NCBI RefSeq assembly: GCF_014643635.1
Contig: NZ_BMJV01000006.1
Location: forward strand, 310,001-374,000
Reading direction: 5' to 3'
Length of the DNA stretch: 64,000 nucleotides
Origin: Salipiger pallidus
Lineage (GTDB): Bacteria; Pseudomonadota; Alphaproteobacteria; Rhodobacterales; Rhodobacteraceae
Part shown: positions 1-64,000 of the stretch, one piece after another
How the letters are laid out: the number at the start of each line of letters is the position of its first letter
Position numbering within the stretch: position 1 is the stretch's first letter
Made by a program: the position numbers and the translations under genes
The notes under the pieces: generated by a model
The model's input: only the letters and a program-made list of their open reading frames with translations
Database searches by the model: none
What the model was told of the DNA's origin: nothing

Positions 1-495
1 GCTGGTGGTGGCGAAGAACCGGTCGGCACCCTCGGGGCCGAACTCCTGCAGGTAACCCTGCACCACCACATCGAGGTAGCTCAGCAGCACCGGCGTGTCG
101 GCGCGTGGGGCGATGCGGCGGTCTGGCGCAATCGAATAGATCGCCAACTCGGTGGCGCCGGGGGCCTCGTGGTGGATCGCAGAGCGCGCATCGAGCCGTT
201 CATAGGCGGCCTCGCGCAGGTCGAGCGCCGCCCAGCCATCCTCGGGGACCGGGGCGATCAGCCCCTCGATGGTGCAGTCAGGGTCCGGAACGGCGGTCAG
301 GTAGGCCAAAGGAGAGGAGGGGACCGACTGCCACGCCCGGCGCCAGCCAGTGGCCTTGGCGGGGTAGGGAGGGGTGAAACCATGGGTCTTGCGGTTCACG
401 AGCGAGCCGTAGCCAAAAAAGAAGGATTCCCTTATGGGTGTTTTGGCCCCTGTTTCGTTCGCGCTTTTGTAATTGATGCAAGTCAAATCATTCAT
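1..495 (-). CDS. gamma-glutamylcyclotransferase-like protein (3' end outside window)
   Basis: Partial gene whose C-terminal end lies beyond base 1. The visible product has the GYGSL nucleotide-free glycine loop typical of the gamma-glutamylcyclotransferase/AIG2-like fold, preceded by a run of three Phe, followed by a GWRRAWQ segment and an acidic helix region. The family cleaves gamma-glutamyl peptides or degrades glutathione; the exact substrate here cannot be told. The only in-frame ATG is at 495, which adds about two dozen residues before the usual family start, so the true start may be a non-ATG codon closer to the GYGSL loop. It is transcribed away from the Rrf2 gene and shares its upstream region. 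Confidence 0.7.
   Translation of the reverse strand, partial: MNDLTCINYKSANETGAKTPIRESFFFGYGSLVNRKTHGFTPPYPAKATGWRRAWQSVPSSPLAYLTAVPDPDCTIEGLIAPVPEDGWAALDLREAAYERLDARSAIHHEAPGATELAIYSIAPDRRIAPRADTPVLLSYLDVVVQGYLQEFGPEGADRFFATTS
473..486. promoter_or_regulatory. FNR/Dnr-like box TTGAT-N4-GTCAA
   Basis: TTGATGCAAGTCAA is a dyad matching the FNR-family consensus TTGAT-N4-ATCAA with one mismatch. It lies 65 bases before the GTG start of the Rrf2-type regulator and at the 5' end of the divergent cyclotransferase-like gene. FnrL or Dnr/NnrR-type regulators bind such sites in Rhodobacterales. Binding here is inference from the motif alone. Confidence 0.4.
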
Positions 496-551
496 ATCCA
501 GATCATGTATATCTGCCGGGGTCCCAGCATGTGATTCAAAGAGGTTGGCCC

Positions 552-1031
552 GTGCGCGTTACGAAAAGAACCAATATCGCCATCCGCGTCCTGATGTATT
601 GTGCCGCGAACTCCGACCGTCTGGTGACCAAAGCCGAGATTGCGGAGCGGTGCAACGCCTCGGAAAATCACTTGGCGCAGGTCATCAACCAACTCGCGCA
701 GCTGGGGTTCCTGCACACGCAGCGGGGCCGCAAGGGCGGACTGTCGCTGTCGCGCGGCGCCGGTGAGATCCGCGTCGGCGATGTGTTCCGCGCCCTCGAG
801 GCGCCGGTGCCGCTGGCTGAGTGCTTTGCCGACGTGGACAACACCTGCCCGCTCATTGACGCCTGCCGCCTGCGGGTGGCGCTGACCGAAGCCGCCAACG
901 CCTTCTACGCGACGCTCGATCCCATCACACTGGATTCGCTAATGTGCGACAATGCCGCCCTGATGGACATTCTCGCGCCGAATGGCGGGTGCCGCACCGC
1001 CGTCCCCGAGCGGGCGCTTGCAGCAGGCTGA
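552..1031 (+). CDS. Rrf2-family Fe-S transcriptional regulator (NsrR/RirA type)
   Basis: A 159-residue winged-helix Rrf2 regulator. Residues 1-80 hold the DNA-binding domain (MRVTKRTN start, RGRKGG wing). Cys91, Cys99 and Cys105 have the CX7CX5C spacing that ligates an Fe-S cluster in RirA and in some NsrR proteins. The NHLAQVINQL recognition-helix segment is more NsrR-like, while the N-terminus resembles RirA. The GTG at 552 is chosen because an AGAGG ribosome site lies about eight bases upstream; a longer start at 531 adds seven atypical residues. It probably senses nitric oxide or iron-cluster status; which one is not decidable from sequence. An FNR-like box lies upstream. Confidence 0.85.
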   Translation: MRVTKRTNIAIRVLMYCAANSDRLVTKAEIAERCNASENHLAQVINQLAQLGFLHTQRGRKGGLSLSRGAGEIRVGDVFRALEAPVPLAECFADVDNTCPLIDACRLRVALTEAANAFYATLDPITLDSLMCDNAALMDILAPNGGCRTAVPERALAAG

Positions 1032-1055
1032 GTTTCATCGTACCCTTGGATCACC

Positions 1056-1217
1056 GTGATGGGAGAACCGGTGCCGCTGATGTGGCCCGGTGCCGAAGGA
1101 GCAACCGCCCCGGAAACTCTCAGGCCACAAGGACCGTCATGGTGACAAGACTCTGGAGAGAGGTGCCCCGCGCACCCGCCGAAGGGATAGCGATCTCAGG
1201 CTGACGGACAGAGGGGG
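1056..1217 (+). ncRNA. tandem glycine riboswitch
   Basis: Two similar aptamers lie head to tail before gcvT. Aptamer I (about 1056-1145) has GGGAGA at 1061, the core GCCGAAGGAGCAAC at 1092 and CTCTCAGG followed by AAGGACC. Aptamer II (about 1147-1217) has CTGGAGAGA, the core GCCGAAGGGATAGCG at 1179, ATCTCAGG, and closes with GGACAGAGGGGG. This arrangement and the downstream glycine cleavage operon are those of the glycine riboswitch, which usually turns the operon on with excess glycine. A short hairpin (CGCGGGTTACCCGCG, from about 1226) sits between aptamer II and the gene and may be part of the expression platform. The second aptamer departs from the first in its CTCTCAGG block. Confidence 0.9.
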
Positions 1218-1299
1218 CATTCGGGCGCGGGTTACCCGCGCGGAATGTCCGGGGGCTTGGCCAGACGCCACATCCGGGCGAAAGGGATGTGAAGGGCGT

Positions 1300-2424
1300 A
1301 TGGACGAGCTGAAATCGACACCACTCCATGATCTGCACGTGGCGCTTGGCGCCAAGATGGTGCCGTTCGCCGGGTACGAGATGCCGGTGCAATACCCCAT
1401 GGGCGTGATGAAGGAGCATCTTCACTGCCGCGCCGCCTGCGGGCTGTTCGACGTCAGCCACATGGGGCAGGTGTTCCTGCGTCCCCATTCCGGCGACGTG
1501 GCCGATGCCGCGCTGGCGCTGGAACGGCTGGTGCCGGTTGACGTGGTGGGTCTGAAACCGGGCCGCCAGCGCTATGCCATGTTCACGAACGAGGATAGCG
1601 GCCTGCTCGATGACCTGATGGTCGCCACCTGCGCTTGGGACACCGGGCTGTTCCTCGTGGTCAATGCCGCCTGCAAGGAGGGCGACATCGCGCATCTGAA
1701 GGCGCATGTGTCGGACCTTTGCGCCGTGGAGGTGATCGAGGATCGCGCCCTGATCGCCCTGCAGGGCCCCGAGGCCGAAGCCGCCCTGGAGCGCCTTGTG
1801 CCCGGCGTTGCCGACATGCGCTTCATGGACAGCCGGGCGTTCGGAGACCTATGGATCTCGCGCTCGGGCTATACCGGCGAGGACGGTTACGAGATTTCGC
1901 TGCCCGCCGCCGATGCCGAAGCCTTTGCAAGGCAGCTTCTGGACATGGATGCGGTAGAGCCCATCGGGCTCGGGGCGCGGGATTCGCTGCGGCTCGAGGC
2001 GGGGCTGTGCCTTTACGGTCATGACATCGATGCGGGAACGACCCCGGCAGAGGCCGCGTTGCTCTGGGCGATCCAGAAGGTGCGGCGCGCCGATGGCGCT
2101 CGGGCCGGGGGCTTTCCCGGCGCAGACCGCATCCTGTCGCAGATCGCCACGGGGCCGGCGCGCTTGCGGGTCGGGTTGCGCCCCGAGGGGCGCGCGCCCA
2201 TGCGCGAAGGGGTCGTCCTGTTCGACGCGACCGAGGGCGGGGCAGAAGTTGGCCGGGTGACATCCGGCGGCTTCGGCCCCACGGTGGGCGGGCCGGTGGC
2301 CATGGGTTATGTGGGCACCCAAAACGCCAAAGCCGGCACGACGCTTTACGGCGAGGTGCGCGGCAAGCGGTTGCCCGTCCTCGTGACGGCTCTGCCCTTC
2401 GTGAAACAAAGCTACAAACGCTGA
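1300..2424 (+). CDS. gcvT: glycine cleavage system T protein (aminomethyltransferase)
   Basis: A 374-residue folate-dependent aminomethyltransferase that takes the aminomethyl group from the lipoyl arm of GcvH and gives ammonia plus methylene-tetrahydrofolate. The family segments KMVPFAGYEMPVQY near the N-terminus and LFDVSHMGQ follow directly, and the C-terminal barrel (GRVTSGGFGPTVGGPVAMGYV) is present. The reading frame is open upstream through the riboswitch, but the family N-terminus and a GAAGGG site fix the ATG at 1300. It is the first gene of gcvT-gcvH-gcvP and is presumably controlled by the riboswitch. Confidence 0.96.
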   Translation: MDELKSTPLHDLHVALGAKMVPFAGYEMPVQYPMGVMKEHLHCRAACGLFDVSHMGQVFLRPHSGDVADAALALERLVPVDVVGLKPGRQRYAMFTNEDSGLLDDLMVATCAWDTGLFLVVNAACKEGDIAHLKAHVSDLCAVEVIEDRALIALQGPEAEAALERLVPGVADMRFMDSRAFGDLWISRSGYTGEDGYEISLPAADAEAFARQLLDMDAVEPIGLGARDSLRLEAGLCLYGHDIDAGTTPAEAALLWAIQKVRRADGARAGGFPGADRILSQIATGPARLRVGLRPEGRAPMREGVVLFDATEGGAEVGRVTSGGFGPTVGGPVAMGYVGTQNAKAGTTLYGEVRGKRLPVLVTALPFVKQSYKR

Positions 2425-2456
2425 CAAAGACACGCTGACAACAAGGAGCCAGCGCG

Positions 2457-2816
2457 ATGAAATACACCGAGGAACACGAATGGCTGGAGGTCGAGGGCGA
2501 CCTCGTGGTTGTGGGCATCACTGCCCACGCGGCCGAGCAGCTGGGCGACGTGGTGTTCGTGGAACTGCCCGAGCCGGGCACCACGGTAAGCAAGGACGAT
2601 GAGATCGTGGTGATCGAGTCGGTGAAGGCCGCGTCCGACATCCTCGCTCCGCTCGATGGCGAAATCATCGAGGTGAACGAGGCGCTCGTGGATGACCCCG
2701 GCAAGGTCGGTGAGGATCCCGAGGGTGAGGCCTGGTTCTTCAAGATGAAGGTCGAGGACATGTCCGCGATGGACGAGCTGATGGATGACGCCGCCTACAA
2801 GGCGTTCATCGGCTGA
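2457..2816 (+). CDS. gcvH: glycine cleavage system H protein (lipoyl carrier)
   Basis: A 119-residue lipoyl carrier that shuttles the aminomethyl intermediate between GcvP, GcvT and the L protein. The lipoylation site is Lys57 within IESVKAASD. The N-terminal YTEEHEW is the family hallmark. An AAGGAG ribosome site precedes the ATG. It lies 32 bases after gcvT and 114 bases before gcvP, with a palindromic repeat element in the latter gap. Confidence 0.97.
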
Positions 2817-2830
2817 TCCCGGTGGCACGG

Positions 2831-2893
2831 GGGCAGGGGGCTCTGCCCCCGTCCGCTGCGCGGACTCCCCCGGCGTATTTTGAAAGAGAAGAA
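2831..2893 (+). repeat. dispersed palindromic element, copy A
   Basis: Two hairpins followed by a conserved tail. Hairpin 1 is GGGGGC-TCT-GCCCCC (2836-2850); hairpin 2 is GTCCGC-TGC-GCGGAC (2851-2865); the tail (2866-2893) begins TCCCCCGGCGTATTTT and ends AGAGAAGAA. The same structure in reverse orientation is at 30052-30110, with a different second stem sequence that still pairs, and a shorter relative is at 5940-5990. It sits inside the gcv operon between gcvH and gcvP, so it may set relative expression, protect mRNA ends or be a REP-like element. Confidence 0.75.
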
Positions 2894-2930
2894 ACAGCGG
2901 GGCGCGGCCCCGGACGGAGAGGGTTTGCCC

Positions 2931-5777
2931 ATGGCATTCGAGCCAACCGACTACCAGCCTTACGATTTCGCCAACCGCCGCCATATCGGCCCCTCGCCCG
3001 CCGAGATGGATGAAATGTTCGCCGTGCTCGGGGTCTCGGGCCTTGATGAGCTGATCGACCAGACCGTCCCCAAGGGCATCCGTCAGGCCGAGCCGCTGGA
3101 TTTTGGGGCGGCGCTTTCGGAGCGCGAGATGCTCTGGCGGCTTGAGGAGGTGGCGGCGAAGAACAAGGTTCTGACCTCGCTTATCGGGCAGGGCTATCAC
3201 GGCACGATCACGCCCCCGGCGATCCAGCGCAACATCTTTGAAAATCCGGCGTGGTACACCGCCTACACGCCCTACCAGCCCGAGATCTCGCAGGGGCGGC
3301 TCGAGGCGCTGCTGAACTACCAGACCATGGTGAGCGACCTGACCGGGCTGCCGGTGGCCAACGCGTCGCTGCTGGACGAGGCGACCGCCTGTGCCGAGGC
3401 GATGACCATGGCGCTGCGGTCGTCGAAGTCGAAGGCCAAAGCGTTTTTCGTGGACGAGGGGTGCCATCCGCAGAATATCGCGGTGATGAAGACCCGCGCC
3501 GCGCCGCTGGGGATCGAGGTGATCTTCGGCGCGCCGTCCGAGTTGGATGCTGAGGCGGTGTTCGGGGCGATCTTCCAGTATCCCGGCACCCATGGTGGAC
3601 TGCGAGATGTGTCGGCCGAGATGACGGCGCTGCACGAAGCTAAGGCGGTGGGCATCGTTGCCGCCGACATCATGGCCCTGTGCCTGCTGAAGGAGCCGGG
3701 CGCGATGGGGGCCGACATTGCGGTGGGCTCGACCCAGCGTTTCGGTGTGCCTTTGGGCTTTGGTGGCCCGCATGCCGCTTACATGGCCTGCCGTGATGAG
3801 ATGAAGCGCGCCATGCCGGGCCGTATCGTCGGGGTGTCCGTCGATGCCCATGGCAATCGCGCCTACCGTCTTGCCCTGCAAACCCGCGAACAGCACATCC
3901 GGCGCGAGAAGGCGACGTCCAACGTCTGCACTGCGCAGGCGCTTTTGGCGGTGATGGCGGGGTTCTACGCGGTGTTCCATGGGCCCAAAGGGCTTCGGGC
4001 CATTGCCGAGCGTATCCACCTCAAGACCGTGCGGCTGGCCGAGGGGCTGGAGGCGGCGGGCTATGTTGTCGGCCCCGAAGGGTTCTTCGACACGATTACC
4101 GTGGAGGTGGGGCTGCTGCAGCGCGGCATCCTGCAGGCGGCGGTCAAGGAGGGCATCAACCTGCGCAAGGTGGGGCGCACCAAGGTGGGCATCACCCTTG
4201 ATGAAACCACGCGACCCGCGACCATCGAGGCGGTGTGGCGGGCCTTCGGCCTTGTGCGCAGGGACGAGGGAGGCGCGCAGGGCTGCCGCCTGCCCGACGC
4301 GCTGCTGCGACAGAGCGACTACCTTGGGCACGAGATCTTCCAGATGAACCGGGCCGAGACCGAGATGATGCGCTACATGCGCCGTCTGGCGGACCGGGAC
4401 CTTGCGCTGGACCGTGCGATGATCCCGCTGGGGTCCTGCACCATGAAGCTCAATGCAGCCGCCGAGATGATGCCGGTGAGCTGGCGCGAGTTTGCCGCGC
4501 TGCATCCCTATGCGCCGAAGGATCAGGCCAAGGGCTATGCGGAGATGATCCGGGATCTGTCGGACAAGCTATGTGCGATCACCGGCTATGACGCGATCTC
4601 GATGCAGCCCAATTCCGGCGCGCAGGGGGAATATGCGGGGCTTCTGACCATCGCCTCTTGGCAGCGCGCGCGGGGCGAGGGGGCGCGGGATGTGTGCCTC
4701 ATCCCGGTCAACGCGCACGGGACCAACCCGGCCTCGGCCCAGATGGTGGGCTGGAAGGTGGTTCCGGTGAAATGCGACGCCGAAGGGTCCATCGACCTTG
4801 CGGATTTCCGCGCCAAGGCCGAGCAGCATTCGGATCGGCTGGCCGCCTGCATGATCACCTACCCGTCCACGCACGGCGTCTTCGAGGAGACAGTGCGCGA
4901 TGTCTGCGCCATCACCCATGAGCATGGAGGGCAGGTCTATATCGACGGCGCGAACATGAATGCCATGGTGGGTCTGTCGCGGCCGGGCGACCTTGGCGGG
5001 GATGTGAGTCACCTCAACCTGCACAAGACCTTCTGCATTCCCCATGGTGGGGGCGGTCCCGGCATGGGGCCGATCGGGGTGAAGGCGCATCTGGCAGAGC
5101 ATCTGCCGTCCGATCCCCTTGGCGGCGAGGCTGGGCCAGTTTCGGCGGCGGCCTTCGGGTCTCCGTCGCTGCTGCCGATTTCCTGGGGGTACGTTCTGAT
5201 GATGGGCGGTGATGGGCTGACACAGGCGACGAGGGCGGCGATCCTGAATGCCAACTACATCGCGGCGCGGCTGTCGGGGGCATATGACGTGCTCTACAAG
5301 GGCGGCAAGGGGCGCGTTGCCCATGAGTGCATCCTTGACGTGCGGCCCTTCGAGAAAAGCGCAGGCGTCACGGTGGAGGATATCGCCAAGCGCCTCGTGG
5401 ATTGCGGGTTCCACGCGCCGACCATGAGCTGGCCGGTGGCCGGCACGCTGATGGTAGAGCCGACCGAAAGCGAGACCAAGGCGGAGCTCGACCGGTTCTG
5501 CGATGCCATGCTGGCGATCCGCGAGGAGATCCGGGCCATCGAGGACGGAACGATGGACCGCGAAAGCAACCCGCTCAAGCGTGCACCGCACACGATGGAG
5601 GATCTCGTGCGTGACTGGGATCGTCCCTATGGGCGCGAGCAGGGGTGTTTCCCACCGGGGGCATTTCGTGTCGACAAGTACTGGCCACCGGTCAACCGGG
5701 TGGACAACGCCTATGGTGATCGGAACCTCGTGTGTACCTGTCCGCCGATGTCGGACTACGCGGACGCGGCGGAGTAA
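2931..5777 (+). CDS. gcvP: glycine dehydrogenase (decarboxylating), P protein
   Basis: A 948-residue single-chain PLP enzyme, the usual length for the undivided GcvP. It decarboxylates glycine and passes the aminomethyl group to GcvH. The N-terminal half starts [14 protein letters not shown]; the C-terminal half carries the PLP-binding Lys699 in [17 protein letters not shown]. The start at 2931 is preferred over an upstream in-frame codon because GGAGAGGG lies seven bases before it and the family N-terminus begins there. Last gene of gcvTHP. Confidence 0.96.
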
Positions 5778-5998
5778 GTGGCATTTGTGGCGCGAGGGAG
5801 GGGGGATCGCTCGCGCCAAGGGGTGATGCCTTCGGGGGAAGGGATCACGCCCTGGCCTTGGAGGTCGTGAGCAGGAGACGGCGCGCGAGCGGGACGAAGA
5901 GCCTTTGCCATGCGGCCCAGCAGCGGGGTCCCTTCGGGAGCGAGAGGCGCTGCCTCTCGCGCTCTCCGGGATATTTCAAGTCAAAGGAAGCTGGGGGG
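5778..5998. other. hairpin-rich gcvP/phosphatase intergenic region
   Basis: No gene is seen in these 221 bases between two convergent genes. An 8-bp perfect stem GGCGCGAG/CTCGCGCC spans 5789-5817. A second stem-loop spans 5823-5848 (GTGAT and CCTTC pairing with GAAGG and ATCAC). Neither is followed by a long T run. They may end transcription from one or both sides. A relative of the dispersed palindromic element follows at 5940. Confidence 0.6.
5940..5990 (+). repeat. dispersed palindromic element, divergent copy C
   Basis: A 9-bp perfect hairpin GCGAGAGGC-GCT-GCCTCTCGC (5940-5960) is followed by a tail containing TCTCCGGGATATTTCAAG and ending AAAGGAAG, which parallels the tail of copies A and B (CCGG, TATTT, AAAG). 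Only one hairpin is clear here. Placement between convergent genes fits a terminator role. Confidence 0.5.
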
Positions 5999-6910
5999 TC
6001 AGGCCGGGGTGGTCTCCTGATCGTCCTGCAGGGCGGTCTCTGCGGGGCTGTCCAGCAGGAAGGAGAAGGCGTCGCGCAGGCGGGTCCATGTGGCCTTGTC
6101 GCAGGCGCTGAGCAGGTAGCCGTCGCGGTTGGCGGCGTTGTAGTCGCTGCCGTCGAGCATCGCCGTGTGGCCTCCGGCGCGTTCCGCCAGAAGCGCGCCC
6201 GCCGCGTGGTCCCACGGAGTGAGGCCAGTGGCGAGCACGAAGTCCGCGTGGCCCTGCGCCAGCATGCGGAATTCGTGGCAGGAGCAGCGCAGCGACAGCA
6301 ACCGTTCGAACCGGGGCATGAGCGCGGCCATCTCGGCCTGCTTGTCCTCGGGGAGCATGTAGAGCGGCAGGTAGCCCTGCAGCTCTTCGAGGGGGCCGCC
6401 CCTGGACGTGGTCAGCGGGCGGGCGTGGCGCTTGGTGGGCAGGATCATCTCGGCCGGGCCGTCACTGCCGCCGGCGATGAAATCGTCCAGCAGTGGATCG
6501 TAGAGCAGGCCGTAGACCGGCACGCCGAAGCGCAGCACCGACAGGATCACGCCGAAGGTGGCAAGCCCATGGGCATAGTTCCAGGTGCCGTCCACCGGAT
6601 CTATGGTGATGGCAAGCTCGGCATCGGCGACCTTGTCCAGCACCTCGGGGTGCTCGGCGACGTTTTCCTCGCCGACGATCAGCGCATTCGGAAAGAGGCG
6701 AAGCAGGCCGCGGGCGATCATCGCCTCGGCGGCGCGGTCCGCTTCGGTAACGAGATCCTGGCGCGAGGTCTTCTGCGCGATGTCCGACGCGTCGAGGCGG
6801 CGGAAGCGGGGCAGGATCTCGGCTCTCGCGGCGCGGCGCACGAGGTTCATGATCGAGTTGCGCTGCGCGAGGCTCAGGGTCGAGATCGGCATCGGCAGGG
6901 TGTCGGGCAT
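5999..6910 (-). CDS. inositol monophosphatase-family phosphatase
   Basis: A 303-residue member of the inositol monophosphatase family (includes histidinol-phosphate and inositol phosphatases). Metal-binding motifs are clear: GEEN near residue 80, DPVDGTWNY at 104-112, and WDHAAGALLAERAGG in the C-terminal half. The ATG at 6910 is chosen because GAGGAT lies about eight bases upstream; an ATG at 6952 adds 14 atypical residues. The substrate is unknown. The gene converges on gcvP and follows the ybbP-like exporter gene in the same direction. Confidence 0.85.
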   Translation of the reverse strand: MPDTLPMPISTLSLAQRNSIMNLVRRAARAEILPRFRRLDASDIAQKTSRQDLVTEADRAAEAMIARGLLRLFPNALIVGEENVAEHPEVLDKVADAELAITIDPVDGTWNYAHGLATFGVILSVLRFGVPVYGLLYDPLLDDFIAGGSDGPAEMILPTKRHARPLTTSRGGPLEELQGYLPLYMLPEDKQAEMAALMPRFERLLSLRCSCHEFRMLAQGHADFVLATGLTPWDHAAGALLAERAGGHTAMLDGSDYNAANRDGYLLSACDKATWTRLRDAFSFLLDSPAETALQDDQETTPA

Positions 6911-6988
6911 GGGGGGTATCCTCGTATCGGTTCGGCGAAAGGGGTCGGCCAAGGCTTGCCAGCCCCGGCCACCAATCGCAAGGCGGGG

Positions 6989-9514
6989 TCACTCCCGTGC
7001 GCGGAGAACCCGCGCCGGGCGCACGGCAAGTGGACGCCATGCAAAGCCGAGGCCGGCCAGAAGCGTCGCGATGATGCCGCCGATGATGATGCCGAAGGCC
7101 GAAGGCCACATCACCGCAAAGCTGGTTTCCATGACGAAGTGGCTCACCGCCCAGCCCCCGAGGATGCCCGCACCAAGCGCCACCACCCCCGCTGCCGCGC
7201 CCAGAAGGGCGGACCGCAGGGCAAAGCTTTGCAGGATGCGGGCGCGCGAGGCGCCGAGGGTCTTGAGCACCGCCGCCTCGTAGGTGCGGGCGCCTTCCCC
7301 GGCCGAGGCCGCGCCGATCAGCACGAGGAACCCGGTGAGCAGCGTCGCCCCGGCCCCCCAGCGGATTGCGGCGCCGATGCCTTCGAGCAGTTCGGCCACG
7401 CGGTCGATGGCGTCGCGCACGCGGATGGCGGTGATGTTGGGGTACTCGCCCGCAAGGTCGCGCAGGATCTGGCTTTCGGCTTCGGGCTCGGCATAGACCG
7501 TCGAGATGAAGGTGTGCGGCGCCCCCTGCAGGGCGGCGGGGTTCAGCGTCATGACAAAGCCGATCCCGGCGGTCGAGAAATCCACGTCACGGAAGCTGGT
7601 GATCGTCGCGGTGATGTCGCGGCCCAGCACGTTGAAGGTGATCTCATCACCAAGCGCGAGCCCGATCTCCTCGGCCTCCTCGCGGGCAAAGCTGATCTGG
7701 GGCGGGCCATCGTAATCCTCGGGCCACCATTCACCGCTCGTGACGATGGTGCGCTCGTCGGGAGTGGCGGCGTAGGTGATGCCGCGGTCGCCGCGCACGA
7801 CCCAGTGATCGCCTGCCACCTCGCGCGCATTGGTCCCGTTGATCTGGGTGATGACGCCGCGCAGCATGGGGGCGGTGTCGATGCGGCTGACGGCGGGATC
7901 GTTTTCCAGCCGTTCCATGTAGCCGTCGATCTGGCCGGGCTGGATGTCGACGAAGAAATAGGACGGCGCGACCTCGGGGAGATCGCGATCGATGGCGTTG
8001 CGCAGGTTGCCGTCGATCTGGCCGATAGCCGCCAGCACCGACAGGCCGAGGCCCAGCGACAGCACCACGGAGGCGGCGGTCTCACGCGGGCCGCCGATGG
8101 CCCCAAGCGCCCATCTCAGCACCGGGCGCCCACGGGCAGCAGGTGTCAGGCGGTGAGCCAGCGCGCGGATGCCGGTGGCCGCGATGGCAAGGATCACCAG
8201 CGCGCCGAGGATGCCCCCTGTGGTCCAGAGCGTGATCTGCGCATTGCCCGAGAACAGCATCGCCACGCCCACCAGCAGCGCCAGCAGCAGCACCGTCGCC
8301 ACCACGAAGCGGGTGGCGGGCAGGGCGCGGGCGCTGTCCAGTGCATCGCGGAAGAGGGCGGCGGCGCGGACCTCCTCGGTGCGGGCGAGGGGCCAGAGGG
8401 TGAAGAGGAGCGCGGTGAGGATGCCGTAGATCGCCGCTTCGAACAGCGGACCGGGGTAGAGCCGGAACAGCGTCGGGATCGGCAGCGAGTCCGCGATGAT
8501 CGGCGCGAAAAGCAGCGGGATGGCCGCGCCCAGTACGAGGCCGATGGCGATGCCGATGAGGCTCAGAACGCCGATCTGGATGAAGTAGGTCTGGAAGATC
8601 ACGGCACGGCTGGCACCGAGCGTGCGCAACGTGGCGACGACGGTGGTCTTTCGCGCGAGGTAGGCGCGTACCGCCGCCGACACCCCGATGCCTCCCACCG
8701 CAAGGCCCGAAAGCCCCACGAGTACGAGGAAATTCGCCAGCCTGTCGACGAAGCGGGCCACCCCCGGCGCACCGTTGCGGCTGTCGCGCCAGCGGATGCC
8801 GGTGTCTTGGAACCGCTCTTCGGCATCGGCGCGCAGCGCGTCGAGGTCGGTGCCCTCGGGCAGGGTCATGCGGTATTCCGTCTCGAACAGGGACCCGGCA
8901 GACAGCAGGCCGGAGCCGCGCAGCGCCTCGGTGCGGACCATGGTGCGCGGCCCGAGGCTGAAGCCTCCGCCGGCGTCATCAGGCTCGGTGACGATGATGG
9001 CCGACAGGGAAAACTCCTGCGTGCCAAGGCGGAAGCTGTCGCCGGGGGACAGGCCAAGCCGGTCCGCCAGCACCGGCGCCATCACTGCGCCAGGCAGCTC
9101 GCCCCCGTCCAGCGCCTGCGCCAGCGGCATGGCCGGGTCGAGCTGCATCTCGCCCAAGAGGGGATAGGCGTCGTCGACGGACTTGATCTGGGTGAGGCCG
9201 CGCTCCGGCCCCTCGGGGCCGTCGGCCACCGCCATGGAGCGGAAATCGGTGATCTCGGACACCCCTGTCGATATGCTCTCGAGCCAGGCGCGTTCATTGT
9301 CCGAGGCGAAGCGGTAGGTGAACTGCGCCTGCGCGTCGCCGCCGAGCAGGATGGCGCCCTGGTCGGCCAGCCCCGCTTGAATGGCGGTGCGCACCGACCC
9401 GACGCCGGCAATCGCCGCAACGCCCAAGGCAAGGCAGGCCAGGAAGATCCGGAAGCCCCTGAGACCCCCGCGCAGTTCGCGGCGGGCAAAGCGGGACGCA
9501 ATGCGCAGGCTCAT
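6989..9514 (-). CDS. ybbP: FtsX-like ABC transporter permease (YbbP type)
   Basis: An 841-residue inner-membrane protein with an N-terminal membrane anchor (residues about 22-42), a large periplasmic domain, clusters of membrane segments in the middle (VALVGL-type helices, LLFTLWPLART, LLALLVGVAMLF) and three more near the C-terminus. Two FtsX/MacB-type permease domains fit the YbbP family. Its start overlaps the stop of the ATPase gene by four bases (9511-9514), so the two are translated together. Together they form a type VII ABC system; the cargo is unknown, and lipid or lipoprotein handling is a guess. Confidence 0.88.
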   Translation of the reverse strand: MSLRIASRFARRELRGGLRGFRIFLACLALGVAAIAGVGSVRTAIQAGLADQGAILLGGDAQAQFTYRFASDNERAWLESISTGVSEITDFRSMAVADGPEGPERGLTQIKSVDDAYPLLGEMQLDPAMPLAQALDGGELPGAVMAPVLADRLGLSPGDSFRLGTQEFSLSAIIVTEPDDAGGGFSLGPRTMVRTEALRGSGLLSAGSLFETEYRMTLPEGTDLDALRADAEERFQDTGIRWRDSRNGAPGVARFVDRLANFLVLVGLSGLAVGGIGVSAAVRAYLARKTTVVATLRTLGASRAVIFQTYFIQIGVLSLIGIAIGLVLGAAIPLLFAPIIADSLPIPTLFRLYPGPLFEAAIYGILTALLFTLWPLARTEEVRAAALFRDALDSARALPATRFVVATVLLLALLVGVAMLFSGNAQITLWTTGGILGALVILAIAATGIRALAHRLTPAARGRPVLRWALGAIGGPRETAASVVLSLGLGLSVLAAIGQIDGNLRNAIDRDLPEVAPSYFFVDIQPGQIDGYMERLENDPAVSRIDTAPMLRGVITQINGTNAREVAGDHWVVRGDRGITYAATPDERTIVTSGEWWPEDYDGPPQISFAREEAEEIGLALGDEITFNVLGRDITATITSFRDVDFSTAGIGFVMTLNPAALQGAPHTFISTVYAEPEAESQILRDLAGEYPNITAIRVRDAIDRVAELLEGIGAAIRWGAGATLLTGFLVLIGAASAGEGARTYEAAVLKTLGASRARILQSFALRSALLGAAAGVVALGAGILGGWAVSHFVMETSFAVMWPSAFGIIIGGIIATLLAGLGFAWRPLAVRPARVLRARE

Positions 9515-10203
9515 TCCGCGTCCCTCGCCTTCGCGGCATCGACCCGGCCATCGGTCAGGCGAACGACCCGGTCGCAGCGCTGTGCAAGGGAGTTGGAGTG
9601 GGTGACCAGCACCAGTGTCGCGCCATGGCGATCGCGCAGGCCGAAGAGCATGTCCATGATCGCATCGCCGTTCTTGCCATCAAGGTTGCCCGTCGGCTCG
9701 TCCGCGAGCAGGATGTCCGGCCTCGGTGCTGAGGCTCGGGCCAGTGCCACGCGCTGCTGTTCACCGCCAGACATTTGCGCCGGGTAATGGTCCGACCGAT
9801 GCCCGAGGCCCACGGAGTCGAGTTCTGCCTGAGCGAGATCGAAGGCATCCTTGTGGCCGGCAAGCTCAAGCGGTGTCGCGACGTTTTCCAGCGCGGTCAT
9901 GGTGGGGATGAGGTTGAAGCTCTGGAACACCACCCCCATGTGATCCCTGCGGAAGCGGGCCAGAGCGTCCTCGTCCATGTCGGTCAAGTCCTGCCCAAGG
10001 ACGCCGACACGGCCGGAGGTGGCATGTTCCAGCCCGCCCATGACCATCAGCAGAGAGGATTTCCCGCTCCCGGACGGACCGATCAGCCCAATCGTCTCGC
10101 CCCGTGCAACGGTCAGCGAGATGCCATGGAGGATTTCGACCATTCCGGCATTGCCGCGCAGGCTGAGCGTGACATCTTCGAGCGTGACGGCGGGATCAGG
10201 CAT
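9511..10203 (-). CDS. ybbA: ABC transporter ATP-binding protein (YbbA/LolD type)
   Basis: A 230-residue ATPase with Walker A GPSGSGKSS, Q-loop region VVFQSFNLIPTMTALENV, signature MSGGEQQRVALARA and Walker B ILLADEPTGNLD, the pattern of the MacB/LolD group. The start at 10203 gives the usual N-terminus; an upstream ATG at 10263 would extend into divergent tesA. It is divergent from tesA with only 16 bases between start codons, the same arrangement as tesA-ybbA-ybbP in enterobacteria. Confidence 0.92.
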   Translation of the reverse strand: MPDPAVTLEDVTLSLRGNAGMVEILHGISLTVARGETIGLIGPSGSGKSSLLMVMGGLEHATSGRVGVLGQDLTDMDEDALARFRRDHMGVVFQSFNLIPTMTALENVATPLELAGHKDAFDLAQAELDSVGLGHRSDHYPAQMSGGEQQRVALARASAPRPDILLADEPTGNLDGKNGDAIMDMLFGLRDRHGATLVLVTHSNSLAQRCDRVVRLTDGRVDAAKARDAE

Positions 10204-10219
10204 AGGGGTGTCCGGAATT

Positions 10220-10906
10220 ATGATGTGTTTGCAGAAATATGGGGCCTTGGCCCTTGGCAACAAGGTCGCGATTGCGGCGCTTTTGATTTGTGCGGCAACC
10301 GGCGCCGCCCGGGCAGAGACCGTGACGGTCCTCGCGTTCGGTGATAGCCTGACCCAAGGGTACGGCCTGCCCGATGGCGATGGCTTCGTGCCGAGCCTTC
10401 AGGCATGGCTGGATGATCAGGGGCGCGAAGTGACGGTCATCAATGGTGGCGTGTCCGGTGACACCACCGCTGGCGGGCTGTCGCGGGTGGACTGGTCACT
10501 CGAGCCGCAGGTCGACGCGATGATCCTGACCTTGGGTGGAAACGACATGTTGCGCGGCCTGCCCCCCGAGATGACGCGCGAGAACCTCGATGGCATCCTT
10601 GAGATTGCTGAGGGCAAGGGCGTCGAGGTGTTGCTGGTCGGCCTGCAGGCTCCTGGGAACTACGGCCCTGATTACAAGGCCGAGTTTGACGCGATCTTCC
10701 CAGATCTGGCCAACGAGCATGAGACGCTTTATGCGCCCAGCTTCTTTGCTGGCATTCTGCCCGACGGTGGCACGCCTGAGCAGGCGGCAGGGATGATGCA
10801 GGCAGATGGCATTCACCCCAATGCCGAGGGGGTCGACCTCATCGTCGAGGCGCTGGGACCGTCGGTTCTCGAACTGGTCGATGCAGTGGACGCCGGTTCG
10901 GACTGA
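10220..10906 (+). CDS. tesA: SGNH-fold esterase/thioesterase I (TesA, arylesterase)
   Basis: A 228-residue periplasmic hydrolase. A signal peptide ends near ARA at residue 32. Block I GDSLTQGYGL holds the nucleophile Ser43, block III is GGND, and the catalytic Asp/His pair is in DGIHPNAEG. The family hydrolyses acyl-CoA, aryl esters and lysophospholipids. Two adjacent ATGs (10220, 10223) can start it. It is divergent from the ybbA-like ATPase. Confidence 0.92.
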   Translation: MMCLQKYGALALGNKVAIAALLICAATGAARAETVTVLAFGDSLTQGYGLPDGDGFVPSLQAWLDDQGREVTVINGGVSGDTTAGGLSRVDWSLEPQVDAMILTLGGNDMLRGLPPEMTRENLDGILEIAEGKGVEVLLVGLQAPGNYGPDYKAEFDAIFPDLANEHETLYAPSFFAGILPDGGTPEQAAGMMQADGIHPNAEGVDLIVEALGPSVLELVDAVDAGSD

Positions 10907-11056
10907 CCGGCGTTGCGTTACTGCCGTCGTCGGTGCCGGCTGTCCTGGCAGGCTGCTTCGGACGATTGGCTGTTCTTGCTACGACTACGCTCCGGGAGGG
11001 GGGCGTAGGGCTTATCTTGATTGTATCTGGCCAGATTGTTGCGCTGTTTCAGTCCT

Positions 11057-11260
11057 TCAGCGCGCGGTGTTGACCGGGGCCATCGCCAGCATGGGGGCCG
11101 AGCGCATGCTGTTGCCCAGCACAGGAATCAGCCCGAAGCTGAGCGCGGTGGCGAAATAGATGCCGACTGCAGACAGAAAGGACACGTCAAGGGCAAGCCA
11201 AAGCAAGGCTGCGCCAAAGAAGCCGAGAACACTACCGATGAAAAGTCCGATGATTGCCAT
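11057..11260 (-). CDS. small two-helix membrane protein, unknown
   Basis: A 67-residue protein made almost wholly of two hydrophobic segments (about residues 2-20 and 25-48) with a short polar tail. The start at 11260 is preferred to 11281 because GGGAG lies just upstream. No known family is recognised. It stands alone between tesA and the L,D-transpeptidase gene. Confidence 0.5.
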   Translation of the reverse strand: MAIIGLFIGSVLGFFGAALLWLALDVSFLSAVGIYFATALSFGLIPVLGNSMRSAPMLAMAPVNTAR

Positions 11261-11457
11261 GTGGGTCTCCCGCGCTTTCATGCACCATGACGGTGATGTC
11301 CTAAGCCTTCATTAATTTCGGGAGATTCGGGCGTGAATAAGGCAGGGTCACGATGGTCTGGGCAAAGTTCGCGGGACATTGGCTTGGGCCGCAGAACGAC
11401 TAAGGCCCCGGCGCATGGCCGGGCCAGGGCCTTTAAGCATGGCCGTCTGCTGGAAAC

Positions 11458-12018
11458 TTAAAGTACGGTAACGGGCGTCCCGATCGGCACCCTCTCGTAA
11501 AGATCGGTAACATGCTCATTGAGCATGCGGATGCACCCGTTCGACACGGAGCGACCGATGGATTGAGGTTCGGTGGTTCCGTGGATGCGATAGAACGTGT
11601 CGCGCCCGTTTTGGAAAAGGTACAACGCACGAGCGCCCAAGGGATTTTCAGGACCGCCGGGCTGGACATAGTCGTTGTCCTTGAAACGCCGGTATGCACC
11701 GGGATCGCGTTCGATCATCTCGTTTGTCGGACGCCAGGTCGGCCATTCCTTCTTGACCTCGATGACTGCATCGCCGGTGAACTCGAGGCCCGCGCGCCCC
11801 ACCCCAACGCCGTAACGGATCGCCTGACCGGGCTGGTCCACGAAATACAGGAAATGTGCCCGGGGCAGAATGAGGATTTGGCCCGGGGCGAGGTCATTCT
11901 TGACCCGCACGGGCTGCGGGCGATAGCGGGGGGCAACCTCGAATGCGAGGGCGGGGGAGGCCACGGCAATGCCCGCTCCGGCTGAGGCGGTGGCCATAAA
12001 TCTGCGTCTCGTGATCAT
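11458..12018 (-). CDS. L,D-transpeptidase (YkuD domain), exported
   Basis: A 186-residue protein with a twin-arginine-like N-terminus (ITRRRFMAT) and hydrophobic core ending at SPALAF. The YkuD catalytic region contains His146 (IHGT) and Cys162 in SVSNGCIRM. Such enzymes make 3-3 peptidoglycan cross-links or attach proteins to the wall in the periplasm. The ATG at 12018 is chosen because the Tat-like signal begins there; the open frame upstream looks non-coding. Confidence 0.9.
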   Translation of the reverse strand: MITRRRFMATASAGAGIAVASPALAFEVAPRYRPQPVRVKNDLAPGQILILPRAHFLYFVDQPGQAIRYGVGVGRAGLEFTGDAVIEVKKEWPTWRPTNEMIERDPGAYRRFKDNDYVQPGGPENPLGARALYLFQNGRDTFYRIHGTTEPQSIGRSVSNGCIRMLNEHVTDLYERVPIGTPVTVL

Positions 12019-12565
12019 AGGTGTACTCAAATATCCTGGTGCAAGCCTGTTCATTGTCTTCAGCCACAACGCGAAAGCAATGCGAAGTTTCCCAGAAAAA
12101 CTCTCACGTTGACGTGGGGATGGTGCTTTTTTACAAGAAAGTCTCTTAAAAAGCGGGTCAGATGGCCTTGCCAGGCCTGCCGTCGCCCTGCCGCATCCAG
12201 CGTCCCGAGGGCTGGAAACCGAGGTCCGATTCACTGCATCCATGGTGCGTGGCCAAACGATGAGGGGCTCTGCGCCTTCGTGCTCGCCGCGCGGGACGCA
12301 CTGGTCGGTTTGCAGCCCGCCGCGAATGATCTTCTGCACTGGCCGGGCGATGCGGCGAGGTGAAGCATGGCCACCAGGCACCGCCGGGGGCATCTGCGGC
12401 CGGACGATTAAATACCTCAGGCGCAGCAAGACATGAGCGGGAGCCAGGCCTAAAGCCCTGCTTCGTCTGAACCGGCTGTCCCGCAGAGGCGGCATCCCCC
12501 GAAGCTACCCGCGTTGGAGGGCAGGACGGGATTGGGCCCCCACCTGCGACGTCCCAAGCGACGGC
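12019..12565. other. 547-base intergenic region without a recognisable gene
   Basis: Between two genes on the minus strand. Open frames here give no protein-like sequence in either direction. An A/T-richer stretch around 12095-12160 (with TTTTTTACAAG and CTTAAAAAG) may hold promoter elements of the transpeptidase gene. No tRNA-like cloverleaf or strong repeat was found. Confidence 0.5.
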
Positions 12566-13207
12566 TCACTCCCGCGGGGCTCCGGCATTGCGACCGGCAA
12601 GCATGACGCTGATCGTGTAGGCGGTCTGAGGGTTGAGGCCAGCCATGATCGCCGCAGCCGCGTCCGGGCGCATCTGGCCCAGGAAACCAGCGGCGAACTC
12701 GGGGTCCATCTCCTCGAACAGCGCGGCGGCCTGCTTGGGTTTCATCGAGGCATAGACCTCGGTAAGCCGGTCCACGTCCTCCTGTGCGGCGGTCTTGGCG
12801 ATTGTAAGCGTCGCACGCAGCTTCTTCTCGGCCTCCTCCATAGCCACCAGCCTACGCTCGATCTCTTGCTCGGCGACGGCAAGGGCCTGCATTCGAGAGG
12901 CAATGGCTGCCTCGCGTTCTTTGATACGGTCCTCGCGATCCTTCAGGGCCTTCAGAAGGGGGCTTATTTCTCCATCTTTCGGCGGTGCTGTCGAGCCGTC
13001 TTCCTGGGGCTGATCAGAGGTTTGCCCGGCCTCCGCGGGCGGGGAGGTTTCAAGCGCAACGGCACTCGAGGCATGGATCCCGACCCGTGCCACCGCCGAT
13101 GCCACAAGCAGGCCGCCAATGACGGCAAGCACGCCCTTCCCACGCTTCTTCGGTTTGCGGGCGGGGCGTTGTACCTGCACCGGCGTGTTTGCCTCAGCCT
13201 TTTTCAT
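12566..13207 (-). CDS. motE: MotE-family flagellar protein
   Basis: A 213-residue protein with one membrane segment near residues 25-42, a Pro/Glu-rich linker, a long charged coiled coil (about 85-140) and a C-terminal MgtE-N-like helical domain with MKPKQAAALFEEMDP. This is the layout of MotE, the chaperone of the periplasmic motility protein MotC in alphaproteobacteria. It ends a three-gene minus-strand run with fliL and overlaps the previous gene by four bases. Confidence 0.75.
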   Translation of the reverse strand: MKKAEANTPVQVQRPARKPKKRGKGVLAVIGGLLVASAVARVGIHASSAVALETSPPAEAGQTSDQPQEDGSTAPPKDGEISPLLKALKDREDRIKEREAAIASRMQALAVAEQEIERRLVAMEEAEKKLRATLTIAKTAAQEDVDRLTEVYASMKPKQAAALFEEMDPEFAAGFLGQMRPDAAAAIMAGLNPQTAYTISVMLAGRNAGAPRE

Positions 13208-13569
13208 CGAGATGCCTCCCGTCCCGGACGGCGGAAGAACATTGGCTCCGCGTCCTCGTGTTCTGTGGCAGCCGGTCTCCCGCTCTCCGGCAGATCGTGC
13301 ATTGAGGCCAGCATCAGCTCGAGCCGCTTGGCGACCCCCTCGGCACGGGTTGTCAGCGCCTCGAGCGACTTCGAGGATTCGCCTGCGGTGGCCTGCGCCG
13401 CCCCAAGTGTCCTGGTCAGGTCATCGACCTGTGCAGAGAGCACGGCGACCGCGCCTCCGACGCCCTTCTCCAAGTCGGTGAACCTCGAAAGTCGGCGAGA
13501 CAGGATGAAGCAGTAGAAGCCTGCGCCAAGCGCGCCGGCAGCGAGTAGAATGTCTGCGATGACCTCCAT
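13204..13569 (-). CDS. flagellar-cluster membrane/coiled-coil protein (DUF6468-like)
   Basis: A 121-residue protein with an N-terminal membrane helix (residues 4-23), then a coiled-coil-like region rich in Leu, Ala and Glu, and a polar tail. It lies between fliL and the motE-like gene with tight spacing. Its size and place match an uncharacterised protein regularly found there in Rhodobacterales, which I believe is DUF6468. The function is unknown; a structural link to the motor is inference from position. Confidence 0.6.
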   Translation of the reverse strand: MEVIADILLAAGALGAGFYCFILSRRLSRFTDLEKGVGGAVAVLSAQVDDLTRTLGAAQATAGESSKSLEALTTRAEGVAKRLELMLASMHDLPESGRPAATEHEDAEPMFFRRPGREASR

Positions 13570-13582
13570 AAGGGCCCCCTCG

Positions 13583-14131
13583 TCAGTTCAGTACGAATTC
13601 GATGATCAGCAGGTCCCGCACGCGGTCTTCGCCCGCCACGAGTTGGAGGCGTCTGAGGATTTGCGACCGGATGCTAATCAATGCCCCGGGTGCCTCTATG
13701 TCGGCGGGTCGCAGCGCCCGAAGATAGCTGTTGAGCACATCCATGATACGGGGCTGCAGGTCGGCCACAGTCTGAAGATGCTGGGGACGCACTTCTATGC
13801 TGGCCTGGAACCGCAGGTGATGCAGGTCCGCGATGGTTCCCATTGAGATGACCAGCGGCGGCAGCTCGACGAAGGCCACGGCGGTGTCCGGAACTGTGAA
13901 CGGCTCTGAATGATCCGCGCCTTCCTCTGCATGGGAATCAGCGCCCTGGCCGTCGCCCGCTTCCTGGGCCGCCCCGCCGCCGCCGAAAGGCAGCATCCCG
14001 GTGAACGCGGCAAAGAAACCGCCTCCTCCCCCAATAAGCGCGAGCACAAGGCCGATGATGAGCGGCAGTTTCGAAGATTTCTTCGGCCCGGCCCCGTCAC
14101 TGTCCGGCGCGTCTGTCGTGGCATCCGTCAT
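13583..14131 (-). CDS. fliL: flagellar basal body-associated protein FliL
   Basis: A 182-residue protein with a short cytoplasmic Lys-containing start, one membrane helix (about 23-45), an acidic Gly/Ala linker and the FliL periplasmic domain ending in RDLLIIEFVLN. FliL sits around the stator and supports torque generation. It is the first of three minus-strand genes and is divergent from fliF with a 117-base promoter interval. Confidence 0.88.
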   Translation of the reverse strand: MTDATTDAPDSDGAGPKKSSKLPLIIGLVLALIGGGGGFFAAFTGMLPFGGGGAAQEAGDGQGADSHAEEGADHSEPFTVPDTAVAFVELPPLVISMGTIADLHHLRFQASIEVRPQHLQTVADLQPRIMDVLNSYLRALRPADIEAPGALISIRSQILRRLQLVAGEDRVRDLLIIEFVLN

Positions 14132-14248
14132 GGGCGCACCCCTTCTTCAATCCGGGATCGTTATAGCCGTACAGGGACTAACCGATTGTTAAGCCTGATG
14201 GTCCAAAGATGCAGCTACCGAGCAGAACGGTCGGAACGGAGGTTGGTC

Positions 14249-15868
14249 TTGTCACAACTCATGCAAATTTGGGATGGTCTTGGCGCCAGGCGGCGCATCG
14301 TCGTACTTGGCGCAACCGCTGCCATGGTCCTCGCCGTCCTGGCCATGGCCCGCATGACGGGTGCGCCGACAATGTCGCTTCTCTATGCAGGGCTGGAGAA
14401 CGGCGCCGCCGGCGAGGTGGTCGAGGCGCTCGAGCAGCGCGGCGTCCCTTACGAGGTCCGGGCGGGCGCGATCTTCGTGCCCGAAACGCAGCGGGATGCC
14501 TTGCGCATGACGCTGGCCAGCGAGGGGCTGCCCGCCAACTCCAATCAGGGGTACGAGCTTCTGGACGGGTTGTCCGGATTCGGCACCACGTCTCAGATGT
14601 TCGATGCCGCCTATTGGCGGGCCAAGGAAGGCGAACTGTCTCGTACCATCGTGGCGAATCCCATGATCACCTCTGCGCGGGTGCACATCGCAAATTCCAC
14701 CGCCAACCCGTTCCAGCGCGATGTGACCCCCTCCGCTTCGATTTCCGTGACCACCGCGGGCGAGGTGATATCCGCGACCCAGGCGCGTGCCCTGAAATAC
14801 CTCATCGCCTCCGCGGTGCCCGGCCTCGTGCCCGAGAACGTGGCGGTCATCGACGGCCAGGGAGGGTTGATCGGGGCTGAGGATGAGACCGGCAGGGGGC
14901 CGACCGCCGATGACAAGGCCGCCATGCTGCGCGACAGGGTCCAGCGGCTCGTCGAGGCACGGGTCGGCCTGGGAAACGCGGTCGTCGAGGTCAGCGTGGA
15001 CACGGTCACCGAAAGCGAAACCATTCGTCAGCGCGAGATAGATCCCGAGGGGCGGGTCATCATCTCGACTGATTCCGAGGAGCAGACCAGTCAGTCGCAG
15101 GACAGCGGCGATGGTGACGTCACGGTAGCGTCGAATCTGCCGGATGGAGAGGCGGGCGGTGATGAAAGCTCCTCGAGCCAGAGTGCCGAAACCCGTGAGC
15201 GGGTAAATTACGAGGTTTCAGAAACGATGCGCGAGGTGACCCGCGTTCCCGGGGCGATCAAACGGTTGACGGTCGCGGTGCTGGTCAACGGCACCTACGT
15301 GGCGGGTGACGACGGGACTCAGGACTTCGTACCGCTTCCCGAGGAGCAGCTGACCGATCTGCGTGATCTCGTGGCCTCCGCCGTGGGGTTCGAGGATGAG
15401 CGTGGCGATGAGATCACCATCCGCTCGATGCCTTTCGAACGTCCCGAGGGTCTGGGGACTGGTCCGATCGAACAGGATTGGTTTGCCACGCGCCTTGATC
15501 CGATGCTGCTGATCCAGATGGCTGTTCTCGCGCTCGTGGCGCTGGTGCTCGGCCTCTTCGTGGTGCGTCCGATCCTGACCTCCCCGGGCCGGGAGGCGCT
15601 TGCTGCCGGGGAGGGGGCGCTTGCCCTGCCGCCCGGAGACCGACCGGCAGGCGCCCTTGATGGAGAGATCGACATGGGAGGAGATGACTTCACCCCCCTT
15701 GGCGAACTCGGCGGTGGTGAAGGGTTCGGAGGCATGGGAATGGTCGATTTCGATGCTCCCGTAGAAGAGGATCCGGTCGACCGGCTTCGGGCCCTGATCG
15801 AAGAGCGCAAGGCAGAGACCGTGGAGATCCTGCGTGACTGGCTCGACGAGAAGGAGGAGGCACGATGA
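14249..15868 (+). CDS. fliF: flagellar MS-ring protein FliF
   Basis: A 539-residue membrane protein. The first membrane helix is near residues 17-37 and the second near 418-440. The YscJ/FliF ring-building domain includes LYAGLENGAAGEVVEAL and NQGYELLD. The acidic C-terminal tail ending in RDWLDEKEEAR is the expected FliG-binding end. The TTG at 14249 is chosen because GGAGG lies six bases upstream; the ATG at 14261 is too far from it. First gene of fliF-fliH-fliN-fliP, with a four-base overlap to the next. Confidence 0.92.
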   Translation: MSQLMQIWDGLGARRRIVVLGATAAMVLAVLAMARMTGAPTMSLLYAGLENGAAGEVVEALEQRGVPYEVRAGAIFVPETQRDALRMTLASEGLPANSNQGYELLDGLSGFGTTSQMFDAAYWRAKEGELSRTIVANPMITSARVHIANSTANPFQRDVTPSASISVTTAGEVISATQARALKYLIASAVPGLVPENVAVIDGQGGLIGAEDETGRGPTADDKAAMLRDRVQRLVEARVGLGNAVVEVSVDTVTESETIRQREIDPEGRVIISTDSEEQTSQSQDSGDGDVTVASNLPDGEAGGDESSSSQSAETRERVNYEVSETMREVTRVPGAIKRLTVAVLVNGTYVAGDDGTQDFVPLPEEQLTDLRDLVASAVGFEDERGDEITIRSMPFERPEGLGTGPIEQDWFATRLDPMLLIQMAVLALVALVLGLFVVRPILTSPGREALAAGEGALALPPGDRPAGALDGEIDMGGDDFTPLGELGGGEGFGGMGMVDFDAPVEEDPVDRLRALIEERKAETVEILRDWLDEKEEAR

Positions 15869-16473
15869 CGGGGCTAGCCGATTTTCTCGAGGACTTCGGC
15901 GTGGTGCACCACGCGACAAGTGCCCCGGCCACGGTGTTGCATGACGATACGGAGCTGGAGACAGCGAAACTCGAGGCGTTCGATGGTGGTTACCGCGCCG
16001 GCTGGGAGGACGCGATCAAGGCTCAGAAGGACGACCATGCAAGGATTTCCAGCGATTTCGCGCAAAATCTTCAGGATCTTTCTTTCACGTACCACGAGTC
16101 CTACGGCCAGGTGATGAACGGAGTCTCCCCGTTGCTCGAGGACGTCGTGGGCAAGCTGCTGCCGGGCATGGTGCGCGAAACGCTGGGTTTGCATGTGGCC
16201 GAACAGCTTCAGGCCATGGCCCGCGAGATCGGAGCGCTCGACGTGCTCATTGCCGTGGCACCGGGCTACGCGGACGCGGTGAGGCCACTCCTCGAGACGG
16301 ACTTCGGCTTCCCTGTGCAGCTCGTCGAGGATGAGACGCTCGCCGAGGGGCAGGCGGACATAAGGTTCGCCGAAACGGAAAGACAGATCGACCTCAGCGG
16401 ACTCGTGAGCGACGTCGCGCAGGCGGTTCAGGGTTTTGTGCATGACAACCGGAGAAAGACCGCAAATGGATGA
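15865..16473 (+). CDS. fliH: FliH-like flagellar export/assembly protein
   Basis: A 202-residue protein starting MTGLADFLEDF, with an acidic N-terminal stretch, a central helix (YRAGWEDAIKAQKDD) and a C-terminal domain resembling FliH/YscL. FliH regulates the export ATPase FliI. Similarity is judged by layout and position between fliF and fliN. Its ATG overlaps the fliF stop. Confidence 0.65.
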   Translation: MTGLADFLEDFGVVHHATSAPATVLHDDTELETAKLEAFDGGYRAGWEDAIKAQKDDHARISSDFAQNLQDLSFTYHESYGQVMNGVSPLLEDVVGKLLPGMVRETLGLHVAEQLQAMAREIGALDVLIAVAPGYADAVRPLLETDFGFPVQLVEDETLAEGQADIRFAETERQIDLSGLVSDVAQAVQGFVHDNRRKTANG

Positions 16474-16753
16474 CCAGACTGACACCGCGCGTCCCGAAGC
16501 ATCGACGCCATTCACGTCGGTGCCGATTGAGATCACCGTTTCGGTGGGGCGCGCCCGCCCGCTCGTGCGTGATCTGCTGAAGCTTGGAGAAGGATCGGTG
16601 CTGACGTTGGACAAGCGGCTTGAAGATCCGGTCGAATTGTATGTCGGGGATCGCCTCATCGGGATTGGCGCGCTCGAAGTCGTCGACGGGGCCGAGAACG
16701 GGCAGCTTGCGGTTCGCCTGACCGAGGTCGTGGACCTCAAGAAACCGAGTTGA
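16466..16753 (+). CDS. fliN: flagellar motor switch protein FliN
   Basis: A 95-residue protein, almost only the SpoA/FliN domain: VPIEITVSVGRARPLVRDLLKLGEGSVLTLD and the VELYVGDRLIGIGALEVV half, ending in VRLTEVVDL. It builds the cytoplasmic C-ring. The ATG at 16466 overlaps the fliH stop; GAGAAAGA is upstream. In-frame codons at 16436 and 16442 are alternatives. Confidence 0.9.
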   Translation: MDDQTDTARPEASTPFTSVPIEITVSVGRARPLVRDLLKLGEGSVLTLDKRLEDPVELYVGDRLIGIGALEVVDGAENGQLAVRLTEVVDLKKPS

Positions 16754-16755
16754 TC

Positions 16756-17490
16756 ATGCGCCTGTCCGCAGCCCTGCTGGCCCCCGTGATCCTCGGCATA
16801 TTGGCCGGCCCGGCCGTCGCACAGGGGATCACGCTTGATCTTGGAAATGACGGTGGGGCGGTCACGATGGCCAGCGTGCAGCTGATCGCGCTGATCACCC
16901 TGCTCAGCCTCGCGCCGGGCATCGCCATCATGGTGACCTGCTTTCCCTTCCTGGTCACGGTGCTGGGAATCCTGCGGCAGGCCATAGGTCTGCAACAATC
17001 TCCACCAAACATGCTGATCGTCAGCCTGGCTCTGTTCCTGACCTATTTTGTGATGGAGCCCACGTTCACCGCGGCCTGGGACAATGGAGTGCGCCCCCTC
17101 GTGGAAGAGCAGATCGAAGTGGAAGACGCATTCAACCGGACGCTCGAGCCGTTTCGCGGCTTCATGGCCGGTCGCACGGATCCGAACACATTCGCGAACA
17201 TGGCGGATTTGCGACCCGACGCTCGGGGGCTCGAGCTGGCACCGGAGGCGCCGCTTTCTGTCCTGATCCCGAGCTTCATGTTGTCGGAGATCGCCCGCGC
17301 CTTCCAGGTCGGCTTCCTGATCTTCCTGCCGTTCCTCATCATCGACCTGGTGGTGGCGGCAGTGCTCATGTCCATGGGCATGATGATGGTCCCGCCTGCC
17401 ATCGTATCACTGCCATTCAAGCTGGCTTTCTTCGTAATCGCCGACGGCTGGTCATTGCTCGCCGGATCCTTGGTGCGCAGCTATTTCTAG
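16756..17490 (+). CDS. fliP: flagellar export apparatus protein FliP
   Basis: A 244-residue membrane protein of the flagellar export gate. It has a signal-like N-terminus (ending VAQG), family segments TSFP-like MVTCFPFLVTVLGILRQAIG, QSPPNMLIVSLALFLT, a central loop, and the C-terminal LIIDLVVAAVLMSMGMMM motif. It begins three bases after the fliN stop and closes this plus-strand flagellar run. A 5-base gap separates it from convergent trhO. Confidence 0.95.
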   Translation: MRLSAALLAPVILGILAGPAVAQGITLDLGNDGGAVTMASVQLIALITLLSLAPGIAIMVTCFPFLVTVLGILRQAIGLQQSPPNMLIVSLALFLTYFVMEPTFTAAWDNGVRPLVEEQIEVEDAFNRTLEPFRGFMAGRTDPNTFANMADLRPDARGLELAPEAPLSVLIPSFMLSEIARAFQVGFLIFLPFLIIDLVVAAVLMSMGMMMVPPAIVSLPFKLAFFVIADGWSLLAGSLVRSYF

Positions 17491-17495
17491 GCGCG

Positions 17496-18419
17496 TCACT
17501 CGTCGTCGTTGGGCACATCCGCATGCAGGTGGCGTTCACCGCGGGCACGGGCAAGAGCGATCTGCTTCTCGCGTTCGCGGAATCGATCCTTGTCTGCATC
17601 GGAGGTCTCGGCGATGCACAGGTGGCAGGAGACACCATGTTCGTATTCGGGACGCTCGCGATCCTCGGGAAGGATCGGCCGACGGCAGGCATGGCAGAGC
17701 AGGTGCGGACCTTCGCGCAGCCCATGGCCCACGGACACCCGCCCGTCGAAGACGAAACACTCGCCGTCCCAGGCGCTGTCTTCCTGCGGGACGTCCTCGA
17801 GGTATTTCAAAATCCCGCCCTTGAGGTGGAATACGTCCTCAACGCCTTGTCCGAGCAGCCAGTTGGTCGATTTTTCGCAGCGGATCCCGCCGGTGCAGAA
17901 CATCGCGATACGCTTGTTGTGGAAGCGGTCCTTGTTGGCCTCCCACCATGCGGGGAAATCGCGGAAGCTCGCGGTCTGGGGATCGACGGCACCCTCGAAC
18001 GTGCCGATGGCCACCTCATAGTCGTTGCGGGTGTCGATCAGAGCCACATCCGGAGAGCGGATCAGTTCATTCCAGTCGGCGGGATCAACATAGTGGCCGA
18101 CCCGGGCGCGCGGATCTACATCGGGCTGGCCCATCGTGACGATCTCGCGCTTCAGCCGGACCTTCATCCGGGCAAAGGGCCGCTCGGCCGCTTCAGACAG
18201 CTTCCATTCAAGATCGGCACAGCCGGGCAGGGCGCGGATGTGCTCCAGGATCGCCGCGATGCCGTCCGCGGATCCGGCAACGGTACCGTTGATTCCTTCG
18301 TGGGCAATCAGCAGCGTGCCAGTGATCGCGTTGTCTCGGGCACAGTCCAGCAGCGGCTGGCGTAGCGCGTCCGGCGCATCGAAGCGGGTGAAGTGATAAA
18401 GGGCGCAAACCGTATACAT
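17496..18419 (-). CDS. trhO: tRNA uridine(34) hydroxylase TrhO (rhodanese family)
   Basis: A 307-residue protein. The N-terminal ferredoxin-like domain is followed by a rhodanese domain with catalytic Cys175 in CTGGIRCEKS, and a Cys-rich tail (CHACRRPI, CHLC) that may bind zinc. The family makes 5-hydroxyuridine at tRNA position 34 using prephenate-linked chemistry. The start at 18419 (MYTVCALYHF) is the family start; a frame open farther upstream is not used. Confidence 0.93.
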   Translation of the reverse strand: MYTVCALYHFTRFDAPDALRQPLLDCARDNAITGTLLIAHEGINGTVAGSADGIAAILEHIRALPGCADLEWKLSEAAERPFARMKVRLKREIVTMGQPDVDPRARVGHYVDPADWNELIRSPDVALIDTRNDYEVAIGTFEGAVDPQTASFRDFPAWWEANKDRFHNKRIAMFCTGGIRCEKSTNWLLGQGVEDVFHLKGGILKYLEDVPQEDSAWDGECFVFDGRVSVGHGLREGPHLLCHACRRPILPEDRERPEYEHGVSCHLCIAETSDADKDRFREREKQIALARARGERHLHADVPNDDE

Positions 18420-18520
18420 GAAAGGCGGGATACGGCGGAAGGCATTGACTGCGCAAGAGGGCCAAGGGGAAACGCCGAAATTGCCGCACCGCGCGATGCA
18501 AGAGCCGGTGCTCAGCCAGG

Positions 18521-18535
18521 TGAAAACGTTTTTCA
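18521..18535. promoter_or_regulatory. near-palindrome TGAAAACGTTTTTCA upstream of the symporter gene
   Basis: A dyad centred on CG with AAAACGTTTT at the core, a form shared by many LacI-family operators. It lies about 90 bases before the symporter start. No LacI-type gene is in the window. Confidence 0.25.
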
Positions 18536-18622
18536 ACTTTTCAGTGAGCGCATCTGACCTAAACTCCCGAGGAAATCACAAGGTCCGGCACAGTTGTCCG
18601 CGACCGGGTTCAGGGGGTGAAC

Positions 18623-20074
18623 ATGGCTTTCTTCGACACGATCTTCACTGCGGTGAATGATTTCACCTGGGGATGGGCGCTCGTGCCCTTCCTCGTTATC
18701 TTTGGTGTCTTCTTCACCATCGCCAGCGGTTTCGTGCAGTTCACCTATTTCAGGCGCATGTTTGGCGTGCTCAGGAAAGGCGGCGAGACGGACGACCCCA
18801 CCAAGATCTCAGCTCGCGAGGCGTTGTTCGTCTCGGTCGGGGGCCGGGTCGGCGGCGGCAACATCGCGGGGGTCGCCGTGGCGATCACGGCCGGGGGGCC
18901 GGGGGCCGTGTTCTGGATGTGGGCCATCGCGCTCATCGGCATGTGCTCGGGCCTGATCGAGGCGACGCTGGCGCAGGTCTACAAACGCACCACCCCCGAG
19001 GGCGACTACCGGGGCGGTCCTGCACGGGCGATCATCCATGGGCTCGGGGCGAACTACCGCTGGCTCGCGATCATCTACGCGGTCTGCCTGATCGCCTCGT
19101 TCGCCATCGGCTTCAACGCGTTCCAGGGCAACACCGTTGCCGGGGCGGCGCAGGACAGCATGGGCATTCCGCGCGTCGCGACGGGGGCGTTGCTGGCGGT
19201 CATTACCGGCCTCATCGTCTATGGCGGCATCCACCGCATCGCAAAGGCCGCGGATGTGATTATTCCGGTCATGGCCTTCGGCTACATCGGTATGGCGCTG
19301 CTCATCATCCTGCTCAACCTGACCAGCCTGCCCGGCGTGATCTGGGACATCGTCGCCAACGCCCTTGGCTTCCGTGAGGCGGTCGCCGGCGGTGTGGGCG
19401 CTGCGATCTCGAACGGGCTGCGGCGCGGGCTGTTTTCGAATGAGGCGGGGCTTGGGTCTGCGCCCAACGTCGCGGCCACGGCATACAACCTGCACCCGGT
19501 GAGCCAGGGCATCACCCAGAGCTTCTCGGTCTTCATCGATACCATGGTGATCTGTACCTGCACCGCCTTCGTCATCCTGCTGGGGGATGTCTACGTCCCG
19601 GGGGCCGAGAACATCGACGGCGTGGCCCTCACGCAGCAAAGCATGGTCGACCATGTGGGCAACTGGGCGCAGTACTTCCTGACCTTCGCCATCCTTCTGT
19701 TCTCGTTCAGTTCAATCATGTACAACTATTATCTGGGTGAGAACGCGCTGACCTTCATGACGGACAAGCCCATGGCGCTGCACGTGCTGCGTATCGCCAT
19801 CGTGGGCATCGTCTTCCTTGGGGCGACGGCACCGGGGGCAACTGCGGTGTTCAACTTCTCCGATCCGATGATGGGCATTCTCGCTATCGTCAACCTTCTG
19901 GCATTGCTCATGCTTTTCCCGATCGCAATGCGTCTCGTCCGGGATTTCGGCGAGCAGGTGAAGGCGGGTATCGGCAAGCCGGTCTTTGATCCGGCGAAGT
20001 TCCCGGATCTGGACGTGGACGCCACCGCATGGCCGGACGCGCCGTCGGCAAAGGCGGTGACACCGGCGGAGTGA
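18623..20074 (+). CDS. alanine or glycine:cation symporter, AGCS family
   Basis: A 483-residue protein with ten or more membrane segments. Family signatures are GGRVGGGNIAGVAVAITAGGPG and the later GLRRGLFSNEAGLGSAPN. It imports alanine or glycine with sodium. The ATG at 18623 is chosen for AGGGGG five to six bases upstream; a GTG two codons earlier is possible. Placed alone, convergent with nothing, and read into the histidine kinase gene 68 bases later. Confidence 0.93.
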   Translation: MAFFDTIFTAVNDFTWGWALVPFLVIFGVFFTIASGFVQFTYFRRMFGVLRKGGETDDPTKISAREALFVSVGGRVGGGNIAGVAVAITAGGPGAVFWMWAIALIGMCSGLIEATLAQVYKRTTPEGDYRGGPARAIIHGLGANYRWLAIIYAVCLIASFAIGFNAFQGNTVAGAAQDSMGIPRVATGALLAVITGLIVYGGIHRIAKAADVIIPVMAFGYIGMALLIILLNLTSLPGVIWDIVANALGFREAVAGGVGAAISNGLRRGLFSNEAGLGSAPNVAATAYNLHPVSQGITQSFSVFIDTMVICTCTAFVILLGDVYVPGAENIDGVALTQQSMVDHVGNWAQYFLTFAILLFSFSSIMYNYYLGENALTFMTDKPMALHVLRIAIVGIVFLGATAPGATAVFNFSDPMMGILAIVNLLALLMLFPIAMRLVRDFGEQVKAGIGKPVFDPAKFPDLDVDATAWPDAPSAKAVTPAE

Positions 20075-20142
20075 GACTGCGCTTGCGGGTTTGTTAACTG
20101 AATTGGGTCTAGATGGCCGGGACCTATGTCCGAGGCCAGCTC

Positions 20143-22491
<2,349 letters not shown>

Positions 22492-23811
22492 TCGATACCG
22501 ATTTCTACAAGCTTCTCATGTGCCAGTCGGTCTTCCACAACCGGCCGAACGTGAAGGTTACCTTCAGCCTGATCAACCGCTCCAAGGATGTGCCTCTTGC
22601 CAAGCTGATCGACGAGGGAGAGCTGCGTGAACAGCTTGACCACATCCGGTCCCTGTCGCTGACCCGGGGCGAAAGCACCTGGCTGCGCGGCAACACCTTC
22701 TACGGCAAGCGGCAGATGTTCCGCCCCGATTTCATGGAGTGGTTCGAGAACCTGCGCCTGCCGCCCTATTTCCTCGAACGCGTGGGCGACCAGTACGAGC
22801 TGACCTTCGAAGGCTCGTGGCCCGAGGTCATGCTATGGGAAATTCCCGCCCTCGCGGTGCTGATGGAGCTGCGCAGCCGTGCCGTGCTCAATGACATGAA
22901 GCGGTTCGAGCTGCAGATCCTCTATGCCCGCGCCTCGACCAAGCTGTGGGAAAAGATCGAACGTCTGCGCGACACGCCGGGCGTCAGGATCGCCGATTTC
23001 GGCACCCGGCGGCGGCACAGTTTCCTGTGGCAGGACTGGTGTGTGCAGGCCATGTGCGAAGGGCTGGGTGAGAATTTTACCGGCACCTCCAACTGCCTCA
23101 TCGCCAAGAACCGCGATCTTGAGGCCATTGGCACCAATGCGCACGAGCTGCCGATGGTCTACGCTGCGCTTGCGGAAAACGACGAGGCGCTGGCCCGCGC
23201 GCCTTATGACGTGCTTGCCGACTGGCAACAGGAGCATTCGGGCAACCTTCGCATCATCCTGCCGGACACTTACGGCACCAAGGGATTCCTCGATCGGGCG
23301 CCGGACTGGCTGGTGGGTTGGACGGGCATCCGCATCGACAGCGGCGCCCCTGAAGAGGGCGCCGAAGCCGCCATCGCCTGGTGGAAGGCACGCGGTGAGG
23401 ATCCGACGCAGAAGCTGGTCATCTTCTCGGACGGGCTGGACGTGGACAAGATCCTTGAGCTCAAGGAGAAATTCCGCGACCGCGTGCGGGTGTCCTTCGG
23501 CTGGGGGACGTTGCTCACCAACGACTTCCGCGGCCTCACGCAGGACGACCGGCTGTCACCGTTCAGCCTTGTCTGCAAGGCGGTCAGCGCCGATGGCAAC
23601 CCAACGGTCAAGCTGTCGGACAACCCCAACAAGGCGATGGGCCCCGCGGACGAGATCGAGCGCTACAAGCGCGTCTTCAACGTCGGCGAACAGCAGCGCC
23701 ACGAGGTCGTCGTCTGAGAGTGCAGGCAATCGCGGCAGCGGGTCCGCTTGGGCTGGCCTTGCCGCGGTGTGCAAGCTAGAAGGGCGCGGCAAGTTCAGGA
23801 TAGGTGGCAAC

Positions 23812-24897
23812 ATGGCTGGCATCGAACCGCAGCCCGGCATCATGGAAATCGCGCTTTACGTCGGTGGCAAATCCACCGTCGACGGGGTCTCCAACGTCAT
23901 CAAGCTCAGTTCCAACGAGAACCCCTGGGGCCCGCCCCCCATGGCGCAGAAGGCCGTGCGCCGCGTGGTGCATGAGATGCATCGCTATCCCTCCACCGAT
24001 CACGCCGAGCTGCGTGCCGCGATTGCCGAGGTCAACGGCCTCGACGCCGCGCGGATCGTCTGCGGTGTCGGCTCGGACGAGGTGCTGCAGTTCCTTGCGC
24101 AGGCCTACGCGGGCCCGGGCGACGAGGTGATCTACACCGAGCACGGTTTTGCCATGTACAAGATCCTCGCCCACGCGGTTGGCGCGACCCCCATCGAGGT
24201 GGCCGAGACCGAGCGCGTGGTCAGCGTGGACAACATCCTTGCCGCCTGCACCGAGCGTACAAAGCTGGTGTTCATCGCCAATCCCAACAACCCCACGGGA
24301 ACGATGATCGGCCTCGCCGAGATCGAGCGGCTGGCCATGAACCTTCCGCCGCAGGCCATCCTCGTGCTGGATGGCGCCTACGCCGAGTATGTCGAAGGCT
24401 ATGATGGCGGCGCACGCCTCGTGGACAGCCGCGATAACGTGGTGATGACGCGCACCTTCTCCAAGCTGTACGGGCTGGGCGGCATGCGCGTGGGCTGGGG
24501 CTATGCCCCGCAGGCGATCATCGACGTGCTGAACCGTGTGCGCCAGCCGTTCAACCTGTCGAACATCGCGCTGAAGGCCGCCGAGGCCGCGGTGCGCGAC
24601 ACCGCCTTCGTTCAGAAGTCGCGCGAAGAGAACAGCCGCCTGCGCGCCTGGCTGGCCGAGGCGCTGGCCGAGCATGGCGTGCCGTCGGATGCCTCCACGG
24701 CGAATTTCGTGCTGGCCCGGTTCGGCAGCGCCGACGAGGCGGCGGCCTGCGATGCTTACCTGCAATCGCAGGGCATCATCGTGCGCCGAGTGTCGGGCTA
24801 CGGCCTGCCTGCCGCGCTGCGGATCACCGTGGGGGACGAAGCGTCGTGCCGCCGGGTCGCCCATTGCATCGGTTTGTTCAAGGCAGGTGCCCGATGA
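23812..24897 (+). CDS. hisC: histidinol-phosphate/aromatic aminotransferase
   Basis: A 361-residue fold-type I PLP enzyme. [11 protein letters not shown] at the N-terminus, ANPNNPTGT, and the PLP-binding Lys218 in [16 protein letters not shown] are clear. It converts histidinol phosphate/imidazole acetol phosphate and may also serve phenylalanine and tyrosine synthesis, as suggested by the next gene, an arogenate/prephenate dehydrogenase, which overlaps its stop by four bases. The frame is open far upstream but that part is antisense or overlaps pncB. Confidence 0.92.
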
Positions 24898-25805
24898 GCT
24901 ACCCCAAGGTTGCGCTGATCGGCCTTGGCCTGATCGCGTCGTCCATGTTCTGGGCGATGCGCCGCGCGGGCATGGACAGCCATGTCACCGGCTATGCCCG
25001 CAGCCAAGACACGCGCGATACCGCCCGCCGCATCGGCCTGTGTGATGAGATTGTCGACACCGCCGAAGACGCGGTCCGCGGCGCGGATCTCGTGGTGCTT
25101 GCGGTTCCGGTTGGGGCCATGGGCCGGGTGGCGCAGGCCATCGGCCCGTGCCTGAAGCCCGGCTGCAGCATCACCGACGTGGGCTCGGTCAAGGCGGCGG
25201 TGATCGAGCAGGTGCGCCCGCATCTGCCCGAGGGCGTGAATTTCGTGCCCGCGCACCCCATGGCCGGGACCGAGCATTCCGGCCCCGAGGCAGGTTTTGC
25301 ACAGCTCTTCGACAACCGCTGGTGCCTGATCGTGCCCGATGGCGCATCGGATGAGGCGACCGAACGGCTCGAGGCCTACTGGCAGGCGCTGGGGGCCAAC
25401 ACCGAACGCATGGACGTGGCCCATCACGATCAGGTCTGCGCCGTGGTCAGCCACATTCCCCACCTCATCGCCTACACGATGGTAGGTGTCGCGGACGATC
25501 TGAGCCGCGTGTCGGACCAGGAGGTGATCAAGTTCTCGGCCGCCGGTTTCCGCGATTTCACCCGGATCGCCGCGAGCGATCCGACCATGTGGCGCGACGT
25601 GTTCATGAACAACAAGGACGCCACGCTCGAGATCCTGGGCCGGTTCACCGAGGAGCTCTTCGCGTTGCAACGCTGCATCCGCACCGGCGACGGCGACACG
25701 CTTCACGATTATTTCACCCGGACACGCGGCATTCGTCGCGGTATTGTCGAGGCGGGGCAGGACACCGATGCCCCGGACTTCGGACGCGGCGGCAAGAAGG
25801 ACTAG
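24894..25805 (+). CDS. tyrC: prephenate/arogenate dehydrogenase (cyclohexadienyl)
   Basis: A 303-residue NAD(P)-dependent enzyme of tyrosine synthesis. The Rossmann loop is [13 protein letters not shown] near residue 6; downstream [21 protein letters not shown] and the [14 protein letters not shown] helix are the prephenate dehydrogenase hallmarks. Its start codon overlaps the hisC stop, so the two are translated together. Whether it uses prephenate or arogenate cannot be told; the gene symbol is therefore tentative. Confidence 0.9.
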
Positions 25806-25808
25806 GGC

Positions 25809-26708
25809 ATGACACGGACACGATCGACGGCATTTCTTGCAACGGTTGCGATCCTGTCCCTTGCCTTGCCCGTGCTGGCCGATGCGCCCGGTGTGTCGCC
25901 GAGGCCTCCACTGAAGCAGGTCATCGCGGACGCGCCCAAGCTGGCGCTTCTGCGGCCCGAGGCCCGTCCGATGGCGCTTCAGCAGTCGTTCGAGGATACG
26001 CTCGCGCAGGAGCTTCGCGCCGCCGGGGTGCCTGGCTTCGTCCCTGAAGACGCGGCGCTGGATATCGCCAGGGCGCGCGCCTATGCCGCCCGCTCGCCTC
26101 AGGCAACGGCGCTGTCGCTGCGTCCGCTGCTACGGCCCAAGGCGATGGTGCAGAAGGCCATGGCCCGCCAGCGTGAGCGTGCCCGTGGCGCCGTCTGCGG
26201 GTCGAGCGACATTCAGGGCGAGGTCATCGGCTACGTGCCGGGCCGCATCAACGGCTGCGGCATTGAGGACGCGGTGAAGGTACGCGCGGTGTCCGGTGTG
26301 GAGCTCAGCCAGCAGGCCACCATAGACTGCACCACCGCCCGTGCCTTGCGGCAATGGGTGGACAAGGGGCTCAAGCCCGCCGTGGGCCGTACCGGCGGTG
26401 GCGTCACCGGCTTGCGCGTCGCGGCACATTACGCCTGCCGGGGCCGCAACAACCAGCCCGGCGCGAAGATCAGCGAACATGGCAAGGGGCGCGCCATCGA
26501 CATTTCCGGCGTCTTCCTGCGCGACGGGTCCGAGATCAGCGTGCTTGGCGACTGGCACAACGGACGCCGGGGCAGGGCGCTTCAGCAATCCCACCGCGCC
26601 GCCTGCGGGATTTTCGGCACAACGCTTGGGCCGGGGTCGGACGGCTATCACGAAGACCACCTGCATTTCGACACGGCGCGTTATCGCAGCGGGTCCTACT
26701 GCCGCTGA
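25809..26708 (+). CDS. extensin-like family protein, exported
   Basis: A 299-residue protein with a signal peptide (core AILSLALPVLADA). The C-terminal extensin-like domain has TGLRVAAHYACRGRNN, ISEHGKGRAIDISG and HEDHLHFD, with Cys pairs and His/Asp residues resembling M15-type zinc peptidases. Possible role in cell-wall peptide cleavage; activity is not established for most members. It starts three bases after tyrC. Confidence 0.85.
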   Translation: MTRTRSTAFLATVAILSLALPVLADAPGVSPRPPLKQVIADAPKLALLRPEARPMALQQSFEDTLAQELRAAGVPGFVPEDAALDIARARAYAARSPQATALSLRPLLRPKAMVQKAMARQRERARGAVCGSSDIQGEVIGYVPGRINGCGIEDAVKVRAVSGVELSQQATIDCTTARALRQWVDKGLKPAVGRTGGGVTGLRVAAHYACRGRNNQPGAKISEHGKGRAIDISGVFLRDGSEISVLGDWHNGRRGRALQQSHRAACGIFGTTLGPGSDGYHEDHLHFDTARYRSGSYCR

Positions 26709-26870
26709 CCTCGCAGATTCGGGCGAAAGTAAGGCGGCCGGCCCCGCTCTATTGATCCGGGCCTCAAGACAGCCTTGCGCAAGTCTGCGCATTGTTGCTC
26801 AAGACGCTGATAGTTCAGGGTAAATGTGGTGAAACTATTGCATTTCGCCCGATTTTGGACAAATTTCGAT

Positions 26871-26892
26871 TTCAGCGGTGGGGGCCGCTGAA
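26871..26892 (+). promoter_or_regulatory. perfect hairpin just upstream of an exported-protein gene
   Basis: TTCAGCGG-TGGGGG-CCGCTGAA gives an 8-bp perfect stem. It ends two bases before the GGAG ribosome site of the next gene (start 26909). It could affect translation or mRNA stability of that gene. Confidence 0.45.
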
Positions 26893-26908
26893 CCGGAGAA
26901 ACCTGCAC

Positions 26909-27451
26909 ATGCGTGCCCTCGTGACGGCCCTTGTGGCCACCCTGAGTGCCACGCCTCTTTTCGCAGATATTGCCTGGCAGACCGAGCGCATGGCGCCCGG
27001 CTCTCTCATGGTGATGGAAGATGAACGGGGCGGGGTCATCAGCCACGTGGCGCGTGGCGTGCAGCAGGGGTTTTTCCGCTTCGATACCTATGACGGCAAG
27101 GGCAACGTTCCGGTCTACATTGGCAGCTACTACACCAATGACCGGGGCGAGGTGGTGCGGAGCATATCGGCGGATGGAAAGGTGACCCGCTTCGATCCGC
27201 ACCGATGCGCCCGGACCGTGGGGGCATGCAGTTACGTCATCATCCATTCCGACGGGTTTCGTGAGACCCGCAAGCGGGTAACGCAGGAAATCGCGCTGGG
27301 GCTGGCGTGGAAGGAATGGGGACTGGACGGGCTGGTAGCCACGGGCGCGCTCGAGCTCGACGAGCTTGGCGCTGCCAAGACAGGCTGGCGCAAGGACCAC
27401 CAGAGCGGGCAGAAAACCCGGTCTCGGCGGCTCATGATGGCGCTGCGCTGA
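26909..27451 (+). CDS. exported protein of unknown function
   Basis: A 180-residue protein with a signal peptide (RALVTALVATLSATPLFAD). The mature part has VPVYIGSYYTND, a pair of Cys (CARTVGAC) and a basic C-terminus (SGQKTRSRR). I do not recognise a family. GGAG precedes the ATG. A strong terminator follows at 27522. Expressed alone between the extensin-like gene and the TlpA-like gene. Confidence 0.65.
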   Translation: MRALVTALVATLSATPLFADIAWQTERMAPGSLMVMEDERGGVISHVARGVQQGFFRFDTYDGKGNVPVYIGSYYTNDRGEVVRSISADGKVTRFDPHRCARTVGACSYVIIHSDGFRETRKRVTQEIALGLAWKEWGLDGLVATGALELDELGAAKTGWRKDHQSGQKTRSRRLMMALR

Positions 27452-27521
27452 ACGACACCCATGGTCAGGCCGGCCCGGACACCCCGGTCGGCGTGCCGGA
27501 AAAGGTAGGGTAACAAGTGTG

Positions 27522-27553
27522 CCGGGGCGGGAGAAATCCTGCCCCGGTTTTTT
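27522..27553 (+). terminator. Rho-independent terminator
   Basis: CCGGGGCGGGA and TCCTGCCCCGG (27522-27532 and 27537-27547) pair over 11 bases with one G-T wobble around a GAAA-type loop, followed by six T. It ends the unknown exported-protein transcript; the TlpA-like gene converges from the other side. Confidence 0.9.
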
Positions 27554-27598
27554 ATCTCGCCGGTGTCGGCCAGATGTCAGCTCAGGAGCAGGACCGGC

Positions 27599-28159
27599 CT
27601 AGCTGCCCGCGCCAATCAGCGCGCGGATCACCGCCTTGGCATCCTCGGACGCCCATTCCGCATCGCCGGTCAGTCGCCCCACTTCCTGCCCCTCGGGGTT
27701 CAGGATGACGCTGATGGGCAGGCCAAGCACACCCATCTGACGCGCCAGTTTCGAGCCCGGATCGCGGTGCAGCGGCAGGTTGTCCACCTCGATCTCGTCG
27801 AAGAACTCTTCCATCGCGGGCGGCGGGTTGCGCCCGGTGGCGATGGTGACGACCTCGAAATCCTCGCCGCCCAGTTCGGCCTGAAGCTCCGACAGGGCGG
27901 GCATCTCGTGGCGGCAGGGGGCGCACCATGTGGCCCAGAAGTTCACAAGCACCCATTTGCCCTGCCAGTCCGACAGGTTCAGGGGCGCATCCTCGAAGGT
28001 CGAGAAATCCGCTGATCCTGCGTCCTTGGGCTCAGAATGGAAGTTCAGCTTCTTCATGTCGCCGGCCCGCAGGGCCTCGGCCTCGGACACATCCGCAAGG
28101 GCCGGATTTGCAAGCGCCGCGGTGGCGGTATAGAGGAGCGCAATCGCCAGTTTTCTCAT
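27599..28159 (-). CDS. TlpA-family thiol:disulfide reductase, exported
   Basis: A 186-residue protein with a signal peptide ([19 protein letters not shown]) and a thioredoxin fold with the redox pair in [15 protein letters not shown], plus the cis-Pro segment LGLPISVI. It works in the periplasm, possibly in cytochrome c assembly or thiol repair. GGGAGGG stands just before the ATG at 28159. It is divergent from argH with 22 bases between starts. Confidence 0.9.
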
Positions 28160-28181
28160 TGTCCCTCCCGGAGACACGCAC

Positions 28182-29573
28182 ATGTCGGACAAGACCTCGA
28201 ACCAGATGTGGGGCGGCCGCTTTGCCGCAGGGCCCGATGCCATCATGGAAGCGATCAACGCCTCCATCGGCTTCGACAAGCGGCTTGCGGCGCAGGATAT
28301 CGCCGGCTCGAGGGCCCATGCCGCCATGCTGGCTGCCACGGGCATCATCAGTGATAACGACGCGAAGGTGATCCGGGAAGGCCTCCTCACGGTTCTGTCA
28401 GAGATCGAGGCGGGGGAGTTCACCTTCTCGACCGCACTCGAGGACATCCACATGAACGTGGAAGCGCGCCTCAAGGAGATCGTCGGCGAACCTGCGGGCC
28501 GCCTGCACACCGCCCGGTCACGCAACGATCAGGTCGCCACGGACTTCAAGCTCTGGACCCGCGACCAGTTCGACGCGTTCGAAAGCGGCCTTCTGGCGCT
28601 CATCACTGCGCTGGTGGACCAGGCCGACCGCGGCGCCGACTGGGTGATGCCGGGCTTCACCCACCTGCAGACCGCGCAGCCGGTGACCTGGGGCCACCAC
28701 ATGATGGCCTACGTGGAGATGTTCGCCCGCGATCTGTCCCGCGTCCGGGATGCCCGCAAGCGCATGAACGAAAGCCCGCTTGGCGCGGCAGCGCTAGCCG
28801 GCACCGGCTTTGCCATCGACCGCCACATGACCGCCGAGGCGCTCGGCTTCGACCGGCCCGCGGCGAACTCGCTCGACGCGGTGTCGGACCGTGATTTCGC
28901 GCTGGAGTTCCTGAGTGTCGCCAGCATCTGTGCCATGCACTTGTCGCGCTTCGCCGAAGAGCTGGTGATCTGGTCCTCGGCCCAGTTCCGCTTCGTGGTG
29001 CTGTCGGACCGCTTCTCCACCGGCTCCTCGATCATGCCGCAGAAGAAGAACCCCGACGCGGCCGAACTCATCCGGGCCAAGATTGGCCGGATCTTCGGCG
29101 CCAACGTGGCGCTGATGACGGTGATGAAAGGTCTGCCGCTGGCATATTCCAAGGACATGCAGGAAGACAAGGAACAGGTCTTCGACGCCGCTGACAACCT
29201 GATGATCGCGCTTGCCGCGATGGAGGGCATGGTCAAGGACATGAACGCCAACGTCCCCGCGCTCGAAGCAGCGGCCTCGGCGGGCTTCTCCACCGCGACG
29301 GACCTTGCGGACTGGCTGGTGCGGGAAACCGGCCTGCCGTTCCGCGAGGCGCACCACGTCACCGGCGCGCTGGTCGCCATGGCCGAAAGCAAGGGTTGCG
29401 ATCTGCCGGACCTGTCGCTCGAGGACATGCAAACGGTCAGCCCCGCGATCACGGCGGGTATCCATGACGTTCTGGGTGTGCATAACTCGGTGGCGAGCCG
29501 CCTGAGCCATGGCGGCACCGCGCCGGTTCGCGTCCGCGAACAGGTCGCCCGCTGGAAGGAGATCCTTGCATGA
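28182..29573 (+). CDS. argH: argininosuccinate lyase
   Basis: A 463-residue enzyme that splits argininosuccinate to arginine and fumarate. The family signature [12 protein letters not shown] is near residues 281-292 and contains the catalytic Ser. [11 protein letters not shown] near the start and [13 protein letters not shown] also match. Its stop overlaps the start of a small lipoprotein gene. Confidence 0.97.
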
Positions 29574-29722
29574 GGCACGCCGCTGCTGTCGCCGTCCTTT
29601 CACTGCTTGCCGCCTGTGGCGCCGATGGCGATCCCATCGCGCCCGAACGCGACTCTACCGACCGCCCGTTCAATATCGAGATAAGCGGCGAGGTCGGCAT
29701 GGGCATCTCGAGCCGCCGGTGA
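29570..29722 (+). CDS. small lipoprotein, unknown
   Basis: A 50-residue product with a lipoprotein signal ending in LSLLAACG (lipobox LAAC). The mature part is about 34 polar residues ending GMGISSRR. Its ATG overlaps the argH stop (ATGA), and its stop overlaps the GTG of the DUF2834 gene. A tiny lipoprotein at this place after argH recurs in related genomes as I recall. The role is unknown. Confidence 0.7.
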
Positions 29723-30036
29723 CACCGGCGCTGCGCCATCTCTGGCTCTGCATGGCGCTCTGGGGCGCCGTGCATCCAATGGTACATTTCGGGACGTGGT
29801 TCGCGCAGAACGGCGTTTCCCTGACCGGCCTTCTTGCAGCGTGGCATGTCAATCCGGCGACCACCGCCCTTACCTGGGATCTCACCATCGCGGCGATCAC
29901 CCTGACGCTGTGGATCGTCGCCGAGGTTGCCGTGCGCCGCAACTTTCAAGCGCTTCTCGCGATCCCTGCCACCTTCCTCATCGGTGTCAGTTGCGGCCTG
30001 CCCCTCTACCTGTGGTTCCGCACCCGCCCGGTCTGA
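29719..30036 (+). CDS. DUF2834-like membrane protein
   Basis: A 105-residue protein with three hydrophobic helices (around residues 8-25, 45-70 and 75-98), and YLWFRTRP at the end, as in DUF2834. The GTG at 29719 overlaps the lipoprotein stop; an ATG at 29752 is an alternative. Function unknown. The genes argH, lipoprotein and this one form a four-base-overlap chain. Confidence 0.7.
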   Translation: MTPALRHLWLCMALWGAVHPMVHFGTWFAQNGVSLTGLLAAWHVNPATTALTWDLTIAAITLTLWIVAEVAVRRNFQALLAIPATFLIGVSCGLPLYLWFRTRPV

Positions 30037-30051
30037 CGCGCCGCCCCCATG

Positions 30052-30110
30052 CTTCTTCTCTTTGAAAATACGCCGGGGGAGTCTCAACAAGAGACGGGGG
30101 CAGCGCCCCC
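30052..30110 (-). repeat. dispersed palindromic element, copy B
   Basis: Reverse-oriented partner of copy A. Read on the minus strand it starts with hairpin GGGGGC-GCT-GCCCCC (30096-30110), then stem GTCTC-TTGTT-GAGAC (30081-30095), then a tail that differs from copy A by only one base over about 27 bases (a G/C change in the run after TATTTT). The second stem differs from copy A in sequence but stays paired. It sits between the DUF2834 gene and lysA. Confidence 0.75.
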
Positions 30111-30227
30111 CTCTGCTCCTGCCACGGGCGCAGGTGGCGATCGTGACCATCAGGCCCTCCAAGCCGCCCCCTTCCCGAACCTCCCCGAACACGCTAAGGC
30201 ACCCCCGATAACTCCCGGAGGCCCCCC

Positions 30228-31502
30228 ATGGACCATTTCCTCTACCGTGACGGTCAGCTTTACGCCGAAGACGTGCCCGTGGCCGAGATCGCGGCTGCCG
30301 TCGGCTCGCCGGCCTACATCTACTCGACCGCCACGCTGCTGCGCCACTTTACCCTCTTCGACGAGGCGCTGTCCTGGGGGCCGCACCTTGTCTGCTACGC
30401 CATGAAGGCCGCCTCCAACCAGGCGATCCTGAAAACGCTGGCCGAGGCGGGCGCGGGCATGGACGTGGTCTCGGGCGGCGAATACGCGCGTGCCAAGGCG
30501 GCGGGCGTGCCCGGTGATCGCATCGTCTTCTCCGGCGTCGGCAAGACGCGCGAGGAAATCCGCACCGTGCTCGAGGGCGGCATCCGCCAGTTCAACATCG
30601 AAAGCGAACCAGAGATGCGCGCCATCTCCGAGATCGCCGCGTCCATGGGCGTGACCGCCCCCGTGACCATCCGCGTGAACCCGGACGTGGATGCGAAGAC
30701 CCACGCCAAGATTGCCACTGGCAAGTCCGAGAACAAGTTCGGCATCCCCATCGCCAAGGCCCGCGAGGTCTATGCCGAAGCTGCTCGCCTACCGGGCCTC
30801 AAGGTGGTGGGCATCGACGTGCACATTGGCTCGCAGCTCACCGAGCTCGAGCCCTTCGCCATGGCCTACCGCAAGGTGGCCGAACTGACGCAGGAGCTGC
30901 GCGAAGACGGGCACGAGATCACCCGCCTCGACCTCGGCGGCGGCCTCGGCATTCCCTACACCCGCTCCAACGAGGCTCCGCCGCTGCCGGTGGAATACGG
31001 CGCCATGATCGAACGAGAGCTGGGCCACCTCGGCTGCGAGATCGAGATCGAGCCGGGCCGCCTCATCGCCGGCAACGCGGGCATCCTTCTGTCCGAGGTG
31101 ATCTACCTCAAGGAAGGCGAGGGGCGGAATTTCCTCATCCTCGATGCTGCGATGAACGACCTCATCCGCCCGGCCATGTATGACGCCCACCACGACATCG
31201 TGCCGGTAATCGAACCGCAGGCCGCAACCGAACAGCAACCCTACGACATCGTCGGCCCGGTCTGCGAAAGCGGTGACACTTTTGCCAAGGGCCGCATGAT
31301 GCCGCCGCTCGGGCCGGGGGATCTCGTGGCCTTCCGCTCGGCAGGCGCTTACGGCGCGGTAATGTCTTCGGAGTACAATTCGCGGGCACTCGTCCCGGAG
31401 GTGCTCGTTCACGGAGATCAATTCGCTGTCATACGCCGCAGACCGAGCTTTGAGGAAATGATAAACCGCGATAGCCTTCCCGAATGGCTGCAGGCTGACT
31501 GA
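30228..31502 (+). CDS. lysA: diaminopimelate decarboxylase
   Basis: A 424-residue fold-type III PLP enzyme for the last step of lysine synthesis. The PLP Lys60 is in CYAMKAAS, the glycine-rich loop is LDLGGGLGIPY, and the active-site Cys is in GPVCESGDTF. CCGGAGG lies before the ATG. It is followed by the TIGR02302 gene 53 bases later. Confidence 0.96.
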   Translation: MDHFLYRDGQLYAEDVPVAEIAAAVGSPAYIYSTATLLRHFTLFDEALSWGPHLVCYAMKAASNQAILKTLAEAGAGMDVVSGGEYARAKAAGVPGDRIVFSGVGKTREEIRTVLEGGIRQFNIESEPEMRAISEIAASMGVTAPVTIRVNPDVDAKTHAKIATGKSENKFGIPIAKAREVYAEAARLPGLKVVGIDVHIGSQLTELEPFAMAYRKVAELTQELREDGHEITRLDLGGGLGIPYTRSNEAPPLPVEYGAMIERELGHLGCEIEIEPGRLIAGNAGILLSEVIYLKEGEGRNFLILDAAMNDLIRPAMYDAHHDIVPVIEPQAATEQQPYDIVGPVCESGDTFAKGRMMPPLGPGDLVAFRSAGAYGAVMSSEYNSRALVPEVLVHGDQFAVIRRRPSFEEMINRDSLPEWLQAD

Positions 31503-31555
31503 CGGGACGCTCCCGCGGATCCGCTTGCCATACGCAGACCCCGCAGGAGACGCAC

Positions 31556-34138
31556 ATGCCCAAGCAGGCGCGCCCCGAACAGGCCAGCCCCACCAGTTCC
31601 GGTCCCACCAGTTCCGAGGGTGATATTCTTGCTCCGGTGAAATGGCCCCTGCGCCTGACCCTGTGGGGTATGACCGCCGAACGCATCACCCGCGCCTTCT
31701 GGCCGCTGTGGTCCATCGTCATCGCCGCGCTGGCGGCGCTGATGCTGGGACTTCAGGACCTCGTCATGGTGGAATGGGTCTGGGGTACCGGTGCCGTGGC
31801 GCTGGCGGGGGCCGGCTGGGCCGCGTGGCGCGGCATCAGGATGATGCGCCTGCCGACGCGGGCGCAGGCGATCTCTCGCCTCGATGGGTCGATGACCGGC
31901 AACCCGATCCAGGCCGCGCTGGACGATCAGGCCATCGGTGCCGCCGACATGGGCTCGCAGGCCGTGTGGGACGCGCACCAATCACGCATGCGCAAGCGGC
32001 TTGCGGCGGCGAAAGCCGTCCAGCCCGACCTCAGGGTCGCCCGCGCCGATCCCTTTGCCCTGCGCTACGTCGCGCTGCTGGCGCTCGCGGCGGCGCTGAT
32101 CTTCGGCTCGGTCCTGCGGGTGTCGTCGGTCACCGCCATGGGCCCGTCGGGCAGCGATCTGGCCTCGGGCCCCGCGTGGGAAGGCTGGATGGAGCCGCCG
32201 GGCTACACCCGCATGCCGGCCGTCTATCTCAATGACATCACCGCCCCCGGCATCGACGTGCCCGAGGGCGCGCAGATCACCCTGCGCATGTATGGCGAGG
32301 TCGGCGCGCTCAGCGTCGAGGAAACCGTCTCGGGGCGTGATCCGAACCCGGATGTGGCGCAGGACACGGCGCAGGAATTCGCCATCGCACGGTCCGGAAG
32401 GCTTGCCATCGACGGGCCCGGCGGCCGTGCGTGGGACATCTCGGTCACCGCCGACACGCCGCCCACCATCCGCCGCGAGGGGGAAATCGAATCAAGCTAC
32501 GAGGGCGATGCCCAGATCCCCTTCGCTGCCACCGACGATTACGGCGTGGTGGCGGGCACCGCCCGGATCGAGCTGGCGCTTGACGAGGTGAACCGCTCCT
32601 ACCTTCTGGCGGCTGAGCCCGAGGCGCGCGAGGCGATCGAGGTGCAGCTGCCCATGCCGATCGCAGGCGACCGTACCGAATTCACCGAAGCGCTGGTCGA
32701 GAATTTCTCCCAACATGCGTGGGCCAATCTGCCCGTCACGATCTCCATGCGCGTGGAGGACGAGGCAGGGCAGGTTGGCGAAACCGCCCCCGAGGTCATC
32801 ACCCTTCCGGGGCGCAGATTCTTTGATCCTCTGGCCGCTGCGGTGATCGAGCAGCGCCGCGCCTTGCTCTGGACCCGTGATAACGCGCCCGACGTGGCGC
32901 AGATCCTGCGGGCGATCAGCTACCTGCCCGACGATGCCTTCCGCTCGGCGGTGCCTTACCTGAAGCTGCGCCACATCCTGCGGCAGGTGGAGGGTGACTT
33001 CACCACTGAGGCGCGGGACGAGGTGGTTCAGGCCATGTGGGATCTTGCCATCGAGCTGGAAGAGGGCGATCTGGCCTCCGCTCAGGAAAGGCTGCAACGG
33101 GCGCAGGAGCGTCTCGAAGAGGCGATGAAGAATGGCGCCTCCGAACAGGAGATTGCCGAGCTGATGCAGGAGCTGCGCGAAGCGACGGACGACTACCTCC
33201 GCCAGCTGTCGCGGCAGGCCCAGCAGCAGGGCGACCAGAACCCCGAGATGTCGCAGTCTCAGGACATGGTCGAGATGAGCCAGAACGACCTTCAAGGCAT
33301 GATGGACCGCATTCAGGAGCTCATGGAGGAAGGCCGCATGGACGAGGCCGCCGAAGCGCTGCGTCAGCTTCAGGAAATGATGGAGAACATGCAGGTCACC
33401 CAGGGCCAGCAGGGCCAGTCGTCCGGCGAGCAGGCCATGGAAGGCCTTGGTGAGACGCTGCGCGAACAGCAGGGTCTGTCGGACGAGGCGTTCCGCGAGC
33501 TGCAGGAGCAGTACAATCCCGGCCAGCAAGGGCAGCAGGGCCAACAGGGTATGCAAGGCCAGCAAGGTCAGGGTCAGCAGGGCCAACAGCAGGGACAGGG
33601 CGAGGATGGTCAGCAGGGTCAGGGGGGGCAACAGTCTCTCGAGGATAGCCTTGCCCAGCGGCAGCAGCAGCTGCGCAACGAGCTGAACCGCCAGAGCCAG
33701 AACCTTCCCGGTGCCGGCACCGAGGCCGGCGAGGCCGCGCGAGATCAGCTTGGCCGCGCCGGAGAGGCCATGGACGGTGCCGAAGAGGCGCTGCGTGACG
33801 GTGATCTTCCCGGTGCCATCGACCGGCAGAGCCAGGCCATGGAAGCGCTTCGCGAGGGCATGCGGTCTCTTGGCGAGGCGATGGCTCAGCAAGGCCAGCA
33901 GCAGGGCGAGGGCCAGCAAGGCCAGATGGAAGGCGGAGATCCGGGCCAGCAGCGCGACCCGCTGGGCCGCAACGCGGGGGCCAACGGTCAGCTTGGCAGC
34001 GATGAGAGCATGGTGCAGGACGAGGACGTCTACCGTCGCGCCCGAGAACTGCTGGACGAGATCCGCCGCCGTTCCGGCGACGGCGAACGTCCCCAAGAGG
34101 AACTCGACTACCTCGAGCGACTCCTCGAACGGTTCTGA
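31556..34138 (+). CDS. TIGR02302 family membrane protein
   Basis: An 860-residue protein. Membrane helices lie near residues 45-80 and 165-185, followed by a periplasmic-type region and helical charged segments. From about residue 540 the sequence is Gln/Glu/Met-rich, and near 655-695 it becomes a Gly-Gln low-complexity stretch (QGQQGQQG repeats). Alphaproteobacterial TIGR02302 proteins share this layout; their role is not known. Two terminator-like hairpins follow in the next 210 bases. Confidence 0.85.
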   Translation: MPKQARPEQASPTSSGPTSSEGDILAPVKWPLRLTLWGMTAERITRAFWPLWSIVIAALAALMLGLQDLVMVEWVWGTGAVALAGAGWAAWRGIRMMRLPTRAQAISRLDGSMTGNPIQAALDDQAIGAADMGSQAVWDAHQSRMRKRLAAAKAVQPDLRVARADPFALRYVALLALAAALIFGSVLRVSSVTAMGPSGSDLASGPAWEGWMEPPGYTRMPAVYLNDITAPGIDVPEGAQITLRMYGEVGALSVEETVSGRDPNPDVAQDTAQEFAIARSGRLAIDGPGGRAWDISVTADTPPTIRREGEIESSYEGDAQIPFAATDDYGVVAGTARIELALDEVNRSYLLAAEPEAREAIEVQLPMPIAGDRTEFTEALVENFSQHAWANLPVTISMRVEDEAGQVGETAPEVITLPGRRFFDPLAAAVIEQRRALLWTRDNAPDVAQILRAISYLPDDAFRSAVPYLKLRHILRQVEGDFTTEARDEVVQAMWDLAIELEEGDLASAQERLQRAQERLEEAMKNGASEQEIAELMQELREATDDYLRQLSRQAQQQGDQNPEMSQSQDMVEMSQNDLQGMMDRIQELMEEGRMDEAAEALRQLQEMMENMQVTQGQQGQSSGEQAMEGLGETLREQQGLSDEAFRELQEQYNPGQQGQQGQQGMQGQQGQGQQGQQQGQGEDGQQGQGGQQSLEDSLAQRQQQLRNELNRQSQNLPGAGTEAGEAARDQLGRAGEAMDGAEEALRDGDLPGAIDRQSQAMEALREGMRSLGEAMAQQGQQQGEGQQGQMEGGDPGQQRDPLGRNAGANGQLGSDESMVQDEDVYRRARELLDEIRRRSGDGERPQEELDYLERLLERF

Positions 34139-34285
34139 TGCGGCTCCGCATGTGCGGGGCGGCCCTCAGCAGATGTGGGTCGGGCGGGAAGCTTCAGGCT
34201 TTGGCTCCGCATGCGTGGGATGGCCTCGTGCGGCCTGGCCTTGGTTTGCTTCACCTCGCTGACTGATGCAAAAGCGGCACGGGCT

Positions 34286-34303
34286 GACGCCTCTTGGCGT
34301 TTT
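34286..34303 (+). terminator. weak terminator-like hairpin
   Basis: ACGCC-TCTT-GGCGT with a following run of T (34300-34303). It lies about 150 bases after the TIGR02302 stop. Confidence 0.5.
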
Positions 34304-34322
34304 CACGATAAAGGCGCTGGCG

Positions 34323-34347
34323 AAACGCGGCACCGGTCCGCGTTTTT
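34323..34347 (+). terminator. terminator-like hairpin
   Basis: AAACGCGG (34323-34330) pairs with CCGCGTTT (34338-34345), followed by further T to 34347. The stem also gives an A run on the other strand, so it could work in both directions. Confidence 0.65.
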
Positions 34348-34527
34348 CCGCTCGGAGCGGAGGCGTGGTTCGCACTGACGCTCGGAGCCTGGCATATGGC
34401 ATTTGTCGTCTGACACCATTCGGCGCGTCCACGAGGAAAGCTGGTGCCGTCGTCCTGCGGCGCTCCGCGTATCGGCTGGTCAGTGTGGGTTCTGAGGTTC
34501 GATACCTGCTTGGCAGCTGTGATCTTG

Positions 34528-34735
34528 CATGTCCCGATGTTTCGATGTTTCGATGTTTCGATGTTTCGATGTTTCGATGTTTCGATGTTTCGATGTTTCG
34601 ATGTTTCGATGTTTCGATGTTTCGATGTTTCGATGTTTCGATGTTTCGATGTTTCGATGTTTCGATGTTTCGATGTTTCGATGTTTCGATGTTTCGATGT
34701 TTCGATGTTTCGATGTCTCGATGTCTCGATGTCCC
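34528..34735. repeat. octanucleotide tandem array, unit GATGTTTC
   Basis: Twenty-two perfect head-to-tail copies of GATGTTTC fill 34536-34711. Two GATGTCTC units and one GATGTCCC follow to 34735, and a CATGTCCC variant precedes at 34528, giving about 26 units in 208 bases. Degenerate units only at the edges suggest recent expansion. Because the unit is 8 bases, every frame repeats an 8-residue peptide and none has a stop. Such arrays can change length by slippage. The array ends 143 bases before the MarR-GNAT start. Confidence 0.97.
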
Positions 34736-34807
34736 AGTGTCCAGCCTCGCGCGGCATCCGTCCTCCGAATGCGCTCCGGATGCTATGCAGGATCACGGCC
34801 CACATCT

Positions 34808-34821
34808 CTGACATGAGTCAG
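34808..34821. promoter_or_regulatory. palindrome CTGAC-ATGA-GTCAG (candidate operator 1)
   Basis: A perfect 5-bp-arm dyad with a 4-base centre. An identical-arm palindrome lies 36 bases downstream. Both are preceded by TCT. They sit 58 and 22 bases before the MarR-GNAT start, the expected place for an operator of an autoregulated MarR protein. Confidence 0.55.
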
Positions 34822-34843
34822 CTATTGCTCTTGGTAGCCCTCT

Positions 34844-34857
34844 CTGACAAAAGTCAG
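34844..34857. promoter_or_regulatory. palindrome CTGAC-AAAA-GTCAG (candidate operator 2)
   Basis: Same arms as the upstream site, extended by one more paired base on each side (T/A). It ends 21 bases before the ATG of the MarR-GNAT gene, so a bound protein could block the promoter or ribosome site. Confidence 0.55.
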
Positions 34858-34878
34858 AAAAATTGCGCCGGAGCCGTC

Positions 34879-35778
34879 ATGTCTAACACCTCATCTTCCG
34901 ACCTGCTTAACAATGCCGTAGCCCGCACACGTCGGTTCCACCGCGCGGTGACCACCGAGGCCGGGGTGCTCGACGACAGCTTCCTTGGTCGTGGCCGACC
35001 GCTGGGACCGGCGCGGGTGCTCAACGCCATCGGACATGGCCGTCGCGACGTGACCGAGATCCGTGGTTATCTCGGGCTCGATTCCGGGCTGATGAGCCGC
35101 CTGCTGCGCGGTCTGGAGGATGAGGGCCTTGTCACCGTCAGCCCCGATCCGCAGGATGCCCGCCGTCGCCTTGCTGCGCTCACCACGAAAGGGGCGGAAG
35201 AGTTCGCCGCCTATGATGCGCTGTCCGACGATCAGGCGGCGCGGATCCTTGCCCGCTATCCCCGCCCCGAGACGCTTCTGGCAGCCATGGACATCGTTGC
35301 CACCGCCCTTGGAATCGAGCGCACCGAGATCATCGAGACCGACCCCCGCGATCCCCGTGCCGTCGCCTGCCTGAGCGCCTATTACGAAGAGCTGGGACAG
35401 CGGCTGAAGACTGGATTCGACGTGTCGCTGTCCGCCGATCCCGAGGCCACGGCCATGATGTCCCCGCGGGGGGCCTTCCTTGTGGCGATCAGCGACGGCA
35501 TGCCCATTGGCTGTGTCGGGCTCAAGGGCACCGACAAGGGCTATGCCGAGGTCAAGCGCCTGTGGACCGCGCCCTCCGCCCGGGGGATGGGGCTGGCAAA
35601 GCGGCTGATGGCCGTGCTCGAGGACAGGGCGCGCGATCTTGGCATCGGGCTGCTCCGGCTCGACAGCAACAGCGCGCTGCCCGAGGCCATCGCCATGTAC
35701 CGCAGTGCCGGATGGACAGAAATCGACCGCTTCAACGATGATCCCTACCCGGACCACTTCTTCGAAAAGGCGCTTTAG
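34879..35778 (+). CDS. MarR-GNAT fusion: regulator plus acetyltransferase
   Basis: A 299-residue protein. Residues about 1-145 form a MarR-type winged helix (LGPARVLNAIGHGRRDVTEI, GLDSGLMSRLLRGLEDEGLV, DARRRLAALTTKG). Residues about 150-299 form a GNAT acetyltransferase with the acetyl-CoA loop ARGMGLAKR and a YRSAGW segment. Such fusions probably couple metabolite acetylation or sensing to transcription. The frame is open through the octamer array upstream, but the family start is at 34879. Twin palindromes upstream suggest autoregulation. Confidence 0.88.
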   Translation: MSNTSSSDLLNNAVARTRRFHRAVTTEAGVLDDSFLGRGRPLGPARVLNAIGHGRRDVTEIRGYLGLDSGLMSRLLRGLEDEGLVTVSPDPQDARRRLAALTTKGAEEFAAYDALSDDQAARILARYPRPETLLAAMDIVATALGIERTEIIETDPRDPRAVACLSAYYEELGQRLKTGFDVSLSADPEATAMMSPRGAFLVAISDGMPIGCVGLKGTDKGYAEVKRLWTAPSARGMGLAKRLMAVLEDRARDLGIGLLRLDSNSALPEAIAMYRSAGWTEIDRFNDDPYPDHFFEKAL

Positions 35779-35958
35779 CCGCGATCTCTGCCCAAGGTTC
35801 CCGGCCCAGCACTCCCGCCCGACAAATCCGGCCCGGTTGTGTCGCCTTGCAGAGCGCGCAAGGCTGGGTGCCACGGGGCCGAAACCATCCACAGCCCCCT
35901 TTGTTTTTCGCGCCGAATCCTGTATGGGGGGCGCTTCCTCAGCCAAAGGATCGACGCC

Positions 35959-37146
35959 ATGGCCGCAGATGCGCCCATCACCCAGGACCTGGTGACCATT
36001 CCCCGCAAGCTGCCCGATGGCGGCAAGGTGAACCTCGTTGGGCTCACCCGCACCGCCATGCGCGACGCGCTCATTGCCATGGGCACGCCGGAAAAGCAGG
36101 CCAAGATGCGGGTGAACCAGCTGTGGCAGTGGATCTACCACTGGGGCGTGCGCGAGTTCTCGGCGATGACCAACCTCGCCAAGGACTACCGCGCCAAGCT
36201 CGAAGAGCATTTCGAGATCACGCTCCCCGAGATCGTGTCCAAGAACGTCTCGACCGACGGCACCCGCAAGTATCTTGTCCGCATCGCCGGCGGCCACGAG
36301 GTCGAGGTGGTCTACATCCCTGAGACCGATCGCGGCACCCTGTGCATCTCGAGCCAGGTGGGCTGCACGCTGACCTGTTCGTTCTGCCACACCGGCACGC
36401 AGAAGCTGGTGCGCAACCTGACCGCCGGCGAGATCGTCGGGCAGGTGATGCTGGCGCGCGATGACCTTGACGAATGGCCCGCCCCGGGCACCGGCACCGG
36501 CGACAAGGGCCCGCGCCTTCTGTCGAACATCGTGCTGATGGGCATGGGCGAGCCGCTCTACAACTTCGACAACGTGCGTGATGCCATGAAGATCGTCATG
36601 GACGGCGAGGGCATCGCCCTGTCGCGCCGCCGGATCACGCTGTCGACCTCGGGTGTCGTGCCGGAAATCGCCAAATGTGCCGAGGAAATCGGCTGCCTGA
36701 TGGCGGTGAGCTTCCACGCCACCACCGACGAGGTGCGCAACAAGCTGGTGCCGATCAACAAGCGCTGGAACATCGAAGAGCTGCTGAACGCCCTGCGCGA
36801 ATACCCGCGCCTGTCGAACTCCGAGCGGATCACTTTTGAATATGTGATGCTCAAGGATGTGAACGACACCGACGCCGATGCGCGCCGCCTCGTGAACCTA
36901 ATCAAGGGCATCCCGGCCAAGATCAACCTGATCCCCTTCAATGAATGGCCCGGCGCGCCCTACGAGCGGTCGGACTGGGAGCGGATCGAGCGTTTTGCCG
37001 ACATCGTGCACAAGGCCGGTTACGCCTCGCCCATCCGTACCCCGCGCGGCGAGGACATCATGGCCGCCTGCGGTCAGCTTAAGTCCGCGACCGAGCGCGC
37101 CCGCAAGTCCCGCGCCCAGATCGCGGCGGAAACCGGCACCGCCTGA
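35959..37146 (+). CDS. rlmN: 23S rRNA/tRNA adenine-C2 methyltransferase RlmN
   Basis: A 395-residue radical SAM enzyme. The cluster ligands are Cys136, Cys140 and Cys143 in CTLTCSFC, and the C-terminal Cys371 (DIMAACGQL) matches the methyl-carrying Cys. [14 protein letters not shown] and [10 protein letters not shown] are family marks. The start at 35959 removes a non-coding extension. Three inverted repeats follow before copA. Confidence 0.95.
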
Positions 37147-37154
37147 TCCGGCCT

Positions 37155-37278
37155 GCCTTCCATCAACGGAAGGCACCGGCGACACCCGCCGCGAGCGGCC
37201 TCGCGGCGGCAGGCTGCGCGGGAGCGGGCCACCGAGAGAACACGCCAGAGGCGCCGCGAAATCTTCGCCGGCGCCTCT
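37155..37278. repeat. three consecutive perfect inverted repeats
   Basis: Stem 1 GCCTTCC/GGAAGGC (37155-37174), stem 2 CCGCCGCGAG/CTCGCGGCGG with loop CGGC (37186-37209), stem 3 AGAGGCGCCG/CGGCGCCTCT (37247-37278). Stem 1 and stem 2 probably end rlmN transcription. The last base of stem 3 is the first T of the copA -35 element, so the third hairpin abuts the promoter. Confidence 0.7.
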
Positions 37279-37308
37279 TGACCTTACAGTGACTGGAAGC
37301 CTTATCTG
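37278..37308 (+). promoter_or_regulatory. CueR/MerR-type promoter of copA
   Basis: A -35 TTGACC (37278-37283) and a -10 TATCTG (37303-37308) are separated by 19 bases, the long spacer typical of MerR-family promoters. Between them lies an imperfect dyad with CCTTACAGTGACTGGAAGCC. CueR binds such spacers and untwists them when copper is present. copA starts at 37352. Confidence 0.75.
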
Positions 37309-37351
37309 ACCTGTCATCCCCCTGATGCGTGGGGTGAACAGGAGAAAGATC

Positions 37352-39825
<2,474 letters not shown>

Positions 39826-39829
<4 letters not shown>

Positions 39830-40224
39830 ACATCGGAGACGTTGCCGCCCGTTCGGGCCTGCCCGCCAAGACCATCCGCTATTACGAGGACATCGGCCTC
39901 GTGACCCCGAAGCGTAGCGAAAACGGCTACCGCGCCTTCGCCGAAGCGGATCTGCACAAGTTGGCCTTTCTCGCACGGGCGCGGGCGCTGGGGTTCAGCA
40001 TCGAGGATTGCCGCGCCCTTCTGGGACTTTACGAGGATGACGCCCGCGCCAGCGCCGATGTGCGCAAGCTGGCGGTGTCGCACCTTGCCGAGATCGAGGA
40101 CAAGATCGCCCAGCTGCGCGAGATGCAGGCCACGCTGCAGGTGCTGGTCGATGCCTGCCACGGCGACAACCGCCCTGACTGCCCGATCCTCGCAGGGCTG
40201 TCGACGACCCCGCGCGGCGGCTGA
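39826..40224 (+). CDS. cueR: copper-responsive MerR-family regulator CueR
   Basis: A 132-residue MerR regulator. The N-terminal helix-turn-helix (MNIGDVAARSGLPAKTIRYYE) is followed by a dimerisation helix and a metal loop with Cys111 and Cys119 in CHGDNRPDCPI, the same spacing as the two ligands of known CueR. It senses Cu(I), Ag(I) or Au(I). It is co-translated with copA and presumably acts on the promoter at 37278. Confidence 0.93.
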
Positions 40225-40424
40225 TGCGGCGATGTCTTGGGGCCGACAAGCCAATCTGCCAATACCGGCGATGACCTTGGCACGCTCGCCGTCAGTACCT
40301 TGCGATGGGCAAGCCGGCGCTCGCGCAGTGGCCTTCGATCCTTAAGCAAAAGGGGCAGGGGGTACGCGGGCTGATGAATCGCGAGGCTCGCCGGCACACG
40401 GGCGCCCCGAGGGCTCGGCGGCGT

Positions 40425-41180
40425 CTACCGCGCCACCACCACCTTGCGGCCACGATGTTCCAGTAGCTCGAAGGGCGTGTCGAAGACTTCGCGCAGAGTG
40501 GGCTCGGTCAGCAGCTCGTGGCTGGTGTCCTGTGCCACGATCCGCCCGTCCTTCATCGCGACGATGTGGTCGGCCCAGCCCGCCGCCGCGTTGATGTCGT
40601 GCAGCACGATGACGATGCTGCGCGCCCCGTCCCGCGACAGCCCGTGCAGCCGCGCCATCAGGTCCCGCGCATGGCGCGGATCGAGTGCGTTCAGAGGTTC
40701 GTCCAGCAGCATCCATGGCGTGTCCTGCGCCCATGTCATGGCGATGAACGCCCGCTGGCGTTGACCGCCCGACAGAGTGGCGATGGTGCGCTCTGCGAGG
40801 TCGGTCAGAGAAAAGGCGGTTAGTGCCCGTTCGACCATGTCACGATCTTCGGCCTTTGGGCGGCCCTGATGATGCGGCCAGCGGCCAAAGCTTACCAGGT
40901 CGCGCACGCTCAGGCGGCTGACCAGCACCGGCGATTGCTGCAGCAGGGCGACAACGCGGGCGCGCTCCTCGGGGCGCACGGCCAGCGGGTCGATGCCGTC
41001 AATGCGCACGGACCCGGCAGAGGGCGTCTCCAGCCCCGACAGGCAATGCAGCAGCGTCGACTTGCCCGCGCCGTTGGGGCCGATGAGGGCGGTGATCCCG
41101 CCCTTCTCGATCCGGGTCGAGACATCGTGCAGGATACGGGTGTCGCCCGCAGCGTAGCTCAGGTTGGACACCTCGATCAT
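40425..41180 (-). CDS. iron-siderophore ABC transporter ATP-binding protein
   Basis: A 251-residue ATPase with Walker A GPNGAGKSTLLH, signature LSGGQRQRAFIAM, Walker B WMLLDEPLNALD and the D-loop/H-loop (LHDIN). It belongs to the FecE/FepC type. It ends the four-gene minus-strand set and overlaps the preceding permease gene by four bases. Confidence 0.92.
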   Translation of the reverse strand: MIEVSNLSYAAGDTRILHDVSTRIEKGGITALIGPNGAGKSTLLHCLSGLETPSAGSVRIDGIDPLAVRPEERARVVALLQQSPVLVSRLSVRDLVSFGRWPHHQGRPKAEDRDMVERALTAFSLTDLAERTIATLSGGQRQRAFIAMTWAQDTPWMLLDEPLNALDPRHARDLMARLHGLSRDGARSIVIVLHDINAAAGWADHIVAMKDGRIVAQDTSHELLTEPTLREVFDTPFELLEHRGRKVVVAR

Positions 41181-42124
41181 CGGCGCGCCTTTTTCTGAAG
41201 GACGAGGGCAAGGAACAACAGCCCTCCAAAGAATTCCACGATCACCGCCAGCGCCGATTGCGCGCCCATCAGCCGCTCGAACACGAACTGCCCGGCAACG
41301 AGGATCAGCGCCCCGATCAGCGCGGCGGCGGGCAGCAGCACCGCGTGGCGGTGCGTGTTCGTCAGGCGGCGGGCAAGGCTTGCGGTCAGCAGGCCAAGGA
41401 AGGTGATCGGCCCCACGAGGGCGGTGGACACGGACACCATCGCCGCCATCAAGAGCAGAGCCATCATCACCACACGGTCATGGTTCAGACCGAGCCCCCG
41501 CGCGGTTTCCCGGCCCAGCCCCGCCACGTCTAGCGCCGGCGCCATGCGCAGCGCCGCGGCGAGCGAGGCCAGAAGCACCATGGCAGACACCGCAAGCTGG
41601 CCGTTGTCCACGTTGCCGAAGCTGGCAAAGATCGCCTGTTGCACCACGGCAAATTCCGACGGATCCATCATGCGCTGCACCATCTCGGCCAGCCCGCGCA
41701 GCAGCACGCCAAGGATGACGCCGGTGAGAATCATCTTGGTGATGTCCCGGGCATCGCGCCGCAACAGCAGCCCGAAGAGGGCGGCGGAACAGACCGCAAG
41801 CGCCACGAGCTCCATCAGGAAACGCAGGCCCCCGGGAATCTGCGCCGCGCCGACACCGCCAAGCGCCACCACAAGCAGCGTCTGAAGCAGCACAAAAAGC
41901 GCGTCGAACCCCACGAGGCCCGGCGTCAGCAGCCGGTTGCCCGCAACGGTCTGGAACAGCACCGTGGCCGCGCCGGTGGCGGCCCCGACGCAGACCAGCG
42001 CCCCCAGCTTGGCGGCGCGCAGTTCGAGGATGAAGCCGTAAGGCGCGCGGATCTGCCACGCGAGGAAGCCCGCGCAGATCATCAGCAGCCCGAGGCCAAG
42101 GAAGAGAACACGACGCTCAGCCAT
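41177..42124 (-). CDS. iron-siderophore ABC transporter permease (FecCD type), second
   Basis: A 315-residue membrane protein with about nine helices of the FecCD fold; GPITFLGLLTASLARRL matches the coupling-loop region. The ATG at 42124 is chosen over 42145 because it lies just inside the preceding gene's end, an eight-base overlap. Forms the channel together with the other permease. Confidence 0.9.
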   Translation of the reverse strand: MAERRVLFLGLGLLMICAGFLAWQIRAPYGFILELRAAKLGALVCVGAATGAATVLFQTVAGNRLLTPGLVGFDALFVLLQTLLVVALGGVGAAQIPGGLRFLMELVALAVCSAALFGLLLRRDARDITKMILTGVILGVLLRGLAEMVQRMMDPSEFAVVQQAIFASFGNVDNGQLAVSAMVLLASLAAALRMAPALDVAGLGRETARGLGLNHDRVVMMALLLMAAMVSVSTALVGPITFLGLLTASLARRLTNTHRHAVLLPAAALIGALILVAGQFVFERLMGAQSALAVIVEFFGGLLFLALVLQKKARR

Positions 42125-43052
42125 GGCGACGCCCCGGCGCGGCATGCAGCAGCCACAGGAAGACGGCGGCGCCGAAGACGGCGATGACCGTGGCGGCGGG
42201 GATCTCGAAGGGGAAGCGCACGATGCGGCCGATCACGTCTGCGGCCAGCAGCAGCGCACCGCCGCCCACGGCGATCAACGGCAGATTGGCGCGCAGGTTG
42301 TCGCCGCGCCAGCGCGCGACGATGTTGGGGGCGACAAGCCCCACGAAGGGGAAGGCACCCACGGTCACCAGCACCAGCGCGGTGATCACCGACACCACCA
42401 CCAGCCCCAGCATCCGCGTCTGCGCGTAATCGAGGCCAAGGCTGCGCGCCTGCGTCTCGCCAAGCCCCAGAATGGTGATGCGGTCGGCGATGACATAGAG
42501 AAGCCCGGCCAGCGCGGCGATGGCCCAGAGCCATTCGTACCGCCCGATCATCACGCCGGAAAACTCGCCAAGCCGCCATGCTCCCAGCGATTGCATGAGG
42601 TCCGCGCTCCAGGCGATGTAGACACCCACGGCGCCAAGCACCCCGCCATAGACGATGCCGACGATGGGCAGCAGCATCGGGTCTTCACGGGGCAGGCGGG
42701 CGGCAAGGGCAAGATAGCCCAGCATCCCCACCATCGCAGCGGCGGCGGCCACCAGCATCTTGCCGGCGACGGCCATGCCCGGGACCAGCAGCATCACTGC
42801 CAGAAGGCCTAGCATCGACGCTTCGGGCGCGCCGGTGAAGGACGGCTCGACCATGCGGTTCTGAACGACCTGCTGCACCACGACCCCCGCTAGGGCAAGG
42901 CCCGCGCCCGCCAGCAGCGCCGCGGCGGTGCGGGGAATGCGGCTGACCACCATGAGCCAGACGGGATCGTCCCCCATGGAGGCAACCCCGATAAGCAGAC
43001 TGGCCACGACAAGCGCGGCCAGCAGGGCAAGTGTGATCAGCCAAGCCTTCAA
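42117..43052 (-). CDS. iron-siderophore ABC transporter permease (FecCD type), first
   Basis: A 311-residue FecCD-fold permease. VVSRIPRTAAALLAGAGLALAGVVVQ and GAFPFVGLVAPNIVARW are family segments. It lies five bases after the binding-protein gene and precedes the second permease. Confidence 0.9.
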   Translation of the reverse strand: MKAWLITLALLAALVVASLLIGVASMGDDPVWLMVVSRIPRTAAALLAGAGLALAGVVVQQVVQNRMVEPSFTGAPEASMLGLLAVMLLVPGMAVAGKMLVAAAAAMVGMLGYLALAARLPREDPMLLPIVGIVYGGVLGAVGVYIAWSADLMQSLGAWRLGEFSGVMIGRYEWLWAIAALAGLLYVIADRITILGLGETQARSLGLDYAQTRMLGLVVVSVITALVLVTVGAFPFVGLVAPNIVARWRGDNLRANLPLIAVGGGALLLAADVIGRIVRFPFEIPAATVIAVFGAAVFLWLLHAAPGRRHG

Positions 43053-43056
43053 GGTA

Positions 43057-43977
43057 TCAGCTTTCGCTTGCCGAGGTCTCGAAGGCGGCCAGCACTTCGT
43101 CCAGCGTCTGGATCAGCGACGATGCGCCACCGCCCGAAATGTACATGGGGCCGGGGGACAGGTAGACGATGTGGTCGTTCTGTGCCGCGCGGGTGCTGGC
43201 GACGATCTGGTTGTCGAGCGTGGCACGCGCCGCTTCGCCATCGGCCTGAATGGCCGCGCCGCGGTCGATAACGAAGATCCAGTCGGGGTCGGCCTCGGCG
43301 ATGAACTCAAAGCTGATGGCCTGGCCGTGACGGTCCGCTTCGAGGCCCGGATGCGCCTCGGGCATGCCAAGCGCGCCGTGCAGCCAGCCAAAGCGGCTGT
43401 CGGCACCGAAGGCCGAGATCTTGCCGCCGTTGGTCAGGATCACCAGCGCGTCACCTTGGGTTTCGGCGGCGGCGCGCACGGCGGTGACCTTTTCGTCAAG
43501 CTCGGCCGCCAGCTCTTCGGCCTCGGCTTCCATGCCGAAGAGGGTGCCGTAGGAGATGACCGTCTCGCGGGTCTCGGCCACCATGTCGCGGCCTTCGTTG
43601 GTCATGTCGATGGTGGTTGCGATGCGGCTCAGGCCGTCCACCACGGCCGAGGACCGGCCACCGGCGACGATGAGGTCAGGCTGCAGCACGGCAAGCGCCT
43701 CGTAATCGGGCTCGAACAGGGTACCGACGGTTTGGGCATCGGGCTGCGCTTCGTCGATGCCCTCGATGTAGAGCGGTGCGGGCAGGCCGGCGATAGGCTG
43801 ACCCAGCGCGGTGATGGTGTCGGCGGCAGGCGCGTCGAAAACCACGACCTTTTCGGGGGCGGCGGTCAGTTCGACCGGGCCGGTGGCGGTGTCGATGGTG
43901 ACGACCTGGTCGTCCTGGGCAGCCGCCGCAGAGGCGGAGAGACCGGCAACAAGCCCGGCGATGAGCAGATGGCGCAT
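43057..43977 (-). CDS. iron-siderophore ABC transporter substrate-binding protein
   Basis: A 306-residue periplasmic binding protein with a signal peptide (LLIAGLVAGLSASAAAAQ). The TroA/FhuD-type domain has EKVVVFDAPAADTITALG near the start and LEPDYEALAVLQPDLIV in the middle. It captures a ferric siderophore or similar complex; which one is unknown, though FatB/ViuP-like importers have the same order. The start at 43977 is where the signal begins. Confidence 0.9.
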   Translation of the reverse strand: MRHLLIAGLVAGLSASAAAAQDDQVVTIDTATGPVELTAAPEKVVVFDAPAADTITALGQPIAGLPAPLYIEGIDEAQPDAQTVGTLFEPDYEALAVLQPDLIVAGGRSSAVVDGLSRIATTIDMTNEGRDMVAETRETVISYGTLFGMEAEAEELAAELDEKVTAVRAAAETQGDALVILTNGGKISAFGADSRFGWLHGALGMPEAHPGLEADRHGQAISFEFIAEADPDWIFVIDRGAAIQADGEAARATLDNQIVASTRAAQNDHIVYLSPGPMYISGGGASSLIQTLDEVLAAFETSASES

Positions 43978-44081
43978 GATACGGCTCCAGTGATCTGGTT
44001 GGGCGCGTGGCGTGGCATCTGCCGGCTTCGCTGGGATGTGATCGTGATGCCAATTGTTCCCGGCAGCTGCAATGTGTAATC

Positions 44082-44096
44082 TGACATAAATTATCA
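44082..44096. promoter_or_regulatory. TGA-N9-TCA iron-box-like motif
   Basis: TGA-CATAAATTA-TCA matches the IRO-box pattern (TGA-N9-TCA) bound by RirA-type iron regulators in alphaproteobacteria. It lies between the divergent siderophore importer and DUF2218 genes, 20 bases before the latter's ATG. The motif is short, so chance is possible. Confidence 0.4.
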
Positions 44097-44115
44097 ACTT
44101 TCGGAGTACGCCTTG

Positions 44116-44406
44116 ATGTCAATGAAAGAAACGGGGGTCTTCGAGACTTCGAATGCCTCGAAATACCTGCAACAGCTGTGCAAGCACTTCGCGCACAAGG
44201 TTGAGGTGGAGTATGACGAGACCTCGGGCCGTGCCGAGTTGTTCTCGGGGCCGGCCATCATGAGTGCCACGCCCGAGCGGCTGACAGTCACGATCACCGC
44301 CGAAGACGAAGATGGTCTTGAAAAGGCGCGCGGCGCGATCGACCGGCACCTTGAGAAGTTCGCCTTCCGCGAGGACTTCAAGACAATGAGCTGGACTGCT
44401 GCCTGA
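44116..44406 (+). CDS. DUF2218-containing protein
   Basis: A 96-residue protein: N-terminal region FETSNASKYLQQLCKHFAHKVEV, then LTVTITAEDEDGLEKARGAIDRHLEKFAFRE, the pattern of DUF2218. GGAG lies nine bases before the ATG at 44116 (a TTG three bases earlier is possible). The family often accompanies iron-siderophore genes; divergent placement beside the importer fits this. Function is unknown. Confidence 0.8.
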   Translation: MSMKETGVFETSNASKYLQQLCKHFAHKVEVEYDETSGRAELFSGPAIMSATPERLTVTITAEDEDGLEKARGAIDRHLEKFAFREDFKTMSWTAA

Positions 44407-44807
44407 CGGGTACTGCCCGATCAGGCGCTTGCAGGGCCTTCGGTGCCCGGTGGATAAGGCCCCCTTGCGGGGCCTTTGTCATGCGTGGGTCTTCGAGTGC
44501 CGTCCGGGCCGCGAGGGATCGGTGCCGGGGCCGAGTCGCTTTTGGGGCTGCGGTGCTTCGGCGCGTGACCTTCCGTAACCTATCGGAAACTTTGCCGGTG
44601 AAAACTTGCATGGGCCCTGCGGCGTAGGGCGCGCGCAATCGCACATAACCGACATGGCGGTAGGGCGACCGGAGCGCCTATAGTATCAATTAAAATCAAT
44701 AGCTTGTGGCCATTCAGAAGCCGGAACTCCATGCGCGGTCCTGCGCCATGGATGCCGCAAAGCGTCGCGAATGGGTCGCAAACGAAACGCTTGCTATCTG
44801 CAGCGGC
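44407..44807. other. intergenic region between DUF2218 gene and serC leader
   Basis: About 400 bases without a recognised gene. A good terminator lies at 44456. The stretch at 44680-44700 is A/T-rich (CTATAGTATCAATTAAAATCAA) and is the likeliest promoter region for serC. Short open frames here are not protein-like. Confidence 0.5.
44456..44478 (+). terminator. Rho-independent terminator after DUF2218 gene
   Basis: AAGGCCCC and GGGGCCTT pair around a short loop (44456-44476), followed by T. Confidence 0.75.
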
Positions 44808-44873
44808 GCACCCTAAGTGCAGCGGCGGGACACCCTTCCCCAACGAAGGGCATCTATCTGTAAGGTTAGGCTA
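44808..44873 (+). ncRNA. serC-type leader RNA with possible pseudoknot
   Basis: Directly before serC lie hairpin 1 GCAC-CCTAA-GTGC (44808-44820) and hairpin 2 CCCTTC-CCCAAC-GAAGGG (44833-44850), then TAAGGTTAGGCTACATA before the ATG. The CCTAA loop of hairpin 1 is complementary to TTAGG at 44866-44870, next to the ribosome-binding region, which would make a pseudoknot. The layout and the serC context agree with the conserved serC RNA motif of alphaproteobacteria as I remember it; its ligand, if any, is unknown. Confidence 0.65.
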
Positions 44874-44877
44874 CATA

Positions 44878-46032
44878 ATGGCTGATAAGCACCCCACCGC
44901 ACGCCCGGCGAATCCGCGTTTTTCGTCCGGCCCCTGCGCCAAGATCCCCCATTTCACTGTCGATATGCTGGCTGATGCCGCGCTCGGTCGGTCGCACCGT
45001 GCCAAGATCGGCAAGGAAAAGCTCGCCGCTGCCATTGAAGGCACCCGCGAGATCCTCGGCATTCCCGCCGACTACAAGATCGGCATCGTTCCCGCGTCCG
45101 ACACAGGCGCCGTCGAGATGGCGATGTGGTCGCTGCTGGGCGAACGCAAGGCCACCATGGTTGCATGGGAAAGCTTCGGCGCAGGCTGGGTCACCGACGT
45201 GGTCAAGCAGCTGAAGATCGACGCTGAGGTCAAGACCGCCGATTATGGCGACATCGTCGACCTTGCCACCGTCGATTTCGACACCGACGTCGTCTTCACC
45301 TGGAACGGCACCACCTCGGGCGTGCGCCTCCCGAACGGCGATGCGATCCCCGCGGACCGCGCTGGCCTGACCATCTGCGACGCCACCTCGGCGGCCTTCG
45401 CGCAGGACCTGCCCTGGGACAAGCTCGACGTGACCACCTTCTCCTGGCAGAAGGTGATGGGCGGCGAAGCGGCCCACGGCATGCTGATCCTGTCGCCCCG
45501 TGCGGTCGAGCGTCTCGAGAACTACACCCCTGCATGGCCCTTGCCGAAAATCTTCCGCCTGACCAAGGGCGGCAAGCTGATCGAGGGCATCTTCAAGGGT
45601 GAGACGATCAACACCCCCTCCATGCTCGCGGTCGAGGATTACCTCGTCGCACTGGACTGGGCGAAGAAGATCGGCGGCCTGAAGGCGCTGCAGGAACGCG
45701 CGGACACCAACGCCAAGGTGCTGTGGGACTTCTGCGACCGCAACGACTGGATCGCGAACCTTGCCAATGATCCGGCAACCCGGTCGAACACCAGCGTTTG
45801 CCTCAAGTTCACCGACGATCGCATCCAGGACGGCCCCGCCTTTGCCAAGGCCGTGGCCAAGAAACTGGAAGATCACGGCGTTGCGCTGGATGTCGGTGCG
45901 TACCGCGATGCTCCGGCTGGCCTGCGCATCTGGTGCGGTGCGACGATCGAGGCATCGGACGTCGAGGCGCTGACCCTCTGGCTCAAGTGGGCCTTCGAGG
46001 AAGCCCTCGAAGCGCAGACCGCCGCCGCCTGA
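44878..46032 (+). CDS. serC: phosphoserine aminotransferase
   Basis: A 384-residue PLP enzyme that makes phosphoserine from 3-phosphohydroxypyruvate. The start [20 protein letters not shown] and the PLP Lys192 in [14 protein letters not shown] fit the longer alphaproteobacterial SerC type. It is preceded by the leader RNA and followed by serA. Confidence 0.95.
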
Positions 46033-46059
46033 TCCGCTGACCACACCCAATTGCTGAGC

Positions 46060-46079
46060 GGTGGGCCTTTTGGCCCACC
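46060..46079 (+). terminator. perfect hairpin between serC and serA
   Basis: GGTGGGCC-TTTT-GGCCCACC is an 8-bp perfect stem with no T tail, 28 bases after the serC stop and 35 before the serA ATG. It could be a partial terminator or RNA-stability element that sets the serC:serA ratio. Confidence 0.5.
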
Positions 46080-46113
46080 GGACACTCCCCGTATATCCGA
46101 AGGATACCCGAAA

Positions 46114-47709
46114 ATGCCCAAGGTTCTCGTTTCCGACAAGCTTTCCGAAACCGCCGTCCAGATCTTCCGCGATCGCGGCATCGAGGTCGACTACCTGCCC
46201 GACGTCGGCAAGGACAAGGAAAAGCTCGCCGAGATCATCGGCCAGTATGATGGCCTCGCCATCCGCTCCGCGACCAAGGTGACGCCGTCGCTGCTCGAGC
46301 ATGCGACCAACCTCAAGGTCGTGGGCCGTGCCGGCATCGGCACCGACAACGTCGACAAGGAAGCGTCTTCCAAGAAAGGCGTGATCGTGATGAACACGCC
46401 CTTCGGCAACATGATCACCACCGCCGAACATGCTATTGCGATGATGTTCTCGGTCGCGCGCCAGATCCCCGAAGCCGACGCCTCGACCCAGGCGGGCAAA
46501 TGGGAAAAGTCGAAGTTCATGGGCGTCGAGCTGACCGGCAAGACCCTTGGCGTCATCGGCGCGGGCAACATCGGCGGTATCGTCTGCGACCGTGCACGCG
46601 GCCTCAAGATGAAGGTCGTGGCCTATGACCCCTTCCTCTCCGCCGAGAAGGCCGAGGACATGCAGGTCGAGAAGGTCGAGCTTGACGAGCTTCTGAAGCG
46701 CGCCGATTTCATCACCCTGCACGTGCCGCTGACCGATGGCACCCGCAACATCCTGTCCGCCGAGAACCTCGCCAAGACCAAGAAGGGCGTGCGGATCATC
46801 AACTGTGCCCGTGGCGGCCTCGTGGACGAGGCGGCTCTGGCCGAGCTGCTGAAATCCGGCCACGTCGCCGGTGCCGCCTTCGACGTGTTCGCGGAAGAGC
46901 CCGCCAAGGACAACGTGCTCTTCGGTCTGCCGAACGTGGTCTGCACCCCGCACCTTGGCGCATCGACCACCGAAGCGCAGGAGAACGTGGCCCTTCAGGT
47001 GGCCGAGCAGATGTCGGATTACCTGCTGACCGGTGCCGTGACCAACGCGCTCAACATGCCGTCGGTGACCGCCGAGGAAGCCAAGGTCATGGGCCCCTGG
47101 ATCAAGACCGCCGGCCATCTGGGCAACTTCATCGGCCAGATGACCGATGACGAGCCGATCAAGTCGATCAACATCCTCTACGATGGCGAAGCGTCCACGA
47201 TGAACCTGCAGGCGCTGAACTGCGCGCTGATCGCGGGCATCATGAAGACCGTGAACCCCGAGGTGAACATGGTCTCCGCCCCGGCGCTGGCCAAGGATCG
47301 CGGCATCAAGATCGCCACGACCAATCAGGCGCAGTCGGGCGTGTTCGAAGGCTACATCAAGGTGACCATCACCACCCCGACCAAGGAGCGTTCGATCGCG
47401 GGCACCGTGTTCTCGGATGGCAAGCCGCGCTTCATCCAGATCAAGGGCATCAACATCGACGCCGAAGTGGGTGAGCACATGCTCTACACCACGAACGAGG
47501 ACATCCCCGGCATCATCGGCAAGCTCGGCACCATGCTGGGCGAGCACAAGGTGAACCTTGCGAACTTCACTCTTGGCCGGTCGATCCAGGGCGGCGAGGC
47601 CATCGCGATCTCGTACCTCGATGAGGCGATTGCCGAGAGCGCGGTCAAGGCGCTCAAGGACACCGGCCTCTTCCGGCAGGTGAAGCCGCTGCAGTTCGAC
47701 ATGAACTGA
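46114..47709 (+). CDS. serA: D-3-phosphoglycerate dehydrogenase
   Basis: A 531-residue NAD enzyme, first step of serine synthesis. GVIGAGNIGG is the Rossmann loop; INCARGG (Arg), VFAEEP (Glu) and TPHLGAST (His) are catalytic segments. The length and the C-terminal ACT domain (from about 455, HMLYTTNEDIPGIIGKLG) mark the long, serine-regulated type. The ATG at 46114 has AAGGA upstream. Confidence 0.96.
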   Translation: MPKVLVSDKLSETAVQIFRDRGIEVDYLPDVGKDKEKLAEIIGQYDGLAIRSATKVTPSLLEHATNLKVVGRAGIGTDNVDKEASSKKGVIVMNTPFGNMITTAEHAIAMMFSVARQIPEADASTQAGKWEKSKFMGVELTGKTLGVIGAGNIGGIVCDRARGLKMKVVAYDPFLSAEKAEDMQVEKVELDELLKRADFITLHVPLTDGTRNILSAENLAKTKKGVRIINCARGGLVDEAALAELLKSGHVAGAAFDVFAEEPAKDNVLFGLPNVVCTPHLGASTTEAQENVALQVAEQMSDYLLTGAVTNALNMPSVTAEEAKVMGPWIKTAGHLGNFIGQMTDDEPIKSINILYDGEASTMNLQALNCALIAGIMKTVNPEVNMVSAPALAKDRGIKIATTNQAQSGVFEGYIKVTITTPTKERSIAGTVFSDGKPRFIQIKGINIDAEVGEHMLYTTNEDIPGIIGKLGTMLGEHKVNLANFTLGRSIQGGEAIAISYLDEAIAESAVKALKDTGLFRQVKPLQFDMN

Positions 47710-47730
47710 TACTGTCTCTACTAAATTCAG

Positions 47731-47760
47731 AAGGGGCGTCCGGATACGGGCGCCCCTTTT
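47731..47760 (+). terminator. Rho-independent terminator after serA
   Basis: AAGGGGCG (47731-47738) pairs with CGCCCCTT (47751-47758), followed by more T. It lies 21 bases after the serA stop. Confidence 0.85.
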
Positions 47761-47782
47761 GCGTTCCCGCCCATGATGTCTG

Positions 47783-47804
47783 GCCCGAAAGGTGGCTTTC
47801 GGGC
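47783..47804 (+). promoter_or_regulatory. perfect hairpin upstream of HAD gene
   Basis: GCCCGAAAG-GTGG-CTTTCGGGC, a 9-bp perfect stem, 55 bases before the ATG of the HAD hydrolase gene. No T run follows. Confidence 0.4.
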
Positions 47805-47859
47805 TGTGCAGGCATTAGGTCAGTCGGGGATGGCCTGCCGCCGCCTTGAAGGAGGAGAC

Positions 47860-48489
47860 ATGGAAGGAGGACACAAGGTCCGCTGCCTGATGCTCGACGT
47901 CGATGGCGTGCTGGTACACGGCTGCCCGGAAGGCAACCGTGGCTGGAGCACGCGTCTGCAGGAGGATCTCGGCCTGTCTCCCGAAGAGCTGGAGCAGGGG
48001 GGTTTCGTCCGGGACTGGCCCGAGATCGTCGTGGGCCGCATGGGTCTTCGCCCCGCGCTTGAACGGTTCCTGTCGGAGGTCGGATCGTCCGTCAGCGCCG
48101 AGGCCCTGCTAAGTTACTGGTTCGCGAAGGACTCCCGCATCGACATGGCGGTTCTGGACGATTGCCGCGCGGCACGGGCGGGCGGCCTCGCGGTTTACCT
48201 GGCCACCAACCAGGAGCATCTGCGTGCGGCGTATCTCATGCAGGACATGGGGTTGGGCGCGGAGGTGGAAGGCATCTTTCATTCTGCGCAACTGGGCGCG
48301 CGCAAGCCCTCTCCGGAGTTCTACGCAAAAGCCGAACGCCTGAGCGGTCTCCCGGCGCCCGAGATTTTGCTGGTGGACGACACCGCCGCCAACGTTGACG
48401 CCGCGCGCGCGGCGGGTTGGCAGGCGGTGCACTGGGACGGAAGAGAGCCGCTGGCCGAGATCCTGCGCCGTTGCGGCGCCGTCTGCTAG
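47860..48489 (+). CDS. HAD-superfamily hydrolase (subfamily IA-like)
   Basis: A 209-residue phosphatase-like protein. Motif I is MLDVDGVLV with the nucleophile Asp, motif II ATNQ, motif III the Lys of ARKPSPEFY, and motif IV VDDTAANV. The substrate is unknown. GGAGGAG directly before the ATG at 47860 decides the start. Confidence 0.88.
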   Translation: MEGGHKVRCLMLDVDGVLVHGCPEGNRGWSTRLQEDLGLSPEELEQGGFVRDWPEIVVGRMGLRPALERFLSEVGSSVSAEALLSYWFAKDSRIDMAVLDDCRAARAGGLAVYLATNQEHLRAAYLMQDMGLGAEVEGIFHSAQLGARKPSPEFYAKAERLSGLPAPEILLVDDTAANVDAARAAGWQAVHWDGREPLAEILRRCGAVC

Positions 48490-48567
48490 CGCGAACAATC
48501 CGCCCTGCCGGGGTTGCTGCGCGGCGCTTCCGGCGCAAGTAATAGGGCAGGACAAAGGACTTATTCC

Positions 48568-49287
48568 ATGCAACCCATTTTCGCCGTGGGCGACATCCAC
48601 GGCCAGATCGACGAGCTTCACAAGGTTCTGGACCAGATTGACGCGGATGACGCGGCGGGGTCCACCGTCGTGTTCTGCGGCGACCTCGTGGACCGTGGCC
48701 CGGACAGCCGCGCCGTGATCGACACCCTCATGCAGGGGCAGGCGGACGGCAAGCCGTGGGTCGTGCTCATTGGAAACCACGACCGCTACCTGCTGCGCTA
48801 TCTCGAGGATGCCGCGTTTCAGGATCCGCAGACCTCGCGTCCGCTCTATTACACCGACCCGCCCATCGGTGGCGACAAGACGCTGCGCTCCTATGGGGTC
48901 GACACCCAACCGAGCCGCTGGCCGGAGGACGTGCAGGCCGACGCCCGCGAGGCGGTGCCGCAGGCCCATCGCGACTGGCTTGCCGCGCTGCCGCGCATCC
49001 ACGAGACGGACGATCAGATCTTCGTCCATGCCGGGCTGCGCCCCGGGATCGCGCTCGGGGATCAGGTCGAGGACGACCTGCTGTGGATACGCGAACCGTT
49101 CCTGAGCGACCGCACCGATTGGGGCCGCCTCGTGGTGCACGGGCACACGGCGCTTGACCGTCCGCAGCTATATAGCAACCGGCTCAACCTCGATGGTGGG
49201 GCGGGCTACGGGCGGCCGCTGGTGCCGGCGCTGCTATTCGGCGACGAGACCTTCGTTCTGGAGGGGCGCGGTCGCAGCCGTCTTTAG
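48568..49287 (+). CDS. PPP-family metallophosphatase
   Basis: A 239-residue enzyme with the phosphoesterase motifs GDIHG, GDLVDRG and GNHD, and later VHAG and VHGHT. Similar proteins dephosphorylate phosphoproteins or split Ap4A. Which applies is not known. Its last 54 bases overlap the end of the SulP gene on the other strand. Confidence 0.9.
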   Translation: MQPIFAVGDIHGQIDELHKVLDQIDADDAAGSTVVFCGDLVDRGPDSRAVIDTLMQGQADGKPWVVLIGNHDRYLLRYLEDAAFQDPQTSRPLYYTDPPIGGDKTLRSYGVDTQPSRWPEDVQADAREAVPQAHRDWLAALPRIHETDDQIFVHAGLRPGIALGDQVEDDLLWIREPFLSDRTDWGRLVVHGHTALDRPQLYSNRLNLDGGAGYGRPLVPALLFGDETFVLEGRGRSRL

Positions 49288-51003
49288 GTCCGCCTGCAGC
49301 GCGCACCACGCGTCATACTGCGCAAGGAAGACCTGGCCCGACAGCTCATGCAGGAAATGCGAGCGCTGCAGCCGGTCCATCACGGGGCCCTTCACCTCGG
49401 TAAGGTGCAGCGCGATGCCCAGCTCGGATAGGCGGCGGTTGAGCTCTTCGAGGGTCTCGAGCGCGCTCATGTCGATTTCGTTTACGGCGGGGCACATCAG
49501 CACCACGTGGCGCAGGTTGTCGCATTCCGCGACCCGGCCCAGCACGTGATCCTCGAGAAAGCGGGCGTTGACGAAGTAGAGGCTTTCGTCGACGCGCAGG
49601 GTGAGGACACCAGGAATTGTCTCGACCTTGTGGCGTTTCACGTTGCGGAAATGCTGGGTGCCGGGGACCAGCCCGACTTCGGCCACGTGGGGTTTCGAGG
49701 TCTTGTAGAGGTGCAGGAAGATCGACAGCATCACGCCTGCCGACACACCCACCTCGACCCCCACAAGCAAGGTCAGCACGATGGTGGCGGTGACGGCGAT
49801 GAAATCGACCATGGAATAGGCCCATGTCTTTTTCAGGATCGACAAATCGACGAGGCCCAGCACCGCGACGATGATCGTCGCCGCCAGCGTGGCGTTGGGC
49901 AGATACGCAAGCAGCGGCGTCAGCACCAGCGTCGCAAGGCCGATGCCGATGGCGGTGAACGCTCCTGCGGCTGGCGTCGCTGCCCCGGCGTCGAAGTTCA
50001 CCACCGACCTTGAAAAGCCGCCCGTCACCGGAAAGCCCCCCGACAGCGCCGAGCCGATGTTCGAGGTGCCAAGGCCGATCAGCTCTTGGTCGGGGTCGAT
50101 GCGCTGGCGGCGCTTGGCGGCAAGGGTCTGTGCCACCGACACCGATTCCACGAAGCCGATGATCGAGATCAGCACCGCCGGTAACAGCAGCGTCTGCCAC
50201 ATGCCAATGTCGAAGGATGGCGCCGACAGCGGTGGCAGGCCGGTCGGGATCTCGCCCACCAGCCGTACGCCTTGCGCCCCAAGATCGAAGCCCCATGCCA
50301 GCAGCGTCGTCACCACCACGGCGGCCACCGGCCCGGCCTTGGCCAGCACATCCGCAAGGTGCGGGCCAAGGCCGGCGCGCCGCAGCAGCGGCTTCAGCCC
50401 CTTGCGGACCCAGAACAGGAAGGCGGTTGCCCCCACGCCGATGGCAAGTGTGATGGGGTTGGTCTGGTCAATATGTTCGGCGAGCGACAGGCCGAGGCTC
50501 ACCAGCGTGTGCCCCTCGGCCTTGATGCCGAAGATATGCTTGAGCTGCGAGGCGGCGATCAGCACGCCCGACGCGGTGATGAACCCCGCGATCACCGGAT
50601 GGCTGAGGAAGTTGGCCAGAAAGCCCAGCTTCAGCACCCCCAGCAGGGTCAGGAACACCCCCGAGATGAAGGCCAGCGTCACCGCGGCAAGCGCGATGTC
50701 GGCGGCTTCGGTCAGGCCAAGCTGCCCAATGGCCGCCGCCGTCATCAGCGACACGACCGCCACCGGCCCCACCGCAAGCGCCCTGCTGGTGCCGAAGATC
50801 GCATAGGCCACCAGCGGCACGATCGACGCATAGAGCCCCATCTCCGCCGGAAGCCCCGCAAGCAGCGCGTAGGCCAGAGACTGCGGGACCAGCATTACCG
50901 TCACGATCACCGCCGCCACCGCGTCCTTGGTGGCTGTCTCGCCATCATACTGGCGGGCCCAGCCGAGGATCGGCAGGTAGCGGGAAAGCGAAGGGCGGGA
51001 CAT
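49234..51003 (-). CDS. SulP-family sulfate/anion transporter with STAS domain
   Basis: A 589-residue membrane transporter. It begins MSRPSLSRYLPILGWARQY, has DAVAAVIVTVMLVPQSLAYALLAGLP (SulP signature), about a dozen helices and a C-terminal STAS domain (LRVDESLYFVNA to about residue 560). It imports sulfate or bicarbonate-like anions. The ATG at 51003 is chosen from the family N-terminus. Context near cysQ and a sulfotransferase makes sulfate likely (inference). Confidence 0.9.
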   Translation of the reverse strand: MSRPSLSRYLPILGWARQYDGETATKDAVAAVIVTVMLVPQSLAYALLAGLPAEMGLYASIVPLVAYAIFGTSRALAVGPVAVVSLMTAAAIGQLGLTEAADIALAAVTLAFISGVFLTLLGVLKLGFLANFLSHPVIAGFITASGVLIAASQLKHIFGIKAEGHTLVSLGLSLAEHIDQTNPITLAIGVGATAFLFWVRKGLKPLLRRAGLGPHLADVLAKAGPVAAVVVTTLLAWGFDLGAQGVRLVGEIPTGLPPLSAPSFDIGMWQTLLLPAVLISIIGFVESVSVAQTLAAKRRQRIDPDQELIGLGTSNIGSALSGGFPVTGGFSRSVVNFDAGAATPAAGAFTAIGIGLATLVLTPLLAYLPNATLAATIIVAVLGLVDLSILKKTWAYSMVDFIAVTATIVLTLLVGVEVGVSAGVMLSIFLHLYKTSKPHVAEVGLVPGTQHFRNVKRHKVETIPGVLTLRVDESLYFVNARFLEDHVLGRVAECDNLRHVVLMCPAVNEIDMSALETLEELNRRLSELGIALHLTEVKGPVMDRLQRSHFLHELSGQVFLAQYDAWCALQADLKTAATAPLQNEGLVAE

Positions 51004-51167
51004 GGCGTCTATCCTGTAAGAGGTCGGGCCGCCGCCGGACCAGGCCCGGTGCCTGCCGTGGCGGCGAAATGGCAGGAATAGGAGCAGGGATGCCCCGGCC
51101 ACTGATTATATATATTCAATTTGTGGAATTTTTTAAGTGTCAATCCGAGGCCGTCATGGTCCCTGCG

Positions 51168-51791
51168 TCATTGCGGCTGCACCGAGCAGCAGCCCCGGTA
51201 GGTCCCATCGCGTTTTCCTGTCAGCGTCACGAGCGCCTCGAGGCCAAAGAGCCGGTCCGACATGCCGTCCGAGCAGGCCTGAACCGGCTTTATGGCGATT
51301 GAGGCTTTCTGCCCGGGGCCGCTGGCATGGGCCACATGGCCTGCGCCGGGCACCGGCTCGGGCGAACTGGCGGAAAGCTCGAGGTTGTTGCCCTCTATGT
51401 CTGACCAGCTGAAGGTACCGCCGGGGGTGTGGATGAGGCTCCAGAACGGCTCGGTGCCGTAGCAGCTGAAGGCGGCACCCTCACCGATGGTGCTGCCCTG
51501 CTGCCGCGCCATGTAGCGCATGTTCACCCACCCCGCCTGTTCGCGAAGGTTTACCCGACCCCAGCTGCCGTCATCGCTGAGGGCGGTGACCTCGGTCCGG
51601 GTCTGGGCAAAGGGCAGCGCGCCGAGGATCTCGGCCCCGGCCTCGGGGGCAGCGCGTACGTTCAGGACATCGTCCGAGGCAACGTCGGTCACGTCGTAGA
51701 GCGCGGGCAGGGGGCTGCCCGAGATCACCGCGGTGGCGCAGGCGCCAAGGGTCATGGCAGTAATGGCGGTCAGGATGGTTGGGCGTGGCAT
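51168..51791 (-). CDS. SH3-domain lipoprotein
   Basis: A 207-residue lipoprotein: lipobox LGAC near residue 18. A bacterial SH3 domain follows (VASDDVLNVRAAPEAGAEILGALP ... WGRVNLREQAGWVNMRYM). The C-terminal part has YGTEPFWSL, the mark of the COG3650-type domain, and ends with a Cys pair. Location is the outer-membrane periplasmic face. The role is unknown. Confidence 0.78.
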   Translation of the reverse strand: MPRPTILTAITAMTLGACATAVISGSPLPALYDVTDVASDDVLNVRAAPEAGAEILGALPFAQTRTEVTALSDDGSWGRVNLREQAGWVNMRYMARQQGSTIGEGAAFSCYGTEPFWSLIHTPGGTFSWSDIEGNNLELSASSPEPVPGAGHVAHASGPGQKASIAIKPVQACSDGMSDRLFGLEALVTLTGKRDGTYRGCCSVQPQ

Positions 51792-51873
51792 GGGATCAGG
51801 CTCCTTTTGCGGAATGCAGACAGGCACAGCATAGCGCAGCCGGGCCCGTTCGGCGCAGTCCGGACTCCCAGCC

Positions 51874-52704
51874 TCAGCGCCGTGCGCCCCAGCTCGCCGA
51901 GGCGTGCTTACGGGTGTAGAATTCGCCCATCAGCCCGATCATGATCAGCACGATGGACACGTAAAGCGCATATTCCCAGTCCGAGTTGCGCGGGTTGTAG
52001 TCGACGAAGGCGTAGCCGCGCGACTGGTCGATGGCGTGGAAGAGCGGATTCCAGTCGAACATCACCAGCATGTAGCTGGGCAGCGTGTTGGCCACGAACA
52101 TCTTGCCCGAGGCGATCATGTTGGCCCGCTGGTAGACCGTGGACAGGATCTGCACCGGGGTCGGGAACCACGGCTTGGCCGCAAGGAACACCATGCCGAT
52201 AGCGGCCCCTGAGAACCACGCCAGCAGGATCATCGCCATGCAGCCGATGGGATCGTGGATTTCCTGCATGACGAAGGGATTGAACGCCACGTCGTAGATG
52301 AACAGGATGAAGATCAGGCTCAGCACCTGGATATAGAGGGTCGACAGCATGGCCGAGGCGATGGCGATGGCCGTGTTCATCGGCGCATGCTGCATCATCG
52401 GGCTTGCCGGGCCTTCCGAGGAGACCACCGCCCCCAGCGTCTTGGTGTGGGTCATGTAAAGGAACACGCCGGTCATGATGTAGATCATGAAATCCCCGCG
52501 CAGGGCGGTGCTGCGCATCCCGAGGATCTGGAACATGAAGTAGAAGGCCAGCACGAAAATGATGGTCTGCAGCATGTTCATGAACAGCGCCATGAAGGCG
52601 TTGCCGTGGGTCTTGCGCACCGCCCGCACCGAATTGTGGTAGATCAGTTCGGCGATGTAGACCGCAGATCCCAGCCGCGAGCGCGGCTTCGTGGTCTGAA
52701 ACAT
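51874..52704 (-). CDS. ABC-2 type permease (polysaccharide export, KpsM type)
   Basis: A 276-residue membrane protein with six helices (IIFVLAFYFMFQIL, FMIYIMTGVFLYM, LYIQVLSLIFILFIYDV, IGCMAMILLAWFSG, MLVMFDWNPLFHAIDQSR, ALYVSIVLIMIGLMGEFY) and the NPLFH/DQSR region typical of KpsM/Wzm. GGAG supports the start at 52704. It exports capsule or O-antigen-type glycan with a partner ATPase, which is not in the window. Divergent from cysQ. Confidence 0.85.
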   Translation of the reverse strand: MFQTTKPRSRLGSAVYIAELIYHNSVRAVRKTHGNAFMALFMNMLQTIIFVLAFYFMFQILGMRSTALRGDFMIYIMTGVFLYMTHTKTLGAVVSSEGPASPMMQHAPMNTAIAIASAMLSTLYIQVLSLIFILFIYDVAFNPFVMQEIHDPIGCMAMILLAWFSGAAIGMVFLAAKPWFPTPVQILSTVYQRANMIASGKMFVANTLPSYMLVMFDWNPLFHAIDQSRGYAFVDYNPRNSDWEYALYVSIVLIMIGLMGEFYTRKHASASWGARR

Positions 52705-52826
52705 GGCGTTCTGCTCCGCTGTCCTCGCGAGGATGGGTCTTTTGTTGCCCATCTTGATTACTGGAAGCATAAGGAATCACAGGTTTCAAATCAACAAATC
52801 CGCGAACAGCGGTGGAGGAAACGCTT

Positions 52827-53624
52827 TTGCATTACGAAACGCTTGTCACTGTCATGCGGAAACTGGCGCTCGAAGCGGGCGACAAGATCATGGAGATCTA
52901 CGAGTCTGACGATTTCGAGGTAAAGACCAAGTCCGATGCCAGCCCGGTCACTGAGGCGGACGAGGCGGCGGACGCACTTATCTCGGCCGGCCTGCGCGGG
53001 GCTTTCCCTGACATGCCGCTGGTCACAGAGGAACAATCGGACAGCCACAACCTTGACGCGATGACGTTCCTCATTGTCGATCCGTTGGACGGCACCAAGG
53101 AATTCGTCAATCGCCGCGGTGATTTCACCGTCAACATCGCGCTCGTCGAAGACGGCGTTCCGGTGCGCGGCATCGTCTATGCCCCGGCCCGTGGCCGTAT
53201 GTTCTACACCACCTCGACCGGCACTTCGGTCGAAGAGACTGGTCCGTTCGACAAGGACACCGTGGGCGAGACGACCCCGATCAAGGTCTCCGAGGCCGAT
53301 AACTCGGCGCTCATGGTTGTCGCCTCCAAGTCGCACCGGGACGAGGCCACGGACGAGTACATCAACAAATACTCCGTCGCCGACAGCACCAGCGCCGGCT
53401 CGTCCCTGAAATTCTGCCTCGTGGCGACCGGCGAGGCGGATCTTTATCCGCGCCTTGGCCGCACTATGGAGTGGGACACCGCCGCCGGTCATGCGGTGCT
53501 GAACGGCGCAGGCGGCAAGGTGGTGCGGTTCGACGATCACACGCCACTGGCCTACGGCAAGCCCGAGTTCGCCAACCCCTATTTCATCGCCTACGCCCCG
53601 GGCGTGGAGCTGAAAGAGGCCTGA
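52827..53624 (+). CDS. cysQ: 3'(2'),5'-bisphosphate nucleotidase CysQ
   Basis: A 265-residue member of the inositol monophosphatase superfamily. Metal ligands lie in TEEQ (around 68-69) and VDPLDGTKEF (Asp85, Asp88), and MEWDTAAGHAVL is the second motif. It converts PAP to AMP, removing the product of PAPS-dependent sulfotransfer. The TTG at 52827 is chosen because GGAGGAA lies six bases upstream; an in-frame GTG at 52812 would include that site. Confidence 0.92.
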   Translation: MHYETLVTVMRKLALEAGDKIMEIYESDDFEVKTKSDASPVTEADEAADALISAGLRGAFPDMPLVTEEQSDSHNLDAMTFLIVDPLDGTKEFVNRRGDFTVNIALVEDGVPVRGIVYAPARGRMFYTTSTGTSVEETGPFDKDTVGETTPIKVSEADNSALMVVASKSHRDEATDEYINKYSVADSTSAGSSLKFCLVATGEADLYPRLGRTMEWDTAAGHAVLNGAGGKVVRFDDHTPLAYGKPEFANPYFIAYAPGVELKEA

Positions 53625-53630
53625 TCGGCC

Positions 53631-54860
53631 ATGGTGGCGCTCCCGGTCAGCGTGGTGATCGTGAGCCGGGGGCGCCCCGACGCGCTGCGCCTGTGCCTCA
53701 CCGGCGTGGCGCAGCTTGACCATCCGGCCTTCGAGGTGGTGGTGGTCGCATGCCCCGAGGGCATCGCTGCCGCGCATGGGATGCCCCATGCGGACCGGCT
53801 GAAACTTGTTCCCTTCGATGAGGCAAACATCTCGGCCGCCCGCAATGCCGGGATCGTGGAGGCGGCGGGCGAGGTTGTCGCCTTCATTGATGATGACGCG
53901 GTGCCCGAACCCACATGGCTGGCGAGGCTTTGTGCGCCGTTCGAGGACCCGTCGGTCATGGCTTCAGGGGGCTTCGTGCGCGGGCGCAATGGCATCGACT
54001 TCCAGTGGCGCGCCCAGACCGTGACATGCCGTGCCGAGGATTCTCCGCTGCACATGGGCGAGGCGCCTCAGGTCTTCGACCCAGAGCCAGGCCGTGCCAT
54101 CAAGCTGCAGGGCACCAACATGGCCCATAGGTGGGACGCGCTTCTGCGGATGGGAGGGTTCGATCATGCCTTCCGATTCTATCTGGACGAAACGGATCTC
54201 GACCTACGGCACGCGGCGCTTGGCCACCGCGTCGCAGTGGTGCCGCTGGCCGAGGTGCATCACGGCTATGCCGCAAGCACCCGGCGCGCTGCCGACCGAA
54301 GCCCGCGAGATCTGACCGAAATCGGGGCCTCGTTCGTCATCTTCCTGCGCCGCCATTGTCCGGAAACGGACCACCACGGAGCGCTTGCGCGATTTCGCGC
54401 CGAGCAGCGCAATCGCCTTCTGCGGTACATGCGGCGCGGGCCGCTCGGCCCTGATGACGTTCTGCGGCTCATGCGCGGTTTCGACCGGGGGGTGGCCGAG
54501 GCCATGGCCCGCCCGCTTTTGCCACTGGCGCCGCTGACCCCAGCGGGGGCTGGCTTCCATGGCTTTGCGGGGCGCCCGGGGGCACCGCGCGCGGTGCTGT
54601 CGGGACGTGTCTGGCAGCGCAGCGCCATGCGCCGCAGGGCTGCGGCGCTGGTGGCGGAGGGGCAGATTGTCAGCCTCTTCCGATTTTCCCACACGCTTCT
54701 GCGGCATCGGGTGCAGTTTCACCCGGACGGGTTCTGGGAGCAGATCGGCGGCCTCTGGGGACGCAGCATCCGCAGTGAAACCGGGCTGCGTGCGCCGTCT
54801 CTGCGCGGTCGGTTGCAGGACGAGCGGAACAGAGTGCGCAGGCAACGGGGAGAGGATTGA
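53631..54860 (+). CDS. family 2 glycosyltransferase
   Basis: A 409-residue protein with a GT-A fold N-terminal half: VSVVIVSRGRPDALRLCL at the start, ISAARNAGI, FIDDDAVPEP (metal-binding Asp motif), and FYLDETDLDLRHAALG. The C-terminal part is basic and rich in Arg and unlike known domains. It presumably adds a sugar to a cell-surface glycan. It starts six bases after cysQ. Confidence 0.85.
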   Translation: MVALPVSVVIVSRGRPDALRLCLTGVAQLDHPAFEVVVVACPEGIAAAHGMPHADRLKLVPFDEANISAARNAGIVEAAGEVVAFIDDDAVPEPTWLARLCAPFEDPSVMASGGFVRGRNGIDFQWRAQTVTCRAEDSPLHMGEAPQVFDPEPGRAIKLQGTNMAHRWDALLRMGGFDHAFRFYLDETDLDLRHAALGHRVAVVPLAEVHHGYAASTRRAADRSPRDLTEIGASFVIFLRRHCPETDHHGALARFRAEQRNRLLRYMRRGPLGPDDVLRLMRGFDRGVAEAMARPLLPLAPLTPAGAGFHGFAGRPGAPRAVLSGRVWQRSAMRRRAAALVAEGQIVSLFRFSHTLLRHRVQFHPDGFWEQIGGLWGRSIRSETGLRAPSLRGRLQDERNRVRRQRGED

Positions 54861-55002
54861 TTGTTCTGCAACTATGGGGTGTATTCGGGTGGTCGAACCC
54901 AAACCACACCGGCAAGGTCTGTTCCCTGCCACGCGGCAACATGCTAGGCCATTCGGAATAGGGTGCGCGAGCACCATCAAAGTTTTCAAGGAGCTGATAA
55001 GA

Positions 55003-55899
55003 ATGGGCAACAAGGTGACGAAGGCCATTTTCCCGGTCGCCGGGCTTGGCACGCGCTTCCTTCCGGCAACGAAGTCTGTACCGAAGGAAATCATGACCCT
55101 CGTGGACCAGCCGCTCGTGCAATACGCGATTGACGAAGCGCGCGCCGCGGGGATCAAGGAATTCATCTTCGTGACCTCGCGCGGCAAGGGCGCCCTTGAG
55201 GATTACTTCGATCACGCCCCTCACCTGGAGGCGGATCTGGCCAGCAAGGGCAAGGACAAGCTGCTCGAAGTGCTGAAATCCACCTACATGGACTCGGGCG
55301 AAGTCGCCTACATCCGCCAGCACAAGGCGCTTGGCCTCGGCCACGCGGTCTGGTGCGCCCGCCGCCTGATCGGTGATGAGCCCTTCGCGGTCATCCTGCC
55401 TGATGACGTTATCGCCGCCGACAAGCCCTGCCTTCAGCAGATGGTTGAAGCCTACGAGGAAACCGGCGGCAACATGGTTGCGGCGATGGAAGTGCCAGCG
55501 GACAAGGCGTCGAGCTACGGCATCCTCGACGTGCAGGAAGAAATGGGCAACCTCGTGTCGGTCAAGGGCATGGTCGAGAAGCCCAAGGAAGGCACTGCGC
55601 CGTCCAATCTTGCAGTGATTGGCCGTTACATCCTGTCGCCCAAGATCCTCGAGAACCTCGAGGACAAGCAGACCGGCGCCGGCGGGGAGATCCAGCTGAC
55701 CGACGCCATTGCCAAGCAGATCGGCGATGCACAGAACGGCGTTTACGGCTACCGCTTCAACGGTCAGCGCTACGACTGCGGTTCCAAGGCGGGCTTCCTG
55801 CAGGCGACCGTGGCCTTCGGCCTGTCGCGGGATGATCTGCGCGACGACCTCGAGACCTACCTCCATGAGGTCCTCGCGGCCCGCAAGGCGGCGCAGTAA
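55003..55899 (+). CDS. galU: UTP-glucose-1-phosphate uridylyltransferase
   Basis: A 298-residue nucleotidyltransferase that makes UDP-glucose. The signature AGLGTRFLPATKSVPKEIM is at residues 14-32, VILPDDV is present, and EKP appears in VEKPKEG. AAGGAG precedes the ATG at 55003. Six bases separate it from galE. Confidence 0.96.
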   Translation: MGNKVTKAIFPVAGLGTRFLPATKSVPKEIMTLVDQPLVQYAIDEARAAGIKEFIFVTSRGKGALEDYFDHAPHLEADLASKGKDKLLEVLKSTYMDSGEVAYIRQHKALGLGHAVWCARRLIGDEPFAVILPDDVIAADKPCLQQMVEAYEETGGNMVAAMEVPADKASSYGILDVQEEMGNLVSVKGMVEKPKEGTAPSNLAVIGRYILSPKILENLEDKQTGAGGEIQLTDAIAKQIGDAQNGVYGYRFNGQRYDCGSKAGFLQATVAFGLSRDDLRDDLETYLHEVLAARKAAQ

Positions 55900-55905
55900 G
55901 AGCGC

Positions 55906-56892
55906 ATGGCTGATCATGTACTGGTAACCGGGGGGGCGGGCTATATCGGCTCGCACGCCTGCAAGGCCCTGAAGGCCGCGGGCTTCGTACCCGTGACCTT
56001 CGACAATTTCGTCACCGGCTGGCGGGACGCGGTGAAGTTCGGCCCCCTCGAGGAGGGATCGCTGTCCGACCGGGCGCGGCTGGACGAGGTGTTTGCCACC
56101 TACAAGCCGGTGGCGGTGATGCATTTCGCCGCCCTGAGCCAAGTTGGCGAGGCGATGTCCGAACCGGGCCGCTATTGGCGCAACAACGTCGAAGGCTCTC
56201 TGACCCTGATCGAAGCCGCCTGCGCTGCCGGCTGCCTCGACTTCGTCTTTTCCTCGACCTGTGCCACCTACGGCGAACATGACAATGTCGTGCTGGACGA
56301 ACACACCCCGCAGGAGCCACTCAACGCCTATGGCGCCTCCAAGCGCGCGGTCGAGAACATCCTGCGCGATTTCGGTGCCTCGCATGGGCTGAACTCGGTG
56401 ATCTTCCGCTACTTCAACGTGGCGGGTGCGGACCCCGAGGGTGAGGTGGGCGAACACCACCGCCCCGAAACGCACCTCATTCCGGTGATGCTCGAGGCGA
56501 TCGACGGCACCCGCCCCGCGCTGACGATCCACGGCACCGATTACGACACACCCGACGGCACCTGCATCCGCGATTACGTGCATGTCTGCGATCTTGTGGA
56601 TGCGCATGTACTGGGGCTGACATGGCTGCGCGACGGCAAGGGCAGCCGGGTGTTCAACCTGGGCACTGGCGACGGGTTCTCCGTGCGCGAGGTGATTGAC
56701 GCATCGCGCGGCGTCACCAATCGTGAGGTGCCGCATTCAGAAGGCCCGCGCCGTGCAGGGGATGCGACCAAGCTGGTGTCGGGCTCGACCCGCGCTGCGG
56801 CCGAGCTGGGCTGGACCCCGGGCAGGTCGACCATGCCGCAGATGATTGCGGACGCATGGAACTGGCACCGCACCGGCCACTACGAAAGCTGA
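55906..56892 (+). CDS. galE: UDP-glucose 4-epimerase
   Basis: A 328-residue SDR enzyme. TGGAGYIGSH near residue 8 is the NAD loop, SSTCATYG holds the catalytic Ser/Thr, and YGASK gives the catalytic Tyr-Lys. It interconverts UDP-glucose and UDP-galactose for glycan building. galU and the following glycosyltransferase gene are tightly spaced. Confidence 0.95.
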   Translation: MADHVLVTGGAGYIGSHACKALKAAGFVPVTFDNFVTGWRDAVKFGPLEEGSLSDRARLDEVFATYKPVAVMHFAALSQVGEAMSEPGRYWRNNVEGSLTLIEAACAAGCLDFVFSSTCATYGEHDNVVLDEHTPQEPLNAYGASKRAVENILRDFGASHGLNSVIFRYFNVAGADPEGEVGEHHRPETHLIPVMLEAIDGTRPALTIHGTDYDTPDGTCIRDYVHVCDLVDAHVLGLTWLRDGKGSRVFNLGTGDGFSVREVIDASRGVTNREVPHSEGPRRAGDATKLVSGSTRAAAELGWTPGRSTMPQMIADAWNWHRTGHYES

Positions 56893-56896
56893 GGCG

Positions 56897-58072
56897 GTGA
56901 CCGCCCGGCTGCTCGACCTGACGCGGCTGGTGTCGCGGGCCGGGCGGCCGTTCACCGGGGTCGACCGGGTCGAATACGCTTACCTGGCCCGCCTTGCGTC
57001 CGATGGGCCGTTCTACGGTCTGGTGCGGACCGGGCTCGGGTTCCTGCTGCTCGATGCCGCCGGCTGCGCTGCGCTGAAGCGGCTGCTGGACAGTGGTGAT
57101 CTGCCTGCGCCCGACCTCCTGTCGCGGCTTCGGCGCCGCGATGCGGGCCGGGCCGGTGCTGAACGGGCACTACGCCGGGTGGCCGTCGGACGCTGCCTGC
57201 CGCGCGGCCTTGGGCGGCTATTGGGGCGGCATCTTCCCCAAGGCGCGGTTTACATCAGCGTCGGGCACACGCGGCTGTCCGACGTGCTGCTGTCGGGGCT
57301 GGGGACGCATCGCAAGGTGGTGCTGCTGCATGACACCATCCCGCTAGATCATCCTGAATTCGCGGGGACCGGCATTACCGAACGGTTCAAGGAATTCCTC
57401 GCGCGGACCGAAGCGCATGCGGACGTGGTGATCTGCAACTCTCGCCAGACCGAAGCGGACCTGCACCGCCACATGGCCGCCGTACCGCGCTGCGTTGTCG
57501 CCCCTCTGGGGATCGACGTGCCCAAGCCGGGCCGCGCGCCCGCCGGGCCGTGGGACGGGATGCCATGGTTTGTCATCCTTGGCACCATCGAGCCGCGCAA
57601 GAACCACGCCCTGCTCCTGCGGCTCTGGCGGGAGGGGCTTGTTCCGAATGACGCGCACCTGCTGATCTGCGGCGCACGAGGGTGGAACAATGCCGCGGTG
57701 TTCGACGCGCTCGACCGGGGCATCCCCCACGTGCACGAGCTGCCGGGCCTGCCGGACGGGGCCATCGCGGCGCTGCTGAAGGGCAGCGCGGGACTGCTGT
57801 TCCCGAGCCTTGCCGAAGGTTACGGCCTTCCCCCCGCCGAGGCGGCGGCGCTAGGGGTGCCGCTCTTGTGCAACGACCTGAAGGTGTTGCGAGAGGTGGT
57901 TGGGGATATTCCCGTTTACGCCCCGGCAGCGGATGCGTATCTTTGGGCCAGTGAGATAACAAGGATGGCCGAGGAGAGCCGGGCAGACCCGGCGCGTGCG
58001 GTAACGCGGTCGAACAGCTATGCCCCACCGAACTGGGATGCGCATTTCAAGACCGTCTTAACCGAGATCTGA
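56897..58072 (+). CDS. family 4-type glycosyltransferase
   Basis: A 391-residue protein with a GT-B fold. VYISVGHTRLSD, the hinge region FVILGTIEPRKNHALLL, and LLFPSLAEGYGLPPAEAAALGVPLL (EX7E motif, donor binding) are visible. The GTG at 56897 starts four bases after the galE stop. A sugar acceptor in the surface glycan is likely. Confidence 0.85.
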   Translation: MTARLLDLTRLVSRAGRPFTGVDRVEYAYLARLASDGPFYGLVRTGLGFLLLDAAGCAALKRLLDSGDLPAPDLLSRLRRRDAGRAGAERALRRVAVGRCLPRGLGRLLGRHLPQGAVYISVGHTRLSDVLLSGLGTHRKVVLLHDTIPLDHPEFAGTGITERFKEFLARTEAHADVVICNSRQTEADLHRHMAAVPRCVVAPLGIDVPKPGRAPAGPWDGMPWFVILGTIEPRKNHALLLRLWREGLVPNDAHLLICGARGWNNAAVFDALDRGIPHVHELPGLPDGAIAALLKGSAGLLFPSLAEGYGLPPAEAAALGVPLLCNDLKVLREVVGDIPVYAPAADAYLWASEITRMAEESRADPARAVTRSNSYAPPNWDAHFKTVLTEI

Positions 58073-58123
58073 TAGCCACGGGACAGATCCGGGCCGGGAC
58101 GCCGGCCCCATTGAGGGCAGGCT

Positions 58124-59134
58124 TTGGGTGCATGGCGGTCATATCGGCTGAGGCTTCAGCGCAAGCGCTGGCGCGTCAGGGCGCTGCGCAAATCGCGTGA
58201 ACTGACGCCGGTGTCCGACCGCACGGACCAGTTGCGCCGGTCCGACATCTTCGTCTTCTGCACCGCCCGGAACGAAGCGATCCGCTTTCCCTATTTCCTG
58301 AAATACTACCGGGACATGGGTGTGAACCACTTCTTCATCGTGGACAACGACAGCACCGACGGCACGCTGGCCTACCTCGCGCAGCAACCGGACGTATCGG
58401 TCTGGAGCACGCGGGGCAGCTACAAGCGGTCGCGGTTCGGGATGGACTGGATCAACTACCTGCTGCGCAAATATGCCCACGGGCATTGGGCGCTGACAGT
58501 CGATCCCGACGAGTTCTTCCTTTACCCATTCTGCGACACGCGGCCCCTGAGGGCGTTGACCGACTGGCTCGATGCCTCCTCGATCAAGAGCTTCTCGGCC
58601 ATGCTGCTCGACATGTACCCCAAGGGGCGCATGGATGCGCAGCCCTACCAGGTGGGGCAGAATCCCCTGGAAATCGCCTCGTGGTTCGACAGCGGCAACT
58701 ACACGATCAGCCGCAACAAGCGTTTTGGCAATCTGTGGATCCAGGGCGGCCCGAGGGCGCGGGTGTTCTTTGCCGACCGTCCCGAACGGGCGCCCGCGCT
58801 CAACAAGGTGCCATTGGTGCGCTGGGACAAGCGCTACACCTATGTCAGTTCCACCCACATGCTACTGCCGCGCGGGCTCAACCTTGTCTATGACGAGTGG
58901 GGCGGGGAAAAGGCGTCGGGGCTTTTGCTGCACACCAAGTTCCTCGATACCTTCTCGGCCAAGGCCGCCGAAGAGCTGGAGCGCAAGCAGCATTACGCCG
59001 GATCGTCCGAATACCTCGCCTACCACGCGGTGGTGAAGGACAACCCGGACCTGTGGTGCAAGTGGTCCGAAAAATACATCAACTGGCGCCAGCTCGAGAT
59101 CCTCGGGCTCATGTCCAAGGGCAACTGGGCATGA
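58124..59134 (+). CDS. family 2-like glycosyltransferase
   Basis: A 336-residue protein. DIFVFCTARNEAIRFPYFLKYYRDMG and FIVDNDSTDGT are the GT2-type opening, VDPDEFF the metal-binding segment, and the rest is of unclear type. The TTG at 58124 has GAGGG upstream; no better start codon precedes the domain. Its stop overlaps the next ATG by four bases. Confidence 0.82.
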   Translation: MGAWRSYRLRLQRKRWRVRALRKSRELTPVSDRTDQLRRSDIFVFCTARNEAIRFPYFLKYYRDMGVNHFFIVDNDSTDGTLAYLAQQPDVSVWSTRGSYKRSRFGMDWINYLLRKYAHGHWALTVDPDEFFLYPFCDTRPLRALTDWLDASSIKSFSAMLLDMYPKGRMDAQPYQVGQNPLEIASWFDSGNYTISRNKRFGNLWIQGGPRARVFFADRPERAPALNKVPLVRWDKRYTYVSSTHMLLPRGLNLVYDEWGGEKASGLLLHTKFLDTFSAKAAEELERKQHYAGSSEYLAYHAVVKDNPDLWCKWSEKYINWRQLEILGLMSKGNWA

Positions 59135-60831
59135 CTGTCGGGATCATCATGCTGGTCCACACCGCCTTCGACCGGGCCGAACAGGTGGCGCGGCACTGGC
59201 TGAAAGCCGGCTGCCCGATAGTGATTCACGTGGATCAAAAGGTCAGGGGCAAAGCCTACGAGCGCTTCGTCATAAACCTGTCCGATGACCCGCTGGTGCG
59301 GTTCTCAACGCGGCACCGCTGCGAGTGGGGCAGCTGGGGGCTGGTGGCCGCCAGCCAGGACGCGGCCGAGCTGATGCTGGCCGAGTTCGAGGGCGTCCGG
59401 CATGTATACCTGACCTCCGGCTCCTGCATGCCGCTGCGCCCGGTAGAAGAGCTGATCGCCTATCTCGACGAACGCCCGCGCACGGACTTCATCGAAAGCG
59501 CCACCACCGCCGATGTGCCTTGGACCGTGGGCGGGCTCGACGGTGAACGGTTCCAGCTGTTCTTTCCGTTCTCCTGGCGCAAGCAGCGTTATCTCTTCGA
59601 CCGGTTCGTGGACATCCAGCGCGCCCTTGGCGTCCGCCGCCGCCTGCCGCAGGGCATCGTGCCGCACATGGGCAGCCAGTGGTGGTGCCTCACCCGCCAG
59701 ACCCTGTCGGCAATCCTGTCGGACCCGGACCGCCGCGCCTTCGACCGCTATTTCCGCCGGGTGTGGATCCCGGACGAAAGCTATTTCCAAACACTTGCGC
59801 GGCTTTACTCCACCAATATCGAAAGCCGGTCGCTGACCCTGTCGAAGTTCGACTTCCAGGGCAAACCGCATATTTTCTACGACGATCACCTGCAGCTGCT
59901 GCGCCGGTCCGACTGCTTTGTCGCCCGCAAGGTCTGGCCGCACGCGGGCAGGCTTTATGATGTCTTCCTGTCGGACGCCGCCGCCCAGCAGAACCGGCAG
60001 GAGCCGAACCCAGGCAAGATCGACCGCATCTTCGCTCGTGCCGTAGACCGCCGGACCCGGGGGCGCACCGGTCTCTACATGCAGTCACGCTTTCCCAACT
60101 GGGGGTGGGAGAACGGAGTGACGGCGGGCAAGTATTCTGTTTTCCAGGGCTTTTCCGAACTGTTCCGCGATTTCGAAGGCTGGCTGGCCCGCACCACCGG
60201 AACGCAGGTGCATGGCCACCTCTACGGGCCCGACCGGGCGCATTTCGCCGGAGGGCAGACCGTTCTCAACGGCGCGCTGCCGGACAACGCGGCGCTGCGC
60301 GATGCCAACCCGCGTGCCTTCCTTGCCAACCTGCTGTGGAACACGCGCGGCGAAAGGCAGTGCTTTCAGTACAGCCCGCACGACACGCCCGATGTCATCT
60401 GGCACATCGCCCGTGATCCCAACGCGCAGGTCAGCGTGATCTCGGGGGCATGGGCAGTGCCGCTGTTCCAGTCCAATGCCAACTTTGCCGACCTGCGTGC
60501 CGAGGCAGCCCGCCTGCAGAAGATCGAACATGGCATGCTCGACCAGCTCCGCTCGCCAGAGGCCAAGGCGCGCATCCGGATCTGGACCATGGCCGAGTTC
60601 ATCGAAACCCCGATGGAGCCGCTTCAGGTGATCATCGACGAGATCGGCCAGCGGTCCCCTCAGCGCCTTGCCGAGGCGCCGGTGCTGCAGGACCTCAAGG
60701 GCTTCGGGCAGTTCCTGCAGAACCTCAAGAACCAGGGGATGCATCCCTATCTCATGGGCGATTTCCCGGTGGAGCCCGAACCTAAGGCGGCCAATCAATC
60801 GCGCCGCCGCCCGTATCTCGTGAAGAAGTAG
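59131..60831 (+). CDS. GT14-like N-acetylglucosaminyltransferase with DUF5928
   Basis: A 566-residue protein. The first 270 residues match the Branch/core-2 type (GIIMLVHTAFDRAEQVARH, VHVDQK-like HVDQKVRG, VYLTSGSCMPLRPVEELI, FFPFSWRK, MGSQWWCLTRQ). The remaining part (about 290-566: FARAVDRRTRGRTGLYMQSRFPNWGWENGV and following) fits the DUF5928-type extension known in Rhodobacterales. It may branch a surface glycan with GlcNAc. It is tightly coupled to its neighbours. Confidence 0.8.
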   Translation: MTVGIIMLVHTAFDRAEQVARHWLKAGCPIVIHVDQKVRGKAYERFVINLSDDPLVRFSTRHRCEWGSWGLVAASQDAAELMLAEFEGVRHVYLTSGSCMPLRPVEELIAYLDERPRTDFIESATTADVPWTVGGLDGERFQLFFPFSWRKQRYLFDRFVDIQRALGVRRRLPQGIVPHMGSQWWCLTRQTLSAILSDPDRRAFDRYFRRVWIPDESYFQTLARLYSTNIESRSLTLSKFDFQGKPHIFYDDHLQLLRRSDCFVARKVWPHAGRLYDVFLSDAAAQQNRQEPNPGKIDRIFARAVDRRTRGRTGLYMQSRFPNWGWENGVTAGKYSVFQGFSELFRDFEGWLARTTGTQVHGHLYGPDRAHFAGGQTVLNGALPDNAALRDANPRAFLANLLWNTRGERQCFQYSPHDTPDVIWHIARDPNAQVSVISGAWAVPLFQSNANFADLRAEAARLQKIEHGMLDQLRSPEAKARIRIWTMAEFIETPMEPLQVIIDEIGQRSPQRLAEAPVLQDLKGFGQFLQNLKNQGMHPYLMGDFPVEPEPKAANQSRRRPYLVKK

Positions 60832-60838
60832 GCATCCT

Positions 60839-62269
60839 ATGTCCGACCGTTTCGACAGTTTCGTTGTCTTCGCCGAGATGCGCACCGGCTCGAATTTCCT
60901 CGAGGCGAATATCAATGCCTTTGACGGGCTGACCTGCCATGGCGAGGCGTTCAACCCGCATTTCATCGGCTATCCCAATTCGACCGACATCCTAGGCCTC
61001 ACCCAACCCGAGCGCGACTATGACCCCGAGGCGCTGCTGCGGCGCATCCGCGAAGCGACGGCGGATGGTATCGGCGGCTTCCGGTACTTCCACGACCATG
61101 ACCCCCGGGTGCTGGGTACCATCCTGAAGGACGACCGCTGCGCCAAGATCATTCTCACCCGCAACCCGGTGGACAGCTATGTCAGCTGGAAGATCGCGCA
61201 AGCCACAGGGCAGTGGAAGCTTACCAACGTGTCGAAACGCAAGGATGCAAAGGCCGAGTTCGACGGGCCAGAATTCGAGGCCCATCTCGAGGCGCTGCAA
61301 TCCTTCCAGGTGCTGCTGATGAATGCGCTTCAGACCTCGGGGCAGACCGCGTTCTACGTCGCCTACGAGGATCTGCAGGATGTTGCCGTCATGAACGGAC
61401 TTGCACGCTGGCTGGGCGCGCGCTCGCAGCTTGATAGCCTCAACAGTGCGCTCAAGCGTCAGAACCCTGAGCCAATCTCGGAAAAGGTCGCGAATTTTTC
61501 ACAGATGGAGGCAGCGCTGGCCCGGCTCGACCGGTTCAACCTGACCCGTACCCCGAATTTCGAGCCGCGCCGTGGCCCGGTGGTGCCAACCTACGTGGGC
61601 GGGGCAAGGACGCCGCTGCTTTACATGCCGGTCCGTTCCGGCCCCGAGGATGCGGTGACCCGCTGGCTGGCGACGCTCGACGGGGTGGGACAGTGGGCGC
61701 TGGTGCGCGATTTCAGCCAGAAGAGCCTGCGCCAGTGGAAGCGCGAGCGGCCTGGACATCGCAGCTTTACCGTGGTGCGCCATCCGCTGGCCCGCGCGCA
61801 TGACGTGTTTTGCAACCGCATCCTGACGCTGAAGAAGGGCAGTTTCCGCGGCATACGCAAGACCCTGCGTCGTGCCCACAATCTGCCCATCCCCGAGGGC
61901 GAGCCGGGGGCCGAATACACGCTGGAGCATCACCGTGAGGCCTTCACCGCCTTTCTGTTGTTCCTAAAGGCCAACCTCGCGGGGCAGACTGCGGTGCGCA
62001 TCGACGGCCACTGGGCGAGCCAGGCGCAGGTGATACAGGGCATGTCGGAGCTGACGCTGCCCGACATGATCGTGCGCGAGGATGAGATGGCCAGCTACCT
62101 TCCCGCGCTGGCCATGCAAGTGGGGCACGAAGGTCCGCCGGACCCCGAGCCGGTGCCAAGCAGCGCTCCCTACGGCCTTGCCCAGATCTACGATGACCAG
62201 ATTGAGACCGCTGCGCGCGAGGCCTATCAGCGCGACTACATCATGTTCGGCTTCGACGACTGGGCCTAA
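60839..62269 (+). CDS. two-domain sulfotransferase-like protein
   Basis: A 476-residue protein. The N-terminal domain has the PAPS 5'-phosphosulfate loop-like RTGSNFLE at residues 15-22 and a 3'-phosphate segment LTRNPVDSYVSWK at about 106-118. A second, separate domain from about residue 255 has VRSGPEDAVTRWL and VVRHPLARAHDVFCNRIL (near 311-328), which resembles the family 2 sulfotransferase fold. It is the last gene of the glycan set. Whether both domains are active is not known. Confidence 0.78.
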   Translation: MSDRFDSFVVFAEMRTGSNFLEANINAFDGLTCHGEAFNPHFIGYPNSTDILGLTQPERDYDPEALLRRIREATADGIGGFRYFHDHDPRVLGTILKDDRCAKIILTRNPVDSYVSWKIAQATGQWKLTNVSKRKDAKAEFDGPEFEAHLEALQSFQVLLMNALQTSGQTAFYVAYEDLQDVAVMNGLARWLGARSQLDSLNSALKRQNPEPISEKVANFSQMEAALARLDRFNLTRTPNFEPRRGPVVPTYVGGARTPLLYMPVRSGPEDAVTRWLATLDGVGQWALVRDFSQKSLRQWKRERPGHRSFTVVRHPLARAHDVFCNRILTLKKGSFRGIRKTLRRAHNLPIPEGEPGAEYTLEHHREAFTAFLLFLKANLAGQTAVRIDGHWASQAQVIQGMSELTLPDMIVREDEMASYLPALAMQVGHEGPPDPEPVPSSAPYGLAQIYDDQIETAAREAYQRDYIMFGFDDWA

Positions 62270-62336
62270 GACCTTGTGGCGCTTGCCGGGTGGCGGTCCC
62301 GCGCGTTAGGCTCGGGGCGATCATGCGGGAGGCACC

Positions 62337-62954
62337 ATGCCGGAAGGCTCCATTGGCGCCCGGCCAGGGCGCAAGTACGATCAGGTGATCGAAGGCGCGC
62401 GCGAGGTGTTCCTGCGTGACGGCTTTGAAGGGGCCAGCGTCGATGACATCGCGCGCGCGGCGGGGGTGTCGAAGGCCACGCTCTACAGCTATTTTCCTGA
62501 CAAGCGGCAGCTGTTTTCCGAGATGGTCGGCGTGCTCTGCCGTCGGCAGGCGGAGCAGGCCAACATGGAGATCGACTTCAGCGCTCCGCCTGCGGCAGTG
62601 CTGCCACTGGTAGGGCGGCGTCTGATGCGGTTCATCCTGTCCTCCACGGGCCAGCGCCTCTTCCGCATCTGTGTGGCCGAGGCCGACCGCTTCCCCGAGC
62701 TTGGTGCAGAATACTATCGCTGCGGGCCGCAGATGGTTCAGACGCGACTGCGCGATTACCTCCTCAAGGCCGCAGCGCGCCGTGAGGTCCGGTTTGATGA
62801 CGCAAACCTTGCCGCCGCGCAATTCGCCGAGCTCTGCCGGGCCGAGCTTTGGGCGAAGGCGATCTTCGGCGTCCAGGCCAGCGTCACCGATGCCGAGGTC
62901 GCGCGAACCGTAGATGGCGCGACCTCGATCTTCCTGGCCCGCTACGGCTGCTGA
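62337..62954 (+). CDS. TetR-family transcriptional regulator
   Basis: A 205-residue regulator. The N-terminal helix-turn-helix is EVFLRDGFEGASVDDIARAAGVSKATLYSYFPDKRQLF, and the C-terminal all-helical domain resembles TetR_C with an LRDYLLKAAARRE helix. GGGAGGC precedes the ATG. The ligand and target are unknown. Convergent with, and abutting, the NYN gene. Confidence 0.88.
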   Translation: MPEGSIGARPGRKYDQVIEGAREVFLRDGFEGASVDDIARAAGVSKATLYSYFPDKRQLFSEMVGVLCRRQAEQANMEIDFSAPPAAVLPLVGRRLMRFILSSTGQRLFRICVAEADRFPELGAEYYRCGPQMVQTRLRDYLLKAAARREVRFDDANLAAAQFAELCRAELWAKAIFGVQASVTDAEVARTVDGATSIFLARYGC

Positions 62955-63665
62955 TCAGTCGAGGCGACGCACCAGCAGCTGGTTGCCCGGCCCGCGTTTC
63001 GTCTCGAACACCTTCAGCTCGGCCACGAGGTCCGACAGCTTGCGCTTGCCGAAGGTGCGGGTGTCGAAATCGGGGTTGGCGGCGGTGATGAACTGGCCGA
63101 GCTGGCCAAGGGTGTACCAGTCGTCATCCTGCTCGATCGCATCCATGGCGGTGAAGATGAGGTTGCGTGCCTCTTCCAGGCCCGCCACCGGCTTGGGTGC
63201 CTGATTGCCGGGCTTCTGCTCGGGTGCGCCGTCGAGGTTCTCGAGGAAGATGAAGCGTTTGCACGCCTTGCGGAAGGCATCGGGGGTTTTCTGCATCCCC
63301 ATGCCGTAGACATCGAGCCCTTGTTCGCGGATGCGGCTGGCCAGCCGGGTGAAATCGCTGTCCGAGCTGACCAGCACGAAGCCGTCGAAGCGGCCGGTGT
63401 GCATGAGGTCCATGGCGTCAATCACCAGCGCGATGTCCGATGCGTTCTTGCCCACGGTGTTGGCAGGCGAGTGCAGTGGCACCAGGCCGAACTCGGCCGC
63501 GATCTTGGACCAGCCGGCCATCTGCTGGCTGGAGAAGTCGCCATAGAGCCGCCGAACGCTGGCTTCGCCCAGCGACGCAAGCTCGTCAAAGATGGCGCGG
63601 GCATATTTCGGCGACGTGTTGTCGGCGTCGATGAGGACGGCCAGAAGCCGGTTGTCCTGGGTCAC
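62955..63665 (-). CDS. NYN-domain (LabA/DUF88-like) protein
   Basis: A 236-residue protein. The NYN ribonuclease fold has VLIDADNTSP near the start, NASDIALVIDAMDL and VLVSSDSDFTRLA, whose Asp residues fit a metal-dependent nuclease centre. The C-terminal 75 residues form a helical, winged-helix-like region (OST-HTH type) ending in KLSDLVAELKVFETKRG. The GTG at 63665 has GGAG upstream. RNA cleavage is the likely role. It follows the acetyltransferase gene by 16 bases. Confidence 0.85.
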   Translation of the reverse strand: MTQDNRLLAVLIDADNTSPKYARAIFDELASLGEASVRRLYGDFSSQQMAGWSKIAAEFGLVPLHSPANTVGKNASDIALVIDAMDLMHTGRFDGFVLVSSDSDFTRLASRIREQGLDVYGMGMQKTPDAFRKACKRFIFLENLDGAPEQKPGNQAPKPVAGLEEARNLIFTAMDAIEQDDDWYTLGQLGQFITAANPDFDTRTFGKRKLSDLVAELKVFETKRGPGNQLLVRRLD

Positions 63666-63681
63666 GTTGGAACTCCGTTGA

Positions 63682-64000
63682 TTAGTCCGCCACCAGCGTC
63701 TTGTACATGACAAGCGCGTCCACGTAGCCCGTTTCGGGGTGGTCGAACGCGGCTGGAAGGCGACCGACGATCTCGAACCCGGCCTTTTCCCAAAGGCCGA
63801 CCGCACGTGTGTTGGTCGAGACGACAAAATTGAATTGCATGGCGCGGAACCCGGAGTCCCGCGCGGTCTGAAGGGCATGGGCCAGCATCGTCCGGGCGAT
63901 GCCCTTGCCCCGGGTCATGGGATCGGTGACGAAACCGCAGTTGCAGACATGGCTGCCGCCGCCCTGCTGGTTGCGCACGATGTAGTAGGAGCCGTGCAGC
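63682..64000 (-). CDS. GNAT-family N-acetyltransferase (5' end outside window)
   Basis: The visible 106 residues are the C-terminal part. GFVTDPMTRGKGIARTMLAHALQTARDSGF contains the acetyl-CoA loop, and NTRAVGLWEKAGFEIVGRLP is the characteristic end. The N-terminus is cut by the window. The substrate is unknown. Same direction as the NYN gene and close enough for one transcript. Confidence 0.85.
   Translation of the reverse strand, partial: LHGSYYIVRNQQGGGSHVCNCGFVTDPMTRGKGIARTMLAHALQTARDSGFRAMQFNFVVSTNTRAVGLWEKAGFEIVGRLPAAFDHPETGYVDALVMYKTLVAD

Follow-up and report, generated by a model that had tools for sequence, protein, structure and literature searches.

A long perfect octanucleotide array in the spacer upstream of a MarR-GNAT gene of Salipiger pallidus

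Results

Structure of the array

The window, by which we mean the whole stretch of 64,000 nucleotides from Salipiger pallidus that was analysed, carries an octanucleotide array between two genes. The gene order is a DUF4175 gene, a gene encoding a fusion of a MarR-type regulator and a GNAT acetyltransferase (MarR-GNAT), and then an rlmN-like gene. The features of the locus are listed in Table 1.

Table 1. Features of the locus (window coordinates) and the long perfect arrays of the sampled genome
Feature	Coordinates	Strand	Description
DUF4175 gene	31556..34138	+	860 aa; upstream of spacer
Spacer	34139..34878	.	740 bases, intergenic, holds the array
Octanucleotide array	34528..34735	.	CATGTCCC, 22 x GATGTTTC, 2 x GATGTCTC, GATGTCCC
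Operator-like palindrome CTGACATGAGTCAG	34808..34821	.	
Operator-like palindrome CTGACAAAAGTCAG	34844..34857	.	Same sequence as before the orthologous genes of G017 and G002
MarR-GNAT gene	34879..35778	+	299 aa; MarR_2 and Acetyltransf_1 domains
Arrays of at least four copies in this genome			TGGGCATC x9, CTGCGAGG x13.5, CAAAGAGC x11.6, ACCCGAAG x6.2, CGATGTTT x22.8, AGGCTCA x19.6, GCCTGA x9.7, CGGTGT x4.8, CGAAGC x5.5, TCCGAACCC x8.6

Direct reading of the array gave 26 eight-base units in 208 bases, and the 22 perfect copies of GATGTTTC occupied 34536-34711. The left edge unit CATGTCCC at 34528 had three differences from GATGTTTC. At the 3' edge, the units GATGTCTC at 34712 and 34720 had one difference each, and GATGTCCC at 34728-34735 had two. 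Tandem Repeats Finder reported a period of 8 over 34535-34732, with 24.8 copies, 99% match and 0% indels. The perfect run extended without interruption over 34535-34716, corresponding to 22.8 copies. Reading and program therefore confirmed the initial annotation, which had described about 26 units in 208 bases with 22 perfect copies and degeneracy only at the edges. A simulation of 1.92 Mb with the dinucleotide transitions of the window produced 9 arrays of unit 5-10 with at least three copies and 0 with at least four copies. Chance origin of the array is excluded, and the array is a simple sequence repeat in the sense of short head-to-tail units beyond chance. It is real, it was accurately described, and it is an ordinary kind of thing.

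We consider it very unlikely that assembly produced the copy number or the length of the perfect run. The array lies inside a 397 kb contig, and its left flank (34139-34535) is single-copy in the genome. The edge units are graded, and further arrays of the same class were found elsewhere in the genome. These observations stand against an artefact, although the genome is a draft of 23 contigs and common short reads are shorter than the 208-base array.

The array was restricted to one site. No further array of three GATGTTTC-type units was found in the genome, even when degenerate units were admitted with up to two mismatches over three units. Three perfect GATGTTTC units were found in 0 of 120 relatives.

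Reading frames through the array

All three forward frames were open through the array, in the ORFs 34266-34811, 34444-35778 and 34529-34816, and an ATG was present in each of them, in line with the earlier remark that every unit carries an ATG and that the 8-base period leaves all frames open. This meant that changes in copy number would not simply switch a reading frame on or off. The ORF 34444-35778 continues through the array into MarR-GNAT, and a translational phase switch could be imagined here, in which copy number shifts the frame of a start upstream of the array. Such a switch is barely credible. With ATG in all frames, some in-frame start would exist at any copy number; the orthologous genes begin just past the palindrome described below; and the part 34444-34878 gave no Pfam match. 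The array was thus not found in a copy-number-gated frame of the kind known from phase-variable loci, since its frames are open with ATG and it lies between genes. A coding repeat was rejected because none of the four tested ORFs through the array, 34251-34814 on the minus strand and 34266-34811, 34529-34816 and the part 34444-34878 on the plus strand, matched a Pfam family.

Comparison of the spacer with related genomes

Matches to MarR-GNAT with E < 1e-90 were obtained in 9 of 121 genomes, including the array genome, and four of these nine were among the 20 genomes that represented the genus. The order DUF4175, MarR-GNAT and rlmN was kept in three genomes of the same genus, G017, G002 and G011. 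Their DUF4175-MarR spacers, measured up to the start codon judged likely, were 58, 67 and 65 bases, respectively, compared to 740 bases in the array genome. Both the array and the long spacer were missing from all three syntenic loci. These results indicated that approximately 680 bases, including the array, were peculiar to the array genome among these four. Together with the 22 perfect copies and the deviating edge units, the absence from the three loci supported recent expansion or homogenisation, as had been proposed from the sequence.

The spacer without the array had 62% G+C, compared to 65% for the window. A search of the genus with the whole spacer returned the operator part in G002 (E 2.4e-4) and, beyond three chance-like 27-base hits (E 0.006-0.0075), nothing else. 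A second copy of 34139-34535 was not found in the genome, where the next best match had E 0.82, and the whole spacer had no plasmid match. The stretch 34100-34530 contained three pairs of short direct repeats and no inverted ones. A mobile element or duplicated DNA as the source of the spacer was rejected on the basis of the missing second copy, plasmid match and inverted repeats. A structured RNA was also rejected, as none of the three Rfam matches in the window was near the array at gathering scores. The three matches were a glycine riboswitch at 1050-1146, a serC leader at 44823-44874 and a Ruegeria cis2 sRNA at 51980-52131.

Palindromes upstream of MarR-GNAT

Both palindromes of the array genome are located downstream of the array and before the MarR-GNAT start. 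The distance from the array end was 72 bases to the first palindrome and 143 bases to the start codon. The exact motif CTGACN4GTCAG was found before the MarR-GNAT start in six of eight orthologs (L010, L011, L013, L014, L015 and L017). It had one mismatch in L012, and L016 showed degenerate copies only, as judged by eye. In the six exact cases, the motif was a few to some tens of bases from the start codon of the ortholog. In the three syntenic relatives, where the 58-67 base spacer holds no array, the palindrome was exact in two and had one mismatch in the third. A search of the window with a longer palindrome pattern and up to three mismatches gave 17 matches, against a chance mean of 21. 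The two best matches, with 0 and 1 mismatch, were the palindromes at 34808 and 34844. Upstream of the array, the spacer held a single match, at 34409, with three mismatches and at chance level. No sigma-70-like promoter was found by a consensus scan of 34000-35000. The palindromes are putative operators of the MarR domain, and the motif pair at 34808-34857 is likely an autoregulatory operator.

The initial annotation had placed the array near the MarR-GNAT promoter and suggested a length-dependent switch. The array ends 72 bases short of the first palindrome and the consensus scan yielded no promoter, so a position at the promoter is putative. The switch was possible but unsupported, since the array is outside the conserved palindrome block and no palindrome beyond chance lies upstream of it.

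Comparison with known repeat systems

NadR is a MarR-family protein, and phase variation usually concerns surface structures. Length-dependent modulation of the promoter, in which copy number would alter MarR-GNAT transcription as with the hmw heptamers or the nadA TAAA repeat, is unlikely. The neighbour is a regulator-acetyltransferase fusion and not a usual phase-varied surface structure, and the three syntenic relatives have the palindrome and the short spacer without any array. The distances of 143 and 72 bases given above are in favour of such modulation, and hmw arrays of H. influenzae are found at comparable sites, where heptamers modulate expression (PMC2651432, in the part consulted). 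According to that part, (GCATCATC)12-15 is located 200-213 nt upstream of hmw1a and hmw2a, and heptamers approximately 100 bp upstream modulate expression. The likeness lies in units of 7-8 bases, 12-38 copies and a position 69-213 bases upstream of the gene. However, strain variation and an effect of the heptamers on expression are reported there, and the neighbour here is no adhesin. A literature search on octanucleotide repeats and phase variation also pointed to work on H. influenzae (PMC3309571). The nadA TAAA repeat with its repressor NadR resembles the present locus in that a repeat lies near operators upstream of a gene (PMC3899988, as excerpted). However, the TAAA repeat lies between NadR sites according to the same excerpt, whereas both palindromes here are on one side of the array. 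This meant that the array is not between operators, unlike the nadA repeat, but outside both palindromes.

The heptamer families of Xanthomonas (GGGAATC) and Nostoc were similar in forming mostly intergenic arrays, with 2-26 units in Xanthomonas, and their lengths vary between related genomes with unclear function (PMC4692102, sections seen). In the same sections, the Xanthomonas motif is G-rich and quadruplex-forming and is present at 183-186 sites per genome. In contrast, the present array is found at one locus, its word is not G-rich, and the genome's remaining arrays are built from different units. A multi-locus intergenic family as in Xanthomonas or Nostoc was therefore not found, because the GATGTTTC array is at one genome site.

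The same octamer in other genomes

In a genome collection, stretches with four perfect GATGTTTC units occurred 20 times, spread over 13 genomes and several phyla. The carriers were Prevotella, other Bacteroidales, a Chitinophagaceae bacterium, two Xanthomarina, Caballeronia, Planctomycetaceae, Spirochaetaceae and an Oceanospirillaceae bacterium. This scatter is as expected from independent expansions. The two Xanthomarina species (L079 and L082) had one common locus with similar flanks, and the perfect copies numbered 7 in one and 8 in the other. Viral contigs contained 0 stretches of three perfect units, and a viral origin of the octamer was rejected. The octamer read backwards was absent from those 13 genomes, which is no fair test of preference because the genomes were chosen for having the octamer. 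A literature search for the doubled octamer in six rotations and complements found no paper.

In Prevotella and other Bacteroidales (G121, G122, G123, G126, G128 and G129; L134-L167), GATGYTTC arrays formed multi-locus families, and several of these genomes were, by title, from ruminant samples. By crude ORF calls, an opposite-strand gene was the left neighbour of 25 of 34 arrays and the right neighbour of 25 of 33 arrays, a count that omits the 7 of 41 arrays inside an ORF and the G129:C100 array. GAAACATC tends to read with genes in Bacteroidales. These arrays had the same unit as the array here and were mostly in spacers. However, they occupied many loci per genome with mixed units, and their usual orientation to genes was opposite.

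The recurrence of the octamer in several phyla and the preferred orientation of the multi-locus Bacteroidales families could mean that the array is selected in its own right, as a binding platform for a protein or an RNA element. Both strands also folded better than shuffles, with z of -2.32 and -4.03. We regard this explanation as highly improbable. The array is at one locus in the genome and absent from 120 of 120 relatives, and it runs against the orientation preferred in Bacteroidales. Near the array, no Rfam match reached gathering scores, and the repetition of a unit that holds TCGA would suffice for the folding energy.

Long perfect arrays in the genome and its congeners

Perfect arrays with a unit of 5-10 bases were searched in 1.254 Mb of the array genome and in 1.196 Mb of nine genomes of the same genus. 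From the array genome we took window positions 10001-64000 and 60 stretches, which covered contig C6 almost completely and C1-C5 and C7 at intervals. This sample was non-random in that the heavily covered C6 carries the array, and the nine comparison genomes were represented unevenly, by 20 to 400 kb. Ten arrays with at least four copies were found in the array genome and one in the nine congeners (binomial p 0.007). The comparison was 9 to 1 without the GATGTTTC array and the window (p 0.011). These p values are rough, given the clustering of the sample and the uneven shares of the nine genomes. The single array of the congeners was TCCCTC x 16 in G005. For arrays with at least three copies, the numbers were 18 and 13 (p 0.28). 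Short seeds were thus equally common in the relatives and long arrays were not, which points to expansion. In the part of the genome sampled, long perfect arrays of 6-9-base units are in excess, and the array is one of them. The view that no such array was to be expected in this neighbourhood held for the relatives, which lack the array, and failed for the genome itself, which has other arrays of the class.

Five of the ten arrays were octamers, and all ten units were different. Both probable intergenic positions and probable coding sequence were represented among the arrays, an example of the latter being CGGTGT x4.8 inside a 700-codon ORF. Compared with random words matched for length and G+C, the ten units resembled one another slightly more, with a mean longest shared stretch of 3.56 against 3.15. 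This likeness was reached by 7 of 500 random sets (0.014). GCCTGA and AGGCTCA had 6 bases in common, as did CGAAGC and ACCCGAAG, and the GATGTTTC unit shared at most 4 with any other. The units may have a shared origin or a shared bias. Loss of repair as the cause of the excess was rejected at the level of gene presence, since the MutS, MutL, XseA and RecJ families are present. The exonuclease VII large subunit and RecJ were found in 20 of 20 genus members, including the array genome.

Discussion

The array is probably a neutral octanucleotide microsatellite that expanded by slippage in a lineage-specific spacer and has no dedicated function, with MarR-GNAT controlled via the two palindromes. 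Replication slippage or unequal recombination would have given rise to it and lengthened it, in a lineage-specific, non-conserved spacer presumably under little constraint. On either strand, the TCGA of one unit can pair with that of its neighbour to give a 4-base stem and a 4-base loop, which may favour slippage. The backward octamer would hold a like palindrome (AGCT), so the hairpin leaves the choice of this particular word unexplained. Control of MarR-GNAT most likely runs through the two palindromes downstream, and the array would simply lie upstream of them. Array length probably varies among cells and strains, and use as a variable-length strain marker is plausible, the closest parallel being the 7 and 8 copies at the locus of the two Xanthomarina species. 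As a locus, it would be a possible strain marker and little more.

The excess of arrays in one member of the genus, with nine others nearly without them in the sampled parts, is the interesting residue. Such a contrast within one genus would be a natural setting in which to ask what limits the slippage of octamers in bacteria. Mismatch repair tends to miss loops of octamer size. We tentatively suggest, at somewhat less than even confidence, that the species is undergoing a genome-wide expansion of perfect arrays of 6-9-base units, unlike its congeners, and that loops of this size escape correction more often than in its sister species. If this were true, the longest product seen to date would be the GATGTTTC array, and taken together the arrays would serve as a fast clock or generate variation in expression. 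Reports on 6-9-base units are called rare in the sections of PMC4692102 seen.

Several of the other arrays lie close to recognisable genes. The TGGGCATC x 9 array follows a gene with a FliL match just under the Pfam cut-off, and the downstream side of this locus had no recognised match in the loci of relatives. The perfect heptamer array AGGCTCA x 19.6 (L234:3474-3610) is separated by 215 bases from the 3' (stop) end of a dnaX-like gene. The array CAAAGAGC x 11.6 (L241:13672-13764) follows a FUSC-like gene and stands just before a hairpin that by eye is terminator-like, and ACCCGAAG x 6.2 (L243:16633-16682) is approximately 120 bases before the likely start, as judged by eye, of an HlyIII-like gene.
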